Assembly (NCBI GenBank): GCA_943355025.1
Contig: CALRDW010000007.1
Location: 1 to 49,036, forward strand
Reading direction: 5' to 3'
Source of the DNA: Candidatus Magasanikiibacteriota bacterium
GTDB lineage: Bacteria; Patescibacteriota; Patescibacteriia; Magasanikbacterales; 2-02-FULL-50-9b
DNA length: 49,036 nucleotides
The first letter of the stretch is position 1; the number at the start of each line of letters is the position of its first letter. A program made the position numbers and the translations under genes. The notes under the pieces were generated by a model that saw nothing but the letters and a program-made list of their open reading frames with translations, made no database searches and was not told where the DNA came from. This document shows positions 1-49,036 of this stretch, piece after piece.

Positions 1-80
1 TGTACTAGAAAGACGGGTGTAGGTTTGTTGCATACGGATTAATGATAACCCGTTGCGTTAGAAGTTGGGAACTAAGATAT

Positions 81-121
81 AAAAATAGGCACCCGCGGTA
101 AAAACCACGAATGCCTATTTG
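81..121 (-). terminator. Rho-independent terminator
   Basis: Inverted repeat AAATAGGCA (83-91) / TGCCTATTT (112-120). Read on the minus strand it is followed by TTTTTATAT. It closes the minus-strand gene that ends at 153. Confidence 0.65.
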
Positions 122-152
122 CGTCTAGCTCAGTTCATTCTGACGCTTCTGC

Positions 153-623
153 TTACAGATGAATCTCGCGCACCTGGATGCGCCCGCCGTTGAAGCGCAC
201 GCCGAGCAAATCGCCGATGGCGTTCAGGGCCGAATGGATACCCTCATCCGAACCTTCCGGCTGCTCTTCGGCGGGATTGTTGTACTTGACGACGACCATC
301 GTGCCGTCGGGCCCGAGGCGGATCGCCTGAAGATCGTAGCCCACAAAATTCTCGGCGCCGTACTCTTCGCTCACCGCCGGCCAAATCATGGCACCCAAAA
401 GGGTGAACATCTTTTTCAGCTGATCCCGTTTTGCGTTGATCCGGAGGCAGACAGGGCCACCGTGGTCGCACAGGGCCTCATGCTCAGCATCCAGACGTTC
501 ACCGGATTCGGCGATGACCTGCTTCGCATAAAAGAGCTGAAGCAGCCCGTCGGTGAGTTTGCCAACAATGATTTCGTTGTCGGCAACGGGCTCAATGCCC
601 CGCAGCTGGTGATTTTTCGGCAT
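153..623 (-). CDS. Hypothetical protein, 156 aa
   Basis: I do not recognise a family. The protein is acidic, soluble and without signal peptide or membrane segment. Composition is clearly more GC-rich than the neighbouring giant gene. The start is uncertain: the same frame stays open and coding-like for 32 codons upstream of this ATG (to a TAG at 720-722) without any ATG, GTG or TTG. The best Shine-Dalgarno (AAAGGA, 680-685) instead serves an ATG at 668-670 in another frame, which would join this frame only after a -1 shift near an A5 run (643-647 on the opposite strand). The listed ATG is the first in-frame one and has no good SD. It has its own promoter upstream and a terminator downstream, so it is a single-gene unit. 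Confidence 0.7.
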   Translation of the reverse strand: MPKNHQLRGIEPVADNEIIVGKLTDGLLQLFYAKQVIAESGERLDAEHEALCDHGGPVCLRINAKRDQLKKMFTLLGAMIWPAVSEEYGAENFVGYDLQAIRLGPDGTMVVVKYNNPAEEQPEGSDEGIHSALNAIGDLLGVRFNGGRIQVREIHL

Positions 624-721
624 TTCCGCGGCAAGTTGTCCATTTTTGAAAAGAGCTTCAAGTTCAACATTAGCAGTGATCCTTTGGCATACGTCGTATA
701 CCTGGTTGTAGGTTGTGAACT

Positions 722-750
722 ATAGTACCAGACAATTCAATAATTGTCAA
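722..750 (-). promoter_or_regulatory. Sigma-70 promoter with overlapping palindrome
   Basis: On the minus strand: -35 TTGACA (745-750), 17-bp spacer, -10 TACTAT (722-727). A palindrome GACAATT-N4-AATTGTC (731-748) covers the -35 and spacer, so a dimeric repressor could bind here (inference). The -35 overlaps the stop codon of the upstream gene. Confidence 0.75.
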
Positions 751-3700
751 GCCTGAGGCTTACTCGGGCCAGAAGCTCCGACTGGTGTAGTCAACTGTGG
801 CTCCGGCGCTGATGCTGGCACTGGTGTAGCGACGACTGGTGGGGCAGCAGGACTCAGCACAATATTTTGAGAAATCGCTGAAACAGCGTCAATTACGATT
901 GGCTGGCTACGATATGAGCCGACGCCCTGCTTTTCCGCAGTAACTATATACGAATTTTTACCCACAAGGAATGCATAGCGGCCCTTGTCGTCCGTGACCT
1001 GCGTCTCAAGTAATTTATTGTATTGTGTGTCGAAAATACGCACGATTGTTTTATCAACAGGCTTCCCCGTCGCAGCGTCGGTCACAATGCCCCATGTCTT
1101 TGGTCGATGCGGGTGTGCAATACGGCGAAATGCCATGTGACTGATTAAATGAAACATTACAAAGCATCCGACGAGAATTGTTGGAGAAACCGCGAATGAC
1201 ACAAGTGTAATAATGACTCCCACGCTTCCGAAAGCTGCGGCAATACGTTTTTTGCGATCGGCATGAAGAACGCTTTCGGCTGATGAAACGGCGCCGGTTG
1301 GATCGAGCGGAGTGTTGAAGCTGAGTGGTGCTGCAATTTCAGGATGCAACTCACCGCCGGTGTATAAATCCGAATATGTATCATCGTCAGTTTTTCCGCT
1401 CAAATATAACGGAGGAAAAACATAATCAGGTTTGGAAATGTCGAGTTTGTATCCACCGGGTTGCACAAAAAATTGATAGCGACCCTCGCGATCTGTAACC
1501 TGTGACTGCACAACTTTGCCGCTCGCCGCGCTGACAACGCGCACAACCGCAAGATCCGCTGGCATTTTTGTCAGCGCATTATAAACAACTCCCCAACCCT
1601 TGCGCTTGCGGCGCGCAAGAAGAAACAGTGGTTGCGTAAATAAGAACTTCAAATAAACAAAGAACTGAGAAATATTAATCGCACCACTCACTGTCGCACC
1701 AGCCGCAACTGCAATTACCGGTACAACTACCGCCTGATTCGCAACCTGAACCTCTGGTTTTGCGGCAATAACCTGAGCGGCTTTTGCTGTCTTTTTTACA
1801 TTTTTTACAACAGCTTGTGTTGTTTGTGTCACAACACGCTGTGTTGTTTCAATAAAGTCGACACTGGCCGCACTAATTTTTGAACCAAAACCCAACAGGT
1901 CTACAGCTTGCGTTACAAGTGCAATCGGACTTGTACCGCCAGATCCGCTGGTTCCTCCGCCCGCGCCACCTCCTCCGGTTCCACTTAAATCGCCTGTTGT
2001 TTCAGATCCGCCGGCTGGTGCACTTGAAACACCACCGGTGTTGTCGTTGCTGCCAAATCCTGCCGCGTTTGGCGCGGCGGCCTCCGGCGCTGTAGGAGTC
2101 AATGCCAAAGCTGGTGGTTGCGGTGGTTTTTCAGTTGGGTTGGGCACAGGCGCTGGTTGTGTCGGCTCCGGTAAATTCAAAAATATGCTGAACACGCTAC
2201 TAGAACTCATGTTCCCCGCGGTGTCGCGTGCGTGGTATGCGAATACATATTCGCCCGTTTTTTTCGATAATAATGCATCTATAGACCATGAGTGATCGGC
2301 TAAAACTTTTGCCAAATAGGTCGAGACACCATCACGAACAAGTACGACAGTGCTCTTTGGCTCGCCAGAACCGCTAATTGTGAATGTGGTTGTTGCAAGT
2401 GATGACATGTTGATCGGTTCGACAACAATCGGCATTTCTGGTGGAACCAAATCCAAAATACTAAAATGTGTTGTCGTCGGCGCGCTCTCGTTTCCTGCTG
2501 CGTCGAGTGCTGTTGCGACAAGCGTGTATTTTCCGGCATCGAGTGGCGTTGTTCCAAGGTATGACCATGCGCCAGCACTGGTAACCGCTTGCAGCGCCGT
2601 TAAAGGCACGTCGGTTTCCGACAGCACGCGGAGTCGAATTTGCGAACCTAACTCTCCGAATCCAGCGGCATTCAAAAAAGCATCAACTAGCTCGGCCCCA
2701 TCAGCCGGGAGTGAAATGTGCGGAACACGTGGTGGCACAGTGTCGAGCGTAAATGAAATCGAATATGAGGGACTTTCGATATGATTTACAGATCGAACTT
2801 TAAAATATACAGATTTTGCGCCGTCACCTCTGGTAAGAATCCACGGCGTTGATGTCGTAATTGGTTGCCAGACAGCGCCCGAGAACGTTGATGTGCTTGA
2901 GAGAGTCATTTCGGCGGCATTATTTGAGAATGCAAGTACTAATTGCAGCGTCGTGGTCGAAATCAACGCTCCATTCACACCTCGTGCCGAAATACTACCA
3001 GTCAAAATTTCCGGCGCATAGGTAACGCTGAGCTGTGCAGGCGACGAAATCGTTCCCGCTGTGTTACCCGCTTTCACATACACCATTTGTTCACCGGAAA
3101 TTTCTTTAATTTTATAATTGAAATTGGTCTGATATGGCTGCCAAATCGCATCGCCAAACGACGGATCTTGCGACAACGCCATTTCACTTGCACCATCTGC
3201 CTGAAGATGTAAAGCGATGGTTGATGTTGGTGTCGTTGTAACGCCGACAACACTAAAATCAGTAATGTTAAGCGGCTGAGGCGCGACATGCAAAGTTGTT
3301 GAGCCGGAAGAAACCGTAGCAGCAGAATAATCAGTAACAGCGCCTACGATTGTACTATTTGCTGGATCCGAATACGCAACCATGATTCGTGTTGTGCCAT
3401 TTGTTGCGACTGAAATACGAGAATTCTGCGTCGCCGATAAACCGGTTGCGATGTCACCGCAGGTATAACTCGCACTATTCGAACCGCTACACCCAGTATT
3501 TCCGGAGTCGCGGATTGCGTAACGGATTTTTCCGCCCGATAAATTTTGGTATGAAACAACCGGAGTTGTCCCAATAAATGCAAGCCCGATTGAATGATAC
3601 TCACCAAAACCACTCTCACTTACTGACGTTGTTCCAACCGAGTCAACTTCCTCAGTGACCCACCCTGAGGCTGGCTCGTAGCGAGATAGCTTAAGATTAC

Positions 3701-4538
3701 ATCCGCTTGCGCAGCCAAAAGCGCCATTCGCGTATGCTAGCCACAGTTTTCCTGTTGAATCATACCGTGCAATCGGACTGGTAAATGTACCGCTTGCAAC
3801 AGTGATAGTTGAGCTAGCGAATGTCGTGCCGCTTGTTGTTGTTGCAATGATAAACGTCTGAGCACTTGAACTTTTATACGCAACAGCGATTTGATTTGTG
3901 CTTGCGGCCATTACGATTGGATTTGGATTGCCTGTAAATACACTCGACGTTGTAAAAAAGAATGTGTCAGCGCCCGTGCCTTTACCAAAATATAAATAAT
4001 CAATACTCGACCGCGTTGCTCGACCTGCTATATATGGAACACCGCTTTGAGTCCCGATGCCACCGCTAAAAATTTGAAACGCGCCCGTGCTTGTCGTAAC
4101 GGTCCAGCTTGAGCTACTGCCTGCTGCCGCATATAAAATTTCACTGCCAGACGCGATGACACTGTTCGCGTCAACATAGTGTGCAACACCGTAATAATAC
4201 GGTGCTGCGCTGTCCGTAAGAATCATTTCAAGAGATTTGAAATATTGACCGGTCGGCGGAGTTGCGAGAAGTGCGGTCGACGCCCAGGTCGCCCCCGCAG
4301 AAGTTGTGGTTGTTAAACGAAGAGATGTTCCGCCTGCAACAGTATAGGCGAGTGCGAATTCTGAATTGACTGAATTATAAACAACTGCAGTACTTGAGGC
4401 TGATACACTTGATACAGCAGTAACTGGATTCCATGAAACTGTTGCTGATGCAGGCTTGTATGAGCTAAAAAATAAAGCTGACAAAACACCCGTTGCTGCA
4501 AACAACAAACACATCCGTTTCCAAAAGATCTCAGGCAT
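747..4538 (-). CDS. Giant cell-surface protein with Ig-like and carboxypeptidase-regulatory-like domains, 1263 aa
   Basis: N-terminal signal peptide or anchor (residues about 8-32, ending in PASA). Residues about 35-400 are Ser/Thr-rich with repeated short beta-type blocks, resembling propeller or sialidase-like repeats. Residues about 410-800 look like bacterial Ig-like repeats with two VPP-type linkers. A Pro/Gly/Ala-rich linker follows, then a membrane segment near 965-1000. A first carboxypeptidase-regulatory-like module (about 1005-1085, VTDREGRYQF) precedes another membrane segment near 1110-1150. A second such module (about 1160-1225, VTDDKGRYAF) and a Pro-rich tail close the protein. 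The architecture suggests a large exposed envelope protein, perhaps for attachment to a host cell (inference). Exact domain boundaries cannot be fixed by eye. Confidence 0.85.
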   Translation of the reverse strand: MPEIFWKRMCLLFAATGVLSALFFSSYKPASATVSWNPVTAVSSVSASSTAVVYNSVNSEFALAYTVAGGTSLRLTTTTSAGATWASTALLATPPTGQYFKSLEMILTDSAAPYYYGVAHYVDANSVIASGSEILYAAAGSSSSWTVTTSTGAFQIFSGGIGTQSGVPYIAGRATRSSIDYLYFGKGTGADTFFFTTSSVFTGNPNPIVMAASTNQIAVAYKSSSAQTFIIATTTSGTTFASSTITVASGTFTSPIARYDSTGKLWLAYANGAFGCASGCNLKLSRYEPASGWVTEEVDSVGTTSVSESGFGEYHSIGLAFIGTTPVVSYQNLSGGKIRYAIRDSGNTGCSGSNSASYTCGDIATGLSATQNSRISVATNGTTRIMVAYSDPANSTIVGAVTDYSAATVSSGSTTLHVAPQPLNITDFSVVGVTTTPTSTIALHLQADGASEMALSQDPSFGDAIWQPYQTNFNYKIKEISGEQMVYVKAGNTAGTISSPAQLSVTYAPEILTGSISARGVNGALISTTTLQLVLAFSNNAAEMTLSSTSTFSGAVWQPITTSTPWILTRGDGAKSVYFKVRSVNHIESPSYSISFTLDTVPPRVPHISLPADGAELVDAFLNAAGFGELGSQIRLRVLSETDVPLTALQAVTSAGAWSYLGTTPLDAGKYTLVATALDAAGNESAPTTTHFSILDLVPPEMPIVVEPINMSSLATTTFTISGSGEPKSTVVLVRDGVSTYLAKVLADHSWSIDALLSKKTGEYVFAYHARDTAGNMSSSSVFSIFLNLPEPTQPAPVPNPTEKPPQPPALALTPTAPEAAAPNAAGFGSNDNTGGVSSAPAGGSETTGDLSGTGGGGAGGGTSGSGGTSPIALVTQAVDLLGFGSKISAASVDFIETTQRVVTQTTQAVVKNVKKTAKAAQVIAAKPEVQVANQAVVVPVIAVAAGATVSGAINISQFFVYLKFLFTQPLFLLARRKRKGWGVVYNALTKMPADLAVVRVVSAASGKVVQSQVTDREGRYQFFVQPGGYKLDISKPDYVFPPLYLSGKTDDDTYSDLYTGGELHPEIAAPLSFNTPLDPTGAVSSAESVLHADRKKRIAAAFGSVGVIITLVSFAVSPTILVGCFVMFHLISHMAFRRIAHPHRPKTWGIVTDAATGKPVDKTIVRIFDTQYNKLLETQVTDDKGRYAFLVGKNSYIVTAEKQGVGSYRSQPIVIDAVSAISQNIVLSPAAPPVVATPVPASAPEPQLTTPVGASGPSKPQA

Positions 4539-4600
4539 AAAAATTTACACTGAAAAAAGTATATCACATTTTTACAAAAAGCTGCGAAAGTTATTAACAT

Positions 4601-4627
4601 AAAACGTCGGCCGCTGTGGCCGACGTG
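4601..4627. terminator. Terminator after trxA
   Basis: Perfect 9-bp stem ACGTCGGCC (4604-4612) / GGCCGACGT (4618-4626) with a 5-nt loop. On the minus strand it is followed by TTTTATGTT, so it most likely ends the trxA transcript. Confidence 0.7.
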
Positions 4628-4647
4628 CTGCGAAAAACTAGCGGCTC

Positions 4648-4968
4648 TTATTGTGCTCGCGCTAATAATTCTTTAAGCTGCTCGAGCGTTTGGACTCCTG
4701 CTGCTTGTGCAACCGGCTTTCCATCTTTAAAAACAATAAACGTCGGAATCGACATAATCCCAAAACGACTTGACACTTCTTGATTTTCATCAACATTCAT
4801 TTTTCCAATTTTTGCCCCTTGCCCGTCGAGCTCATGCGCGAGATTATCGATCACCGGCCCCATCATCCGACACGGCCCACACCACGGCGCCCAAAAATCA
4901 ACAAACACCGGCTCCGCACTTCCCAAAACTTCTGCTTCAAAATTTGAATCGGTAAATTCTCGTGCCAT
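4648..4968 (-). CDS. trxA: Thioredoxin
   Basis: A complete thioredoxin of 106 aa, the usual size. The active site is WCGPC with Cys30 and Cys33, and the cis-proline loop reads SIPTF. It reduces protein disulfides in the cytoplasm; no thioredoxin reductase is in the window. I chose the ATG giving MAREFTDSNF over the GTG seven codons upstream, because it fits the family length and lies 7 nt after a TATATT box, the leaderless spacing seen repeatedly in this window. The gene stands alone between its terminator and the divergent-looking gap before 5027. Confidence 0.95.
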   Translation of the reverse strand: MAREFTDSNFEAEVLGSAEPVFVDFWAPWCGPCRMMGPVIDNLAHELDGQGAKIGKMNVDENQEVSSRFGIMSIPTFIVFKDGKPVAQAAGVQTLEQLKELLARAQ

Positions 4969-5026
4969 AAAAAATAATATAAAGTTCACTAGTGATACTC
5001 ATCATAGCGGAGTGTGGGCTTGGTGG

Positions 5027-6142
5027 TCAACCCACCGCGAGAGACAACCCAACATTCTTTTCAGGAAATGTTGAACTGCCCACGTCCATGCTAGCCTGGC
5101 GGCCATCAGAATACCAGCCCACGTACGGGACATCAGCCGTCTGTCGGAAACAGCAGCCAAATAAATAAATACTACTATCTGTTGCTAAAGCAGCTCGATT
5201 GATTACTTTATTTTTCTGGTTAAGATTCGTTGCAAAAAGAGTGAGCCAGTCTTCTGGAGTCATGCCTCGTTCCTCTGAGTAAACAGGATTTGCTTTTAGG
5301 AGATCTACATAATCGTCTGGAGACTTTCCTGCTTCTAGCTGGTCACGACCTGCCTGTACCATTCCTTTCCCTTCTCGTGGAATACTCAGATTTTCTTGAA
5401 TAAGAAGAATGGTGTAACCAGGAAAGGGTGAAGCTGACGATGACTCAAAAAGAATATCTTTTTTTGTTTTTCCATAATCATTCTCCGCACCAACTCGCTC
5501 TAGAAAATAAAGGAGTTCTCCGCTTTTGTCTGCATTAATATAGTCATTAAACGCATACAGAGGTTCTTCCTCGTTGAGTTCTAAGTTGCTTCCGTCTTCT
5601 GCGAGAAGATTGTTTTCTTTCTTGTGTTTAAGAATGAGGTTGCTTGTTTTTTCTCGAAGAGAGTCGAGGGAAGATCCGAATGGAACAATGAGAAGGCGCG
5701 TAAATCCTTGATCTATCTTTTGTTTGATATTAGGAATGGAGAGGAAGTGATTTTTGATGGCTTCTTCGGTTGGAACTTCGTAAAAATTATTATCTATTGC
5801 AGTGAGGCCGAGTTTATTGTCTTTAGTTTCTAGAAAGTTTATTTCTTGAAGAGATTTTATTTGAGAAGTGTATCCTTTTTCGATAAGATGTTCGAGGATT
5901 GGTTTGACGGAGTCTCGTGAGAGCGAATCTATTTTCGCACGAGCTTCTGCTGCCATGGCAAGGAGATCTTCTTTAGAAACTTCTTTCTGACGCTTTAAAT
6001 TAGAATCCGAATTCTCCCCGAGGATCTTTCTATATTTATGTACGCCTCCCTCTCCGAGGAGTTCTCTAACAATCTCTCTGTTCTTAAGAGGATCTGTGTC
6101 TTTAAACTCTGTAAGAGGTTTTTGAAAAGGATTCGGAAGCAT
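5027..6142 (-). CDS. MLPNPF-family protein, copy A, with variable C-terminus (371 aa)
   Basis: No named domain recognised. It is a paralogue of 42366-43478: residues about 95-166 match at 64 of 72 positions, and the start MLPNPF and the block GEGGVHKYRKIL are shared. The last 50 residues, after LNQ-N-VIN, match at only 12 of 50 positions yet have identical length, keeping D-S, L, G, V-P, W, Q-A and a final A-V. That is the layout of a diversity-generating-retroelement target with a C-type-lectin-like tail (inference; no RT nearby). No signal peptide. The start is set by a promoter whose -10 ends 6 nt before the ATG; a longer reading from 6178 would begin inside the hairpin and upstream of the transcript start. 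Confidence 0.85.
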   Translation of the reverse strand: MLPNPFQKPLTEFKDTDPLKNREIVRELLGEGGVHKYRKILGENSDSNLKRQKEVSKEDLLAMAAEARAKIDSLSRDSVKPILEHLIEKGYTSQIKSLQEINFLETKDNKLGLTAIDNNFYEVPTEEAIKNHFLSIPNIKQKIDQGFTRLLIVPFGSSLDSLREKTSNLILKHKKENNLLAEDGSNLELNEEEPLYAFNDYINADKSGELLYFLERVGAENDYGKTKKDILFESSSASPFPGYTILLIQENLSIPREGKGMVQAGRDQLEAGKSPDDYVDLLKANPVYSEERGMTPEDWLTLFATNLNQKNKVINRAALATDSSIYLFGCCFRQTADVPYVGWYSDGRQASMDVGSSTFPEKNVGLSLAVG

Positions 6143-6148
6143 AGGAGC

Positions 6149-6178
6149 AGTATAACACCTGAGTGAACGTATCCCCAA
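6149..6178 (-). promoter_or_regulatory. Leaderless promoter of copy A
   Basis: On the minus strand: -35 TTGGGG (6173-6178), 18-bp spacer, -10 TATACT (6149-6154), then 6 nt to the ATG. The -35 is formed by the end of the hairpin arm. The predicted transcript begins at or next to the start codon. Confidence 0.6.
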
Positions 6179-6248
6179 AGAATTAAATATTACTTCGACG
6201 GGAGCTCGTGTTCATCTCTCCCTGAGAAGTAATATTTAATTCTTTGGG
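6174..6248 (-). repeat. Hairpin repeat family, copy A
   Basis: Perfect 23-bp outer arms (6174-6196 / 6226-6248). Inside lie a conserved 3x3 internal loop (TCA / GTC in gene sense), a 5-bp inner stem GGGAG/CTCCC and a 13-nt loop. The same structure recurs at 7229, 13663 and 43510 with different arm sequences. Similarity to copy D continues on the far side to about 6307. Confidence 0.9.
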
Positions 6249-6298
6249 TACATGTTGAATCACCGTATTGAACTACTTATAAACTTCGAATCTTGTTG

Positions 6299-6334
6299 AA
6301 AATAAAATAGCGCGTCGAGAAATATCAACGCGCC
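6299..6334 (-). terminator. Terminator of the NUDIX gene
   Basis: Stem GCGCGT (6310-6315) / ACGCGC (6328-6333). On the minus strand it is followed by TATTTTATTTT. The T-run merges with the start of the sequence shared between repeat copies A and D. Confidence 0.65.
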
Positions 6335-6365
6335 TTCTTTCCATCCGCAGCTGCAGTCATACAAA

Positions 6366-7133
6366 TCAGATCAACTGCTTTTCAAGCCTTTGCTCTTTAA
6401 AGATCTGATAAAAAAAGAGTGCGGACAACGAGCCAGCGTCTGGAGACCGAAACGGAGCTTCACTAATCGGTATAACGCGAAGTGTGATGTTCTCACCCTC
6501 TGCCGCCAAACCCGTTTTGCGGCCATTGATCGCATTCACTTCCTCGCGCGTCGCAACAGTTTGGAGCAAGTACAAGATTGTGTACTCATCCGTGCCCCCT
6601 GCCGACAAATACACACCAGGAAATGTCTGCCCATAAGCCATCCGAGACAAATTAATGAGGGCTTCGGGTCGAGCAGTGATGCCTGTTTCCTCTTCAATCT
6701 CTCGGACCATGACGTCGAGAGAGTTCTCCTCATCGTCGCACAGCCCCGCAGGCAATTCAAGCAAATTCATGCGTCCAACACACTCGCGCTTCTGCTCTGT
6801 AAAAATCACAAATTCTTGCCCTTCGCACCGAAGTACAATCAGCGCGTGCACTGCGGCGCCCCACAGACACACCGTCTTGTCAAAAGCGCTGCGAACTCCG
6901 TCTGGTTCGCACACCATGTCAAATAACACCCTGCCAACTCTTTCGGGGCCGAACATGACGACGTCGCGAATTTTGATTCCGACGAGACCCATTTTCGGAT
7001 CCATGCCGTCGAGCCACGAAATCATCTTGTGCGATGTGAGCACACGCTCAATCATTGCTTGATCAATGTTCGGATTTGTCGTTTCTATCACGATCGTTCC
7101 CAACCGGGAATGGTCGAGCGAATGCGTTAGCAT
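6366..7133 (-). CDS. NUDIX hydrolase, 255 aa
   Basis: A full Nudix box runs from Gly130 to Ile152 (G-x5-E-x7-REIEEETGI), the Mg-binding helix that cleaves nucleoside-diphosphate-X bonds. The flanking sequence (LELPAGL before the box, a hydrophobic strand after) is closest to ADP-sugar or ADP-ribose pyrophosphatases. The substrate cannot be read from sequence. About 95 residues precede the Nudix fold and are not recognised. Own consensus promoter, a strong SD (GAGGAGG, 5 nt before the ATG) and own terminator make it a monocistron. Its strong SD sets it apart from the housekeeping genes here. Confidence 0.88.
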   Translation of the reverse strand: MLTHSLDHSRLGTIVIETTNPNIDQAMIERVLTSHKMISWLDGMDPKMGLVGIKIRDVVMFGPERVGRVLFDMVCEPDGVRSAFDKTVCLWGAAVHALIVLRCEGQEFVIFTEQKRECVGRMNLLELPAGLCDDEENSLDVMVREIEEETGITARPEALINLSRMAYGQTFPGVYLSAGGTDEYTILYLLQTVATREEVNAINGRKTGLAAEGENITLRVIPISEAPFRSPDAGSLSALFFYQIFKEQRLEKQLI

Positions 7134-7172
7134 TGTAGCCTCCTCGCTACGCGGGTTGTGCGTAACTAATGG

Positions 7173-7201
7173 ATACTACACTAAAATCGGCCTTTTGTCA
7201 A
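7173..7201 (-). promoter_or_regulatory. Sigma-70 promoter of the NUDIX gene
   Basis: On the minus strand: TTGACA (7196-7201), 17-bp spacer, TAGTAT (7173-7178). It starts just past the flank of hairpin copy B. Confidence 0.8.
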
Positions 7202-7228
7202 GATGACGTCCACCCGAATGAACGTATA

Positions 7229-7305
7229 CTCAAAAATAAAAACTATTGCTTCGACGGGAGCTCCTGTTTATCTCTCCCTGAGAAGTAATAGTTTTTATTT
7301 TTGAG
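7229..7305 (-). repeat. Hairpin repeat family, copy B (solitary)
   Basis: 24-bp arms (7229-7252 / 7282-7305) with one non-Watson-Crick position, and the same core and GGGAG/CTCCC inner stem as copies A and C. It sits 1 bp past the infB stop codon at its closest flank similarity and 20 bp from it at the arm. The downstream flank matches the other copies up to GGTGG, then diverges exactly where the -10 box should begin, and no MLPNPF start follows. It may serve as an infB terminator, but there is no T-run. Confidence 0.88.
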
Positions 7306-7324
7306 CGTAGGTTGAATCGCCGCG

Positions 7325-9355
7325 TTATTTATTGAACACCGCTTTGCGTTTTCGCTCCTCTCGTGTATATGCCTCAAGCACATCTCCAACTTCGAGCGGT
7401 TCTTTGCCTTCGTACTTAATACCACACTCATGGCCTGCGGGAATTTCTTTTACCTGTGTCTTACCCATTTGTGTGCCGATAATTTTTCCATCAGCAACAT
7501 ACTCGCGATTACGATAGACGCGCACCATTGATCCGTTTGGAATTTTTCCTTGATCAACGCGTCCACCAACAACCTGAACTTTTTTATCCGTACGAAAAAT
7601 TGCGAGTGTCTTAAACGAACCGTGCTCGGTAACAATAATTTCAGCTGGCACCATTTCGTTGAGACGAAGCTCTACAAAATTTAAGAGATCGTAAATGACC
7701 TTAAATAAATGAATCTCAACTTTCTTTGTTACCGCAAACTCCTTCGCACTTGGAATTGGGTGTACATGGAAACCAAACATAACCGCATGTGCACTTTCCG
7801 CGCGAGCAACTTCGGCTTCTGTAAAATTACCAAGACCGCGTCCGATAACTTTAACACCGACTTCTTCTGTCTGATATTTTTCGAGTGATTGAATGATGGC
7901 TTCGAGCGAACCGAGCACATCGGCCTTAACATACACATTAAGCCATTGTTTCTTTTTCTCACCATCTTCTTCGCTCTCGCCCTCGGCCGGCAATGTTTGC
8001 TGGACAACTGCCGCGCTCTGCTGCATACCATTCGACGTCTTGAGCTTCTTAACTTTTTGTGCCTCGCTTGATTTTGCAACATCTAAAATATCTCCGACTT
8101 CTGGCGCAACTTTAAATCCTAAAATTTTAACTGGCATCGATGGTCGCGCTTCATTTACTAATTCGCCTAAATGATTTTTCATCGCGCGAACTGTTCCGTA
8201 AATTTGTCCATTAACCACAAGCGGATCGCTCTTATGCAGCGTGCCACCTTGAATAAGGAGAGTTGCAACAGGGCCCTCACCTTTATCAACGTGCGATTCG
8301 ATAACTGTTCCAAGCGCTGCACGATTTGGATTTGCGCGAATTTTATCTGCTTCAACATCAGCGACAAGCAAAATTGTTTCAAGTAGTTTATCAACACCAA
8401 TTCCCGTCTTCGCAGAAATCGGCACGAGCGGAACCGTACCACTCCACTCTTCAATCAAAACATTATTTTGAGAAAGTTCCGTTTTTACTTTATCGGTATT
8501 AATTCCTTCCTTATCCATTTTATTGAGCGCAACAACCATTGGAATTTTTGCGGCTTGAATAATTTTAATCGCTTCAACTGTCTGAGGCATCACGCCGTCA
8601 TCCGCTGCAACAACCAAAATCGCAATGTCCGCAATTCGAGCACCACGCGATCGCATAACCGTAAACGCTTCGTGACCTGGTGTATCAATAAAGGTAAGTG
8701 CACGATCGTTTTTTATAACTTGATACGCACCAATATGCTGCGTAATACCACCCGCTTCACCGCCCATAACATTTGTGCGGCGAATCGAGTCGAGCAATTT
8801 AGTTTTTCCGTGATCAACGTGGCCCATCACAACAACAACTGGCGCGCGCGCCACAAGATTTTCCGGCAACTCGCTATCCAATTGCGCGCGCATCGCCTCA
8901 ACCTGCGATGTTGATGCCTCGGTTTCTGGCGACGCTCCTGCTTCGCGTTGAATCGAAAAACCAAGATCTTCGCCGATCACAGCAGCGGTTTCGTAATCGA
9001 TACGTTCGTTGAGACTCGCAAGAATACCATTCTTCATGAGCTCAGAAATAATAACAGTAACAGGAAGTCCGAGAAGCGACGCGAAATCGCGTACAGTTAC
9101 AACGGTCGGAAGTGTTGCTGTTTTGCCTTCTGCTTGTCGCGCTTCTTTTTCAGCGATACGCTTCTGTTCGCCTGCGCGTCGCTGCTTTTCCTTCCAATCC
9201 GCATACATGCGACGCCAGTCACGAATAACTGTTTCCGCAATCTTGTCGTCTACCTTAACTGCGCGGCGACCAATATCAAAACCGTAGTTCGGGAGAACTT
9301 CGTACATTTCTTTTACGCTGACGCGCAGGCGCCGTGCTAAATCGGAGACGTTCAT
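7325..9355 (-). CDS. infB: Translation initiation factor IF-2
   Basis: 676 aa, short for the family because the linker is small. Two IF2_N-type helical modules (about residues 1-50 and 85-135) precede the G domain. G motifs: G1 GHVDHGKT (178-185), then the threonine switch GGITQHIGAY, DTPGHEAF, NKMD and SAK. Domains II, III and the fMet-tRNA-binding C-terminal domain follow. It positions initiator tRNA on the 30S subunit and promotes subunit joining. The start is the first ATG after a consensus promoter; no SD is visible. Divergent from lemA. Confidence 0.97.
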   Translation of the reverse strand: MNVSDLARRLRVSVKEMYEVLPNYGFDIGRRAVKVDDKIAETVIRDWRRMYADWKEKQRRAGEQKRIAEKEARQAEGKTATLPTVVTVRDFASLLGLPVTVIISELMKNGILASLNERIDYETAAVIGEDLGFSIQREAGASPETEASTSQVEAMRAQLDSELPENLVARAPVVVVMGHVDHGKTKLLDSIRRTNVMGGEAGGITQHIGAYQVIKNDRALTFIDTPGHEAFTVMRSRGARIADIAILVVAADDGVMPQTVEAIKIIQAAKIPMVVALNKMDKEGINTDKVKTELSQNNVLIEEWSGTVPLVPISAKTGIGVDKLLETILLVADVEADKIRANPNRAALGTVIESHVDKGEGPVATLLIQGGTLHKSDPLVVNGQIYGTVRAMKNHLGELVNEARPSMPVKILGFKVAPEVGDILDVAKSSEAQKVKKLKTSNGMQQSAAVVQQTLPAEGESEEDGEKKKQWLNVYVKADVLGSLEAIIQSLEKYQTEEVGVKVIGRGLGNFTEAEVARAESAHAVMFGFHVHPIPSAKEFAVTKKVEIHLFKVIYDLLNFVELRLNEMVPAEIIVTEHGSFKTLAIFRTDKKVQVVGGRVDQGKIPNGSMVRVYRNREYVADGKIIGTQMGKTQVKEIPAGHECGIKYEGKEPLEVGDVLEAYTREERKRKAVFNK

Positions 9356-9382
9356 GGAAGAGAAATACTATTAAGTAGGTCA

Positions 9383-9411
9383 ATGCTACTGCAAAATGGC
9401 TAATTAGTCAA
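9383..9411 (-). promoter_or_regulatory. Promoter of infB
   Basis: On the minus strand: TTGACT (9406-9411), 17-bp spacer, TAGCAT (9383-9388). Predicted 5' UTR is about 20 nt and lacks an SD. Confidence 0.65.
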
Positions 9412-9445
9412 ATAATCGGGGTTGCGCTTGTGTGGGCACGAGCGT

Positions 9446-9451
9446 TATACT
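9446..9451 (+). promoter_or_regulatory. -10 box upstream of lemA
   Basis: TATACT, with a plausible TTGCGC -35 18 bp upstream. It places transcription start inside the longer possible lemA reading frame and so excludes the upstream start at 9422. Confidence 0.45.
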
Positions 9452-9499
9452 ACTCGAACCGAGCCGTACGCTCGAATATTTACTTTATTACTGTCCGTT

Positions 9500-10057
9500 A
9501 TGATGATATTCCTTATTGTTCTCGTCGTTGTTGTTTTTGTCCTTGTCGCCATGTACAACGGCCTCGTTACCTTAAAAAATCGCGCGGCCGAAGCCTGGGC
9601 TGATATAGATGTACAACTCAAGCGCCGGTATGACCTTATTCCAAATTTGGTTGAGACAGCAAAAGGATATGCAGCGCACGAATCCGGCACACTCGAAAAA
9701 GTAATAGCTGCTCGCAACCAAGCTATGCAGGTCAGTGCGTCAGGAGCAGGCATCGAAGAACGTGCAAAAGCAGAAGCAGCCCTGTCGAATAGCATGAAAG
9801 GAATTTTTGCGCTCGCAGAAAGCTACCCTGATCTCAAAGCAAATGTAAACTTCCTTAAGTTGCAAGATGAGCTTTCTGACACAGAAAATAAAATCCAGGC
9901 CGCACGCCGATTCTACAACGGCACGGTACGCGATCTCAATACTAAAATTGAAACATTCCCAACAAATATTTTTGCGGGTATGTTCCATTTTGAGAAACGT
10001 GCATTCTTTGAAATCGCTGACGAAAAAGAACGTGCGAACGTGCAAGTTAAATTCTAA
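9500..10057 (+). CDS. lemA: LemA family protein
   Basis: 185 aa, the usual LemA size. An N-terminal membrane helix (MMIFLIVLVVVVFVLVAM) is followed by the family signature region YNGLV-LKN, AEAWADIDVQLKRRYDLIPNL and helical pairs. LemA proteins are membrane-anchored with a helical soluble domain; their function is not firmly known. htpX follows after 9 bp, and the LemA-HtpX pairing is common in bacteria, so they are probably co-transcribed. The start at 9500 was chosen because the longer frame from 9422 begins upstream of the likely transcript start and adds a non-family extension. Confidence 0.93.
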   Translation: MMIFLIVLVVVVFVLVAMYNGLVTLKNRAAEAWADIDVQLKRRYDLIPNLVETAKGYAAHESGTLEKVIAARNQAMQVSASGAGIEERAKAEAALSNSMKGIFALAESYPDLKANVNFLKLQDELSDTENKIQAARRFYNGTVRDLNTKIETFPTNIFAGMFHFEKRAFFEIADEKERANVQVKF

Positions 10058-10066
10058 ACACGCAAC

Positions 10067-10966
10067 ATGTACAACGAAATTGCATCCAACAAACGCCGCA
10101 CCGGAATTCTCATTGCATTATTTTTTGTGCTCATCATTGGAATTGGATATGCAGCTTCTCTCTATTCCGGAACAGACCCGCTGCCTACCATTGCGATAGC
10201 TGCGCTGTTCGCGTTCGGCGGCGCGATGTTCAGTTATTTCGCGGGTGACAAAGTTGCGCTCGCGACTGCGGGTGCAGAAAAAATAACGGCCACGAGCAAT
10301 CAATATGTCTATCGATTGGTAGAAAATTTATGTATCACTGCCGGCCTACAAAAAACACCGGACGTGTATATAATTCCCGATCCTGCAATTAATGCATTCG
10401 CAACCGGCCGCGACCCGGAACATGCATCTATCGCAATCACGCAAGGCGCAATTGATAAATTGGAAAACGAAGAGCTCGAAGGCGTCATCGCGCATGAACT
10501 GTCACATATCAAAAATTATGATATTCGACTCATGACCGTTGTAATTATTTTGGTCGGATCGGTTGTTCTTGTTGCAGATTTATTTCGCTGGGGAGGATTT
10601 CGTGGTCGCCGCAGCAACGATAGTGATAGCGGCGGCGGAAATATTCTTATGATCGTTGGGATCGTTCTCATTATTTTGTCTCCAATTTTTGCGCAACTCA
10701 TCCAGCTCGCAATCTCGCGCCGCCGCGAATACCTTGCTGACGCGTCAGGCGCTTTGCTTACCCGTTTCCCAGAAGGTCTTGCGCGTGCGCTCGAAAAAAT
10801 TCGTGATACAAATCAACCGATGGTACGCCGCAATAGCGCAACTGCGCATCTGTATCTCGACTCACCATTCCGCACTGCGGGGAAAAAAATTGGTGGACTT
10901 TTTGCAACGCATCCCCCGGTTGATGAACGCATCAAAATTTTGCGTGACATGCAGAATCACGCGTAA
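10067..10966 (+). CDS. htpX: M48 zinc metalloprotease HtpX
   Basis: 299 aa, typical of HtpX. Zinc-binding HELSH motif at residues 143-147 with a downstream Glu in the SRRREYLADA segment as third ligand. Two N-terminal membrane segments (about 12-32 and 40-58) and two more around the middle (about 155-175 and 190-215). It is a membrane protease for quality control of membrane proteins, working with other proteases in stress. It lies 9 bp after lemA and shares its transcript; no SD is seen. Confidence 0.95.
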   Translation: MYNEIASNKRRTGILIALFFVLIIGIGYAASLYSGTDPLPTIAIAALFAFGGAMFSYFAGDKVALATAGAEKITATSNQYVYRLVENLCITAGLQKTPDVYIIPDPAINAFATGRDPEHASIAITQGAIDKLENEELEGVIAHELSHIKNYDIRLMTVVIILVGSVVLVADLFRWGGFRGRRSNDSDSGGGNILMIVGIVLIILSPIFAQLIQLAISRRREYLADASGALLTRFPEGLARALEKIRDTNQPMVRRNSATAHLYLDSPFRTAGKKIGGLFATHPPVDERIKILRDMQNHA

Positions 10967-11002
10967 CAAATAGCGGACAACAGTGACGGAGGTACAGTGG
11001 CA

Positions 11003-11031
11003 TTGACAGGATGGGTGCAGCCTTGTACGAT
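11003..11031 (+). promoter_or_regulatory. Sigma-70 promoter of the DHH gene
   Basis: TTGACA (11003-11008), 17-bp spacer, TACGAT (11026-11031). The start codon at 11045 lies about 7 nt after the predicted +1, so the leader is nearly absent. Confidence 0.7.
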
Positions 11032-11044
11032 TGCCTATTCCTGT

Positions 11045-12013
11045 ATGAACGCACCCGCGAAACAAATTCATGCGTACCTCACGACAAAAGCCCTGCGCGT
11101 CGCGATCGTACCACACAAAAATCCTGATGGTGACACGCTCGGCGCTGCCACTGCTTTTTTGGCATATCTGCGCGCGCATAACATTGAAGCCACGCTCTGG
11201 TGCAAAACATCGGTCGCATCGGCACTTTCTTTTTTGCCACACGCAAAAGAATTACACAGTGATCCTGCGATTTGGATTGCCGAGCAATTTGATACCGTCT
11301 GTTTATTTGATTCGGGCGACCCAGTATTTGCCGGCGTACAAGAATGTATTGACTCGCTTAAAAAACCTCCGACCATTTTAAATTTTGATCACCATTTTAC
11401 AAACTCACTTTTTGGCAACTATAATTTTGTACAAACTTCTTCTGCTTCAACAACCGAAGTTTTATACAATTATTTTTCAGAAATAAAAGAACCGATTACA
11501 TCAGACATCGCGACGTCGCTTCTCACCGGCCTCATGACGGATACAGGAAATTTTTCAAATCCCGCAACATCAGAATCCGCGCTGGATGTTGGTGCAGCTC
11601 TCATTCGCGCGGGTGGAAATTATAATGCAATTTTAAATTACACGTATCGAAATAAAACCGCAGATGCACTCAAACTGTGGGGCCTCGCGCTTTCACGGCT
11701 CACAATTAAACCAGAAATGAATCTTGCGTATACCGCAATCACGCGGGCGGACATGGCGGGGCTTCATGTCACTGACAACGACATTGAAGGAGTCGCGAAT
11801 TTTTTAAACTCGATTGGCGATACAAAAATCGCGCTTGTACTTAAAGAAAGTCAGGACGGTTACGTTAAAGGAAGTTTGCGTACAGCTTCAAATGAGATTG
11901 ATGTTGCTGCGATGGCTGGGGTATTTGGCGGTGGCGGCCATAAAAAAGCCGCGGGGTTTTCCGTCAAAGGCCACCTAGAAAATCGCGACGGCGAATGGAC
12001 AATCGTCCCTTGA
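11045..12013 (+). CDS. DHH/DHHA1 phosphoesterase (NrnA-like)
   Basis: 322 aa. DHH motifs: PHKNPDGDTLGAA (His24, Asp28, Asp30), LFDSGD, and NFDHH, which bind two Mn ions. The DHHA1 RNA-binding domain ends in GGGGHKKAAGF. Relatives degrade short oligoribonucleotides (nanoRNA) and pAp, or c-di-AMP linear products; which applies here is not visible. The longer reading from 10997 starts upstream of the promoter, so the ATG at 11045 was chosen. Confidence 0.92.
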   Translation: MNAPAKQIHAYLTTKALRVAIVPHKNPDGDTLGAATAFLAYLRAHNIEATLWCKTSVASALSFLPHAKELHSDPAIWIAEQFDTVCLFDSGDPVFAGVQECIDSLKKPPTILNFDHHFTNSLFGNYNFVQTSSASTTEVLYNYFSEIKEPITSDIATSLLTGLMTDTGNFSNPATSESALDVGAALIRAGGNYNAILNYTYRNKTADALKLWGLALSRLTIKPEMNLAYTAITRADMAGLHVTDNDIEGVANFLNSIGDTKIALVLKESQDGYVKGSLRTASNEIDVAAMAGVFGGGGHKKAAGFSVKGHLENRDGEWTIVP

Positions 12014-12038
12014 TTTTTTTTTAAATTCTAGTTAAGCT
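12010..12038 (+). promoter_or_regulatory. Candidate clpP promoter
   Basis: TTGATT (12010-12015), 17-bp spacer, TAAGCT (12033-12038), 8 nt before the clpP ATG. The -35 overlaps the DHH stop codon. Confidence 0.4.
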
Positions 12039-12046
12039 ACATCCAT

Positions 12047-12634
12047 ATGTCATCATTCCTCATTCCAACGGTAATCGAAAAAACTTCGTATGGCGAACGC
12101 GCATACGATATTTATTCGCGTCTTCTCAAGGATCGCATTATTTTTCTCGGTACACCAATCGACGATGATGTTGCGAATTCTGTAATTGCGCAGCTTTTAT
12201 TTTTGGAAAGCCAAGACAAAACCAAAGAAATTAAAATCTATATCAATTCCCCTGGCGGCTCAGTAACATCAGGCATGGCGATTTATGACACGATGCAATA
12301 CATCAAGCCAGATGTTTCAACAATCTGCTTGGGCATGGCGGCTTCGATGGGTGCGTTTCTTTTCGCAGCAGGAACAAAAGGCAAACGCTTTGTGCTTCCA
12401 AACTCAGAAGTGATGATCCATCAAGTTCTTGGCGGCGCAGAAGGTCAAGCGTCAGACATTAAAATTCGTGCAGAGCGTATTCTCAAAATGAAAGAGCAGC
12501 TTAATTTAATTCTCGCGAAACACACGGGTCAACCGATTGAAAAAATCGAACGTGATACGGATCGCGATTATTTTATGACGGCAAACGAAGCCGTCGCGTA
12601 TGGAATTGCAGACAAAGTTATTTCATCGAAATAA
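12047..12634 (+). CDS. clpP: ATP-dependent Clp protease proteolytic subunit
   Basis: 195 aa, full length. Catalytic Ser100 in MAASMGA, His125 in MIHQ, and Asp in the ERDTD stretch near residue 172. It forms a tetradecameric barrel that degrades proteins unfolded by ClpX or ClpA/C; none of those ATPases is in the window. Close to the DHH gene but with its own possible promoter, and ended by a strong hairpin. Confidence 0.97.
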
Positions 12635-12656
12635 CTTTCATCGAAAAATTTATGCA

Positions 12657-12692
12657 TAAAAAATACAGCCTCCAAATCGGAGGCTGTATTTT
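12657..12692. terminator. Bidirectional terminator
   Basis: AAATACAGCCTCC (12661-12673) pairs with GGAGGCTGTATTT (12679-12691) and is flanked by A- and T-runs. It lies between convergent clpP and the gene ending at 12710 and can serve both. Confidence 0.9.
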
Positions 12693-12709
12693 AATGTAAC
12701 TTTCAAATT

Positions 12710-13609
12710 CTATTTAACGAAAACACCTTTGACTGTAGTAACAACGCCATTTGATGGCGAGAGCAGCGCAGTAAAATGGTCATTGTCCAGCCAATTTATA
12801 TTACTCCACATTGAAACACCACCATTCTCAGACCCCATATTTGCGCCCACTTCTTTCGTAACGTCTTTTGTAGTATCGAGATCTAAATCATACCCTTTTA
12901 ATGGAACCATCCCGCAAGAAATACCGCCGCAGGTGGTCACAATAAAAATAGCTTTGTTACCAGCTTTATTCCAAACAGCCTCGCCGGTTCCAGGAAAATT
13001 CTTGATGGCGCGAAATGTCAAATCACCCACGTTAAATACGTATGTGACAAAATTTGTATCCATGCCAACGCCGCAGGAATCTGCAATATCGCACGTCGGA
13101 GCGTATTCAATTAAAATACGCTTCTGTTGTGAATCTGTTGGCACAAGAGTGGCGCTCAGCAAAACAGGAATCGTCGTTAAATCATAATCCTGTTTTTCTT
13201 CTACAATTGTTTTTGTTGCAACACCATTACTTGCGATGAGTTTGATCCCACCAAGGCAATAATCATGACCGCCACTGGTGTCGTGCATAACAGTTCCACG
13301 ACAGAGCTGTGTAATTTTATATTTGCCTGCAACATTAATTTCTGAAACAACAAGATCAATCCCCTTTCTTTGTGTGAGCGTAGGCGCTGCTACCGCTGGC
13401 GGATTTTGTTGCGCGGGTGTTGGTGTGGGCGCTGCTGGTGCGTTTACAACTACTGCGCGCGGCGCTGCAACCTGCTGTTTCAGCTTATCAATTTGTTGTT
13501 GCTGCTGATAAAGAAAAAATAAACCGAGCGCGAGGAGAAATATCGCGGTAAAAACAGTAATGAGTATGGTTGTGACTGGATAATGCGGGTCACGAATTTT
13601 ATGGTGCAT
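12710..13609 (-). CDS. Membrane-anchored hypothetical protein, 299 aa
   Basis: Short cytoplasmic N-terminus, one membrane helix (about residues 13-33), a Gln/Lys coiled-coil-like stretch (QQQQQIDKLKQQV), an Ala/Pro linker (about 50-75), then a roughly 220-residue extracytoplasmic domain with paired cysteines (for example TCDIADSCG and TCGGISCG). No family recognised. It could be an exported sensor or envelope-binding protein. The promoter (TATACT 19 nt before the ATG) is divergent from the hairpin copy C promoter. Confidence 0.8.
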   Translation of the reverse strand: MHHKIRDPHYPVTTILITVFTAIFLLALGLFFLYQQQQQIDKLKQQVAAPRAVVVNAPAAPTPTPAQQNPPAVAAPTLTQRKGIDLVVSEINVAGKYKITQLCRGTVMHDTSGGHDYCLGGIKLIASNGVATKTIVEEKQDYDLTTIPVLLSATLVPTDSQQKRILIEYAPTCDIADSCGVGMDTNFVTYVFNVGDLTFRAIKNFPGTGEAVWNKAGNKAIFIVTTCGGISCGMVPLKGYDLDLDTTKDVTKEVGANMGSENGGVSMWSNINWLDNDHFTALLSPSNGVVTTVKGVFVK

Positions 13610-13662
13610 ATGAGAATGTGTTGATGCAAGTATAGCACACTTGGGTTATCCCCAACACACGC

Positions 13663-13737
13663 TCAAAAGAATAAAATCTTACTTCTCAGGGAGAGATAAA
13701 CAGGAGCTCCCGTCGAAGTAAGATTTTATTCTTTTGA
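13663..13737 (+). repeat. Hairpin repeat family, copy C
   Basis: Perfect 23-bp arms (13663-13685 / 13715-13737) around the conserved core, in plus orientation. It is followed by the family's promoter and by a truncated MLPNPF start. The arm sequence differs from copies A, B and D but remains fully complementary. Confidence 0.9.
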
Positions 13738-13763
13738 ATATGCGTTCATTCGGGTGGTATACT
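13734..13763 (+). promoter_or_regulatory. Leaderless promoter of copy C
   Basis: -35 TTGAAT (13734-13739) overlaps the hairpin arm, then an 18-bp spacer and -10 TATACT (13758-13763), 6 nt before the ATG at 13770. Same geometry as copies A and D. Confidence 0.6.
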
Positions 13764-13769
13764 GATCAC

Positions 13770-13805
13770 ATGCTTCCTAATCCTTTTGAAATTAGAAAAA
13801 TATGA
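13770..13805 (+). pseudogene. Eleven-codon remnant of an MLPNPF-family gene
   Basis: Reads MLPNPFEIRKI then TGA. The first 22 nt match the start of the gene at 43478 almost base for base; after that similarity stops. The TGA overlaps the ferredoxin ATG as ATGA, so a ribosome ending here could restart on the ferredoxin gene. It now acts as a leader ORF. Confidence 0.75.
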
Positions 13806-14080
13806 TCCCTCCCGAAACACACTTCCGAAAATTAATTCTTGTTTGTACCAATGAGCGCGAAGGCGGGGAAATATGCTGCGCGATGCGAGGCTCAGCCGAC
13901 ATCCACAAAAAATTAAAGGCGGCCGTCAAAGAACGAGCTGCTGATATTCGTGTTTCAAAAACAGGCTGCCTCGACAACTGCGCAACTGGTGTCTCAGTCG
14001 TTATCATGCCCGACGACATTTGGCTTGGCGATGTCAAAGAAACCGACATTCCAGAAATTATTGAACTTATTTTTAAATAA
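13802..14080 (+). CDS. Small (2Fe-2S) ferredoxin of the thioredoxin-like fold
   Basis: 92 aa. Cysteines at 15, 25 and 26, then 56 and 60 (GCLDNC), the spacing of the thioredoxin-fold 2Fe-2S ferredoxin family (COG3411-like). It would carry electrons in the cytoplasm; partners are not in the window. It has no promoter of its own: expression appears to come from hairpin copy C through the overlapping eleven-codon leader ORF. Convergent with the ncRNA at 14113-14248. Confidence 0.85.
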   Translation: MIPPETHFRKLILVCTNEREGGEICCAMRGSADIHKKLKAAVKERAADIRVSKTGCLDNCATGVSVVIMPDDIWLGDVKETDIPEIIELIFK

Positions 14081-14112
14081 ATCTACACACTTTTTGAGCA
14101 AAAGCGTATTAA

Positions 14113-14248
14113 AAGCAAAAAGCTCCTCTCGAAAAATTCGCGCTCAAGAAGGTTTGTTAAAGGTGAATTCGAGCCGGAGCCCGAATATACCTGATAACAA
14201 ACCCCCATGCTTGTCGTGAGCGCGAGTTTCTTGAGAAGAGCTTAGAAC
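14113..14248 (-). ncRNA. Unassigned structured small RNA, about 135 nt
   Basis: Minus-strand unit with its own consensus promoter. The RNA folds as one long rod. A basal helix of about 26 bp pairs AAGCUC..UCGCGCUCA with UGAGCGCGA..GAGCUU. A lopsided internal loop follows (about 13 nt on the 5' side, 4 on the 3' side). Then come GGUUUGUUA:UAACAAACC, AGGU:ACCU and AUUCG:CGAAU, capped by a C(UCCG)G tetraloop. The 3' end of the basal helix runs into TTTTTGCTTTT, giving a terminator. No long ORF. It lacks the SRP RNA signature, and I cannot match it to 6S RNA or another known family. Confidence 0.75.
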
Positions 14249-14253
14249 TGAGT

Positions 14254-14293
14254 ACTATACAGGAGCGCTATCATTCTGTCAAGTCAGAATGAT
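14254..14293 (-). promoter_or_regulatory. ncRNA promoter with palindromic operator-like site
   Basis: On the minus strand: TTGACA (14277-14282), 17-bp spacer, TATAGT (14254-14259). A palindrome ATCATTCTG (14270-14278) / CAGAATGAT (14285-14293) is centred on the -35, which fits repressor control (inference). Confidence 0.8.
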
Positions 14294-14319
14294 ACAAAGA
14301 TTTTTTTAGCTTAATCTGG

Positions 14320-16209
14320 CTAATTTCCGGTGACGCCTGCCACGTCAGGACTTGCAATTACTGGTACTTCACCTGGAGCAGCAGGCACCGTTCCCACTGG
14401 AACAGGTGTCGGAGGAAGAGCTGCAACGCCATGCATGCAGACTTCGGCCCACGGTTTATAGTAACTTTGAAAATCCTCTTTTTTCGTGGTCCCATCAGGA
14501 TACACAATCGAATAGCTGAAGAGGGTCGTCGCACCAGCATGCGCGTGTTCGGTACATTTCGTTGTGCCAACCGGAATATCAGTTGAATCGATGTCCTTGC
14601 GTGGAGGCGCTGGCTGACGCGCGAGCACAACTGGAATTGTTCGAGATGCGGCGCGACCATCTTTCGTTCCCCACAATTCGAATGTCAAAATTGATCCCTT
14701 CATGTGTGTTACAAACAATGCCCAGTGTGCCGTATCATTCTTAAAACGAAAATCAGGTTTTGGATCGTAGATTGTTGCATCAGTTCCAGAAACACCATTC
14801 TCAAAATAATATTTAACTTGATACGAATGATTTCTGCGCTCTACAATCGGAAAGCCCGCGCCCATTGCTGCACGAAATGATGTTGTCCCAATCTGACACA
14901 AGCCCCCACCAAATTCTGGCAATGTTTTATTATCTTTAATTACAAGTTCTTGTAAATATCCGGTTGTTCCGTCAATCGTTCCCAGTGTTTTAATCAAAGA
15001 AAAAATTTCACCTGGCGCAATCAAGGTTCCATTCACGGAATTCATTCCAATCGTTATATTATGTATACGATTTTTCGGTGATCCTGAAAAATCTGATGTA
15101 CCACTCCCCAACAATTCTTTGATACCAAGATCGTTGGTTTTAGAAAGCGGCGATCCAGCCTCCAATTCTTTGGTTCGAATTTTAAGAGTTGTTGATGCTG
15201 TTTTGAGCGATGCAGACAAGTCCGCAGAGGTCCCGTCCCAATCGATAACAACACCTTTTTGGTCAGGAATAAATGTCGTCACCTTATTCCCTACTTGAAC
15301 AAATTTCGCATCAATACCACCATGCTCAAACGGAACAATGTCAGAGCCAAGAGCTGCTTTAAGTATCGCTGAATCAATCCGCACAACAACGTCGCCATTT
15401 ACAATATGCGGTTGAAGCAAGCCGATAAGTTGGGTTGATGTCAATGGAAACTTGATCCCGGAAATAACGAGTGTTCGACCGCGCTTTATTTCTGCGGCAA
15501 CAGCTTTTGCTTCCGGTGCGAGCTGCTCAGCCGCTGCTGTCGACACTTCTGGAATTGAAGTTACAATGGATGCATTTACTACCGCATCAGAACTGCTGCG
15601 CACTGCCTCAGAAATATTTTCCAAAAGCGCAGACTCGTTGAGTGATTCACCGCTAACTGCTGGAGCAACTAAAAAATCAGCGGTACTAGTCACACTTGCT
15701 GTCGAAATTTCAAATCGCGCATCTTGTGCCTTTTTTAAAGGCAATTTCCAACTTTCAATCGCTGTATGCAAACTTTGTGCTGCGTCGCCTCCCTGCGTTA
15801 TCACAAGATCAACGTGCGTTGTTGATAAAATTCCAGTAAATCCTGCAATTTTTTTCCACACACCTTGCTTCGCCGCAGCGCTCCGTGCATTGATCATCGT
15901 CTGTTCAATATTAACAGAGTAACTCCCCTTTACAGGGAGGGATTGGACACCATAATCGGGCACAAAAACAGAAATTCTTCGTTCTTCAAGTTTCTTTGCC
16001 TCTGCACGAACAAGCGCTTCTGCGCTCGAAAGCGAAGTACGCGAAACATTATTTGTGCCAATAAAAAAATTATCGGGAAATACAGAAATCATCCGTGCAT
16101 TTGCACCGATGGCCCCAAAAAAGAACGCGGCGAGCACGATTAAAATACCTCCGCCGATAAATAAGGTAGTGCGTTTTGAAAACATAGGATGTATGACGTT
16201 ACTCTTCAT
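14320..16209 (-). CDS. VanW family protein, 629 aa
   Basis: One N-terminal membrane helix (about residues 12-34). About 300 residues resembling the putative peptidoglycan-binding region that precedes VanW follow. The VanW domain spans about 365-510, with GMNSVNGTLIAPGEIFS, EFGGGLCQIGTT and ERRNHSYQVKYYF. A Pro-rich tail ends the protein. Such proteins sit outside the membrane and are linked to cell-wall processes; the activity is unknown. The start overlaps the hsp20 stop by 11 bp, so co-expression is likely; an ATG eight codons in (16185) is an alternative start. Confidence 0.88.
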   Translation of the reverse strand: MKSNVIHPMFSKRTTLFIGGGILIVLAAFFFGAIGANARMISVFPDNFFIGTNNVSRTSLSSAEALVRAEAKKLEERRISVFVPDYGVQSLPVKGSYSVNIEQTMINARSAAAKQGVWKKIAGFTGILSTTHVDLVITQGGDAAQSLHTAIESWKLPLKKAQDARFEISTASVTSTADFLVAPAVSGESLNESALLENISEAVRSSSDAVVNASIVTSIPEVSTAAAEQLAPEAKAVAAEIKRGRTLVISGIKFPLTSTQLIGLLQPHIVNGDVVVRIDSAILKAALGSDIVPFEHGGIDAKFVQVGNKVTTFIPDQKGVVIDWDGTSADLSASLKTASTTLKIRTKELEAGSPLSKTNDLGIKELLGSGTSDFSGSPKNRIHNITIGMNSVNGTLIAPGEIFSLIKTLGTIDGTTGYLQELVIKDNKTLPEFGGGLCQIGTTSFRAAMGAGFPIVERRNHSYQVKYYFENGVSGTDATIYDPKPDFRFKNDTAHWALFVTHMKGSILTFELWGTKDGRAASRTIPVVLARQPAPPRKDIDSTDIPVGTTKCTEHAHAGATTLFSYSIVYPDGTTKKEDFQSYYKPWAEVCMHGVAALPPTPVPVGTVPAAPGEVPVIASPDVAGVTGN

Positions 16210-16600
16210 CGATTACAACGATAGGAATGTGCTGGTTTTTTATTTGTTTCGGAAATGTCAAAGTCAACATTCCATTTTTGAACGTTGCCTTACCCTCTTC
16301 TGTTCGAACGTCAACCGGCAAAATAATGCTGCGAGAAAATTCTCCCCAAAAACATTCTTCGGAAAAAAAATGCTCATCCGTCACTTGAATTTCGCGTTCA
16401 CGTCGACCACGAATCGTTAGAACGTCGCCGCTTACATGTATCGAAAGATGCTCCGGTGGCACTCCTGCTACCGGCGCTGTGATTGTTAGCACATCTGTTG
16501 TCTCTGCAATATCAACTGGAAGCTCCCCCTCACCGGTTGATCGTGCACGTAATTCGTCAATGTGCCGCGTCATTTCGTTGCCCGCGTATGCGTCGTGCAT
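16199..16600 (-). CDS. Small heat-shock protein (Hsp20/alpha-crystallin)
   Basis: 133 aa. The alpha-crystallin domain covers about residues 28-128 and ends with the conserved A-x-x-x-NGMLTLTFPK strand. It is an ATP-independent holdase that keeps unfolding proteins soluble. The promoter places its -10 seven nt before the ATG, so the transcript should be leaderless. It is followed, with overlap, by the VanW gene. Confidence 0.93.
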   Translation of the reverse strand: MHDAYAGNEMTRHIDELRARSTGEGELPVDIAETTDVLTITAPVAGVPPEHLSIHVSGDVLTIRGRREREIQVTDEHFFSEECFWGEFSRSIILPVDVRTEEGKATFKNGMLTLTFPKQIKNQHIPIVVIDEE

Positions 16601-16607
16601 ACACCGA

Positions 16608-16636
16608 AGTATAGTGTATTAATTTGAGTTTGGCAA
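16608..16636 (-). promoter_or_regulatory. Leaderless promoter of hsp20
   Basis: On the minus strand: TTGCCA (16631-16636), 17-bp spacer, TATACT (16608-16613), 7 nt to the ATG. It lies over the 3' end of the upstream metal-binding gene. Confidence 0.6.
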
Positions 16637-17551
16637 TGCTCCCTGTGCGCCGCCAAGAGTCTGAAGAAGCTCTGTGAGATTACTGCGCATTGTCCTCACA
16701 TATATGTCGGTGTCCGCCGCGCCAACTTCAAGTGAATTCAATGTGTGCAGCGTTCGACCCGTGTCCTGAGCTATGACAGTAATTATTGCTGCACTTACAT
16801 CTGTTTCACCAAATAACGCAACACGTGGATGCGTGGATAAAATCGAAATAATGTGCGCAACCTGCTGGGGCGTTGGCGTGTCCTCAGGAACTTCTTCGAT
16901 AACTCCCGCGATAGTCAATCCATAATCCCCTGCCATATATGTAAACGCATCGTGTAGCGTTATGATGTCTCGCTGAGGCAATTTTCCCAGTGCTGCATAA
17001 TCCGCGTCGAGAGCTTCGAGTTGTGGGCGAAATGCGGCGGCATGGGCTTCGATCAGTGTGCTTCGCGTAGGGCTAAACGTTGCAAGTGCACCCGCAATCC
17101 CGTTGTACATATGGAGCATACGGCGTGGTGACAACCACACATGTGGATTAGAAAGTTGCTCGCCTGGAAGCGCTGCAAATTGCTCCGCACGAATATGTCG
17201 AACTGCGTCGTTGCCTGCCGCGTGGATGCCTTTATCAACCCATGTATCAAGGCCGAGGCCGAGCGAAACAACCGCTTGAGCGCACGCAAGCGTGTGAATT
17301 TCGCGCGGCGACAGTGTCACTTCATGCGGATCTGCACCCGACGGCAATACAGACTCGACGACAAATGAATCGTCTACCATGGTTTTGACAACGCTCGTCA
17401 GCGGCACAATTGTTGTCGCGATAACTATTTTGCCCCCGTATGATGCGCAATCATCTGGTTTATTCGCTATTTTAATCGCGCCAAAAATAACGGCGCCAAT
17501 TACGGCACACACGCCGACTATTCGAAATAAAGACGCAGTGCCGTTGTTCAT
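16619..17551 (-). CDS. Metal ABC transporter substrate-binding protein (ZnuA/TroA-like)
   Basis: 310 aa with one N-terminal membrane anchor (about residues 9-27). Family metal ligands: His in GADPHEV, His in NPHVWLSP, His in TLHDAFTYMA and an acidic residue in FGETD. It should bind Zn or Mn outside the membrane. No ABC permease or ATPase gene is present in the window. The start is fixed by an ATGA overlap with the VKOR stop codon; a longer frame from 17647 runs inside the VKOR gene and was rejected. The long His-rich loop of ZnuA is missing, which fits the Mn-type branch slightly better. Confidence 0.9.
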   Translation of the reverse strand: MNNGTASLFRIVGVCAVIGAVIFGAIKIANKPDDCASYGGKIVIATTIVPLTSVVKTMVDDSFVVESVLPSGADPHEVTLSPREIHTLACAQAVVSLGLGLDTWVDKGIHAAGNDAVRHIRAEQFAALPGEQLSNPHVWLSPRRMLHMYNGIAGALATFSPTRSTLIEAHAAAFRPQLEALDADYAALGKLPQRDIITLHDAFTYMAGDYGLTIAGVIEEVPEDTPTPQQVAHIISILSTHPRVALFGETDVSAAIITVIAQDTGRTLHTLNSLEVGAADTDIYVRTMRSNLTELLQTLGGAQGALPNSN

Positions 17552-17967
17552 ACAGTAAGAAAAGCAGTGATTGAAAATGCGGTGATGATTATGTAAGAAC
17601 AAATGCATGCTGGGCACCACACACCAATTATAAAATGGCTGACCCACGCGAGATAAAATGTAAAGGAGAGAGCGATCGCTGAGCTGTCAATAATCAAGCG
17701 ACGGACAAGCTGACGCGGCCGTTTAATAAGCTCGAATGAGAGCGTCGCGAGCCACAAATACCCAAGGAACCCTACTACGGCAACAGGTATGCCCTTGATC
17801 TCCGAAAATGCGCTTCGGTTTACACGATCGCAATTAAATTGCGCGTTAAAATTACAGAGCGACGCTCCTGTGCTGTAATGTTCATAGGTTGAATATGCCG
17901 AAATCATCGCACCGAGGAACGCGAGTGCGATGAGTGGTTTGAGCAGATACGGACGTTTGACGAGCAT
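17548..17967 (-). CDS. Vitamin K epoxide reductase (VKOR) family protein
   Basis: 139 aa, four membrane helices. Cys38 and Cys46 form the loop pair, and Cys118-x-x-Cys121 the quinone-proximal CxxC, with the conserved Ser/Tyr region before it. Bacterial VKOR reoxidises disulfide-forming thioredoxin-like proteins using quinone, so it supports disulfide formation outside the membrane. A need for disulfides fits the very Cys-rich exported proteins in this window. No DsbA-like partner is fused. First gene of a translationally coupled pair. Confidence 0.92.
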   Translation of the reverse strand: MLVKRPYLLKPLIALAFLGAMISAYSTYEHYSTGASLCNFNAQFNCDRVNRSAFSEIKGIPVAVVGFLGYLWLATLSFELIKRPRQLVRRLIIDSSAIALSFTFYLAWVSHFIIGVWCPACICSYIIITAFSITAFLTV

Positions 17968-18056
17968 AGAGATTTATGTTATTCTACACCCACGAATTTT
18001 TTGCGGCAACTGACAGAATCATTAAGCCTCATCTATTTTTTGTTTTTTTCTCACTT

Positions 18057-18131
18057 GGTCTCATCGTCTAATGGTTAGGACACCACGCTTTCAATGTGGT
18101 AATACGGGTTCGATTCCCGTTGGGACTACCA
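18057..18131 (+). tRNA. tRNA-Glu (UUC)
   Basis: 75 nt with encoded CCA. Acceptor GGTCTCA / TGGGACT with wobble ends, anticodon loop CTTTCAA (anticodon TTC), T-stem ACGGG/CCCGT around TTCGATT. The 3' half lies antisense to the end of the recombinase ORF. Confidence 0.97.
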
Positions 18132-19650
18132 AAGAATCTCCTGCATCAGCAGGTGATTTTTTGTTTGCATGATTGAGCGAAGTTTTTTCAGCGAGCTCAA
18201 ATACTTTGCTCAGTTGAGCGGTTCCAAATCGCTCTCCATCGAATTCTATAACACTTTTAAGAATTCGTCTCTGAAGCTGTGCTTTTAGTGAATACCCAGC
18301 TGTTTTCCATGTAGTTCCAACATTTCGGACAAAACTGAAGCAATAATCCAACGCATGCTCCATATCAAGCTCCTCATCCCACTTTTCATTTAACAGTGTA
18401 CGCTTTTGCTCTATGCGTTCATTGACAAAACGTTTTTGTTCCGAGAATTCATCATCTGTATATTTCTGTGCACGATGAAAATCAAATACGCGTTGGCGCT
18501 CCAATTCAAGCGCCCCAATTTCTTTTCGAATACGCGCATTCTCTTCATCGAGAACCCTGTAATTTGTTTTCCAAATATCAATGACAATGTCCTTAAAAAG
18601 CTGTTCAAATTCTCCGTTTGGCGTAATTTGTTCAAGATACTCAAAAAACGATTGCTCAAATGCTTCTTTAGGAACAAAACTCGCCTTTATGCATCCCTGT
18701 CTCTGATGATGATAATGGGGGTATTTACCGCCATGACGACCTGTTGCACGACTAGCAGTGAGTGGTTTTTTACAATCAGAGCACACAACAAGCCGTCGCA
18801 ATGGAAACAGTTCATTATTCTTGGATCGCTTGGCTTTATGTGCAGACCCGTCTTTGTAGCCTGCCTGACAACGTGCAAAAAGATCTTGTGAAATAATAGC
18901 ATCAAATGATCCTTGTAATCGTTCACCCCACACATCAATAATCCCACAGTAAATCGGGTTACGAAGCATCTTCTCAATAAACTGCGCATAAGGCCTTCGG
19001 CCACTTGTTAATCTCATGCCCCGATCAGTCAAAAAGTCTGCAAGTGTTTGATATGTGTAGATACCTTTTGACCACTCCTCAAAACCAAGTTTTATATAAG
19101 GTGCTGTTACTGGATTGGGAGAGATGTTTTTTGCTTGTGGCAAACGATGATAGCCATGAGGTGCACCCCAACACCAGATTCCATGCCGTACGCGTTCTTG
19201 CATGCCCCCTCTAACGCGCTCCATACGAACATTATTATCAAACTCAGCAAAGACAGAGAGCATGCCTTCAAGCACTTTACCTACGGGTGATTCGCTGATC
19301 GGCTCTGTTACAGAACGCAACTCCGTGCCTGAACGATGAAGAATTGCCCGCACAGTAGTGTGGTCGTCCTGATTACGTGCAAAACGATCTATTTTATACA
19401 CGATAAAAAAATCAACATGATTTTTCTTTGAAGAGCAGAACGTGATGGCTTTATTAAATTCAGTTCGATTAGCTGTTTTTGCAGATTCTCCTTTTTCAAT
19501 ATAAGGCTCACCTAAAACTTTAATCCCATTTCGTGCTGCATACTCATGACATAGCCGCTCCTGTGACTCAAGACTAGTTCCTTCAACCTGCTCATGTGAG
19601 CTTACACGACAGTAAATGATGCCTGTTTTTTCTAAAGAAACATTTTCCAT
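18091..19650 (-). CDS. Large serine recombinase
   Basis: 519 aa. Resolvase domain at the N-terminus with IYCRVSS (catalytic Ser17) and the KIDRFARN arginine motif. A recombinase domain follows. A zinc ribbon (C-SDCKKPL ... H-HQRQGC, about residues 285-330) and a coiled-coil region (about 375-435) come next. It catalyses site-specific integration and excision of the element. The last roughly 25 codons run through the tRNA-Glu terminator and antisense to the tRNA, giving the artefact-like tail VVPTGIEPVLPH. So the present stop codon is host DNA, and the protein made from the excised form would end differently (inference). Confidence 0.92.
   Translation of the reverse strand: MENVSLEKTGIIYCRVSSHEQVEGTSLESQERLCHEYAARNGIKVLGEPYIEKGESAKTANRTEFNKAITFCSSKKNHVDFFIVYKIDRFARNQDDHTTVRAILHRSGTELRSVTEPISESPVGKVLEGMLSVFAEFDNNVRMERVRGGMQERVRHGIWCWGAPHGYHRLPQAKNISPNPVTAPYIKLGFEEWSKGIYTYQTLADFLTDRGMRLTSGRRPYAQFIEKMLRNPIYCGIIDVWGERLQGSFDAIISQDLFARCQAGYKDGSAHKAKRSKNNELFPLRRLVVCSDCKKPLTASRATGRHGGKYPHYHHQRQGCIKASFVPKEAFEQSFFEYLEQITPNGEFEQLFKDIVIDIWKTNYRVLDEENARIRKEIGALELERQRVFDFHRAQKYTDDEFSEQKRFVNERIEQKRTLLNEKWDEELDMEHALDYCFSFVRNVGTTWKTAGYSLKAQLQRRILKSVIEFDGERFGTAQLSKVFELAEKTSLNHANKKSPADAGDSLVVPTGIEPVLPH
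18135..18162 (+). terminator. Terminator of tRNA-Glu
   Basis: Stem ATCTCCTGC / GCAGGTGAT with a 4-nt loop and one mismatch, followed by TTTTTT. It lies within the recombinase reading frame on the other strand. Confidence 0.7.
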
Positions 19651-19677
19651 ATTGTTTGATAAGTTAATGATACCTAA

Positions 19678-19860
19678 TTATAAAGTTTCGTCTACTACCT
19701 GAACCCCAACGGGATTTTTGGAACCCCTCCTATTTTTGATGAATGATTCGAGTGCAAGTGTTATTAAAGCATAGTGATCTTCAAGAATTCCAATGGACTC
19801 CTCATCGCTGAGGCCCTCAAACACTGGATATGTTTTACGGGAATGTTCCAAGGAAATCAT
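19678..19860 (-). CDS. Small hypothetical protein, 60 aa
   Basis: Acidic N-terminal half with SDEESIGILEDHYALITLALESF, ending in a basic RRGSKNP stretch. No family recognised. It sits between the recombinase and the ATPase gene in the same orientation with short gaps, so it probably belongs to the element's operon. Confidence 0.5.
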   Translation of the reverse strand: MISLEHSRKTYPVFEGLSDEESIGILEDHYALITLALESFIKNRRGSKNPVGVQVVDETL

Positions 19861-19894
19861 ATAATTAAATCGACTTTTATTCTGATTACTCCAG

Positions 19895-20971
19895 CTAGTC
19901 AGGATTTTTATCCCCTATAGGAGAAGAATTCTGGTTAGATGTTATTTGAGCCATCTGATCATCCGTAATCTGAGTAATCCAATAGTATGTTGCACCTCGC
20001 TTGCCTTTTCTCTCATAAAGAAATCCTCCATTAACTAAGTACTCCAAAGCAGATTTGAGAGTATTGAATGCACATCCAGCGCCAGATTCTTTCAACAACG
20101 ATTCAATCTCTTTTTTGTTTAATGGCAAAATTGCACTGGCAATGATTTCAATAATTTGAGCGCGTAAACGCTTACTCTTTGTTGGTGCTTCGAGAAATTC
20201 GCCCTCATTTACGAAACTTAATCCATCACCATCTTTTACAGCTCGTAACCTGAATGGTTTTAACTCGCACGCTGTACGCAACTTTGTTTGTGCGACTATA
20301 ATTGTGTCATCGTCACGATTCCGTGTTACGGCAATATGACAATCAACCGCAGCTAAAATATCTGAGGATCCCCGCATCTCTTGTGCAAGGTTTATCTGAT
20401 CCTTTCCTTGTTTACGATTGTGGTGTGTCAAAACTACCGCAACGCCCATCTTTGTAATTGCTCTTAATAATTCAAAAACTGACGCTATGGCGGTCGCATC
20501 ATTTTCATCTTTAGAATGAATGCGCACCAGAGAATCTATAATTATCAACCCGATATGATGCTCTTTTACCACATCAATCAATCTTGCAATTGCTGGCGCA
20601 GAAACCTTAAAACCTATGAGATCTGTAAAGCGAACATCAGCATGAGTATCATCATGTAATAATTTGACACGCGCCTGAAGTAATTGAAGACCGTTTTCCT
20701 CATCTATGAACAAAACAGGAGACTGTTTTACTGAAAATCGTCCAAACAGTTGCTTACCAGTTGCGACACAAAGTGCTAAATCCAGAATCAACCATGTTTT
20801 ATAACTCGCTGGCGAACCGGATATAATTGTCAGAGCTGAATCTGGGATTAGGCCATCAGCTATCCATGTGACTGGCCCATAATTATGATCAAGTAATTCT
20901 TTCAAAGAAACCGATGTGATTGGTGGCGGAATTTTGTTTTGTTCATCCTGCTTATATTTTTTCATATTCAT
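19895..20971 (-). CDS. RepA-like hexameric ATPase/helicase (AAA_25 type)
   Basis: 358 aa. RecA fold: Walker A GSPASYKTW (about residues 51-59), Walker B-type strand VLFIDEE, then LIIIDSLVRIH and VVLTHHNRK with a conserved His. The C-terminal 90 residues look like a winged helix. Related proteins are plasmid and phage replicative helicases or the ATPase half of primase-helicases. This suggests the element can replicate when excised. The gene starts with the duplicated ATG pattern (MNMKK) shared by the next two genes upstream. Confidence 0.82.
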   Translation of the reverse strand: MNMKKYKQDEQNKIPPPITSVSLKELLDHNYGPVTWIADGLIPDSALTIISGSPASYKTWLILDLALCVATGKQLFGRFSVKQSPVLFIDEENGLQLLQARVKLLHDDTHADVRFTDLIGFKVSAPAIARLIDVVKEHHIGLIIIDSLVRIHSKDENDATAIASVFELLRAITKMGVAVVLTHHNRKQGKDQINLAQEMRGSSDILAAVDCHIAVTRNRDDDTIIVAQTKLRTACELKPFRLRAVKDGDGLSFVNEGEFLEAPTKSKRLRAQIIEIIASAILPLNKKEIESLLKESGAGCAFNTLKSALEYLVNGGFLYERKGKRGATYYWITQITDDQMAQITSNQNSSPIGDKNPD

Positions 20972-20989
20972 TTTTATATTTGATTTTAA

Positions 20990-21253
20990 TTATTGGTAAA
21001 GTCGTGCTTTAATCACTCGAAGAGCATTGAAGTAGGTTTTTGGCTCAACCAACAAATCTCCATGCCAATAACCCTCAATTAGACGATCGAGCTCCGCAGA
21101 ATACTTAAAAACAAACTGCGCTTTAGGCCCACCATGAAAGACGACTCCCTCTAGTGGAAGGTATATTGAAATCAACGCCGCCATGGGCAAATCCGGCGTT
21201 TCGTAATTTTGACTCTTATTTACTTGACCAAATGCCTTTTGATTCATATTCAT
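20990..21253 (-). CDS. Small protein resembling DUF5659, 87 aa
   Basis: The pattern DLPMAALISIYLPL then a short hydrophobic strand, then E-LDRLIEGYWHGDLLVEPKTYF and a terminal K-ARLY resembles a small domain I recall from CPR mobile elements (DUF5659-like; from memory, not checked). Function unknown; DNA binding is possible. The start at 21253 (MNMNQK) was chosen because it repeats the ATGAATATGAA start pattern of its neighbours; a longer frame to 21310 overlaps the next gene's end region without support. Confidence 0.65.
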   Translation of the reverse strand: MNMNQKAFGQVNKSQNYETPDLPMAALISIYLPLEGVVFHGGPKAQFVFKYSAELDRLIEGYWHGDLLVEPKTYFNALRVIKARLYQ

Positions 21254-21321
21254 AATTAAAATTAAATCTACCCTCAGTATGAATGAGGGTAGATTCCTTG
21301 TATGGGACAAAAGTTCGTGTA

Positions 21322-22128
21322 TTATGCGTCCCTTCGAAGTTTACGTTTTAATTCTTTTGCTCTACTTAAATCCTTCTTAAATTTCTCAAATCCTCCACCA
21401 TCTTTTCTAGGATAAAAAGCATCGTGGAGCTGTTTTACAGTTCTACGCCCTTTTTCGAGAATCTCTTTTTCCGATGCAAGCAGTATTCGCTGATATAGAT
21501 CAAAATTTCTATATTTAGCGTTCATCTTCTCAATTCCAAATGCTTCCTGAAAATCCACAACCTCTTTTTGAAGTAACTTCCAGTCAGCCTCATTTAATGG
21601 TGAAAAAAAATCAATGCGTACAATCTTTTTTTTGCGTACAAATGACAGGCCATAAGGCTTTGTTTGCGGAACAGTTATGTGCGGACAACCCCAAGCCATC
21701 AACAATGGCAAACCATCGCACAAAACCAGCTCTTCGATATGACACACAAGTTCAGGCTTTGGCCGTGCCATTGCAATAAGATCATCAATTAGAGTGCCCC
21801 AACGCCATGCAGGGTGTTTGAGGGTGTATTCATGCCACAATTCCTCAGATTCTTTTTGAGTTTTTTTATTTTCTGAAAGTTTCCCGATGTTTAAAAATTC
21901 TTGATCCCCTACTAAATGCTCATTAAAATAACCGATGGTAAACTGTTTACGTAAATCTGAAATTTCAAACCCCAAAGTAAGCCCTCGTTCTGGAATATTA
22001 AATTCTTTTCGAATTGCTTTTATTTTTTCAACACAGGCGATAGAAGAATATAGCAAAAATCTTGTTTGCTCGTGACGCAATTGGTCAGCACACCAAATTT
22101 TTTGAGGCTCTTCTTTTTTCATACTCAT
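21322..22128 (-). CDS. Hypothetical mobile-element protein, 268 aa
   Basis: No family recognised. Lys/Glu-rich, soluble, with a basic C-terminus (KELKRKLRRDA) suggesting nucleic-acid binding. Its place next to the replication ATPase makes a replication-initiator role conceivable, but no motif shows it. Start at the double ATG (MSMKK), as in the two downstream genes. Confidence 0.65.
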   Translation of the reverse strand: MSMKKEEPQKIWCADQLRHEQTRFLLYSSIACVEKIKAIRKEFNIPERGLTLGFEISDLRKQFTIGYFNEHLVGDQEFLNIGKLSENKKTQKESEELWHEYTLKHPAWRWGTLIDDLIAMARPKPELVCHIEELVLCDGLPLLMAWGCPHITVPQTKPYGLSFVRKKKIVRIDFFSPLNEADWKLLQKEVVDFQEAFGIEKMNAKYRNFDLYQRILLASEKEILEKGRRTVKQLHDAFYPRKDGGGFEKFKKDLSRAKELKRKLRRDA

Positions 22129-22149
22129 TTTTACGACCAAATGTTGAAA

Positions 22150-22527
22150 CTACAACTTTTCCAAGGAACGAAGTACCTCCTTAACCGCCTCTTCTGTCAT
22201 CAACGCCGCACCACCGTTATCCGTGTACTCATGCCGTATTGAAAACTCGCCCTTCTTTTTACGCTCCATGAACATAAGAGCGAGGCGTGGATCCTTCTCT
22301 AAACCCTTCAGAATGGTCTTACGTGCGATTAAAAAAGGGTTTTGCTTAAGTAGCTCTTTCCGCTGCAAAAAGTCTTCATTTAGATGCTGATGGTTGTAGA
22401 GTGTTCGTACTGAAATACCTGCATGTAAACAGGCTTCTTCGTCTGTGCAGCCCAACAAAAAAGCTTCCTCTAGTTTTTGCAGAGCTTCGGGGGTCATAAC
22501 GGTTGGTCGGCCATTGGTTTGATCCAT
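22150..22527 (-). CDS. HTH protein resembling a terminase small subunit or regulator, 125 aa
   Basis: Residues about 15-50 read LEEAFLLGCTDEEACLHAGISVRTLYNH, a homeodomain-like helix-turn-helix as in phage terminase small subunits and element regulators. The rest includes a charged helix with MERKKKGEF. No large terminase is present, so a regulatory or accessory role is as likely. First gene of the minus-strand operon, divergent from the cargo genes. Start at ATG 22527 (MDQTNGRP); the extension to 22608 is Cys-rich and unlike the rest. Confidence 0.7.
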   Translation of the reverse strand: MDQTNGRPTVMTPEALQKLEEAFLLGCTDEEACLHAGISVRTLYNHQHLNEDFLQRKELLKQNPFLIARKTILKGLEKDPRLALMFMERKKKGEFSIRHEYTDNGGAALMTEEAVKEVLRSLEKL

Positions 22528-22686
22528 GTCTTTATTCTGCCACAAAAACCCCAAAACGTCATATTTACAGCCGAGGAACAATGCCTGTATACTGCATGAC
22601 ATATCCAATTACCTTATGTAATTCTCTAGTCCACTGTTTCCGACAATACCTAACCCCTGCGGTCACGCACGGTATGGTACATAAAG

Positions 22687-22793
22687 CCTCGACGAATAGA
22701 GATGGTCTTCTGACTAGCAACTCTTCGTCGAGGTGCACACCTGAAAGGGTGTGCGACGGTACCGAAAGGTTTCCGTAGCTAGTTCGGGAGACC
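22687..22793 (+). ncRNA. Pseudoknotted RNA-like locus (ncRNA or cis-regulator)
   Basis: Helix X: CCTCGACGAA (22687-22696) with TTCGTCGAGG (22724-22733), extended by GAG/CTC. Inside its loop, a 15-nt stretch (22704-22718) can pair with 22778-22793: GGTCT:AGACC and CTAGC:GCTAG are perfect, the middle partly wobble. Between lie two hairpins with GAAA tetraloops: GCACACCT/GGGTGTGC (8 bp, 22735-22754) and ACGG-ACC/GGT-CCGT (22756-22776). Two GNRA loops point to an RNA. The TTCGTCGAGG arm could instead pair with 22825-22834 inside the next gene's first codons. I see no clear promoter and know no matching family. Confidence 0.5.
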
Positions 22794-22817
22794 TTTTGTG
22801 TTATAAACAATTCAATT

Positions 22818-23345
22818 ATGAAAACCTCGACGAAGGCCAAGCAAAAAATAACTACCGAGCAATTTTTTGACTGCTTACAATACCTTGTAAGAAAGCTTTC
22901 ATTTGAATATGTACCGCATGCAATGCACCAGCCGGCATCCCCTTTTAAGGATGCGGATGAGACTATTTTTATTCACGAAAGAATCATAATTATCTTCTGG
23001 ATCATTGATAGGTTTTTTCCTAACAAAAACATAGATATTGTTTCAGGTCTTCTAAAGAGATGTCTTGTTGATCTTAAAATAATTACTTCAAAAGAAACGC
23101 AGGAAGAGGAAATAAGGAATGAAATTGTTTTTATTACCAAGCGATATTCTGAATACAACGAAGCCTACACGCTAGAAGCGGATGAGCAACAGTTTGTACT
23201 TGGTAGTGTAATTGGAAAAAATATTCTCAGCTTAGACAAACCCGCACTTAACACAAATACTATATTTTGGGTAATCTCAGATTTTTTTAATTTGATTAAA
23301 TTATTAAAAGGCTTTTTTGATCAGTATCAGATTACTAATGCCTAA
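22818..23345 (+). CDS. Hypothetical protein, 175 aa
   Basis: No family recognised. Predicted mostly helical and soluble, with a hydrophobic helix (IIIIFWIIDRFF) and a C-terminal helical segment (FFNLIKLLKGFFDQY). Its codons 3-6 repeat the CCTCGACGAA arm of the upstream RNA-like locus, so translation could depend on that structure (inference). First gene of the plus-strand cargo operon. Confidence 0.7.
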   Translation: MKTSTKAKQKITTEQFFDCLQYLVRKLSFEYVPHAMHQPASPFKDADETIFIHERIIIIFWIIDRFFPNKNIDIVSGLLKRCLVDLKIITSKETQEEEIRNEIVFITKRYSEYNEAYTLEADEQQFVLGSVIGKNILSLDKPALNTNTIFWVISDFFNLIKLLKGFFDQYQITNA

Positions 23346-23370
23346 CTAAATATTAAAAGAAAATAAAGAT

Positions 23371-23658
23371 ATGACGAACAAAATAGAAATAAAATTTCCC
23401 GTAACAATTGTGATTATAGACATGTTCGATGCCTACCACTATGCAGATGCATTTGATCCTGAAAGATACGCAATAATAGGAAGTAACTATGAAAATCTTG
23501 AAATGGCGATTGCTCTGGCAGACCGTCTCTTTTCAGCACTCAACTATGGCGATAAAACGCAGGCTGACTGGATAAAATGGCAGGCCGGACATGATGTGAG
23601 AATATTCGACGCCGAAGGCGCTTGTGTTTATAAAGCACATGAAAAATTACCAAAATAA
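23371..23658 (+). CDS. Hypothetical protein, 95 aa
   Basis: No family recognised. Small acidic protein with DRLFSALNYGDKTQADWIKWQAG; no signal peptide. It lies 3 bp before the secreted protease gene and 25 bp after the previous gene, so all three are probably one operon. Confidence 0.65.
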   Translation: MTNKIEIKFPVTIVIIDMFDAYHYADAFDPERYAIIGSNYENLEMAIALADRLFSALNYGDKTQADWIKWQAGHDVRIFDAEGACVYKAHEKLPK

Positions 23659-23661
23659 ACT

Positions 23662-26313
23662 ATGAAAAAAATATTTCCATCACTCCTATTCGCGCTCGCA
23701 CTCACTCTTCTCATCAAGTCCCCCGTCCATGCTGCATCATGCAATGAATCAACAATCAGCTCCGTGAGCACTGAATTTTCTGGTACACCTGCTGTGATCG
23801 GAAATAGTGATATTGTCACGGTGAATGGAAATAATTTTGGCGATCTTTGTATACACGATTCAAGCAGTGCAAAAACAGCTGAAATACATTTTGTGTCGCC
23901 TGACGGAAGCGTTGATAAAAATATAACTCCTCTTGTTACAGCAACGAACTGTGCAATTTCCAGTCCAAATCCAATATCTAGTTTTTCTCAAAGTCAGATA
24001 CAGTTCAAAATGGATTTGTCTGTTTTTTCAGATGCGGAACTACAAAAATTTGCAACGGGCGGCATCGTACAAGTTTGGAAAGCAGTAAATAATGGTGGCA
24101 CATTCGGATCATCTGTTGCGTGCGGACAAACATCTGATTCTGCAAAATTTAAGCTCACACGATTTTCAAGTCAGGTGTGTAACTACACCTATTCAGACTG
24201 GTCAGCATGTTCATCCAACAGCACTCAAACCAGATCTGTGCTCACCACAAAACCAAATGATTGCCCCATTGGTACTCCAGTAATATCGCAATCCTGTGTG
24301 TATACGCCGCCCACCTGCACATCGTGGACGTATTCAGAATGGAGCGCATGCGCTGCAAATGGACAACAAACCAGAGCGATCGCTTCATCGTCCCCTGTGA
24401 GCTGTGCTGGCGGTACCCCAATCCTGTCTCAATCTTGCTCGTATGGACCAAAGATCACATCGATCAGCCCGTCGTCAATCCATTATGGCGACACCGTAGA
24501 TATTATCGGCACTGGTTTTGGAAACAAAACAGTGAGTAATGGTGGTACCCAAGATGGGAGTGTTGTAAAAATTTACAATTCTAGTCAAGGTCAGTTTATC
24601 GTTAGCTGGACTGACACCGATGTTAAAGTAAAAATAAACAATAGTGATAATTTGGGAACCATTTCATTAGTGGTCAGCGCACTATTTCAAAATTCTAACA
24701 GGCTCGACAGTAATCCATCCCAAGTAACAATCCTCGGAACCTGTAAAGCTGATGAATGGCACTGTGAAAATTACGGATCATGTCAGGTAAACGGCACACA
24801 AACACGAAGCTGTACAAAAACTTTTGAATGCGATGTGGTTGACACTCCATCGCCAGCAACATCACAATCGTGTACATATACAGCCCCTGTATGTACCGCA
24901 GATGTGTGGTCGTGTGGAAGTTGGGGTACGTGTTCAAATATGGGTAATCAAACACGATCATGTACAAAAACCTTTGATTGTTCGGCAACTGAAACTCCAT
25001 CACCAACAACAAGTCAAAGTTGCACATCTTCTCCAATACAACAGCCTCAAATAATTCCACAACCGACACAGCCATCATGCAGCGAAGATACTTGGTCATG
25101 CAGCGATTGGAATGCGTGTGCACCAAGTGGCGTACAAAATCGAAATTGCAAACGAACATACGATTGCCCATCTGCAGAAACTGCACCACCCGCAACATCG
25201 CAGTATTGCCAAGCACCTAACAATCAGACACAACAAAACCCACAATCTTCAAATAATAATTCCAACACATCTTCCCAAGATAACCAAAATGGGTTAAATC
25301 AGGATTTTATTCTTCGCACAACCGTAAATCTTATTTGCTTGTCGAGCGCAACCAGTGGGAAAATGGGATCAGGAACCTTAATTGATTCACAGGGTATCAT
25401 TCTGACAAATCGTCATGTTGTTGAAGGCACTAAAGGATGTATGGTTGGTTTCATCACAAGTGCGGACGACGATCCATCGTATACAGAGGTTGCTGATATT
25501 GTACGCGTATCCAACGACGAAGACATTGCGCTTGTAAAAATCAGAAATACAAATGGCAAAACATTTCCAGCTGTTGATATTTCTCACGGGAGCATTAGCA
25601 GCAAAAATCTTGGAAACAAAGTTGTTGTTTTTGGTTACCCTGGAATTGGTGGCTCAAAAGTTAATTATTCTGATGGTTCTCTTAGTGGATTTGGCAGTGC
25701 AAAAGATGGGTTGGCTAATTATTTCAAGACAACTGCGTTTATTGAACATGGAAATTCAGGTGGCGGCGCTTATCTTATGAAAGATGGATCATTCGCTGGT
25801 ATTCCATCTGCAGGTATCAAAGGTGATCTCGCTTCGATTGGTTATGTACTATCGATCAACAAGATCAATAACTGGCTTAACTCAAGTGGTCTTGCCTACA
25901 ATGGTGCGTTCAAAAATCTTTCGAGTCGATTTGTCGCCGCTTCACTCAATTTTGACGGAATTAGTCTTGATGATGTTCGGCTCTTCGACACACATTCTGG
26001 CAACGTCATTATCTATTCAGACAAAACAAAAACAAATGTACTAGCGAATGATCCTGATGCTGTTCAAAAAAATAATCGCCCAACATTTGTGATTACCGGA
26101 ATTGAGAACAAAGAATCAGTTGCTGGATTTTATCACTACTTTGGGACGAACATTAAAGCTGATCCAACGAAGAATGGTTTTTATACTAGAAAAACCGAAT
26201 ACACATCACCCGCATTGCGTTCTGGCGTGACGTATTATTTTATCTATCGCGTGAAAAACAAAAATGGAGTGTTGAGTGATCCTGTGATTACGCAGTACTG
26301 GTACAAAAAATAA
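23662..26313 (+). CDS. Secreted trypsin-like protease with TSP1-like and IPT repeats, 883 aa
   Basis: Signal peptide (residues 1-24, ending HAA). An IPT/TIG-like domain, then two thrombospondin-type-1-like repeats (C-x-W-x-YS-WS-C-x-x-x-Q-TR), a second IPT/TIG domain (about 265-355), and three further W-C-x-x-W/YG-C...Q-TR-SC repeats. A Gln/Asn linker leads to a trypsin-like domain with His585 (TNRHVVEG), Asp621 (DEDIALVK) and Ser699 (HGNSGGGAY), so the triad is intact. The C-terminal 150 residues are unassigned. It is an exported adhesive protease, probably acting on another cell (inference). The disulfide-rich repeats would need an oxidase such as the VKOR nearby. Confidence 0.88.
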   Translation: MKKIFPSLLFALALTLLIKSPVHAASCNESTISSVSTEFSGTPAVIGNSDIVTVNGNNFGDLCIHDSSSAKTAEIHFVSPDGSVDKNITPLVTATNCAISSPNPISSFSQSQIQFKMDLSVFSDAELQKFATGGIVQVWKAVNNGGTFGSSVACGQTSDSAKFKLTRFSSQVCNYTYSDWSACSSNSTQTRSVLTTKPNDCPIGTPVISQSCVYTPPTCTSWTYSEWSACAANGQQTRAIASSSPVSCAGGTPILSQSCSYGPKITSISPSSIHYGDTVDIIGTGFGNKTVSNGGTQDGSVVKIYNSSQGQFIVSWTDTDVKVKINNSDNLGTISLVVSALFQNSNRLDSNPSQVTILGTCKADEWHCENYGSCQVNGTQTRSCTKTFECDVVDTPSPATSQSCTYTAPVCTADVWSCGSWGTCSNMGNQTRSCTKTFDCSATETPSPTTSQSCTSSPIQQPQIIPQPTQPSCSEDTWSCSDWNACAPSGVQNRNCKRTYDCPSAETAPPATSQYCQAPNNQTQQNPQSSNNNSNTSSQDNQNGLNQDFILRTTVNLICLSSATSGKMGSGTLIDSQGIILTNRHVVEGTKGCMVGFITSADDDPSYTEVADIVRVSNDEDIALVKIRNTNGKTFPAVDISHGSISSKNLGNKVVVFGYPGIGGSKVNYSDGSLSGFGSAKDGLANYFKTTAFIEHGNSGGGAYLMKDGSFAGIPSAGIKGDLASIGYVLSINKINNWLNSSGLAYNGAFKNLSSRFVAASLNFDGISLDDVRLFDTHSGNVIIYSDKTKTNVLANDPDAVQKNNRPTFVITGIENKESVAGFYHYFGTNIKADPTKNGFYTRKTEYTSPALRSGVTYYFIYRVKNKNGVLSDPVITQYWYKK

Positions 26314-26354
26314 GTCACCACATAAACATACGACGCGCAAAGCAGCCAAAAATA

Positions 26355-27149
26355 TCAACCACGTAATAAACATGGTGGAATATCAAACTGCACATGAATA
26401 GTTTGACCACGATATAACAAAAGAAAGTTTATTTTGTTTGGATCAAACTTTATTTCATTTCCACCATCTTCCTCGCTCTGTGTAGCACTATACGGACTTC
26501 CAATCATAACCACACGATCCCTCAACCGATCATCAAGGTTATTAAGAACGTCTGTAACATAACTTGAGTACGAACGATTATAAACCAATATAAACTCCGA
26601 CGGATAATCGGTTGCGTATTTTTTTATTTTTTCAACATCAATATCATGAGGTAGTAAGATACCCACGTTCTCAACTTCATCAAAATCAAAGAGCTCTTTT
26701 ACCTGCAAATTAATTGTCGCTCCCGCTGCCTTGCGCGAATCTATTCGAGCGGTATTCCCCTCAAACAATAAAAATGAATCTTCTCTAGCTATAATTATAG
26801 CCGTGTCAACTGATGAATCATGATCCTTTGGAATCGCTACGTGTACGCAATGCTCTTCTGTTATGGCTTCACGAGAAAGAATGTAGGGTAAAAATGTAGA
26901 TGTAATAAAAAGCTCCTTGAAACGCTGACCATCAACTGTTTTATCAAAAATATTTAATGAATCTTGATTGTTTAATGAAAAAATAGCGTCGGTTACATCT
27001 TTTCCAATCTGTAATTTTATAGCTGATAAACCGCTTCGCTCATAGCGGTAGGTTAATGCCTGAAAAACTAATTCATTAAAAAACTCTTGAGAGACTTTTT
27101 GCTGCCGACCTTTTGTGCTAAAAATTGGTGTGTAAGGGGTATTGTTCAC
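26355..27149 (-). CDS. Hypothetical protein, 264 aa
   Basis: No family recognised. No signal peptide or membrane segment. Alternating hydrophobic strands and charged helices suggest a compact cytoplasmic alpha/beta fold (VGILLPHDID, FILVYNRSYSS, VVMIGSPYS). Divergent from the trypsin-like gene at 27217, with about 67 bp between starts, so the two may be co-regulated. Confidence 0.7.
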   Translation of the reverse strand: MNNTPYTPIFSTKGRQQKVSQEFFNELVFQALTYRYERSGLSAIKLQIGKDVTDAIFSLNNQDSLNIFDKTVDGQRFKELFITSTFLPYILSREAITEEHCVHVAIPKDHDSSVDTAIIIAREDSFLLFEGNTARIDSRKAAGATINLQVKELFDFDEVENVGILLPHDIDVEKIKKYATDYPSEFILVYNRSYSSYVTDVLNNLDDRLRDRVVMIGSPYSATQSEEDGGNEIKFDPNKINFLLLYRGQTIHVQFDIPPCLLRG

Positions 27150-27216
27150 AAATTTGAGCTATACATTAACTAGGATATGTTACAATAAAACTCTCTATCT
27201 AAACAAATGCCTAGAT

Positions 27217-27933
27217 ATGCAACAATTAACCGATCCCCACCTCGCAGTACGCTTCGTTACAAACAAAAAGCTCACAGGTGTTGGCACTTGCTTCGCTATT
27301 GCTGAAAATTATTTTATGACAGCACTTCATGTTGTTAAAAATGCCAACGATTTACAGATATCTGATGCAATGAAAATGGAAAATGGTGAAAAAACTTTAG
27401 CACTGATAGATGCTAAAATTGTTTGGAAAAGCTCGAAATTCGATTTAGCAATCATAACTCCAAACAACAGTACCACTTTTTCGAAACCTAATTTACTCTA
27501 CAAACTCTCAACTGCTGGCATTCCTTTTTACAACACAAATTTGTCTAGTATTGTCAACCCCTTACAATAACTACAGGCTGAAAGTGAGCAAGTAAAGTCC
27601 CTACGAATAAGGGCGTTTACCGGAACACTAACATCAACTTGCAGAATTGATTTTATCGGGTATCCTAACGAACCCATGCTAGAAACAGCCTTTCCTATTT
27701 TGCACGGTATGAGCGGTGCACCAGTATATAGCTATACAGACCTACAAGAATTACATGGAATTTGTCTAGGTGCTTCAGAATTTTATACAGAGGAAAGACA
27801 GCGTATTGAACAATCTCCCGACTCAAACAAGGTTTATGTCACAGAGAGTGGATGGCGTTTTGGACTTTGTCTAGATCTTTTTACCGCATCACAAGAGGAG
27901 CCAGAAATGCTTAATTATTTTTCAAAAACCTAG
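27217..27933 (+). pseudogene. Trypsin-like serine protease interrupted by an in-frame TAA
   Basis: One frame throughout, broken only by TAA at 27568-27570 (codon 118). All three catalytic residues survive: His in TALHVV (about residue 37), Asp in FDLAII, and Ser in GMSGAPV beyond the stop. There is no signal peptide, so the protein would be cytoplasmic, like protease modules of conflict systems (inference). TAA is used as a normal stop elsewhere in the window, so recoding is unlikely; a recent nonsense mutation or sequencing error is simplest. Start at ATG 27217; the frame to 27142 extends into the divergent promoter region. Confidence 0.8.
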
Positions 27934-28012
27934 TCTCACGTAAATTAAATAGTAACCACACTCCACTCCCTCAAATCATCTACCACCTGTTTCCAACTTC
28001 CTCTAACGAGGT

Positions 28013-28055
28013 CTATATAAAAACACCATCCGTCATGGGTGGTGTTTTTATATAG
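28013..28055. terminator. Strong bidirectional terminator
   Basis: CTATATAAAAACACC pairs with GGTGTTTTTATATAG, with further pairing around a short loop. It ends the plus-strand protease gene region; A/T-runs inside the stem let it work both ways. Confidence 0.85.
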
Positions 28056-28128
28056 TCTTGCAGTATGGGAATAGAACAAGCACAAAGCTTCGAGCGATTC
28101 ACGTGTCTCCCGAATCATGACAACCTCC

Positions 28129-28422
28129 TCAGTTACTATCAGTTTTTATCCAAAGCCGGCCGGTCCCAAATAAATCATAGCGCTCAATCACAACGACGCA
28201 CTCCTTACACTCATTTCTGGCTTGATCAATTGCTTTATCCATGGCTCTAACCTGCAACATCAAATCATCACGTTTGCTAGCATATCCAAATTCTGTTTGC
28301 TGAAAACCTTCTTCGGTTAATTCAGCCTCAACCCTCTCTTTATCCTTTTGATCTTTCACTACTTCTGTACGCACTGGTTTCAATCCTTCCGTTTCTGGAG
28401 CAATATTTTGTTCGCTAATCAT
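28129..28422 (-). CDS. Hypothetical protein, 97 aa
   Basis: Acidic, helical, Glu/Lys-rich N-terminal half and a short C-terminal strand segment (CVVVIERYDLFG). No family recognised and no signal peptide. Alone between the terminator at 28055 and the lipoprotein gene. Confidence 0.6.
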   Translation of the reverse strand: MISEQNIAPETEGLKPVRTEVVKDQKDKERVEAELTEEGFQQTEFGYASKRDDLMLQVRAMDKAIDQARNECKECVVVIERYDLFGTGRLWIKTDSN

Positions 28423-28474
28423 AAACTATATTTTATTTTTCAATTATACACGCAATTAAAAAATCTACAATCCA

Positions 28475-28933
28475 TCATTCAGCCTTAAGCGTCTTCAAAA
28501 TTCCCCCGATCTCTTTGAACCGATCCATATTCTCTGGCTGCACTGATTGCGCGGATGCACCGACAAAAACAGTGCCGCCTTTTTGGGCCAAAAGTGTCGC
28601 CTCACCTGCCATGTTTGGCTCAGACTGCAATTGCTTCCATTCTGCGTCTGTAAACACGTTAATGTTGAAAAGTGAATCGTCACCGGGTAATCCAATGTCA
28701 ACAGAATTAGTTTTAAAAATTCCCCAATTGATCTCGCGATACTTCGTCGTATAGTTTTTCCACTCAGCTGGCATTGTCACAGAAAATTTGAGTTTGATAT
28801 CCTTATATACAATTTTCTGCGCAACTGTTTCTACTTTTACTGGCGCAGCTGAGACCGCTACTGATTTCGTCTGCGCGCATCCCGCGCCCACAAACACCAT
28901 CACGGCTCCAACAAAGAGATAATTGAACTTCAT
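28475..28933 (-). CDS. Lipoprotein, 152 aa
   Basis: Signal peptide with lipobox VGAGC (Cys19). The mature part contains KFSVTMPAEW-KNYT, resembling PsbP-like small lipoproteins, but I cannot confirm a family. The start overlaps the sortase stop (28930-28933), so the two are co-translated. Confidence 0.8.
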   Translation of the reverse strand: MKFNYLFVGAVMVFVGAGCAQTKSVAVSAAPVKVETVAQKIVYKDIKLKFSVTMPAEWKNYTTKYREINWGIFKTNSVDIGLPGDDSLFNINVFTDAEWKQLQSEPNMAGEATLLAQKGGTVFVGASAQSVQPENMDRFKEIGGILKTLKAE

Positions 28934-29532
28934 ATTTTTTTATCAGCAAATACGACGAGCCGCTTTGAATAACTTTTTGTTATCTTATTCCAAACACCAC
29001 TACACGTAATAAGATTAAGATGAGCGGCCGGATCGTTTGCATCAAACACCTCCGCCACGTCTTCATTTGGCCTATACGTACGACTTTTCCGAACAATGAA
29101 CGTGACTACCTCACCTTTTTGATCCTCAACGTAAATTTTATCACCCGAACGCAGCTTATACAAATCATTAAATACAGTTGGCGCGCCTTTTTTCCACACG
29201 CCAAAATGCCCAACAATTACAGCGCTACTAGACTCTCCAGGGCGTGGCCCATATTTATACCATCCAACATTTGTCGAACCAACTGGTACATCAACGGCTC
29301 CTTGTTGTGTTAGTCCAACAGACTCGACCGCAGCATTAACACCTATCTGTGGAATTTTGAGACGGTACTCAAAATCATCGGCCGTTGTATGAACATGACT
29401 ATTCGTGCGCAGCACAGGCTTCAGTACAGAAGCCTGTGCTGGTGACATCAAAAATATCGCCGCCAAAAAATACATGGTTAAAAAACCACCGACAATACAT
29501 GACGTCTTTTTGTATGACTTAGTCCGATTCAT
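28930..29532 (-). CDS. Sortase
   Basis: 200 aa. One N-terminal membrane anchor (about residues 13-33). Catalytic His109 (IVGHFG), Cys177 (LITCSG) and Arg191 (SYSKR), the full sortase triad. It cleaves sorting signals and attaches proteins to an acceptor outside the membrane. The spacing and short length fit class E or F-type sortases. A likely substrate, ending in LPNAG plus a membrane helix, lies 0.5 kb upstream in the same orientation. Confidence 0.92.
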   Translation of the reverse strand: MNRTKSYKKTSCIVGGFLTMYFLAAIFLMSPAQASVLKPVLRTNSHVHTTADDFEYRLKIPQIGVNAAVESVGLTQQGAVDVPVGSTNVGWYKYGPRPGESSSAVIVGHFGVWKKGAPTVFNDLYKLRSGDKIYVEDQKGEVVTFIVRKSRTYRPNEDVAEVFDANDPAAHLNLITCSGVWNKITKSYSKRLVVFADKKI

Positions 29533-29540
29533 ACTATCTG

Positions 29541-29693
29541 TTAGCCCAATGGTTTCTCACCGCGAATAATTCTCACAAGCACCATAATAATGGCAAGAAC
29601 CAACAAAATGTGGATGAATCCTCCAAGCACATGGGAAGAAACAACTCCAATTAACCAGAGAACGAAAAGCACAATGGCGATAGTCCACAACAT
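29541..29693 (-). CDS. Lmo0937-type small membrane protein, 50 aa
   Basis: Two hydrophobic segments (LWTIAIVLFVLWLIGVV and ILLVLAIIMVLVRII) joined by a Gly-rich turn, ending RGEKPLG. This is the pattern of the short lmo0937/DUF5670 membrane proteins. Function unknown. Shorter than common gene-calling cut-offs. Directly between the YtxH-like gene and the sortase in the same orientation. Confidence 0.8.
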   Translation of the reverse strand: MLWTIAIVLFVLWLIGVVSSHVLGGFIHILLVLAIIMVLVRIIRGEKPLG

Positions 29694-29704
29694 ATTTTTT
29701 TCAA

Positions 29705-30019
29705 TTATGCTTTATATTCTTCTTCCATTTCATGCCACTTTTTTTGAAGCGCTCCGATCAACGATTTTTTCGCGTCACTTGCCATTTCTTTTTTTGCTGC
29801 ATACTCCTCAACAACCGATCCGACCAACTCATCAAAATTTTCTTTCGTAACATCTTCAAGCTGATTGAGGTTTTTTTTCAATTTCTTTGCCAATACTTTG
29901 AGATCTTTTTGTAACTCTTCCGTCAGCTCTTTCCCTTCTTTTGTCATAGCAAAGCCAACCGCTACGCCAACGGCTAAGAGCCCACCTAGAATGAGCCCTT
30001 TTTTAAATTTATTTTCCAT
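29705..30019 (-). CDS. YtxH-like protein, 104 aa
   Basis: Gly-rich N-terminal membrane helix (KGLILGGLLAVGVAVGFAM) followed by an amphipathic Lys/Glu-rich coiled coil, the layout of YtxH-like envelope or general-stress proteins. Start at ATG 30019 (MENKFKKG); five upstream codons to 30034 add nothing family-like. Confidence 0.75.
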   Translation of the reverse strand: MENKFKKGLILGGLLAVGVAVGFAMTKEGKELTEELQKDLKVLAKKLKKNLNQLEDVTKENFDELVGSVVEEYAAKKEMASDAKKSLIGALQKKWHEMEEEYKA

Positions 30020-30049
30020 ATAAAATATTATCAACGCGCTTTCGTTGAA

Positions 30050-31384
30050 TTAAACACTATATTTTTTTCTAAGCATGAATGCTGCTGCGCCAACAATTGC
30101 AAGAATACTAATTGATGCGGTGCTTAACCACAAAAAAGAAATCTCAGAAGGTGCAATACCTGCATTAGGTAGTTTTGGTGTTATCTTTTTTGGGGCTACA
30201 GTAACAACTGGAGCTGGCACAGAAACAATCGGTGCGATCACAAGAACAGGAGTGGTTGTCGCTGTCGGAGCAATTACCACTACTGGAGCCGCCACAGGTG
30301 TTGATGTTACCACTGCTAGTGGAACAAGTACGGGTGTTGATGTTACAACAGCCGCTGGAGCACTATCATCATTTATAATAGTGCATGTTTTATCTGCGCC
30401 CGCAGCAAGTGTAATAACTCCAGACGAATCACAGTCCCCCGTAAAACTCTGTGTGTAAGATGCGTTCACGTCTTCACTCACACTATACGTGCCTGCTGCA
30501 AGCGAATATGGTTTTCCTGGAGCCGCGACTCCGGCTGCTGGGCTACCAGAAACATCGCTTCCTGATAATTTCACGTGCAAATTAAAAAGACTTGCTGTTC
30601 CTACGCCACCATTATTGTTTACAACCTGTTTAATCACATGGAGTGTTGCCGGTGCGGGTGGTGCTGGCGGTGCTGCAACAACACACGTCGGCTTAATAAT
30701 TGTGTTTGTGTCAAGTGTCACAGCGCCATTACGTGCAAGCACACGGCCCTCCACAGATGCACCAGTCGTTAATGTTGCCGACGATAATGCTAAAATAGTT
30801 CCTTTGAACGAAGAATTTGTTCCGAGCGTTGCAGAACTGCCAACCTGCCAAAACACATTACACGCCTGTGCTCCATTAATAAGAGTTACACTGCTTGATC
30901 CTGCTGTAGTCAAGGTCGAGGCAGACTTAAAAATGAAAATAGCGTTTGGATCGCCTTGGGCATCAAGTGTCACAGTGCCTGTAATGCCAAAAGTTCCGTC
31001 CGATGAATCGTACACACCAGCGATTTTGGTTGTTCCTCCAATTGCACCCGAAACTGTCGTGACAGGTGACTGACCCGCAGCATTGTTATATGCTGAAATC
31101 AAATCCGACTGGGCCGACGTCGCTGCAGCATCACTAATATGCTGAGTTCCGTTGAGTGTGCCTGGTGGAAAGCCGGTTACCGAACTGCCTGGGCTGAGAC
31201 CCAGATCTCCGTTAATGGTGCTCGAACCTGTATTTGTTACAGTAGATCCGCCCAAAACTGCAAAACCATTTGCAGTACCGAGATTTATTGTTGTTGCTGC
31301 GTGTGCTGAAATGGGGCCTGTTAAACTGCCTGTAAGTGTTGTTGCCAAAAGAAAGAGTAGGCCTGGTTTAAAAAAGTTGTTCAT
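30050..31384 (-). CDS. Ice-binding-type (DUF3494) surface protein with LPNAG anchor, 444 aa
   Basis: Signal peptide (residues 1-30). DUF3494 ice-binding-like domain (about 32-230) with [21 protein letters not shown] and [20 protein letters not shown] prealbumin/SpaA-like domain (about 240-345) follows, then a Val/Pro/Thr-rich spacer. A sorting signal closes it: LPNAG, a membrane helix and RKKYSV. It should be anchored by the nearby sortase. The DUF3494 fold binds ice in some organisms, but in others is just an adhesin, so ice binding is not proven. The ATG lies 5 nt after a TATCAT box (leaderless-type). The longer start at 31399 was rejected. Confidence 0.9.
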
Positions 31385-31544
31385 GATGAATGATACCACG
31401 AAATCTTAAAAACAGCAACACCTTCTTTTTCAAGGAACGTTCTATACTCACTCTTGACAACCCTGTGGAATTTCATCCACATATCGCCAAAACCCTATAT
31501 TTCGTGCTAGTATATTCATAATTATTAATGTTTTAGTAAAAAGT

Positions 31545-31826
31545 ATGGCAAAAATGACAAAAACAGCCATCATTTCTGCTTTGGCTGACAGCACAAGCCT
31601 CAGCAAAAAAGATGTTGGTTCAGTTCTCGACGCAATGGCAGAGCTCGCATATAAGGAAGTGAAGAAGAATGGCGAATTCGTTGTTCTCGGTCTTGGAAAG
31701 CTTTTGAAGATTAACCGCAAGGCACGCATGGGCCGCAACCCAGCAACTGGCGAAGCAATTAAAATTGCTGCAAAAACAGTGGTTAAATTCCGTGTTGCAA
31801 AGGCAGCAAAAGACGCGGTACTTTGA
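31545..31826 (+). CDS. HU family DNA-binding protein
   Basis: 93 aa. Conserved beta-arm GRNPATGE and the N-terminal helical dimer region. It bends and compacts DNA as a dimer. Monocistronic with a strong terminator at 31844. The upstream AT-rich region contains -10-like TATATT sequences, but no single clear promoter. Confidence 0.96.
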   Translation: MAKMTKTAIISALADSTSLSKKDVGSVLDAMAELAYKEVKKNGEFVVLGLGKLLKINRKARMGRNPATGEAIKIAAKTVVKFRVAKAAKDAVL

Positions 31827-31843
31827 TTTTTAGTCAGCCACAC

Positions 31844-31878
31844 AAAAAACACCACCCGATTTTGGGTGGTGTTTTTTT
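31844..31878 (+). terminator. Terminator of the HU gene
   Basis: ACACCACCC pairs with GGGTGGTGT, flanked by A6 and T8. It also faces the convergent exonuclease gene. Confidence 0.9.
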
Positions 31879-31892
31879 ATGCTTGTCGCTCG

Positions 31893-32603
31893 TTATTTAC
31901 AAAAGTGATTGAGTGTAAATACAAGCTCCTCATTTTGTTCGGCCGGACTTTTTTGCAACTCGCTTCCGCGAAGCCAATCCAAATACGCACGATCAATGCG
32001 CACAACTTCTTCAAACATTTTTCCGCGATACTTTCCAAAATTTATTGTGATGAGTAGTGTCGGCGTATGTGTGAGCTCAATCATTTTACTCTGCACACCC
32101 TCTTCGGTTTGAGAACCATATTTTTCCGCAACCGCTTTTTTCAAATATTCAAACAGGGCTTCAAGCACAAGCACGTCACCGAGAGCATCGTGTGCGGCTG
32201 CAGTTACAGTGAGGCCTAAAAAATATCTGAGAAACTGCAGTGTATATTGTTCTGCGATAAAACAGTGGCGCGCGACTCGCAAGGTGTCGATATAATTCTC
32301 TGTAATGATCCCCTCATTTTTAAGTACAGTTAAATCAAACGGTGCGTTATGTGCAACAACAATTTTATCGGATAATTCTGCGGCAAGTTCCGCGTGATAC
32401 GTGCTTCCGATAAACGCCGGCTTGTCAGCAACCATCTCGCTGGTGATGTGATGAACCGCCATCGCACCAAACGAGATCGGCGCAGCTGGTTTAAAATATT
32501 CATTAACAGTTTTTCCAGTTGATGGAATTTTGTAGGCGAGCTGCACGAGTCGACGTTCTGGTTCCAGATCCGTTGTTTCTGTGTCAAGAAAAATAATTTG
32601 CAT
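31893..32603 (-). CDS. DEDD 3'-5' exonuclease (DnaQ/ExoX-like)
   Basis: 236 aa. Exo I FLDTETT, Exo II AHNAPFDL, and Exo III with HDALGDV (DEDDh type). The C-terminal INFGKYRGKMFEEV..YLDWL segment matches the short domain seen at the end of ExoX-like exonucleases. It removes 3' nucleotides in repair or proofreading. Start at MQIIFLD; the longer frame to 32690 runs into the end of the next gene. It lies 10 bp after the EEP gene, so probably one operon. Confidence 0.9.
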   Translation of the reverse strand: MQIIFLDTETTDLEPERRLVQLAYKIPSTGKTVNEYFKPAAPISFGAMAVHHITSEMVADKPAFIGSTYHAELAAELSDKIVVAHNAPFDLTVLKNEGIITENYIDTLRVARHCFIAEQYTLQFLRYFLGLTVTAAAHDALGDVLVLEALFEYLKKAVAEKYGSQTEEGVQSKMIELTHTPTLLITINFGKYRGKMFEEVVRIDRAYLDWLRGSELQKSPAEQNEELVFTLNHFCK

Positions 32604-32613
32604 ATTGTGTAAA

Positions 32614-33432
32614 TTACCACGAATCGCCCATAACCTCAAACTCAAGAATGAGCGGCAAATGATCCGAGACTGGAAGATCCGGAACCTCAAAGGAGGTTAC
32701 CACGACACCAGGCGACACAAATGCATAATCTGCAAATTCTTGAAATCCTTGAGCGCTTGTTCCGTATTCGGGATGTAACTTTTTTATCAAAGAACCGCGC
32801 GTCGTTGTAATTCCAAAATCTTGTATCAAATTTCTAAATCCATTTTCTTCGATCAATTTAATGCTTCTCGTTTCGGGCAACAAATTAAAATCGCCGACAA
32901 TGATTTTTTCTCCCGGCTCGTTGCGAACAAAATCTAAGATTTTTTTAGTTTGAAGAAGGCGCTCAACAGTGTCTAATTTATGGCCAGGCATAGCTGCTCC
33001 GTGTAGATTGCACACGGTCACAATTTTAGAGCCAATCATTATCTGCGTGTGCAACATGTTCGACGGATACGTTTCGAACTCGCCGTGTACATATGAATTT
33101 GCTTCACGATAAATAAAAATTTTATCCCACCCAACTACATTTAGATTCTTTTTAATAAACGTCGCATTCCCATAATCAAACCCCGTTCCCCCATCGCCTA
33201 AAATAGCGAAATTTTCTTGCACCGGTGCAAAATAATAATTAAATTCAGGAAGCGCTGCAATTAATTCCTCCAACTGATTACTTCGCTCATTTGTCGCCGT
33301 AACTTCTCCCGTGTGTGAATGAAATACCTCCTGAAAACAAAAAATATCAGTGTCTGCTGCATGCTGTTTAACAAACTGCATGAATGGCTCAAAAAATGTT
33401 GCGCTGAAAGTATTAAGCGAGATTAGCTTCAT
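32614..33432 (-). CDS. Endonuclease/exonuclease/phosphatase (EEP) family protein
   Basis: 272 aa. EEP motifs: FCFQEV near the start, VCNLHG, GDFNLLPET and the C-terminal SDHLPLILEF. These metal-dependent enzymes cut phosphodiesters or phosphomonoesters in nucleic acids or lipids; the substrate cannot be told. No signal peptide. First gene of a pair with the exonuclease. Confidence 0.88.
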   Translation of the reverse strand: MKLISLNTFSATFFEPFMQFVKQHAADTDIFCFQEVFHSHTGEVTATNERSNQLEELIAALPEFNYYFAPVQENFAILGDGGTGFDYGNATFIKKNLNVVGWDKIFIYREANSYVHGEFETYPSNMLHTQIMIGSKIVTVCNLHGAAMPGHKLDTVERLLQTKKILDFVRNEPGEKIIVGDFNLLPETRSIKLIEENGFRNLIQDFGITTTRGSLIKKLHPEYGTSAQGFQEFADYAFVSPGVVVTSFEVPDLPVSDHLPLILEFEVMGDSW

Positions 33433-33519
33433 AAGGCCAGAAACAAATAAAAATCCTGAAAACTATACCATTTTGAATTCAAAAGTGCTACTCTGTACGG
33501 TATAGAAATACCCACACCT

Positions 33520-34107
33520 ATGGCTCTCACCGAAATTCTTCTTCGCTATAAATACGCCATAATGGTGCCTATTGCCTTTGCGGAAGGACCGATCGTAACG
33601 CTCACTGCCGGATTTTTAGCGCGTCTCGGATATTTTGATATTTTGCCTGCGTTTGCATGCCTCGCATGTGGTGATTTTCTTGGCGACATCATGTGGTATG
33701 GTATAGGCTACCGATTTGGAACACGCTTCATAGCCCGTTGGGGGAAATATTTTGGTATAACAGAACACAGTATCGCTTCCGTAAAAAACTTATTTCATCG
33801 CCACAAAAATTCGATACTCTTAGCATCAAAAGTTACGATGGGTTTTGGTTTCGCACTCGTAACTTTAATTACCGCTGGCCTTGTTAAAATTCCATTCCGC
33901 CGTTTTCTTCTCTTGAATGCCGGCGGTCAAATCGTTTGGACTGCGAGTCTTATAGCAATTGGATATTTTCTTGGAAACTTTTACATTACATTTGACAACT
34001 TACTTGGAAAAGCATCCGTTGTTGCATTATTCATCGTGATTTGTTTTGCGCTTTTTGGTTTTGGAAAATATATCCGCGCGCGCATTGGAGATAAATCAAA
34101 TCTATGA
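33520..34107 (+). CDS. DedA family membrane protein
   Basis: 195 aa. Conserved N-terminal E-GPIVTLTAGFLARLGY, GDFLGDIMWYGIGYRFG and several membrane helices. DedA proteins act in membrane lipid homeostasis, some flipping undecaprenyl phosphate, which would link it to the two following glycosyltransferases. Stop overlaps the next start as ATGA. Confidence 0.88.
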   Translation: MALTEILLRYKYAIMVPIAFAEGPIVTLTAGFLARLGYFDILPAFACLACGDFLGDIMWYGIGYRFGTRFIARWGKYFGITEHSIASVKNLFHRHKNSILLASKVTMGFGFALVTLITAGLVKIPFRRFLLLNAGGQIVWTASLIAIGYFLGNFYITFDNLLGKASVVALFIVICFALFGFGKYIRARIGDKSNL

Positions 34108-34823
34108 TTTCAATCATTGTTCCAACGCGCAATGAAGAAAAAATAATCCGCACCACACTCTCGTCATTAAAAAAACAACTAACACTTGATTACGAACTTA
34201 TCGTGTCTGACGGAGAAAGCACCGACAACACAATTCTCATCGCGCATGAATTCACAGACTTAGTTGTTTCTCGCGACCCAGCTGCGCCAAAAAATATTGC
34301 ACAGGGACGAAACGCAGGCGCGCATATTGCTCGCGGTGAATTTTTAGTTTTTCTCGATGCGGATTGCACAATAAAAAATGCAGATTATTTTTTTACGCAT
34401 GCGCTCAAACAGTTTGAGGACTCACGTGTTGTTGCACTGGCCGCACCCCTCAATGTTTTACCCGAACTCGCAACCTACACGGATCGCGTGATAGAATCCA
34501 TCATCCAGGCAAACCTTGTTGTCGTCAATAATTTACTACACACGGGCGGCGCACAAGGAGAATTCCAAATGGTCCGTGCAAGCGAGTTCAAAAAAATCGG
34601 AGGCTACAATGAACGCCTCGTCGTTTGTGAAGACTTAGATCTGTTTAAACGCCTTGCGCGCCGCGGCCGTACTGTCTTCGACACCTCTCTAACTGTGTAC
34701 CACACGGGGCGGAGAGCCCATGCGATTGGTTGGCCACATCTGCTTTACCTCTGGTTCGCAAATCAAATTTCTGTGGCGATCCGAGGAAAAGCTTATTCAA
34801 AGGAATGGGAACCGCTTCGTTGA
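34104..34823 (+). CDS. Family 2 glycosyltransferase
   Basis: 239 aa. GT-A fold: IIVPTRNEEKII, SDGESTDNT, DADC (metal and nucleotide-sugar site) and a CEDLDLFKRL acceptor motif. It transfers a sugar from a nucleotide sugar, probably in surface glycan synthesis at the membrane; no membrane segment of its own. Translationally coupled to dedA. Confidence 0.9.
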   Translation: MISIIVPTRNEEKIIRTTLSSLKKQLTLDYELIVSDGESTDNTILIAHEFTDLVVSRDPAAPKNIAQGRNAGAHIARGEFLVFLDADCTIKNADYFFTHALKQFEDSRVVALAAPLNVLPELATYTDRVIESIIQANLVVVNNLLHTGGAQGEFQMVRASEFKKIGGYNERLVVCEDLDLFKRLARRGRTVFDTSLTVYHTGRRAHAIGWPHLLYLWFANQISVAIRGKAYSKEWEPLR

Positions 34824-34859
34824 ACCAAGACGTGTCATTACCTCGTATTCATACCAATT

Positions 34860-35591
34860 ATGCTCATCAGTTTTGTAATCCCCGCATACAACGAATCAAA
34901 AAATATTGGCGCATGTATTGATGCAATACAGCAGGAACTGACACGTACTGGCTACGATTGTGAGATTATTGTGGTTGATAATGCGTGCACAGACAATACA
35001 GCAATGATTGCAAAAGCGCGCGGCGCGCGTGTTGTTCGCGAAAATCAAAAAGGTCTTGTGTTCGCGCGCGAATGCGGCTATCGCGCTTCAACAGGCGAAC
35101 TCGTCGCACACATTGATGCAGATACGCGTATTGAAAAAGGGTGGGTACAGTATGCAGCCGATTCATTCAAAAAAAATCCGAAACTCGTCGTGCTCAGCGG
35201 TCCTTATACATTTTATGATGGGACTTTTTTTATAAATACGATTACAAGTCTTTTTCATCTTGGTGAATACGCGCTGTATATTCTCAACCGTTTTGTGTTC
35301 CGCGCAGGAGGCTTGGTTCAGGGTGGAAATTTTATTATCCGCCGCACAGCTCTCGACAGTGCAGGTGGTTTTAATACCTCAATAAGTTTCTTTGGCGAAG
35401 ATACCGACATTGCACGGAGATTATATCCGTTCGGGACAATGATTTTCACTTTTAAACTCCGCGCAAAATCGTCTGCTCGTCGACTTAAAGGAGATGGTGT
35501 GATTATAACTGGCTGGCGTTATCTGATAAATTTTGTATGGATGATGCTCTTTAAAAGAGCATTCACGAATTCGTACAAAGATTTTCGATAA
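34860..35591 (+). CDS. Family 2 glycosyltransferase
   Basis: 243 aa. SFVIPAYNESKNIG, VDNACTDNT, HIDADTR and GEDTDIARRL motifs. Similar layout to the previous gene but not a close duplicate. A C-terminal hydrophobic segment (INFVWMMLFKRAF) could bind the membrane. Third gene of the dedA operon. Confidence 0.9.
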   Translation: MLISFVIPAYNESKNIGACIDAIQQELTRTGYDCEIIVVDNACTDNTAMIAKARGARVVRENQKGLVFARECGYRASTGELVAHIDADTRIEKGWVQYAADSFKKNPKLVVLSGPYTFYDGTFFINTITSLFHLGEYALYILNRFVFRAGGLVQGGNFIIRRTALDSAGGFNTSISFFGEDTDIARRLYPFGTMIFTFKLRAKSSARRLKGDGVIITGWRYLINFVWMMLFKRAFTNSYKDFR

Positions 35592-35610
35592 ATAAAATAT
35601 TTTGTTGATC

Positions 35611-36090
35611 CTAGCGTCCGCGACGCTGCATCATTGGCCGTTCATCGCCGGTAAATACACGGATCATTTTTGCAAGAATGCTTCCATCCTCTTTCGGTGT
35701 TCCTATTACAACGATCGAATCGTCAATTTTCAAGTTGCTGGCATTCAGTTTTGTTCTTCCATTAACTATCGACGTTGTTGATGTTGTCATAACTATCTTT
35801 TCAACACCATCGCTTCCTTTAATAATCAACGCGTCACCGTCAATCTTCACGATCGCACCCACGACGCCGTGGCCACCGAAAAAATCATCGCCACGAAAGT
35901 CGTGCATAAATCCGCCACGCGCGCCCCCAAACATCCGTGGATATGAATCCGCCCAACGATACGCATGGTTTGCTTTATGAAAACCAACGAACATCCCAAC
36001 TTGGAACGTAACAAGCACCACCAAAAGTGCGCAAATACCACACGCAACGCGACGAAAAATTTTCGAATCAAACAATTCTTTAATACGCAT
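35611..36090 (-). CDS. Membrane-anchored protein with DUF5666-like domain, 159 aa
   Basis: One membrane helix (about residues 15-35), a Gly/Phe/His-rich spacer with GGARGGF and GDDFFGGHG, then a small beta domain (VGAIVKIDGDALIIKG..DSIVVIGTPKEDGSILA) like DUF5666. Its start overlaps the end of the preceding gene by 11 bp, making it the third gene of the sigma-factor operon. It may be a sensor or target of that regulon. Confidence 0.75.
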   Translation of the reverse strand: MRIKELFDSKIFRRVACGICALLVVLVTFQVGMFVGFHKANHAYRWADSYPRMFGGARGGFMHDFRGDDFFGGHGVVGAIVKIDGDALIIKGSDGVEKIVMTTSTTSIVNGRTKLNASNLKIDDSIVVIGTPKEDGSILAKMIRVFTGDERPMMQRRGR

Positions 36091-36469
36091 ATGATCGTTT
36101 TTTAAGCATTACTAGATATCGCACCACCAAACGGATTGCTGTTGCGAGAACAAGAGTGAGTAAAAATAACTCGGTGATTCGAAGTGCCGGAAATGATTCA
36201 AGCAGGGTGAGCGTGTAATCTTGCCATGCGTTCGCTACACTCTGAAAATCAGAAAAGGTAAGCGAAGCGAACTGGAAAAAACCAGATTCAGCGATTTCGC
36301 CCACCAAGCCTTGTACAACTGGAATGGCGGCAACAATAACCAAAAAACCGATCGCTGCAGCAGCACCTGCCCTGCGCAACATGCACCCGCGACGAACACG
36401 AACAACATGCCCGAGGACTTTCCCGAGCAAATCATGCGGCATCCGAATTTGTACGTTTGTTTCTTCCAT
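36080..36469 (-). CDS. Two-helix membrane protein, candidate anti-sigma factor
   Basis: 129 aa. A cytoplasmic N-terminus of about 30 residues, a membrane helix (AAAAIGFLVIVAAIPVVQGL), an outside segment of about 45 residues and a second helix near the C-terminus. No anti-sigma motif such as HxxxCxxC is seen; the role is inferred only from its position right after the sigma gene. An earlier ATG at 36520 (12 nt after the sigma stop) is possible. Confidence 0.65.
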   Translation of the reverse strand: MEETNVQIRMPHDLLGKVLGHVVRVRRGCMLRRAGAAAAIGFLVIVAAIPVVQGLVGEIAESGFFQFASLTFSDFQSVANAWQDYTLTLLESFPALRITELFLLTLVLATAIRLVVRYLVMLKKRSYAY

Positions 36470-36531
36470 AGGCTTGATTCTACTACGAAACCCCCTGAAA
36501 GAATGGTGCATGTCCGACAATAGATACGTTA

Positions 36532-37122
36532 TTAAATGGCTCCGATATGACGGCGCAGTTGTTGCAACGCTCGACGATGACGACTTTTAATCGTGTGCAC
36601 TGGCGCGCCAAGAAGCTCTCCGATTTCACGAAAATTAAACCCTTCAAAATAATAAAGGCTTAAAACTCGCCGAGAAGATTCCGACAAAATTCTGAGAGCT
36701 GCAGCAGCAATTCCCGCTCGCGCGTTCAATGCCGCTTGTTCACATGGAGATGGATCGTTTGATTCAAGTGTCTGAGACAGTATATTATCGTCATCCGCTG
36801 TATCAAATGCAGAAAAAGGAATGGCACGTTTCTTTTTGAGAACGTCAAGGCAGGTGTTTTTCGTTATCTCCCCGATCAGTGGTCTGAGCGGTTTACCGAT
36901 ATCAACCCGCTCAAGCACACGCCAAACCTTAACAAAAACCATCTGTGTTGCATCATCAGCTTCTTCGCGATCACGCATGTAGCGGAGTGAAAGGTTGTAC
37001 ACAAACGAAATATAGCGCGAAACAAGTGCTGCAAAGGCAGCGTCATCGCCATCCTGAGCACGCGCAACGAGTTCAGCGTCAGTTGCCGTTGATACTTCTA
37101 ATTGTTTATTTATCTGAGACAT
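36532..37122 (-). CDS. ECF-type RNA polymerase sigma factor
   Basis: 196 aa. Region 2 (about 27-95, with FVYNLSLRYMRDREEADDATQ) and region 4 (about 140-192, with LSLYYFEGFNFREIGELLG and the VHTIKSRHRRALQQL recognition helix). It directs RNA polymerase to a small regulon, usually for envelope stress. First gene of a three-gene operon with two membrane proteins. No target promoter can be named from the sequence. Confidence 0.92.
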   Translation of the reverse strand: MSQINKQLEVSTATDAELVARAQDGDDAAFAALVSRYISFVYNLSLRYMRDREEADDATQMVFVKVWRVLERVDIGKPLRPLIGEITKNTCLDVLKKKRAIPFSAFDTADDDNILSQTLESNDPSPCEQAALNARAGIAAAALRILSESSRRVLSLYYFEGFNFREIGELLGAPVHTIKSRHRRALQQLRRHIGAI

Positions 37123-37170
37123 ACGATAGTCAGTCTACCATACGACCTATGGCCTTGAGCTGTCAAACGC

Positions 37171-38934
37171 TTATTTTAATTCGCTGCCATCCCTCAAAAT
37201 TCCGCCCCACTCAACAACAGTAAATCCAGTGCGCGTCTGAGTATGAAATATCTGCGGCTGAATCTTAATCGCTTTCTCAAGTGGCTTAAAATCCATGAGC
37301 ACGCGAATAACTGTGTCAGGACGTGGAATGATTTCAAGTGGTGCAAAGCGATTCATTGCTGCTGATGTATGAAAACTTACCAGAAAATAAGGCGCACCCT
37401 GCATGCGTGGCTCCCAAAATGCTGAGAAATCGCTCGACTCTTTCTGTGAAAGTCCTAATTCCTCAAGCTTTCCCTGCAAAAACGAATGCACATCTCGCGC
37501 AGCGACAGCCCAACCACCGACAGGCGAGACATACTCGCCAGCTTTCGCTTCCCAAAATAAGTATGGATATGTTTTACCGTCAGCACGATTGGTAAGAGTG
37601 CCGCTCGGATCCGCAACAACATGCCACCCCGCACCAATCGCAGGCTCAGTCTTTGTCAAACGCATACCACCGCGTTCTTCTACTTTAACACTCACCGCCT
37701 CACGCTTCTGCGGATACAAATAAATCACCGGCTTACCGAAACCCATATCCGGATAATATTTTGTCTGATGAAACTTAATGAGATGTCCAAAATAATCTTC
37801 CCAGAAAAAAACCGGATGCAGCTTCGCGAATGCAGCGATCGAGACTGGAGCTGGATTATCCTTTGGATTATTTTTGTGGTACGGCGTTACCATATCCACG
37901 TACTGTTTGTAGGTTGCCTTAAAAATCGGATTCGCTACACTCTTAAATTCATACACAGAAGAAAGTGTTCCGTCCTTGAGCATGCCAACACCCGTTGGCG
38001 TTAAATCCGTTGCAATATCAATTGGATGTGCTGTTGTTGCGTCTAGAATTGCCTTGCCTGTTTCCATGCCATCACCGAGTGTATAATCTTCAGTGTTTTC
38101 AATTCCACCCTTCCACGTAACATGTACTGCTCGTGTATCAGCATCAACGAATGGCGGCACAACACTATACGTTTCGTATGTTCCATCTGGAAACTTAATT
38201 AGGTATCGTGTTATATCTCGCTTATAACTATTCTCTTTGGACTGAACACCGTCGTTCAACTTATATACAACGTGGCCATCCGGCGCCGTGAAAAGAGCCG
38301 TAATGTCCTTTGACGAATAAGCATCGGCAAAAAAAGCATCCCCTCTTGTATACGCTGTTAACACGTGGCGAGGATCGCCATCGTTCAGGGTTTCTGGAAC
38401 TTCCAGCTCAGGTATTGTGGTTGTGCTATCCACTGTAAACGCAGAACGAATAATCCCGGGATTTGGGTAGTCCCCGGAAAATCCAATCATTGAATTTGAT
38501 TCGAGCCATACAACACCAGTTCCTGTTTTAACAACATGAATAATTTGTGATGGAACCGGCAAATTTTCCTGCACAAATACGGTGTAAAAATCAGCGCCTG
38601 CGTATTTTCCATTTTTTACTTTTCCTGTAACAAAATAATTCGCCGAATAGACGCTATTGTCGCTCGTTGTTCCATCTTCTGCTGGTGCCAGCACCGTAAA
38701 AAGCTTCAGATCTTCTGCAGGTTTCGGAGCCTGCCATGCGATATCCCCCGCAGCAAGGACGTGCGAATTGTTAGTCACCGGAGCACTGGGAATCGAAGGG
38801 ATTTGCGCGGTTGGAGCAGGCGCATTAGGAGCTGTTGGCACTGGTTCGGGCGAAAACCGGCGCTCAAGAGCGCAACCGCTTCCTAAAAAAGTCAGAGTTG
38901 CTGCCGATATAAGAATTTTGGTTGATAATTTCAT
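37171..38934 (-). CDS. Large lipoprotein, 587 aa
   Basis: Signal peptide with lipobox LGSGC (Cys20 of MKLSTKILI..), a Pro/Ala linker, then two beta-rich regions. The C-terminal region has KPVIYLYPQKREAVSVKVE and YPYLFWEAK, a block I recall from other uncharacterised lipoproteins, without a Pfam name. Function unknown. The start at 38934 was chosen for the lipoprotein signal and the TATAAT box (38966-38971) 28 nt upstream; the longer frame to 39051 is not signal-like. Confidence 0.8.
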   Translation of the reverse strand: MKLSTKILISAATLTFLGSGCALERRFSPEPVPTAPNAPAPTAQIPSIPSAPVTNNSHVLAAGDIAWQAPKPAEDLKLFTVLAPAEDGTTSDNSVYSANYFVTGKVKNGKYAGADFYTVFVQENLPVPSQIIHVVKTGTGVVWLESNSMIGFSGDYPNPGIIRSAFTVDSTTTIPELEVPETLNDGDPRHVLTAYTRGDAFFADAYSSKDITALFTAPDGHVVYKLNDGVQSKENSYKRDITRYLIKFPDGTYETYSVVPPFVDADTRAVHVTWKGGIENTEDYTLGDGMETGKAILDATTAHPIDIATDLTPTGVGMLKDGTLSSVYEFKSVANPIFKATYKQYVDMVTPYHKNNPKDNPAPVSIAAFAKLHPVFFWEDYFGHLIKFHQTKYYPDMGFGKPVIYLYPQKREAVSVKVEERGGMRLTKTEPAIGAGWHVVADPSGTLTNRADGKTYPYLFWEAKAGEYVSPVGGWAVAARDVHSFLQGKLEELGLSQKESSDFSAFWEPRMQGAPYFLVSFHTSAAMNRFAPLEIIPRPDTVIRVLMDFKPLEKAIKIQPQIFHTQTRTGFTVVEWGGILRDGSELK

Positions 38935-38980
38935 AACAAAAAGTCGAGGAAATTTAATTGCTGCGATTATACCACAGCCA

Positions 38981-39009
38981 TTGACAAAACGCTGTAGATG
39001 CGCTATAAA
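38981..39009 (+). promoter_or_regulatory. Sigma-70 promoter of the first Cys-rich lipoprotein
   Basis: TTGACA (38981-38986), 17-bp spacer, TATAAA (39004-39009). SD AAGGAG at 39050-39055. Divergent from the TATAAT of the 37171 lipoprotein gene. Confidence 0.85.
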
Positions 39010-39062
39010 ACGTGCACGCAGATCAGATCGTCTGGTTCGCTGTTGAAACAAGGAGTTCCTTC

Positions 39063-40751
39063 ATGAAAGCTTTCCGAAACGTGCTGCTCATCGGCGTATC
39101 ATTCATTATAAGCAGTGGCTGTTCTAGTCCAGACTCAACCGTCGGCGGCCCGAGCGATTCGGTCAGCCCAGATGGAACACTTTCCGGCGACGCATCGGAC
39201 GATGGTCAAGACGTCGCCACGACAGACGCAGGGCCTCCGCCCTGCAAAAGTGACGCATTCTGCGACGATGGCGAGGTGTGCACGATCGACACCTGCGACA
39301 GCGTTTCGGGTCAATGCGTCCACACACCGTGGAGCGGCCCGTGCGACGATGACGACGCATGCACTGACGGCGACAAATGTTCGATCGGCAAATGCAAGTC
39401 GGGCAAGTCAAAGCAATGCACGGACAACGATCCCTGCACAGCTGACACGTGCGTGGCGGGCGAATGCACACACAAAGCACTTGACGAGTCGGCGTGCGAT
39501 GACGGAAACGCCTGCACAACGACCGACAAGTGCGTGAACGGCGTCTGTAGTGGCACGACAAAATCGTGCGACGACAATAATCCGTGCACCGTTGACTCAT
39601 GCAGCAAATCAACCGGCAGCTGTTCAAATCAGCAACAGGATGGCGCGCTGTGCGACGATGGAAATGTGTGCACGGTTGGTGATATTTGCCAGGCAGGTAA
39701 ATGTGCAACGGCCCAAAAAGTGTGCAACGACGGAAATCCGTGCACGAGCGATTCGTGTGATCCGCAGCTCGGTTGCGTCTTTACTGACTCACAGGGCGGC
39801 GACTCATGCGAAGACAGTGACCCGTGCACAATCGGCGACAAATGTATCAACGCAGCGTGCCAACCTGGCCCGAAGAAAACCTGCGATGACAATAACATTT
39901 GTTCAAACGATTGGTGCGACAAAACCACGGGCGACTGCCAACACGCCATCTCCGGACAGATTTACTGCTCGGACAACGATGCCTGCACCTTCCAAGATGT
40001 ATGCCTCGGCACAGCCTGCAAAGGTACGCCGAAAAACTGCGACGACGGAAACGCATGCACGGAAGACGTGTGTACGGCGCAAGGTGGTTGCGACCACAAG
40101 GCCTCGAGCGGCGCGTGCGATGACGGAAACCCGTGTTCAGTTGGCGACACCTGCAAAGGTGGTCTCTGCTCGGGAACGCTCAAAACATGCGACGACAATA
40201 ATATTTGCACGACGGACAGTTGCAGCTATGTGAGCGGCAGCTGCACGTACACGCCGTACAACGGAAATCCGTGCGACGACAAAAACTCGTGTACGGTAAA
40301 AGACACCTGCATCCAAGGACAGTGCTTCGGCGACGCCCTTGTGTGCGATGATCAAAACCCCTGTACGACCGAATTCTGCAACCAGGCAACTGGGAATTGC
40401 ACCGTTACGCTGCTCAGTGATAATATTCAGTGCAGTGACAGCAACAACTGTACGCTCGGCGACACCTGCAAAAGTGGTGTGTGCGTTGGCAAAAGCAAGA
40501 ATTGCGACGACGGAAATCCGTGCACGAGCGATTCCTGCCCACCAGCAACCGGCCAATGCGCAAACAAAACGGTCGCCGACGGTATCGCGTGTAATGACGG
40601 GTCAAACTGTACTACAGGCGACACATGCAACGGCGGCTCCTGCGTCGGCATCACCAAAAACTGCGACGACAATAACAAATGTACCAGCGACGCGTGCGAT
40701 GCATCGAACGGCAAGTGTAAAAACGAGCCATTCATACCATGCGTGCCCTAA
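39063..40751 (+). CDS. Cys-rich repeat lipoprotein, 562 aa
   Basis: Signal peptide with lipobox-like ISSGC, then about 60 Ser/Asp-rich residues. Roughly ten tandem repeats of the pattern CDDGN-CT-D-C--G-C-G--K-CDD(N)NPCT-DSC---G-C follow. The repeats are of a type I know from Myxobacteria-like predators and other exported Cys-rich proteins. Each unit has several Cys pairs and Asp-rich turns, suggesting disulfides or metal binding. High GC and a strong SD distinguish it from flanking genes. The start at 39063 was chosen over 39012 because it begins with the signal peptide and follows the SD. Confidence 0.88.
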   Translation: MKAFRNVLLIGVSFIISSGCSSPDSTVGGPSDSVSPDGTLSGDASDDGQDVATTDAGPPPCKSDAFCDDGEVCTIDTCDSVSGQCVHTPWSGPCDDDDACTDGDKCSIGKCKSGKSKQCTDNDPCTADTCVAGECTHKALDESACDDGNACTTTDKCVNGVCSGTTKSCDDNNPCTVDSCSKSTGSCSNQQQDGALCDDGNVCTVGDICQAGKCATAQKVCNDGNPCTSDSCDPQLGCVFTDSQGGDSCEDSDPCTIGDKCINAACQPGPKKTCDDNNICSNDWCDKTTGDCQHAISGQIYCSDNDACTFQDVCLGTACKGTPKNCDDGNACTEDVCTAQGGCDHKASSGACDDGNPCSVGDTCKGGLCSGTLKTCDDNNICTTDSCSYVSGSCTYTPYNGNPCDDKNSCTVKDTCIQGQCFGDALVCDDQNPCTTEFCNQATGNCTVTLLSDNIQCSDSNNCTLGDTCKSGVCVGKSKNCDDGNPCTSDSCPPATGQCANKTVADGIACNDGSNCTTGDTCNGGSCVGITKNCDDNNKCTSDACDASNGKCKNEPFIPCVP

Positions 40752-40804
40752 CCAGCCTGGCGGCGAACGCGCTCGAATCCCCCCTCTAGCGCCTCGCTCA
40801 GCCT

Positions 40805-40860
40805 GCGGCCGTCTGACTCAGATTTTCTTCATCTGTTTCATGCGGCCGCTTTTTCTTTTC
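40805..40860 (+). terminator. Terminator between the Cys-rich genes
   Basis: GCGGCCG (40805-40811) can pair with CGGCCGC (40843-40849), followed by TTTTTCTTTTC. The loop is long, so this is only a moderate call. Confidence 0.5.
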
Positions 40861-40867
40861 TTCGACA

Positions 40868-40896
40868 TTGACTTGCTCACTGTTTAGTGGTAGTGT
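40868..40896 (+). promoter_or_regulatory. Sigma-70 promoter of the second Cys-rich lipoprotein
   Basis: TTGACT (40868-40873), 17-bp spacer, TAGTGT (40891-40896). Confidence 0.65.
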
Positions 40897-40956
40897 ATGG
40901 GGTCTCAACTTCGGCGCGCAGTGCGCTTGAGCTTGAGTCACTGGGAGAGTCAGACG

Positions 40957-42282
40957 ATGTTTAAAAAACTTACACAAGAATTCCTGATTTCTGTGCTCGT
41001 GTGGAGCGCTTTGCTCGAACTGTTCGGCATGAGCGGCTGCTCTGAGGACGTGACAAATTCGGGCCCTGGCGGTATTGCTGAAAATGATGCTGCAACAAGC
41101 CTCGACACGTCGCGTTTAAACAACGACGCAGCGATCAAGTTCGCGGACGAAACCACGTCAGTGCCGCAAGGGACGGACGCGGTTTCGAACGACAGCGAAG
41201 TTGCTATAATCGAACCAGGATCGTTCGGCGCGCCGTGTACAAAAAACACGGACTGCAACTCGACGTATTGCATCGAGACATCTGCCGGTAAAGCCTGCAC
41301 AAAAACGTGTGTTGATTCATGCCCGAACGGTTTTGCGTGTGTGCAAAATTCATCGGGTGGCGGCGACAATGCCTATATTTGCGTCGATCGATTCGCGCGT
41401 TTGTGCGATCCATGCACAACAAACACTGATTGCGCGACGCAAAGCAATGGCGACAATGTATGCCTTTTGTGGGGCGACGCCGGAAGTTTTTGCGGCGTTT
41501 CGTGCATGGCAGACTCGGATTGTGCGGACGACTTCGGTTGCGCCACATATAAGGATGAGAAAACAGGCATCGCGTCGAATCAGTGTCGTCCACTCGGCGA
41601 CGCAGCGTGTTCCTGCAGCCCGCGTGCACAAAAGCTCGGTCTCAAAACCAATTGCGTAAACACGGGTGTCAAAGGCGCTTGTCGGCCGGGATCGCGCGCA
41701 TGCAGCGCTTCTGGTCTCAGCTCCTGTTCTGGTTCGCCTCCAACTTCAGAGAAATGCAACGAAATTGATGACGACTGCAACGGCGCGACCGACGAAGGTT
41801 TGTGCGAAGACGGCAATAGTTGCACATCAGACGTGTGCAACACCGACGGCTCGTGCAAACACAAACAGCTCGATGGTGTTCCCTGTACTGATGGAAGTGT
41901 GTGCACCAAAAAAGACACCTGCGCATCGGGTGTTTGCGTCGGTGGCGACTTCCTCAAATGCGTGGACAACGAAGTGTGCACATCGGACGAATGTGATCCG
42001 GTAACCGGCTGCTACTTCAAACCAGCGCCCGGCCCGTGCGACGACGGCGATGTCTGCACGCTGAGTGACACATGCTCGCTCGGTAAATGTTCGCCTGGCA
42101 CAGAACAAAAAAAGTGCGGCGACACAAATCCCTGCACGCAAGATCTGTGCAATCCGACAAAGGGGTGCTACCACACCTCGAATGACAACGCGCCCTGCGA
42201 AAGCGACGGCAAAAGTTGCACGCTCGACACCTGCAAAAGTGGCCAGTGCGTGCATTTGCCTCAAGGATCAGGGTGTAAATAA
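40957..42282 (+). CDS. Cys-rich lipoprotein with MopE-type motif, 441 aa
   Basis: Signal peptide with lipobox GMSGC. The N-terminal half has spaced Cys motifs (for example GAPCTKNTDCNSTYC). Near residue 270 is EKCNEIDDDCNGATDEG, the putative metal-binding motif of MopE-like proteins (PF11617 type). The C-terminal part has about four repeats of the same CDDG--C-DTC type as the previous gene. GC-rich with its own promoter and SD (GGGAG). Start at MFKKLTQEF; the frame to 40897 is upstream of the signal peptide. Confidence 0.87.
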   Translation: MFKKLTQEFLISVLVWSALLELFGMSGCSEDVTNSGPGGIAENDAATSLDTSRLNNDAAIKFADETTSVPQGTDAVSNDSEVAIIEPGSFGAPCTKNTDCNSTYCIETSAGKACTKTCVDSCPNGFACVQNSSGGGDNAYICVDRFARLCDPCTTNTDCATQSNGDNVCLLWGDAGSFCGVSCMADSDCADDFGCATYKDEKTGIASNQCRPLGDAACSCSPRAQKLGLKTNCVNTGVKGACRPGSRACSASGLSSCSGSPPTSEKCNEIDDDCNGATDEGLCEDGNSCTSDVCNTDGSCKHKQLDGVPCTDGSVCTKKDTCASGVCVGGDFLKCVDNEVCTSDECDPVTGCYFKPAPGPCDDGDVCTLSDTCSLGKCSPGTEQKKCGDTNPCTQDLCNPTKGCYHTSNDNAPCESDGKSCTLDTCKSGQCVHLPQGSGCK

Positions 42283-42316
42283 CTACGCGAAAGCACGCGC
42301 ATCGACAGTCAATAGT

Positions 42317-42363
42317 CCGCAGTCGCCAATTTCTTTCGAGAAATGGTGGGTGCGGATTTTTTA
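42317..42363 (+). terminator. Terminator of the second Cys-rich gene
   Basis: CCGCA (42317-42321) / TGCGG (42351-42355) with an inner CCA-TTTCT / AGAAA-TGG stem and a TTCG loop, followed by ATTTTTTATTT. It faces the convergent copy D gene. Confidence 0.75.
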
Positions 42364-42365
42364 TT

Positions 42366-43478
42366 TCAACTTACCGCAGTGGTCACTCCGCGATATTCAT
42401 TTTTTAGAAATGGGTTGCACATCTCAAGAACAGCCTGAGCCTGGGCCTCTCCCCAATCCGCACTTGGTACACTACGGTATCCTGGTAAATAGCTGCCGAT
42501 CAAAAGACTACAGCTATCTCCCCCACTCCTCCAATCATTGATTACGCGATTGTGCTGGTTCAAATTTGTTGTTAACAAGGTAAGCCAATCTTCCGGCGTT
42601 AATCCACGCTCATGCGTATACAGTGAATTTGATAAAAGGCTCGACAAGTACTCATCTGGCGAATGACCAGCCTCGATTTGTTGGCGGCCTCCTTTTATTG
42701 CGCCCTTTTCTGTGCTTGGGATTTGTATATCCTCCTGAATAAGCAAAACATGAAAGCCAGAAAACGGAGAACTTGCATCAGGCTCTTCAAGCAATTCAGT
42801 TTTTGTCCTACCATCATTTCCTGTATTGGTAAACGATTTAGGATAATAGAGCAAATTATTGGTTGTATCACTTTCAACAAAACCCGCTACCGTAAAAAGC
42901 GGTGTTCTTATATCGAGCTCTAATTCGCTGCCATCCTCTCGTAAAAGTTTGTTTTCCATCACGTGTTTGAGTAAAACTTTTTTTGTTTTTTCTCTGAGAC
43001 TGTCGAGTGATGTTCCAAACGGCACAATAAGCAGCCGTGTAAATCCTTGATCTATTTTTTGTTTGATATTCGGAATTGAAAGAAAGTGTTTTGTAATTGC
43101 TTCTGCGCTCGGAACTTCATAAAATTTATTGTCGATTGCGGTGAGACCAAGTTTCCCATCTTTTGTTTCTAGAAAGCTTATTTCCTGAAGAGATTTTATT
43201 TGCACTGCATATTTTTTTTCAATCATTTTTTCAAAACTGAGTGCAAAGCCGTCACGAGAAAGAGAATCTTTTGACGCGACAGCTTCTGCCGCAAGAGCTT
43301 TGAGTTCTTCGAATGATGTATCAACCGACTTACTGTGCCCTGCTCTGTTATCGCCTAGAATTTTGCGATATTTATGCACACCTCCCTCGCCTAAAAGACT
43401 TCGAACAATCCCCTCATTCTTAAGAGGGTCTGTGTCTTCTAATTTCGGCAGCGGTTTTTCAAAAGGATTAGGAAGCAT
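42366..43478 (-). CDS. MLPNPF-family protein, copy D, with variable C-terminus (370 aa)
   Basis: Paralogue of 5027-6142, with the same start, KIDQGFTRLLIVPFG core and length. A middle acidic region (about residues 185-250) is only moderately conserved. After LNQHNRVIND the last 50 residues keep D-S, L, G, V-P, W, Q-A and A-V and change nearly everything else, as in copy A. GSYLPGYRSVP resembles C-type-lectin-like DGR target tails that I recall from CPR genomes (memory, unverified). No signal peptide. The ATG lies 6 nt after a TATACT box; the earlier in-frame ATG at 43514 is inside the hairpin. Confidence 0.85.
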   Translation of the reverse strand: MLPNPFEKPLPKLEDTDPLKNEGIVRSLLGEGGVHKYRKILGDNRAGHSKSVDTSFEELKALAAEAVASKDSLSRDGFALSFEKMIEKKYAVQIKSLQEISFLETKDGKLGLTAIDNKFYEVPSAEAITKHFLSIPNIKQKIDQGFTRLLIVPFGTSLDSLREKTKKVLLKHVMENKLLREDGSELELDIRTPLFTVAGFVESDTTNNLLYYPKSFTNTGNDGRTKTELLEEPDASSPFSGFHVLLIQEDIQIPSTEKGAIKGGRQQIEAGHSPDEYLSSLLSNSLYTHERGLTPEDWLTLLTTNLNQHNRVINDWRSGGDSCSLLIGSYLPGYRSVPSADWGEAQAQAVLEMCNPFLKNEYRGVTTAVS

Positions 43479-43484
43479 GGGAGC

Positions 43485-43514
43485 AGTATAACACCTGAAT
43501 GAACGTATACTCAA
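43485..43514 (-). promoter_or_regulatory. Leaderless promoter of copy D
   Basis: On the minus strand: -35 TTGAGT (43509-43514), 18-bp spacer, -10 TATACT (43485-43490), 6 nt to the ATG. The -35 is the end of the hairpin arm. Confidence 0.65.
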
Positions 43515-43586
43515 AAGTAAAAACTATTACTTCGACGGGGGCTGTCGTTTATCTCCCCCTGAGAAGTAATAGTCTTTACTTTTGAG
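43510..43586 (-). repeat. Hairpin repeat family, copy D
   Basis: 24-bp arms (43510-43533 / 43563-43586) with one wobble. The inner stem is GGGGG/CCCCC where the other copies have GGGAG/CTCCC, so both sides changed together. Loop and 3x3 internal loop are conserved. Similarity to copy A continues to about 43648. Confidence 0.9.
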
Positions 43587-43640
43587 CGTGTGTTAAATCG
43601 GTGTATTGAGCTATTCATAAACTTCCGAATCCTGTTGAAA

Positions 43641-43676
43641 ATAAAAAAGGCGGGTGCGAATCAATCACACACCGCC
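43641..43676 (-). terminator. Terminator after the gene ending at 43677
   Basis: GGCGG / CCGCC stem with a partly paired extension, directly after the stop codon and followed on the minus strand by TTTTTTATTTT. Confidence 0.7.
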
Positions 43677-44123
43677 CTAATACACCACTGTTACCGGAAT
43701 TTTCGCAGCTACAACCGCATCATCAACGATCGATGGCACATATGCCAAAACGTTGCGTGGAAGCTTTTCGAGAAATCCGCCGAAGCCTTGCGATGCAAGA
43801 AGTACGGCGAGGCGCTCATACTGCTCGCGAGGCGGCTCAACTTTTTTTTCACGCCAGACGAGACGAGGTCGATCGCCGCATTCCCGATATGCACGGTTCA
43901 GTGCAGAACGAATGAGCTCATGAACACGCAGCGCTCGCTCTTTCTGTGCAACATGCTTGCGTACGGGATTTCTTTTCGTTTCAGGATCATACGGCAGCAG
44001 CAGCTCTACATGCTCTGGCACATAGAACAGCGCATTCGCAAGTTGCTCATCTTTGTACTTACCGCTTGCCAAACCTTGGATTAGGGCCTTGGCTGACAAA
44101 AACAAGTATCGCTGAGATTGCAT
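43677..44123 (-). CDS. Hypothetical protein, 148 aa
   Basis: No family recognised. Helical and charged in the first 110 residues (KERALRVHELIRSALNRAYREC), then a more hydrophobic end (IVDDAVVAAKIPVTVVY). GC-rich. Start at ATG 44123, 11 nt after the SD GAGGAG; a GTG four codons earlier (44135) touches the SD directly and is less likely. Divergent from the gene at 44296. Confidence 0.7.
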   Translation of the reverse strand: MQSQRYLFLSAKALIQGLASGKYKDEQLANALFYVPEHVELLLPYDPETKRNPVRKHVAQKERALRVHELIRSALNRAYRECGDRPRLVWREKKVEPPREQYERLAVLLASQGFGGFLEKLPRNVLAYVPSIVDDAVVAAKIPVTVVY

Positions 44124-44190
44124 TTCTTTCGCCACTCCTCAATTGCTGGAAAATAACTGCCTCTAGGTTCAAAAATTCCCTAGGTCACAA

Positions 44191-44257
44191 ATGATAGCAC
44201 GCATCTGTATAAATGTCAATGCCCGCACCGTCGGTATTGACCATGCTCTGCGGGCAT
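44191..44257. promoter_or_regulatory. Divergent promoter region with inverted repeat
   Basis: Minus-strand promoter TTGACA (44214-44219), 17 bp, TATCAT (44191-44196). A 9-bp inverted repeat ATGCCCGCA (44219-44227) / TGCGGGCAT (44249-44257) lies between the divergent genes and overlaps the weaker plus-strand promoter (TTGACC at 44237). It may be a shared operator (inference). Confidence 0.7.
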
Positions 44258-44295
44258 GATACGGTTAAAAACCCCAAACAACCAGAGGAGTTCTC

Positions 44296-44715
44296 GTGTT
44301 CAACGCATATGTAGAAGGAAAGTTGCGTTTGGCCATCACTCGCTGTGTTCTGTACATAGAACATTCACTCACGCATGGAGCCGTCTCTATTCAAACTGAT
44401 GGTCGCTGGTATGGACTTATCTCTGCACCACTCATGAGGATAATGCGAACGTACTTGAGGTCTCCTGAGCGACTTGCCGGAGCATACCGAGCTTACCGCG
44501 GGCTGGCGCTTGAAATCGTTGGCAAAAGCACCCACAAAGAAGCGCTAAAAATATACCTGAACCAAATAGTCCTACCACATTTCGTCGAAAAATTCGACGT
44601 TGCTGAACCTGATGAAGAAATCTCAGAATTTCGTCGACGTCGTGAGGAAGATGGCGGACCTGAACTGGTTCGCGCGTGGCATACGTTGTTTTCCGACTTT
44701 GCAAATTCGATATAA
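44296..44715 (+). CDS. Hypothetical protein, 139 aa
   Basis: No family recognised. Helical, Arg-rich (RRRREEDGGPE), soluble. GTG start with a strong SD (AGAGGAG, 5 nt upstream). GC-rich and ended by a strong terminator, so it is a self-contained unit like its divergent neighbour. Confidence 0.7.
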   Translation: MFNAYVEGKLRLAITRCVLYIEHSLTHGAVSIQTDGRWYGLISAPLMRIMRTYLRSPERLAGAYRAYRGLALEIVGKSTHKEALKIYLNQIVLPHFVEKFDVAEPDEEISEFRRRREEDGGPELVRAWHTLFSDFANSI

Positions 44716-44739
44716 CGTAACAGGTTTGTCCAACAAACC

Positions 44740-44780
44740 AGCTCTGCCCCGCACCATGTGCCCCGCAGAGCTGTTTTTTT
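44740..44780 (+). terminator. Terminator
   Basis: AGCTCTGC (44740-44747) / GCAGAGCT (44765-44772) followed by GTTTTTTT. It ends the gene at 44296-44715. Confidence 0.9.
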
Positions 44781-44825
44781 ATGTGCTCTGTGTTACCATG
44801 TCCCTGTCTTACAGCAGATCACCTT

Positions 44826-45734
44826 ATGATTTCAAATATACGCGTGCTCATCGTTGGAGCCGGACGAATTGGTCAAGCATTTCACTACATGACTGAAAAA
44901 CAAGGCGCGAGCGTTGAACTCTGCGACAGCGAAATCGGAAAATGTCCAAATCAACGACCGCTTATAGAATCTGTTCCAGAAATGGATATTCTTTTTTTAT
45001 GTATTCCTTCGTGGACAACACGAGATTTTTTAACAGACATCCGCGCCGTCCTCCGGCCTGACACAGTCGTGATTAGCGTTGCAAAGGGTATTGAAAAAGG
45101 AACACTCAAAACCGTAAATCAAATTGTCAGCGAATCCCTCCCCGCTGGCCAGCCGTGGGGGCTCATCATAGGCCCGATGCTTGCTGAAGAAATTACACTT
45201 GGACAAGGAAGTGCGGGGGTTCTTGCAAGTCCTGACGCGCGGGCGATTGCGCTAGTTCGCAGAGTAATCGATGCAAAAGATTTACGACTCGAACAAACGC
45301 GCGACGCGCGCGGCGCAGCGCTGTGCGGCGTATTAAAAAATATTTTTGCACTTGGACTTGGTATCGGTGACGGGCTTGGCTGGGGTGCAAACCGGAAGGG
45401 TTGGCTCATGACGCACGCGATCCGCGAAATGCGTGCCATTGTTGCACTGCTCGGCGGCGACCCTGAGACAGCTGACGGCCCAGCAGGTTTAGGCGATTTG
45501 GTTGCAACCGGAACAAGTCCTTATTCACGCAATCGTGCGACCGGCGATCAAATTGTAAAAACTGGAGAGATGAATCCGCTCAGTGAGGGTTATGTTTCAT
45601 GTTGCTCTTTACGTGAGCTTCTAGGCGCGCGTGAATCTGAATTTTTATTTCTTTCTGTAATTTTATCAGTTGTTTTGGATAAAGCTACCGCCTCTGAGCG
45701 CTACACAACTTTGCTTCTGGACACGCGATATTAA
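44826..45734 (+). CDS. gpsA: NAD(P)-dependent glycerol-3-phosphate dehydrogenase
   Basis: 302 aa, somewhat shorter than usual. Rossmann motif VGAGRIGQAF, then VAKGIEKG, GPMLAEEI, LKNIFALGLGIGDGLG with the catalytic Lys, and GLGDLVATGTSPYSRNR. It reduces dihydroxyacetone phosphate to glycerol-3-phosphate for phospholipid synthesis. Start at MISNIRVL; the frame to 44781 begins inside the upstream terminator. tsaD follows closely. Confidence 0.9.
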   Translation: MISNIRVLIVGAGRIGQAFHYMTEKQGASVELCDSEIGKCPNQRPLIESVPEMDILFLCIPSWTTRDFLTDIRAVLRPDTVVISVAKGIEKGTLKTVNQIVSESLPAGQPWGLIIGPMLAEEITLGQGSAGVLASPDARAIALVRRVIDAKDLRLEQTRDARGAALCGVLKNIFALGLGIGDGLGWGANRKGWLMTHAIREMRAIVALLGGDPETADGPAGLGDLVATGTSPYSRNRATGDQIVKTGEMNPLSEGYVSCCSLRELLGARESEFLFLSVILSVVLDKATASERYTTLLLDTRY

Positions 45735-45792
45735 CAGCGATATTCAAGCTTGTGGCGTATTTTTTTTTACACTGATAGAATGGCCCTATACT

Positions 45793-46824
45793 ATGAAACT
45801 CCTAGCTATTGAAACATCGTGCGACGACACGGCGATCGCAATTCTGGACTGCTCGCGTGGTCGTGTTCGCGTTCTTGCAGAAATGACGGCATCGCAAATT
45901 CCGATTCACCGGCGCTACGGCGGCGTTGTTCCTGAGGTCGCGGCGCGCGCGCATGCGCAAACAATCGTGCCACTTATCACCGAAGTTTTTGAATCGATCG
46001 GATTAAAATTTTCGAGCACAGGAAAAAAACCACCCATCGACGCAATCGCAGTAACGTGTGGTCCAGGCCTCGTCACAAGTTTGTGGGTTGGCGTTACAAC
46101 GGCGAAAACACTTGCGTGGCAGTGGGGCGTTCCGCTCTACGGAGTGAACCACATGGTCGGACACATTTTTTCATCGCTCGTCGAGCGTTCACTTCCAAAA
46201 TTTCCCGCGCTCGCACTCATCGTTTCAGGCGGCCACACAGAATTAGTCTGGATGAAAAATGAACGGTCGTGGAAAAAAATTGGTAGCACACGTGACGATG
46301 CTGCTGGCGAAGCGTTCGATAAATTTGCGAAGCTCCTCGGACTTCCCTATCCTGGCGGCCCTGAAATTTCACGTTTTGCTCTCAAAGGCAACGCACAGGC
46401 AATTGAATTCCCGCGTCCAATGATCCGCGAAGAAAGTTTTGATTTTAGTTTTGCTGGACTTAAAACTTCAGGGCGAATGTGGATTGAGCGACAACAAAAA
46501 ATAACTCCTAACATGCGCGCTGATGCATGTGCATCGTATCAACAGGCTATTGTTGATGTGCTCATATCAAAAACGAAACGCGCTGCTGAAAAATTACATC
46601 CGAAAACAATTATTCTCGGTGGCGGCGTTGCGGCAAATGATGCGCTGCGCGACGCGCTCAAAAAACAATTCGGGTCTGCTCCGGGAATCGAACTTATTAT
46701 TCCAGAAAAACGTTTTACCACGGACAACGCAGCGATGATTGGCGCGGCTGCATTTTTTACAGGCACTAAATTTAAAACATCATGGCGATCTCTTGTGGCA
46801 AACCCAGCGTTTGAGATACAATAA
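45793..46824 (+). CDS. tsaD: tRNA threonylcarbamoyladenosine synthase subunit TsaD
   Basis: 343 aa, full length. IETSCDDTA at the start, metal-binding HMVGH, the GDDAAGEAFDK motif and GGGVAAND near the end. With TsaB and TsaE it transfers threonylcarbamoyl to A37 of ANN-decoding tRNAs; the partners are not in the window. Start at MKLLAIETS; the longer frame overlaps gpsA. The ATG lies about 11 nt after a TAGAAT box, another short-leader case. Confidence 0.96.
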   Translation: MKLLAIETSCDDTAIAILDCSRGRVRVLAEMTASQIPIHRRYGGVVPEVAARAHAQTIVPLITEVFESIGLKFSSTGKKPPIDAIAVTCGPGLVTSLWVGVTTAKTLAWQWGVPLYGVNHMVGHIFSSLVERSLPKFPALALIVSGGHTELVWMKNERSWKKIGSTRDDAAGEAFDKFAKLLGLPYPGGPEISRFALKGNAQAIEFPRPMIREESFDFSFAGLKTSGRMWIERQQKITPNMRADACASYQQAIVDVLISKTKRAAEKLHPKTIILGGGVAANDALRDALKKQFGSAPGIELIIPEKRFTTDNAAMIGAAAFFTGTKFKTSWRSLVANPAFEIQ

Positions 46825-46830
46825 AAACAT

Positions 46831-47652
46831 ATGCAACACTCACTCATGGAAATCGAACAGTTATTTAAGAAGAGTTGGGACAACTATAAACCGCGCGCGG
46901 GCGTTCTTGCAGGAGGCATGTGTGTCTATGTACCCGTCATGCTTGTACTTAGCGCAATTGCAGTGTGTATTGGCTTGTTTTACTCAAAAGGTTTCAATAC
47001 AACTGCTCCGGAATTAATGCTCACAAATTTTATTCCAGTTATTTTTGTTCTTGGGGTAATTATTTTAGCAGGGTTGTTCATTGGTCCCTGGATTTCCTCG
47101 TATCAATATGGCGTCGCGGATAGCGAAATTCCTGTTGGTTTTGGTGTGGCTATTCGCCTTGGATTTAAAAATTATGCGCGGATGCTTGGGCTTGCGCTGG
47201 TTCGCTTTGCAATGATTGTTATACCGATTGCTTTTGTCGTTGGTTTTTTTATGATTCTCGGACACCCTGTGTTGGCCATGATTGCCGGAATTGTTGTTGG
47301 ACTTTTAGTTGGTGTCGCCCAGCAGTGGTTTGGCTTCGCAAATGTATTAATCGTACGCGGCATGGGCGTATGGGAGGCCCTCGTTCATAGCGCACGAATA
47401 ACGAACACACACTGGTGGGGAATTTTATTCCGCCGAATTCTTGCAATGGTTCTCATTTCTGCTGTTCAGCTTGTCGGACGGATCGGGTTACAAATGTCAC
47501 TGTTGTTCGTTGCGCGACCAATTCTCGCAATCGTTCTTGGAATTATTTTTACTGTCCCCCTGTTTCTGATTTACGTGTTTGTCTGTGTTCCATGGTTAAT
47601 CATGTTTAACAAGACACTTTTCGACGATGTTACAAATTCATTAACTATTTAG
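46831..47652 (+). CDS. Multi-pass membrane protein, 273 aa
   Basis: Short N-terminal soluble part (QLFKKSWDNYKPR), then about six hydrophobic helices, two of them starting near residues 28 and 65. The layout is like DUF975-type or glycerophosphodiesterase membrane-domain proteins, but I cannot confirm a family. 6 bp after tsaD, so probably co-transcribed. Confidence 0.75.
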   Translation: MQHSLMEIEQLFKKSWDNYKPRAGVLAGGMCVYVPVMLVLSAIAVCIGLFYSKGFNTTAPELMLTNFIPVIFVLGVIILAGLFIGPWISSYQYGVADSEIPVGFGVAIRLGFKNYARMLGLALVRFAMIVIPIAFVVGFFMILGHPVLAMIAGIVVGLLVGVAQQWFGFANVLIVRGMGVWEALVHSARITNTHWWGILFRRILAMVLISAVQLVGRIGLQMSLLFVARPILAIVLGIIFTVPLFLIYVFVCVPWLIMFNKTLFDDVTNSLTI

Positions 47653-47669
47653 ATCGGTTCGTGCTCTAC

Positions 47670-49036
47670 TTACGATTTCTGAACGCACGTGCTACCGAAA
47701 AGTTCGGTTACTAAATCTTCAACTTCTGGTTTCCACCCGACTGTAATTCCTGTTTCAACAATTCGGCGCTGCCCGTTCGCCACAACGGAAATATACACGC
47801 GCGTCGATCCCGAGTTTGTTTCAAGAATTGATTTTAATTTTATTTTTGCATCAGCACTCGCGTCTGGCGGCAATGCAATGGTGATTGAAAAACAGGGCAC
47901 CTCGCTCACAGCAGAATATGTCGGCTGTGGCGAATCTTGTTCCTGCTTTTCCCGCTTAAAAAATTTATAATTATTTGACCGAGGTTTAAAATTAACAATC
48001 ATGTCTTTTGCTTCCTGAATATTTTCAGGCGTAAGCGTCATTGCCTGCTCAATAAATAATTTATTGTCTCCTGGATCGCTCCCCCGTCGCGCAATCATAC
48101 AAATACATTTGTGCAATTCCCAAACAGCCTCGGTTTTTTCAAATGTTTTTGGAAAAACCATTATTTCAACACTGCCCGTTAAATCTTCAATCTTTGCCGT
48201 CATCATAGCATCACGATTTTTTGTCCATTTCTTTTTTGCCTCAGAAATGAGACCGCACACCGCAACATACGAACCGGCCGGCTCGGCCTCAATAGAAACA
48301 ATTTCTTTATAGACACCTTTAAGCGCAATCGCAAAATCTGCAAATGGATGTGATGAAATATACAAACCGATTAATTCTTTTTCCCATTTTAATTTATCAG
48401 CAATTTCAGCGAGCGGCGCAAGCTGAAGTTTGAGTGTTGCCGCAGGAACGCCCATAAGTCCGAAGAGTGATCCCTGGTTACTCTCGGATTGTTGTGTTGC
48501 CTCTCGCGCGAACACAAGCATGCGCTCAACATTTGCAAGAAGCGTTCCGCGATCGCCCCACATATCCATGGCGCCGCACTTAACCATGCTTTCGAGAGAT
48601 TTTTTATTGAGATCTTTGTCAGGAACTCGGCGAAGAACTTCGGAAAGCGAGGTGAATGGCCCGCCAGCGCTTCGCTCTTTAATAATCATTTCAGTAATGT
48701 GCGCACCAACATTTTTAATTGCTGATAAACCAAAACGAATATCTTCTTTCCCATTTTCATCTTTAACAACAGAAAATTTCTCAAGACTTTCATTCACGTG
48801 TGGTGGCAACACACGAATTCCCATGCGTTCACATTCATGCACGATCTCTGTCAATTTTTCCAGATCGTCGCTTTCAGCGGAAAGCACCGAGCACATGTAC
48901 GACGCGGGATAATTCGCCTTGAGATATGCTGTTTGATATGCAACAACGGCATACGACGCTGCATGTGCTCTACCAAAACCATATGCAGCAAACGGCTCGA
49001 TGAGTTGCCACAAAAAATCTACATTTTCGCGCGACA
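47670..49036 (-). CDS. dnaE: DNA polymerase III alpha subunit, C-terminal part
   Basis: The N-terminal part is outside the window: the frame is open to 49036. The visible 455 codons begin in the polymerase thumb/finger region (FAAYGFGRAHAASYAVVAYQTAYLKANYPASYM). They continue through the HhH region (FGLSAIKNVGAHI..), the fingers linker (CGAMDMWG) and an OB-fold (SYVAVCGLISEAKKKW..AMMTAKIEDLTGSVEIMVFPKTF). It is the main replicative polymerase. Convergent with the membrane protein gene. Confidence 0.95.
   Translation of the reverse strand, partial: SRENVDFLWQLIEPFAAYGFGRAHAASYAVVAYQTAYLKANYPASYMCSVLSAESDDLEKLTEIVHECERMGIRVLPPHVNESLEKFSVVKDENGKEDIRFGLSAIKNVGAHITEMIIKERSAGGPFTSLSEVLRRVPDKDLNKKSLESMVKCGAMDMWGDRGTLLANVERMLVFAREATQQSESNQGSLFGLMGVPAATLKLQLAPLAEIADKLKWEKELIGLYISSHPFADFAIALKGVYKEIVSIEAEPAGSYVAVCGLISEAKKKWTKNRDAMMTAKIEDLTGSVEIMVFPKTFEKTEAVWELHKCICMIARRGSDPGDNKLFIEQAMTLTPENIQEAKDMIVNFKPRSNNYKFFKREKQEQDSPQPTYSAVSEVPCFSITIALPPDASADAKIKLKSILETNSGSTRVYISVVANGQRRIVETGITVGWKPEVEDLVTELFGSTCVQKS

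Follow-up and report, generated by a model that had tools for sequence, protein, structure and literature searches.

Two paralogous genes, A and D, of a Candidatus Magasanikiibacteriota bacterium are probably retired targets of a diversity-generating retroelement (DGR), which acts in trans in a CPR genome of about 1 Mb and whose reverse transcriptase (RT) would be switched by slippage. It is also probable that across the CPR and in at least one DPANN archaeon the DGR RT is a contingency gene, in which independently acquired repeats at a few sites would form a stochastic switch between a diversifying and a frozen state of a repertoire of variable proteins. The window, i.e. the whole stretch of 49,036 nucleotides analysed here, is one contig (C7) of a genome of 988,540 bases in 33 contigs, which is 98% complete. 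Both copies were called as open reading frames, and their hypervariable part is better set as the last 37 codons, the stretch aligning with template repeats elsewhere in the genome:

5027 to 6142, minus strand: target-family copy A, 371 amino acids, ATG at 6142, starting with MLPNPFQKPL
5030 to 5140, minus strand: presumed former variable region (VR) of A, 37 codons, with scrambled design codons and the adenine-specific signal against the surviving templates gone
42366 to 43478, minus strand: target-family copy D, 370 amino acids
42369 to 42479, minus strand: presumed former VR of D, 37 codons; of the two copies, D has drifted more

The original prediction, made from the letters of the window, had the two proteins matching at 64 of 72 core residues and, free of gaps, at 12 of the last 50; this pattern stands, including the gap-free 12 of 50, but a recount in a pairwise protein alignment gives 63 identical core residues out of 72. 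The 12 C-terminal identities compare with a mean of 3.3 after shuffling (12 or more in 1e-4 of shuffles), and the D-S, L, G, V-P, W, Q-A and A-V positions named as fixed are present in the alignment as described. Adjoining copy D (39012 to 42282, plus strand), two proteins of 579 and 461 amino acids are rich in cysteine repeats of the Dicty_CTDC type (PF00526, best E 1e-49), which is unusual in a bacterium.

That the window holds no RT was stated correctly, and RT genes are found on other contigs of the same assembly. The proposed search of the genome for a DGR RT and a template repeat located both on these other contigs: RT pieces were detected with PF00078 on C13, C24 and C30, and the accessory gene bAvd (PF22296, E = 9.3e-12, above the cut-off) lies on the strand opposite to the RT, an antisense layout repeated in five related loci. 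The cassette on C24 reads target copy with VR, template repeat, antisense bAvd and RT; the one on C13 has the same order, but there target and template run together. Template-like repeats were also found downstream of target copies on C28 and at C2:85034, and there are two types of template, C24/C13 and C28/C2. The features of a DGR found for the system in this genome are a DGR-kind RT, an RT-adjacent template repeat and an accessory Avd. A tblastn search with D yielded 43 matches in the genome and the target-family profile 23, with more than 20 dispersed gene copies, each downstream of a hairpin-promoter module. Because 16 contig ends lie inside family copies, the repeated target family is the cause of the assembly breaks. 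Since RT genes, template repeats, bAvd and many paralogous targets occur in the same assembly, the system acts from elsewhere, as had been supposed. A group II intron RT was rejected, since bAvd, templates and adenine bias stand alongside the RT. The RT on C30 (L027, 3039-4196) is a third DGR-like RT, truncated at its N-terminus and situated directly behind an ORF ending in ..GFRLERRVPLST; it may be what remains of a second lineage of DGRs.

VRs were compared with the template over 111 bases, and differences at adenines and non-adenines were contrasted by a Fisher test. Nine distinct dispersed VRs differ from their template mainly at its adenines (13-24 of 28-30; p from 4.9e-6 to 7e-13). Against the C24 template, seven distinct VRs have 16-24 of the 30 adenines and 7-10 of the remaining 81 bases replaced, the best being L039 (24/30 against 7/81, p = 7e-13); further VRs gave 2.8e-11 (L055), 1.7e-10 (L029) and 1.1e-9 (L052). 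The VR of C24 itself and that of C21 fit the second template, with 13 and 15 of its 28 adenines and 5 of its remaining 83 bases replaced; here p was 2.1e-7 for L048 and 4.9e-6 for C24. The identical VRs of C28:1-552 and of the copy at C2:37k were counted once, and two cases were excluded from this count of fresh VRs, namely L028 (p = 7e-4) and the C13 target copy running into the template, which could stem from recombination or from the joining of sequences at a contig end during assembly. Among the fresh VRs, column entropy is 1.29 bits at template adenines against 0.31 elsewhere. Many of the leftover non-adenine differences are common to all fresh VRs. One example is a T in place of C in GCGGYGGGG close to the 3' end, which recalls the difference between IMH and IMH* in known DGRs. 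The fresh copies also have in common a downstream element, CGG(C/T)GAAAAGTAAC..ACn(T/C)CGG.GT..GCTGCCGG, and a leader, GAGCAAAAGCAATTATAATCCCCACCG, both present even where no template follows (L026 9046-8830 on the minus strand, L042 560-760, L029 1820-2040, L040, L039, L043). Neither had a match in Rfam, and nothing credible among known RNA families was found near the templates; A and D in the window lack the downstream element.

In A and D, the differences are spread over all bases and are not concentrated at the adenines of either surviving template. Copy A differs from the C24 template at 18/30 adenines and 36/81 other bases (p = 0.11) and from the second (C28) template at 32/83 non-adenine positions (p = 0.016), and D differs at 18/30 adenines and 48/81 other bases (p = 0.56). 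The check that the original prediction had proposed, namely whether the differences fall at template adenines, was thus answered in the negative, and A and D as fresh targets of the surviving templates were rejected. This result, as well as the missing RT in the window, would suit ordinary diverging paralogues, such as surface adhesins, whose C-termini change rapidly under positive selection and which have nothing to do with a DGR. We consider this highly improbable, as A and D belong to the family and share the 37-codon frame of copies plainly bearing DGR VRs, and their variability lies exactly in the template-adenine codons. Between A and D, only 1 of 20 design codons (those with a template adenine at position 1 or 2) is identical, compared to 7 of the 17 other VR codons, whose divergence is about that of the gene body. 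Over ten old copies including A and D, identity is 8% in the adenine-codon columns, 41% in the other VR columns and 49% in the gene body (permutation p = 5e-5), and therefore the drop in identity between A and D is not plain drift; equally strong variation at the non-design codons of the old copies was looked for and not seen. The column identities of old and young copies are moreover correlated (rho = 0.73).

It could be argued that another template, missing from the assembly, still acts on A and D as its current targets. With 16 contig ends inside family copies, repeated cassettes may indeed be unassembled, and A has kept the third-base pyrimidine at 9 of 10 template AAY codons. Against this, A and D show as much drift in their non-adenine codons as in the gene body, and the template-like 3' end common to the fresh copies, GTTGCTGGYGCGGTGGGG, is kept in neither of them, so that we regard a missing template as quite unlikely. 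From these sequences, we conclude that A and D are most likely former DGR targets, which carry an old footprint and not a fresh one. The assignment of their tails to DGR variable regions is thus upheld insofar as they would be targets of a system in trans, but not as to a fresh adenine signature. Because both this signature and the template-like 3' end are lost, we infer that the system has long ceased to reach the two copies, which escaped further rewriting and drifted.

The target protein had no Pfam match and no match among PDB profiles. Two AlphaFold models (pLDDT 82.6 and 84.5) gave no significant Foldseek match against PDB and BFVD, a C-type lectin match being insignificant (E = 8.7). 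Lectin-type VRs end in G(V/F)RxAV, and so do the relatives of the target in nine genomes of the order; by analogy with other DGR targets, the target is a putative ligand-binding protein. About 60 nt upstream of the target copies, as well as of several orphan 5' fragments, a hairpin of about 80 nt with a conserved inner stem-loop is found, followed by TATACT and ATGCTTCC(T/C)AATCC. Its 21-bp arms are variable but compensating, since a hairpin's own arms pair at 20.5 of 21 positions and swapped arms at 14.9 of 21. The window contains four such modules:

6174 to 6248, minus strand: hairpin module upstream of A, with a 21-bp outer stem and the inner stem GGGAG/CTCCC, then TATACT 8 nt before the ATG
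43506 to 43590, minus strand: hairpin module upstream of D, the same module as that of A, with different yet complementary arms
7225 to 7309, minus strand: orphan hairpin module upstream of a NUDIX gene, with no target gene behind it
13658 to 13742, plus strand: orphan hairpin module, together with the promoter and initial codons (MLPNPFE...) left from a target copy that is now lost

Apart from these sites, hairpins occur at L028, L029, L030, L031, L033, L038-L040, L045, L047, L049-L051, L053, L054, L056 and L058. The module may be an element of dispersal or recombination.

Neither of the two family RTs in this assembly is in frame at the site referred to as S1 below. In the C13 RT, reading is open to either side of a GA/G tract, at which the frame changes; in the C24 RT, a (GA)9 tract marks the change of frame, the catalytic part is lost, and there is an internal deletion in addition. 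A full-length, in-frame RT of the family was not found in this assembly (98% complete), and no PF00078 match in it is a complete open frame. Relatives of the RT carry the motifs GIPIGNLTSQ and YGDD, and in three related genomes of the order (GA)10 stands just upstream of G(I/L)P(I/L)GN(L/V)TSQ, in all cases out of frame and in two different phases.

A scan of genome contigs provided 80 related RT loci from the CPR and one DPANN genome (an archaeon), and the counts below should be read bearing in mind that each MAG shows one allele and that the loci are phylogenetically related. Repeats prefer three sites: S1 just upstream of GxPxGN(L/V)TSQ, S2 about 200 nt upstream, and S3 in the N-terminal leader. 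At S1, the tracts consist of GA (5-22), CA (7-17), poly-G (9-13), CAGT/GTCA (17-23), AGCC (12-14), AGAC (16) or AGCA (8); Peregrini- and Peribacteria instead mostly have AC/CA repeats at S2. S3 is a poly-G tract, present in 27 of the 42 RT loci of the window's order; upstream of it stands the conserved leader MPQQITLFEY..NGN, in in-frame and out-of-frame cases alike. In L061-L117, poly-G of 9-13 was seen at -560 to -700 from the motif, behind a conserved short leader of the form MPQQITLFEY..NGN or MxNRxF. The leader poly-G might act as a separate switch of translation or frame. Under strict thresholds, 49 repeats were counted: 27 within the 100 nt that precede the motif (8.0 kb), 19 at other places in the RT, and 3 in the remainder of 556 kb. 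A length rule gave 43 repeats in 88 kb of RT and 6 in 467 kb of other DNA, which makes the RT repeats 38-fold denser than those of the flanking DNA. Thirty viral RT loci, taken as a control, had no true repeat tract. Assembly noise was rejected as the origin of the repeats, given several unit types at few sites in many independent assemblies.

The reading frame is associated with the repeat: of 29 RTs with a repeat at S1, 7 are in frame, as against 27 of 31 repeat-free RTs (Fisher 1.2e-6). The former fraction is compatible with one third, and the three phases at the repeat (7:12:9) are compatible with chance. It is unlikely that the repeats are merely tolerated insertions in a flexible loop of the RT, without switching, and that a dying element has left the out-of-frame RTs as pseudogenes. 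In favour of tolerance, in-frame insertions of other sequence exist at the repeat site upstream of GLPLGNLTSQ in other RTs of the order (L065, L066, L067, L071, L082), those in L066, L071 and L082 resembling dispersed palindromic repeats (ATTCCCGC..GGGAATGAC), and decay is visible in the additional deletion of the C24 RT and in L131/G038, which lacks the N-terminal part. A tolerant loop, however, would favour units of 3 or 6 nt, yet none of the 43 RT repeats counted by the length rule has such a unit, all being of 1, 2, 4 or 5 nt, and units as different as GA, CA, G, CAGT, AGCC, AGAC and AGCA stand at one site across lineages. Also against this reading, 20 of the 22 out-of-frame RTs are otherwise intact on both sides of the tract, and in-frame and out-of-frame alleles occur in RTs which are 98% identical in amino acids and 91% in nucleotides (L190 with (GA)10 in frame, L193 with (GA)6 out of frame). 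Short repeats can also be slippery, and out of frame is the commonest state (22/29), which would agree with a programmed ribosomal frameshift site, or a two-chain RT, still yielding active enzyme from out-of-frame genes. This we hold to be very unlikely: a programmed shift fixes one direction, repeat units and lengths vary freely here, and repeat-free RTs are mostly single open frames; programmed frameshifting was rejected because all three phases are used. The DGR RT thus shows features of contingency genes, i.e. an intragenic repeat with a unit that is no multiple of three and ON/OFF alleles in close relatives, and the pattern points to slipped-strand phase variation of the RT, a mutator, although the switching itself is read from sequence. 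According to this model, replication slippage in the tracts would switch the full-length RT on and off, rare ON cells would run hypermutation and rewrite the VRs, OFF cells would keep selected variants, and old target copies would drift.

Multi-target trans DGRs and DGRs of the CPR are known from cyanobacteria (PMC7517822), Thiohalocapsa (PMC10907252) and a global survey (PMC8144416). With these and DPANN systems the present one shares the RT, bAvd, template repeat and C-terminal adenine-directed variation, and with the multi-target trans DGRs also dispersed paralogous targets served in trans and fossil targets with remnant homology. The present system departs from known DGRs in that simple repeats, found in every reading phase, stand at fixed sites of the RT gene and that bAvd lies on the strand opposite to both target and RT. 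Moreover, a single gene is present in at least nine fresh and roughly a dozen retired copies within a genome of about 1 Mb, and the target family has no Pfam or PDB relatives. Contingency loci, such as the tetranucleotide repeats of Haemophilus and poly-G of Campylobacter and Neisseria (PMC2651432, PMC6321876), likewise carry, inside the gene, repeats whose unit length is no multiple of three (poly-G, GA, CA, tetranucleotides); roughly a third of their alleles are in frame, and the halves are otherwise intact. In contrast to them, the gene switched here would be a mutator rewriting other genes instead of a surface antigen or methyltransferase, and the hosts are CPR and DPANN. As in phasevarions, which rely on phase-variable DNA methyltransferases, a phase-variable master enzyme would act on many loci, but by rewriting the VRs of target genes and not by epigenetic control. 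No paper linking DGRs to phase variation, slipped-strand mispairing or contingency loci was found in the open library searched; a 2017 CPR survey (Retroelement-guided protein diversification) was outside the scope of this search, and prior notice is possible there.

To our knowledge, it is an open question what regulates DGR hypermutation and what keeps a good variant from being overwritten. If true, a slippage switch in the RT would answer both parts of it, could be looked up in any metagenome through its short reads, and would place the mutator itself among the phase-variable genes. Surveys demanding a full-length RT frame miss many CPR elements, as 22 of the 29 RTs with an S1 repeat among the sampled loci are out of frame. 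As for the window, its two odd paralogues would become dated fossils of a diversified repertoire.
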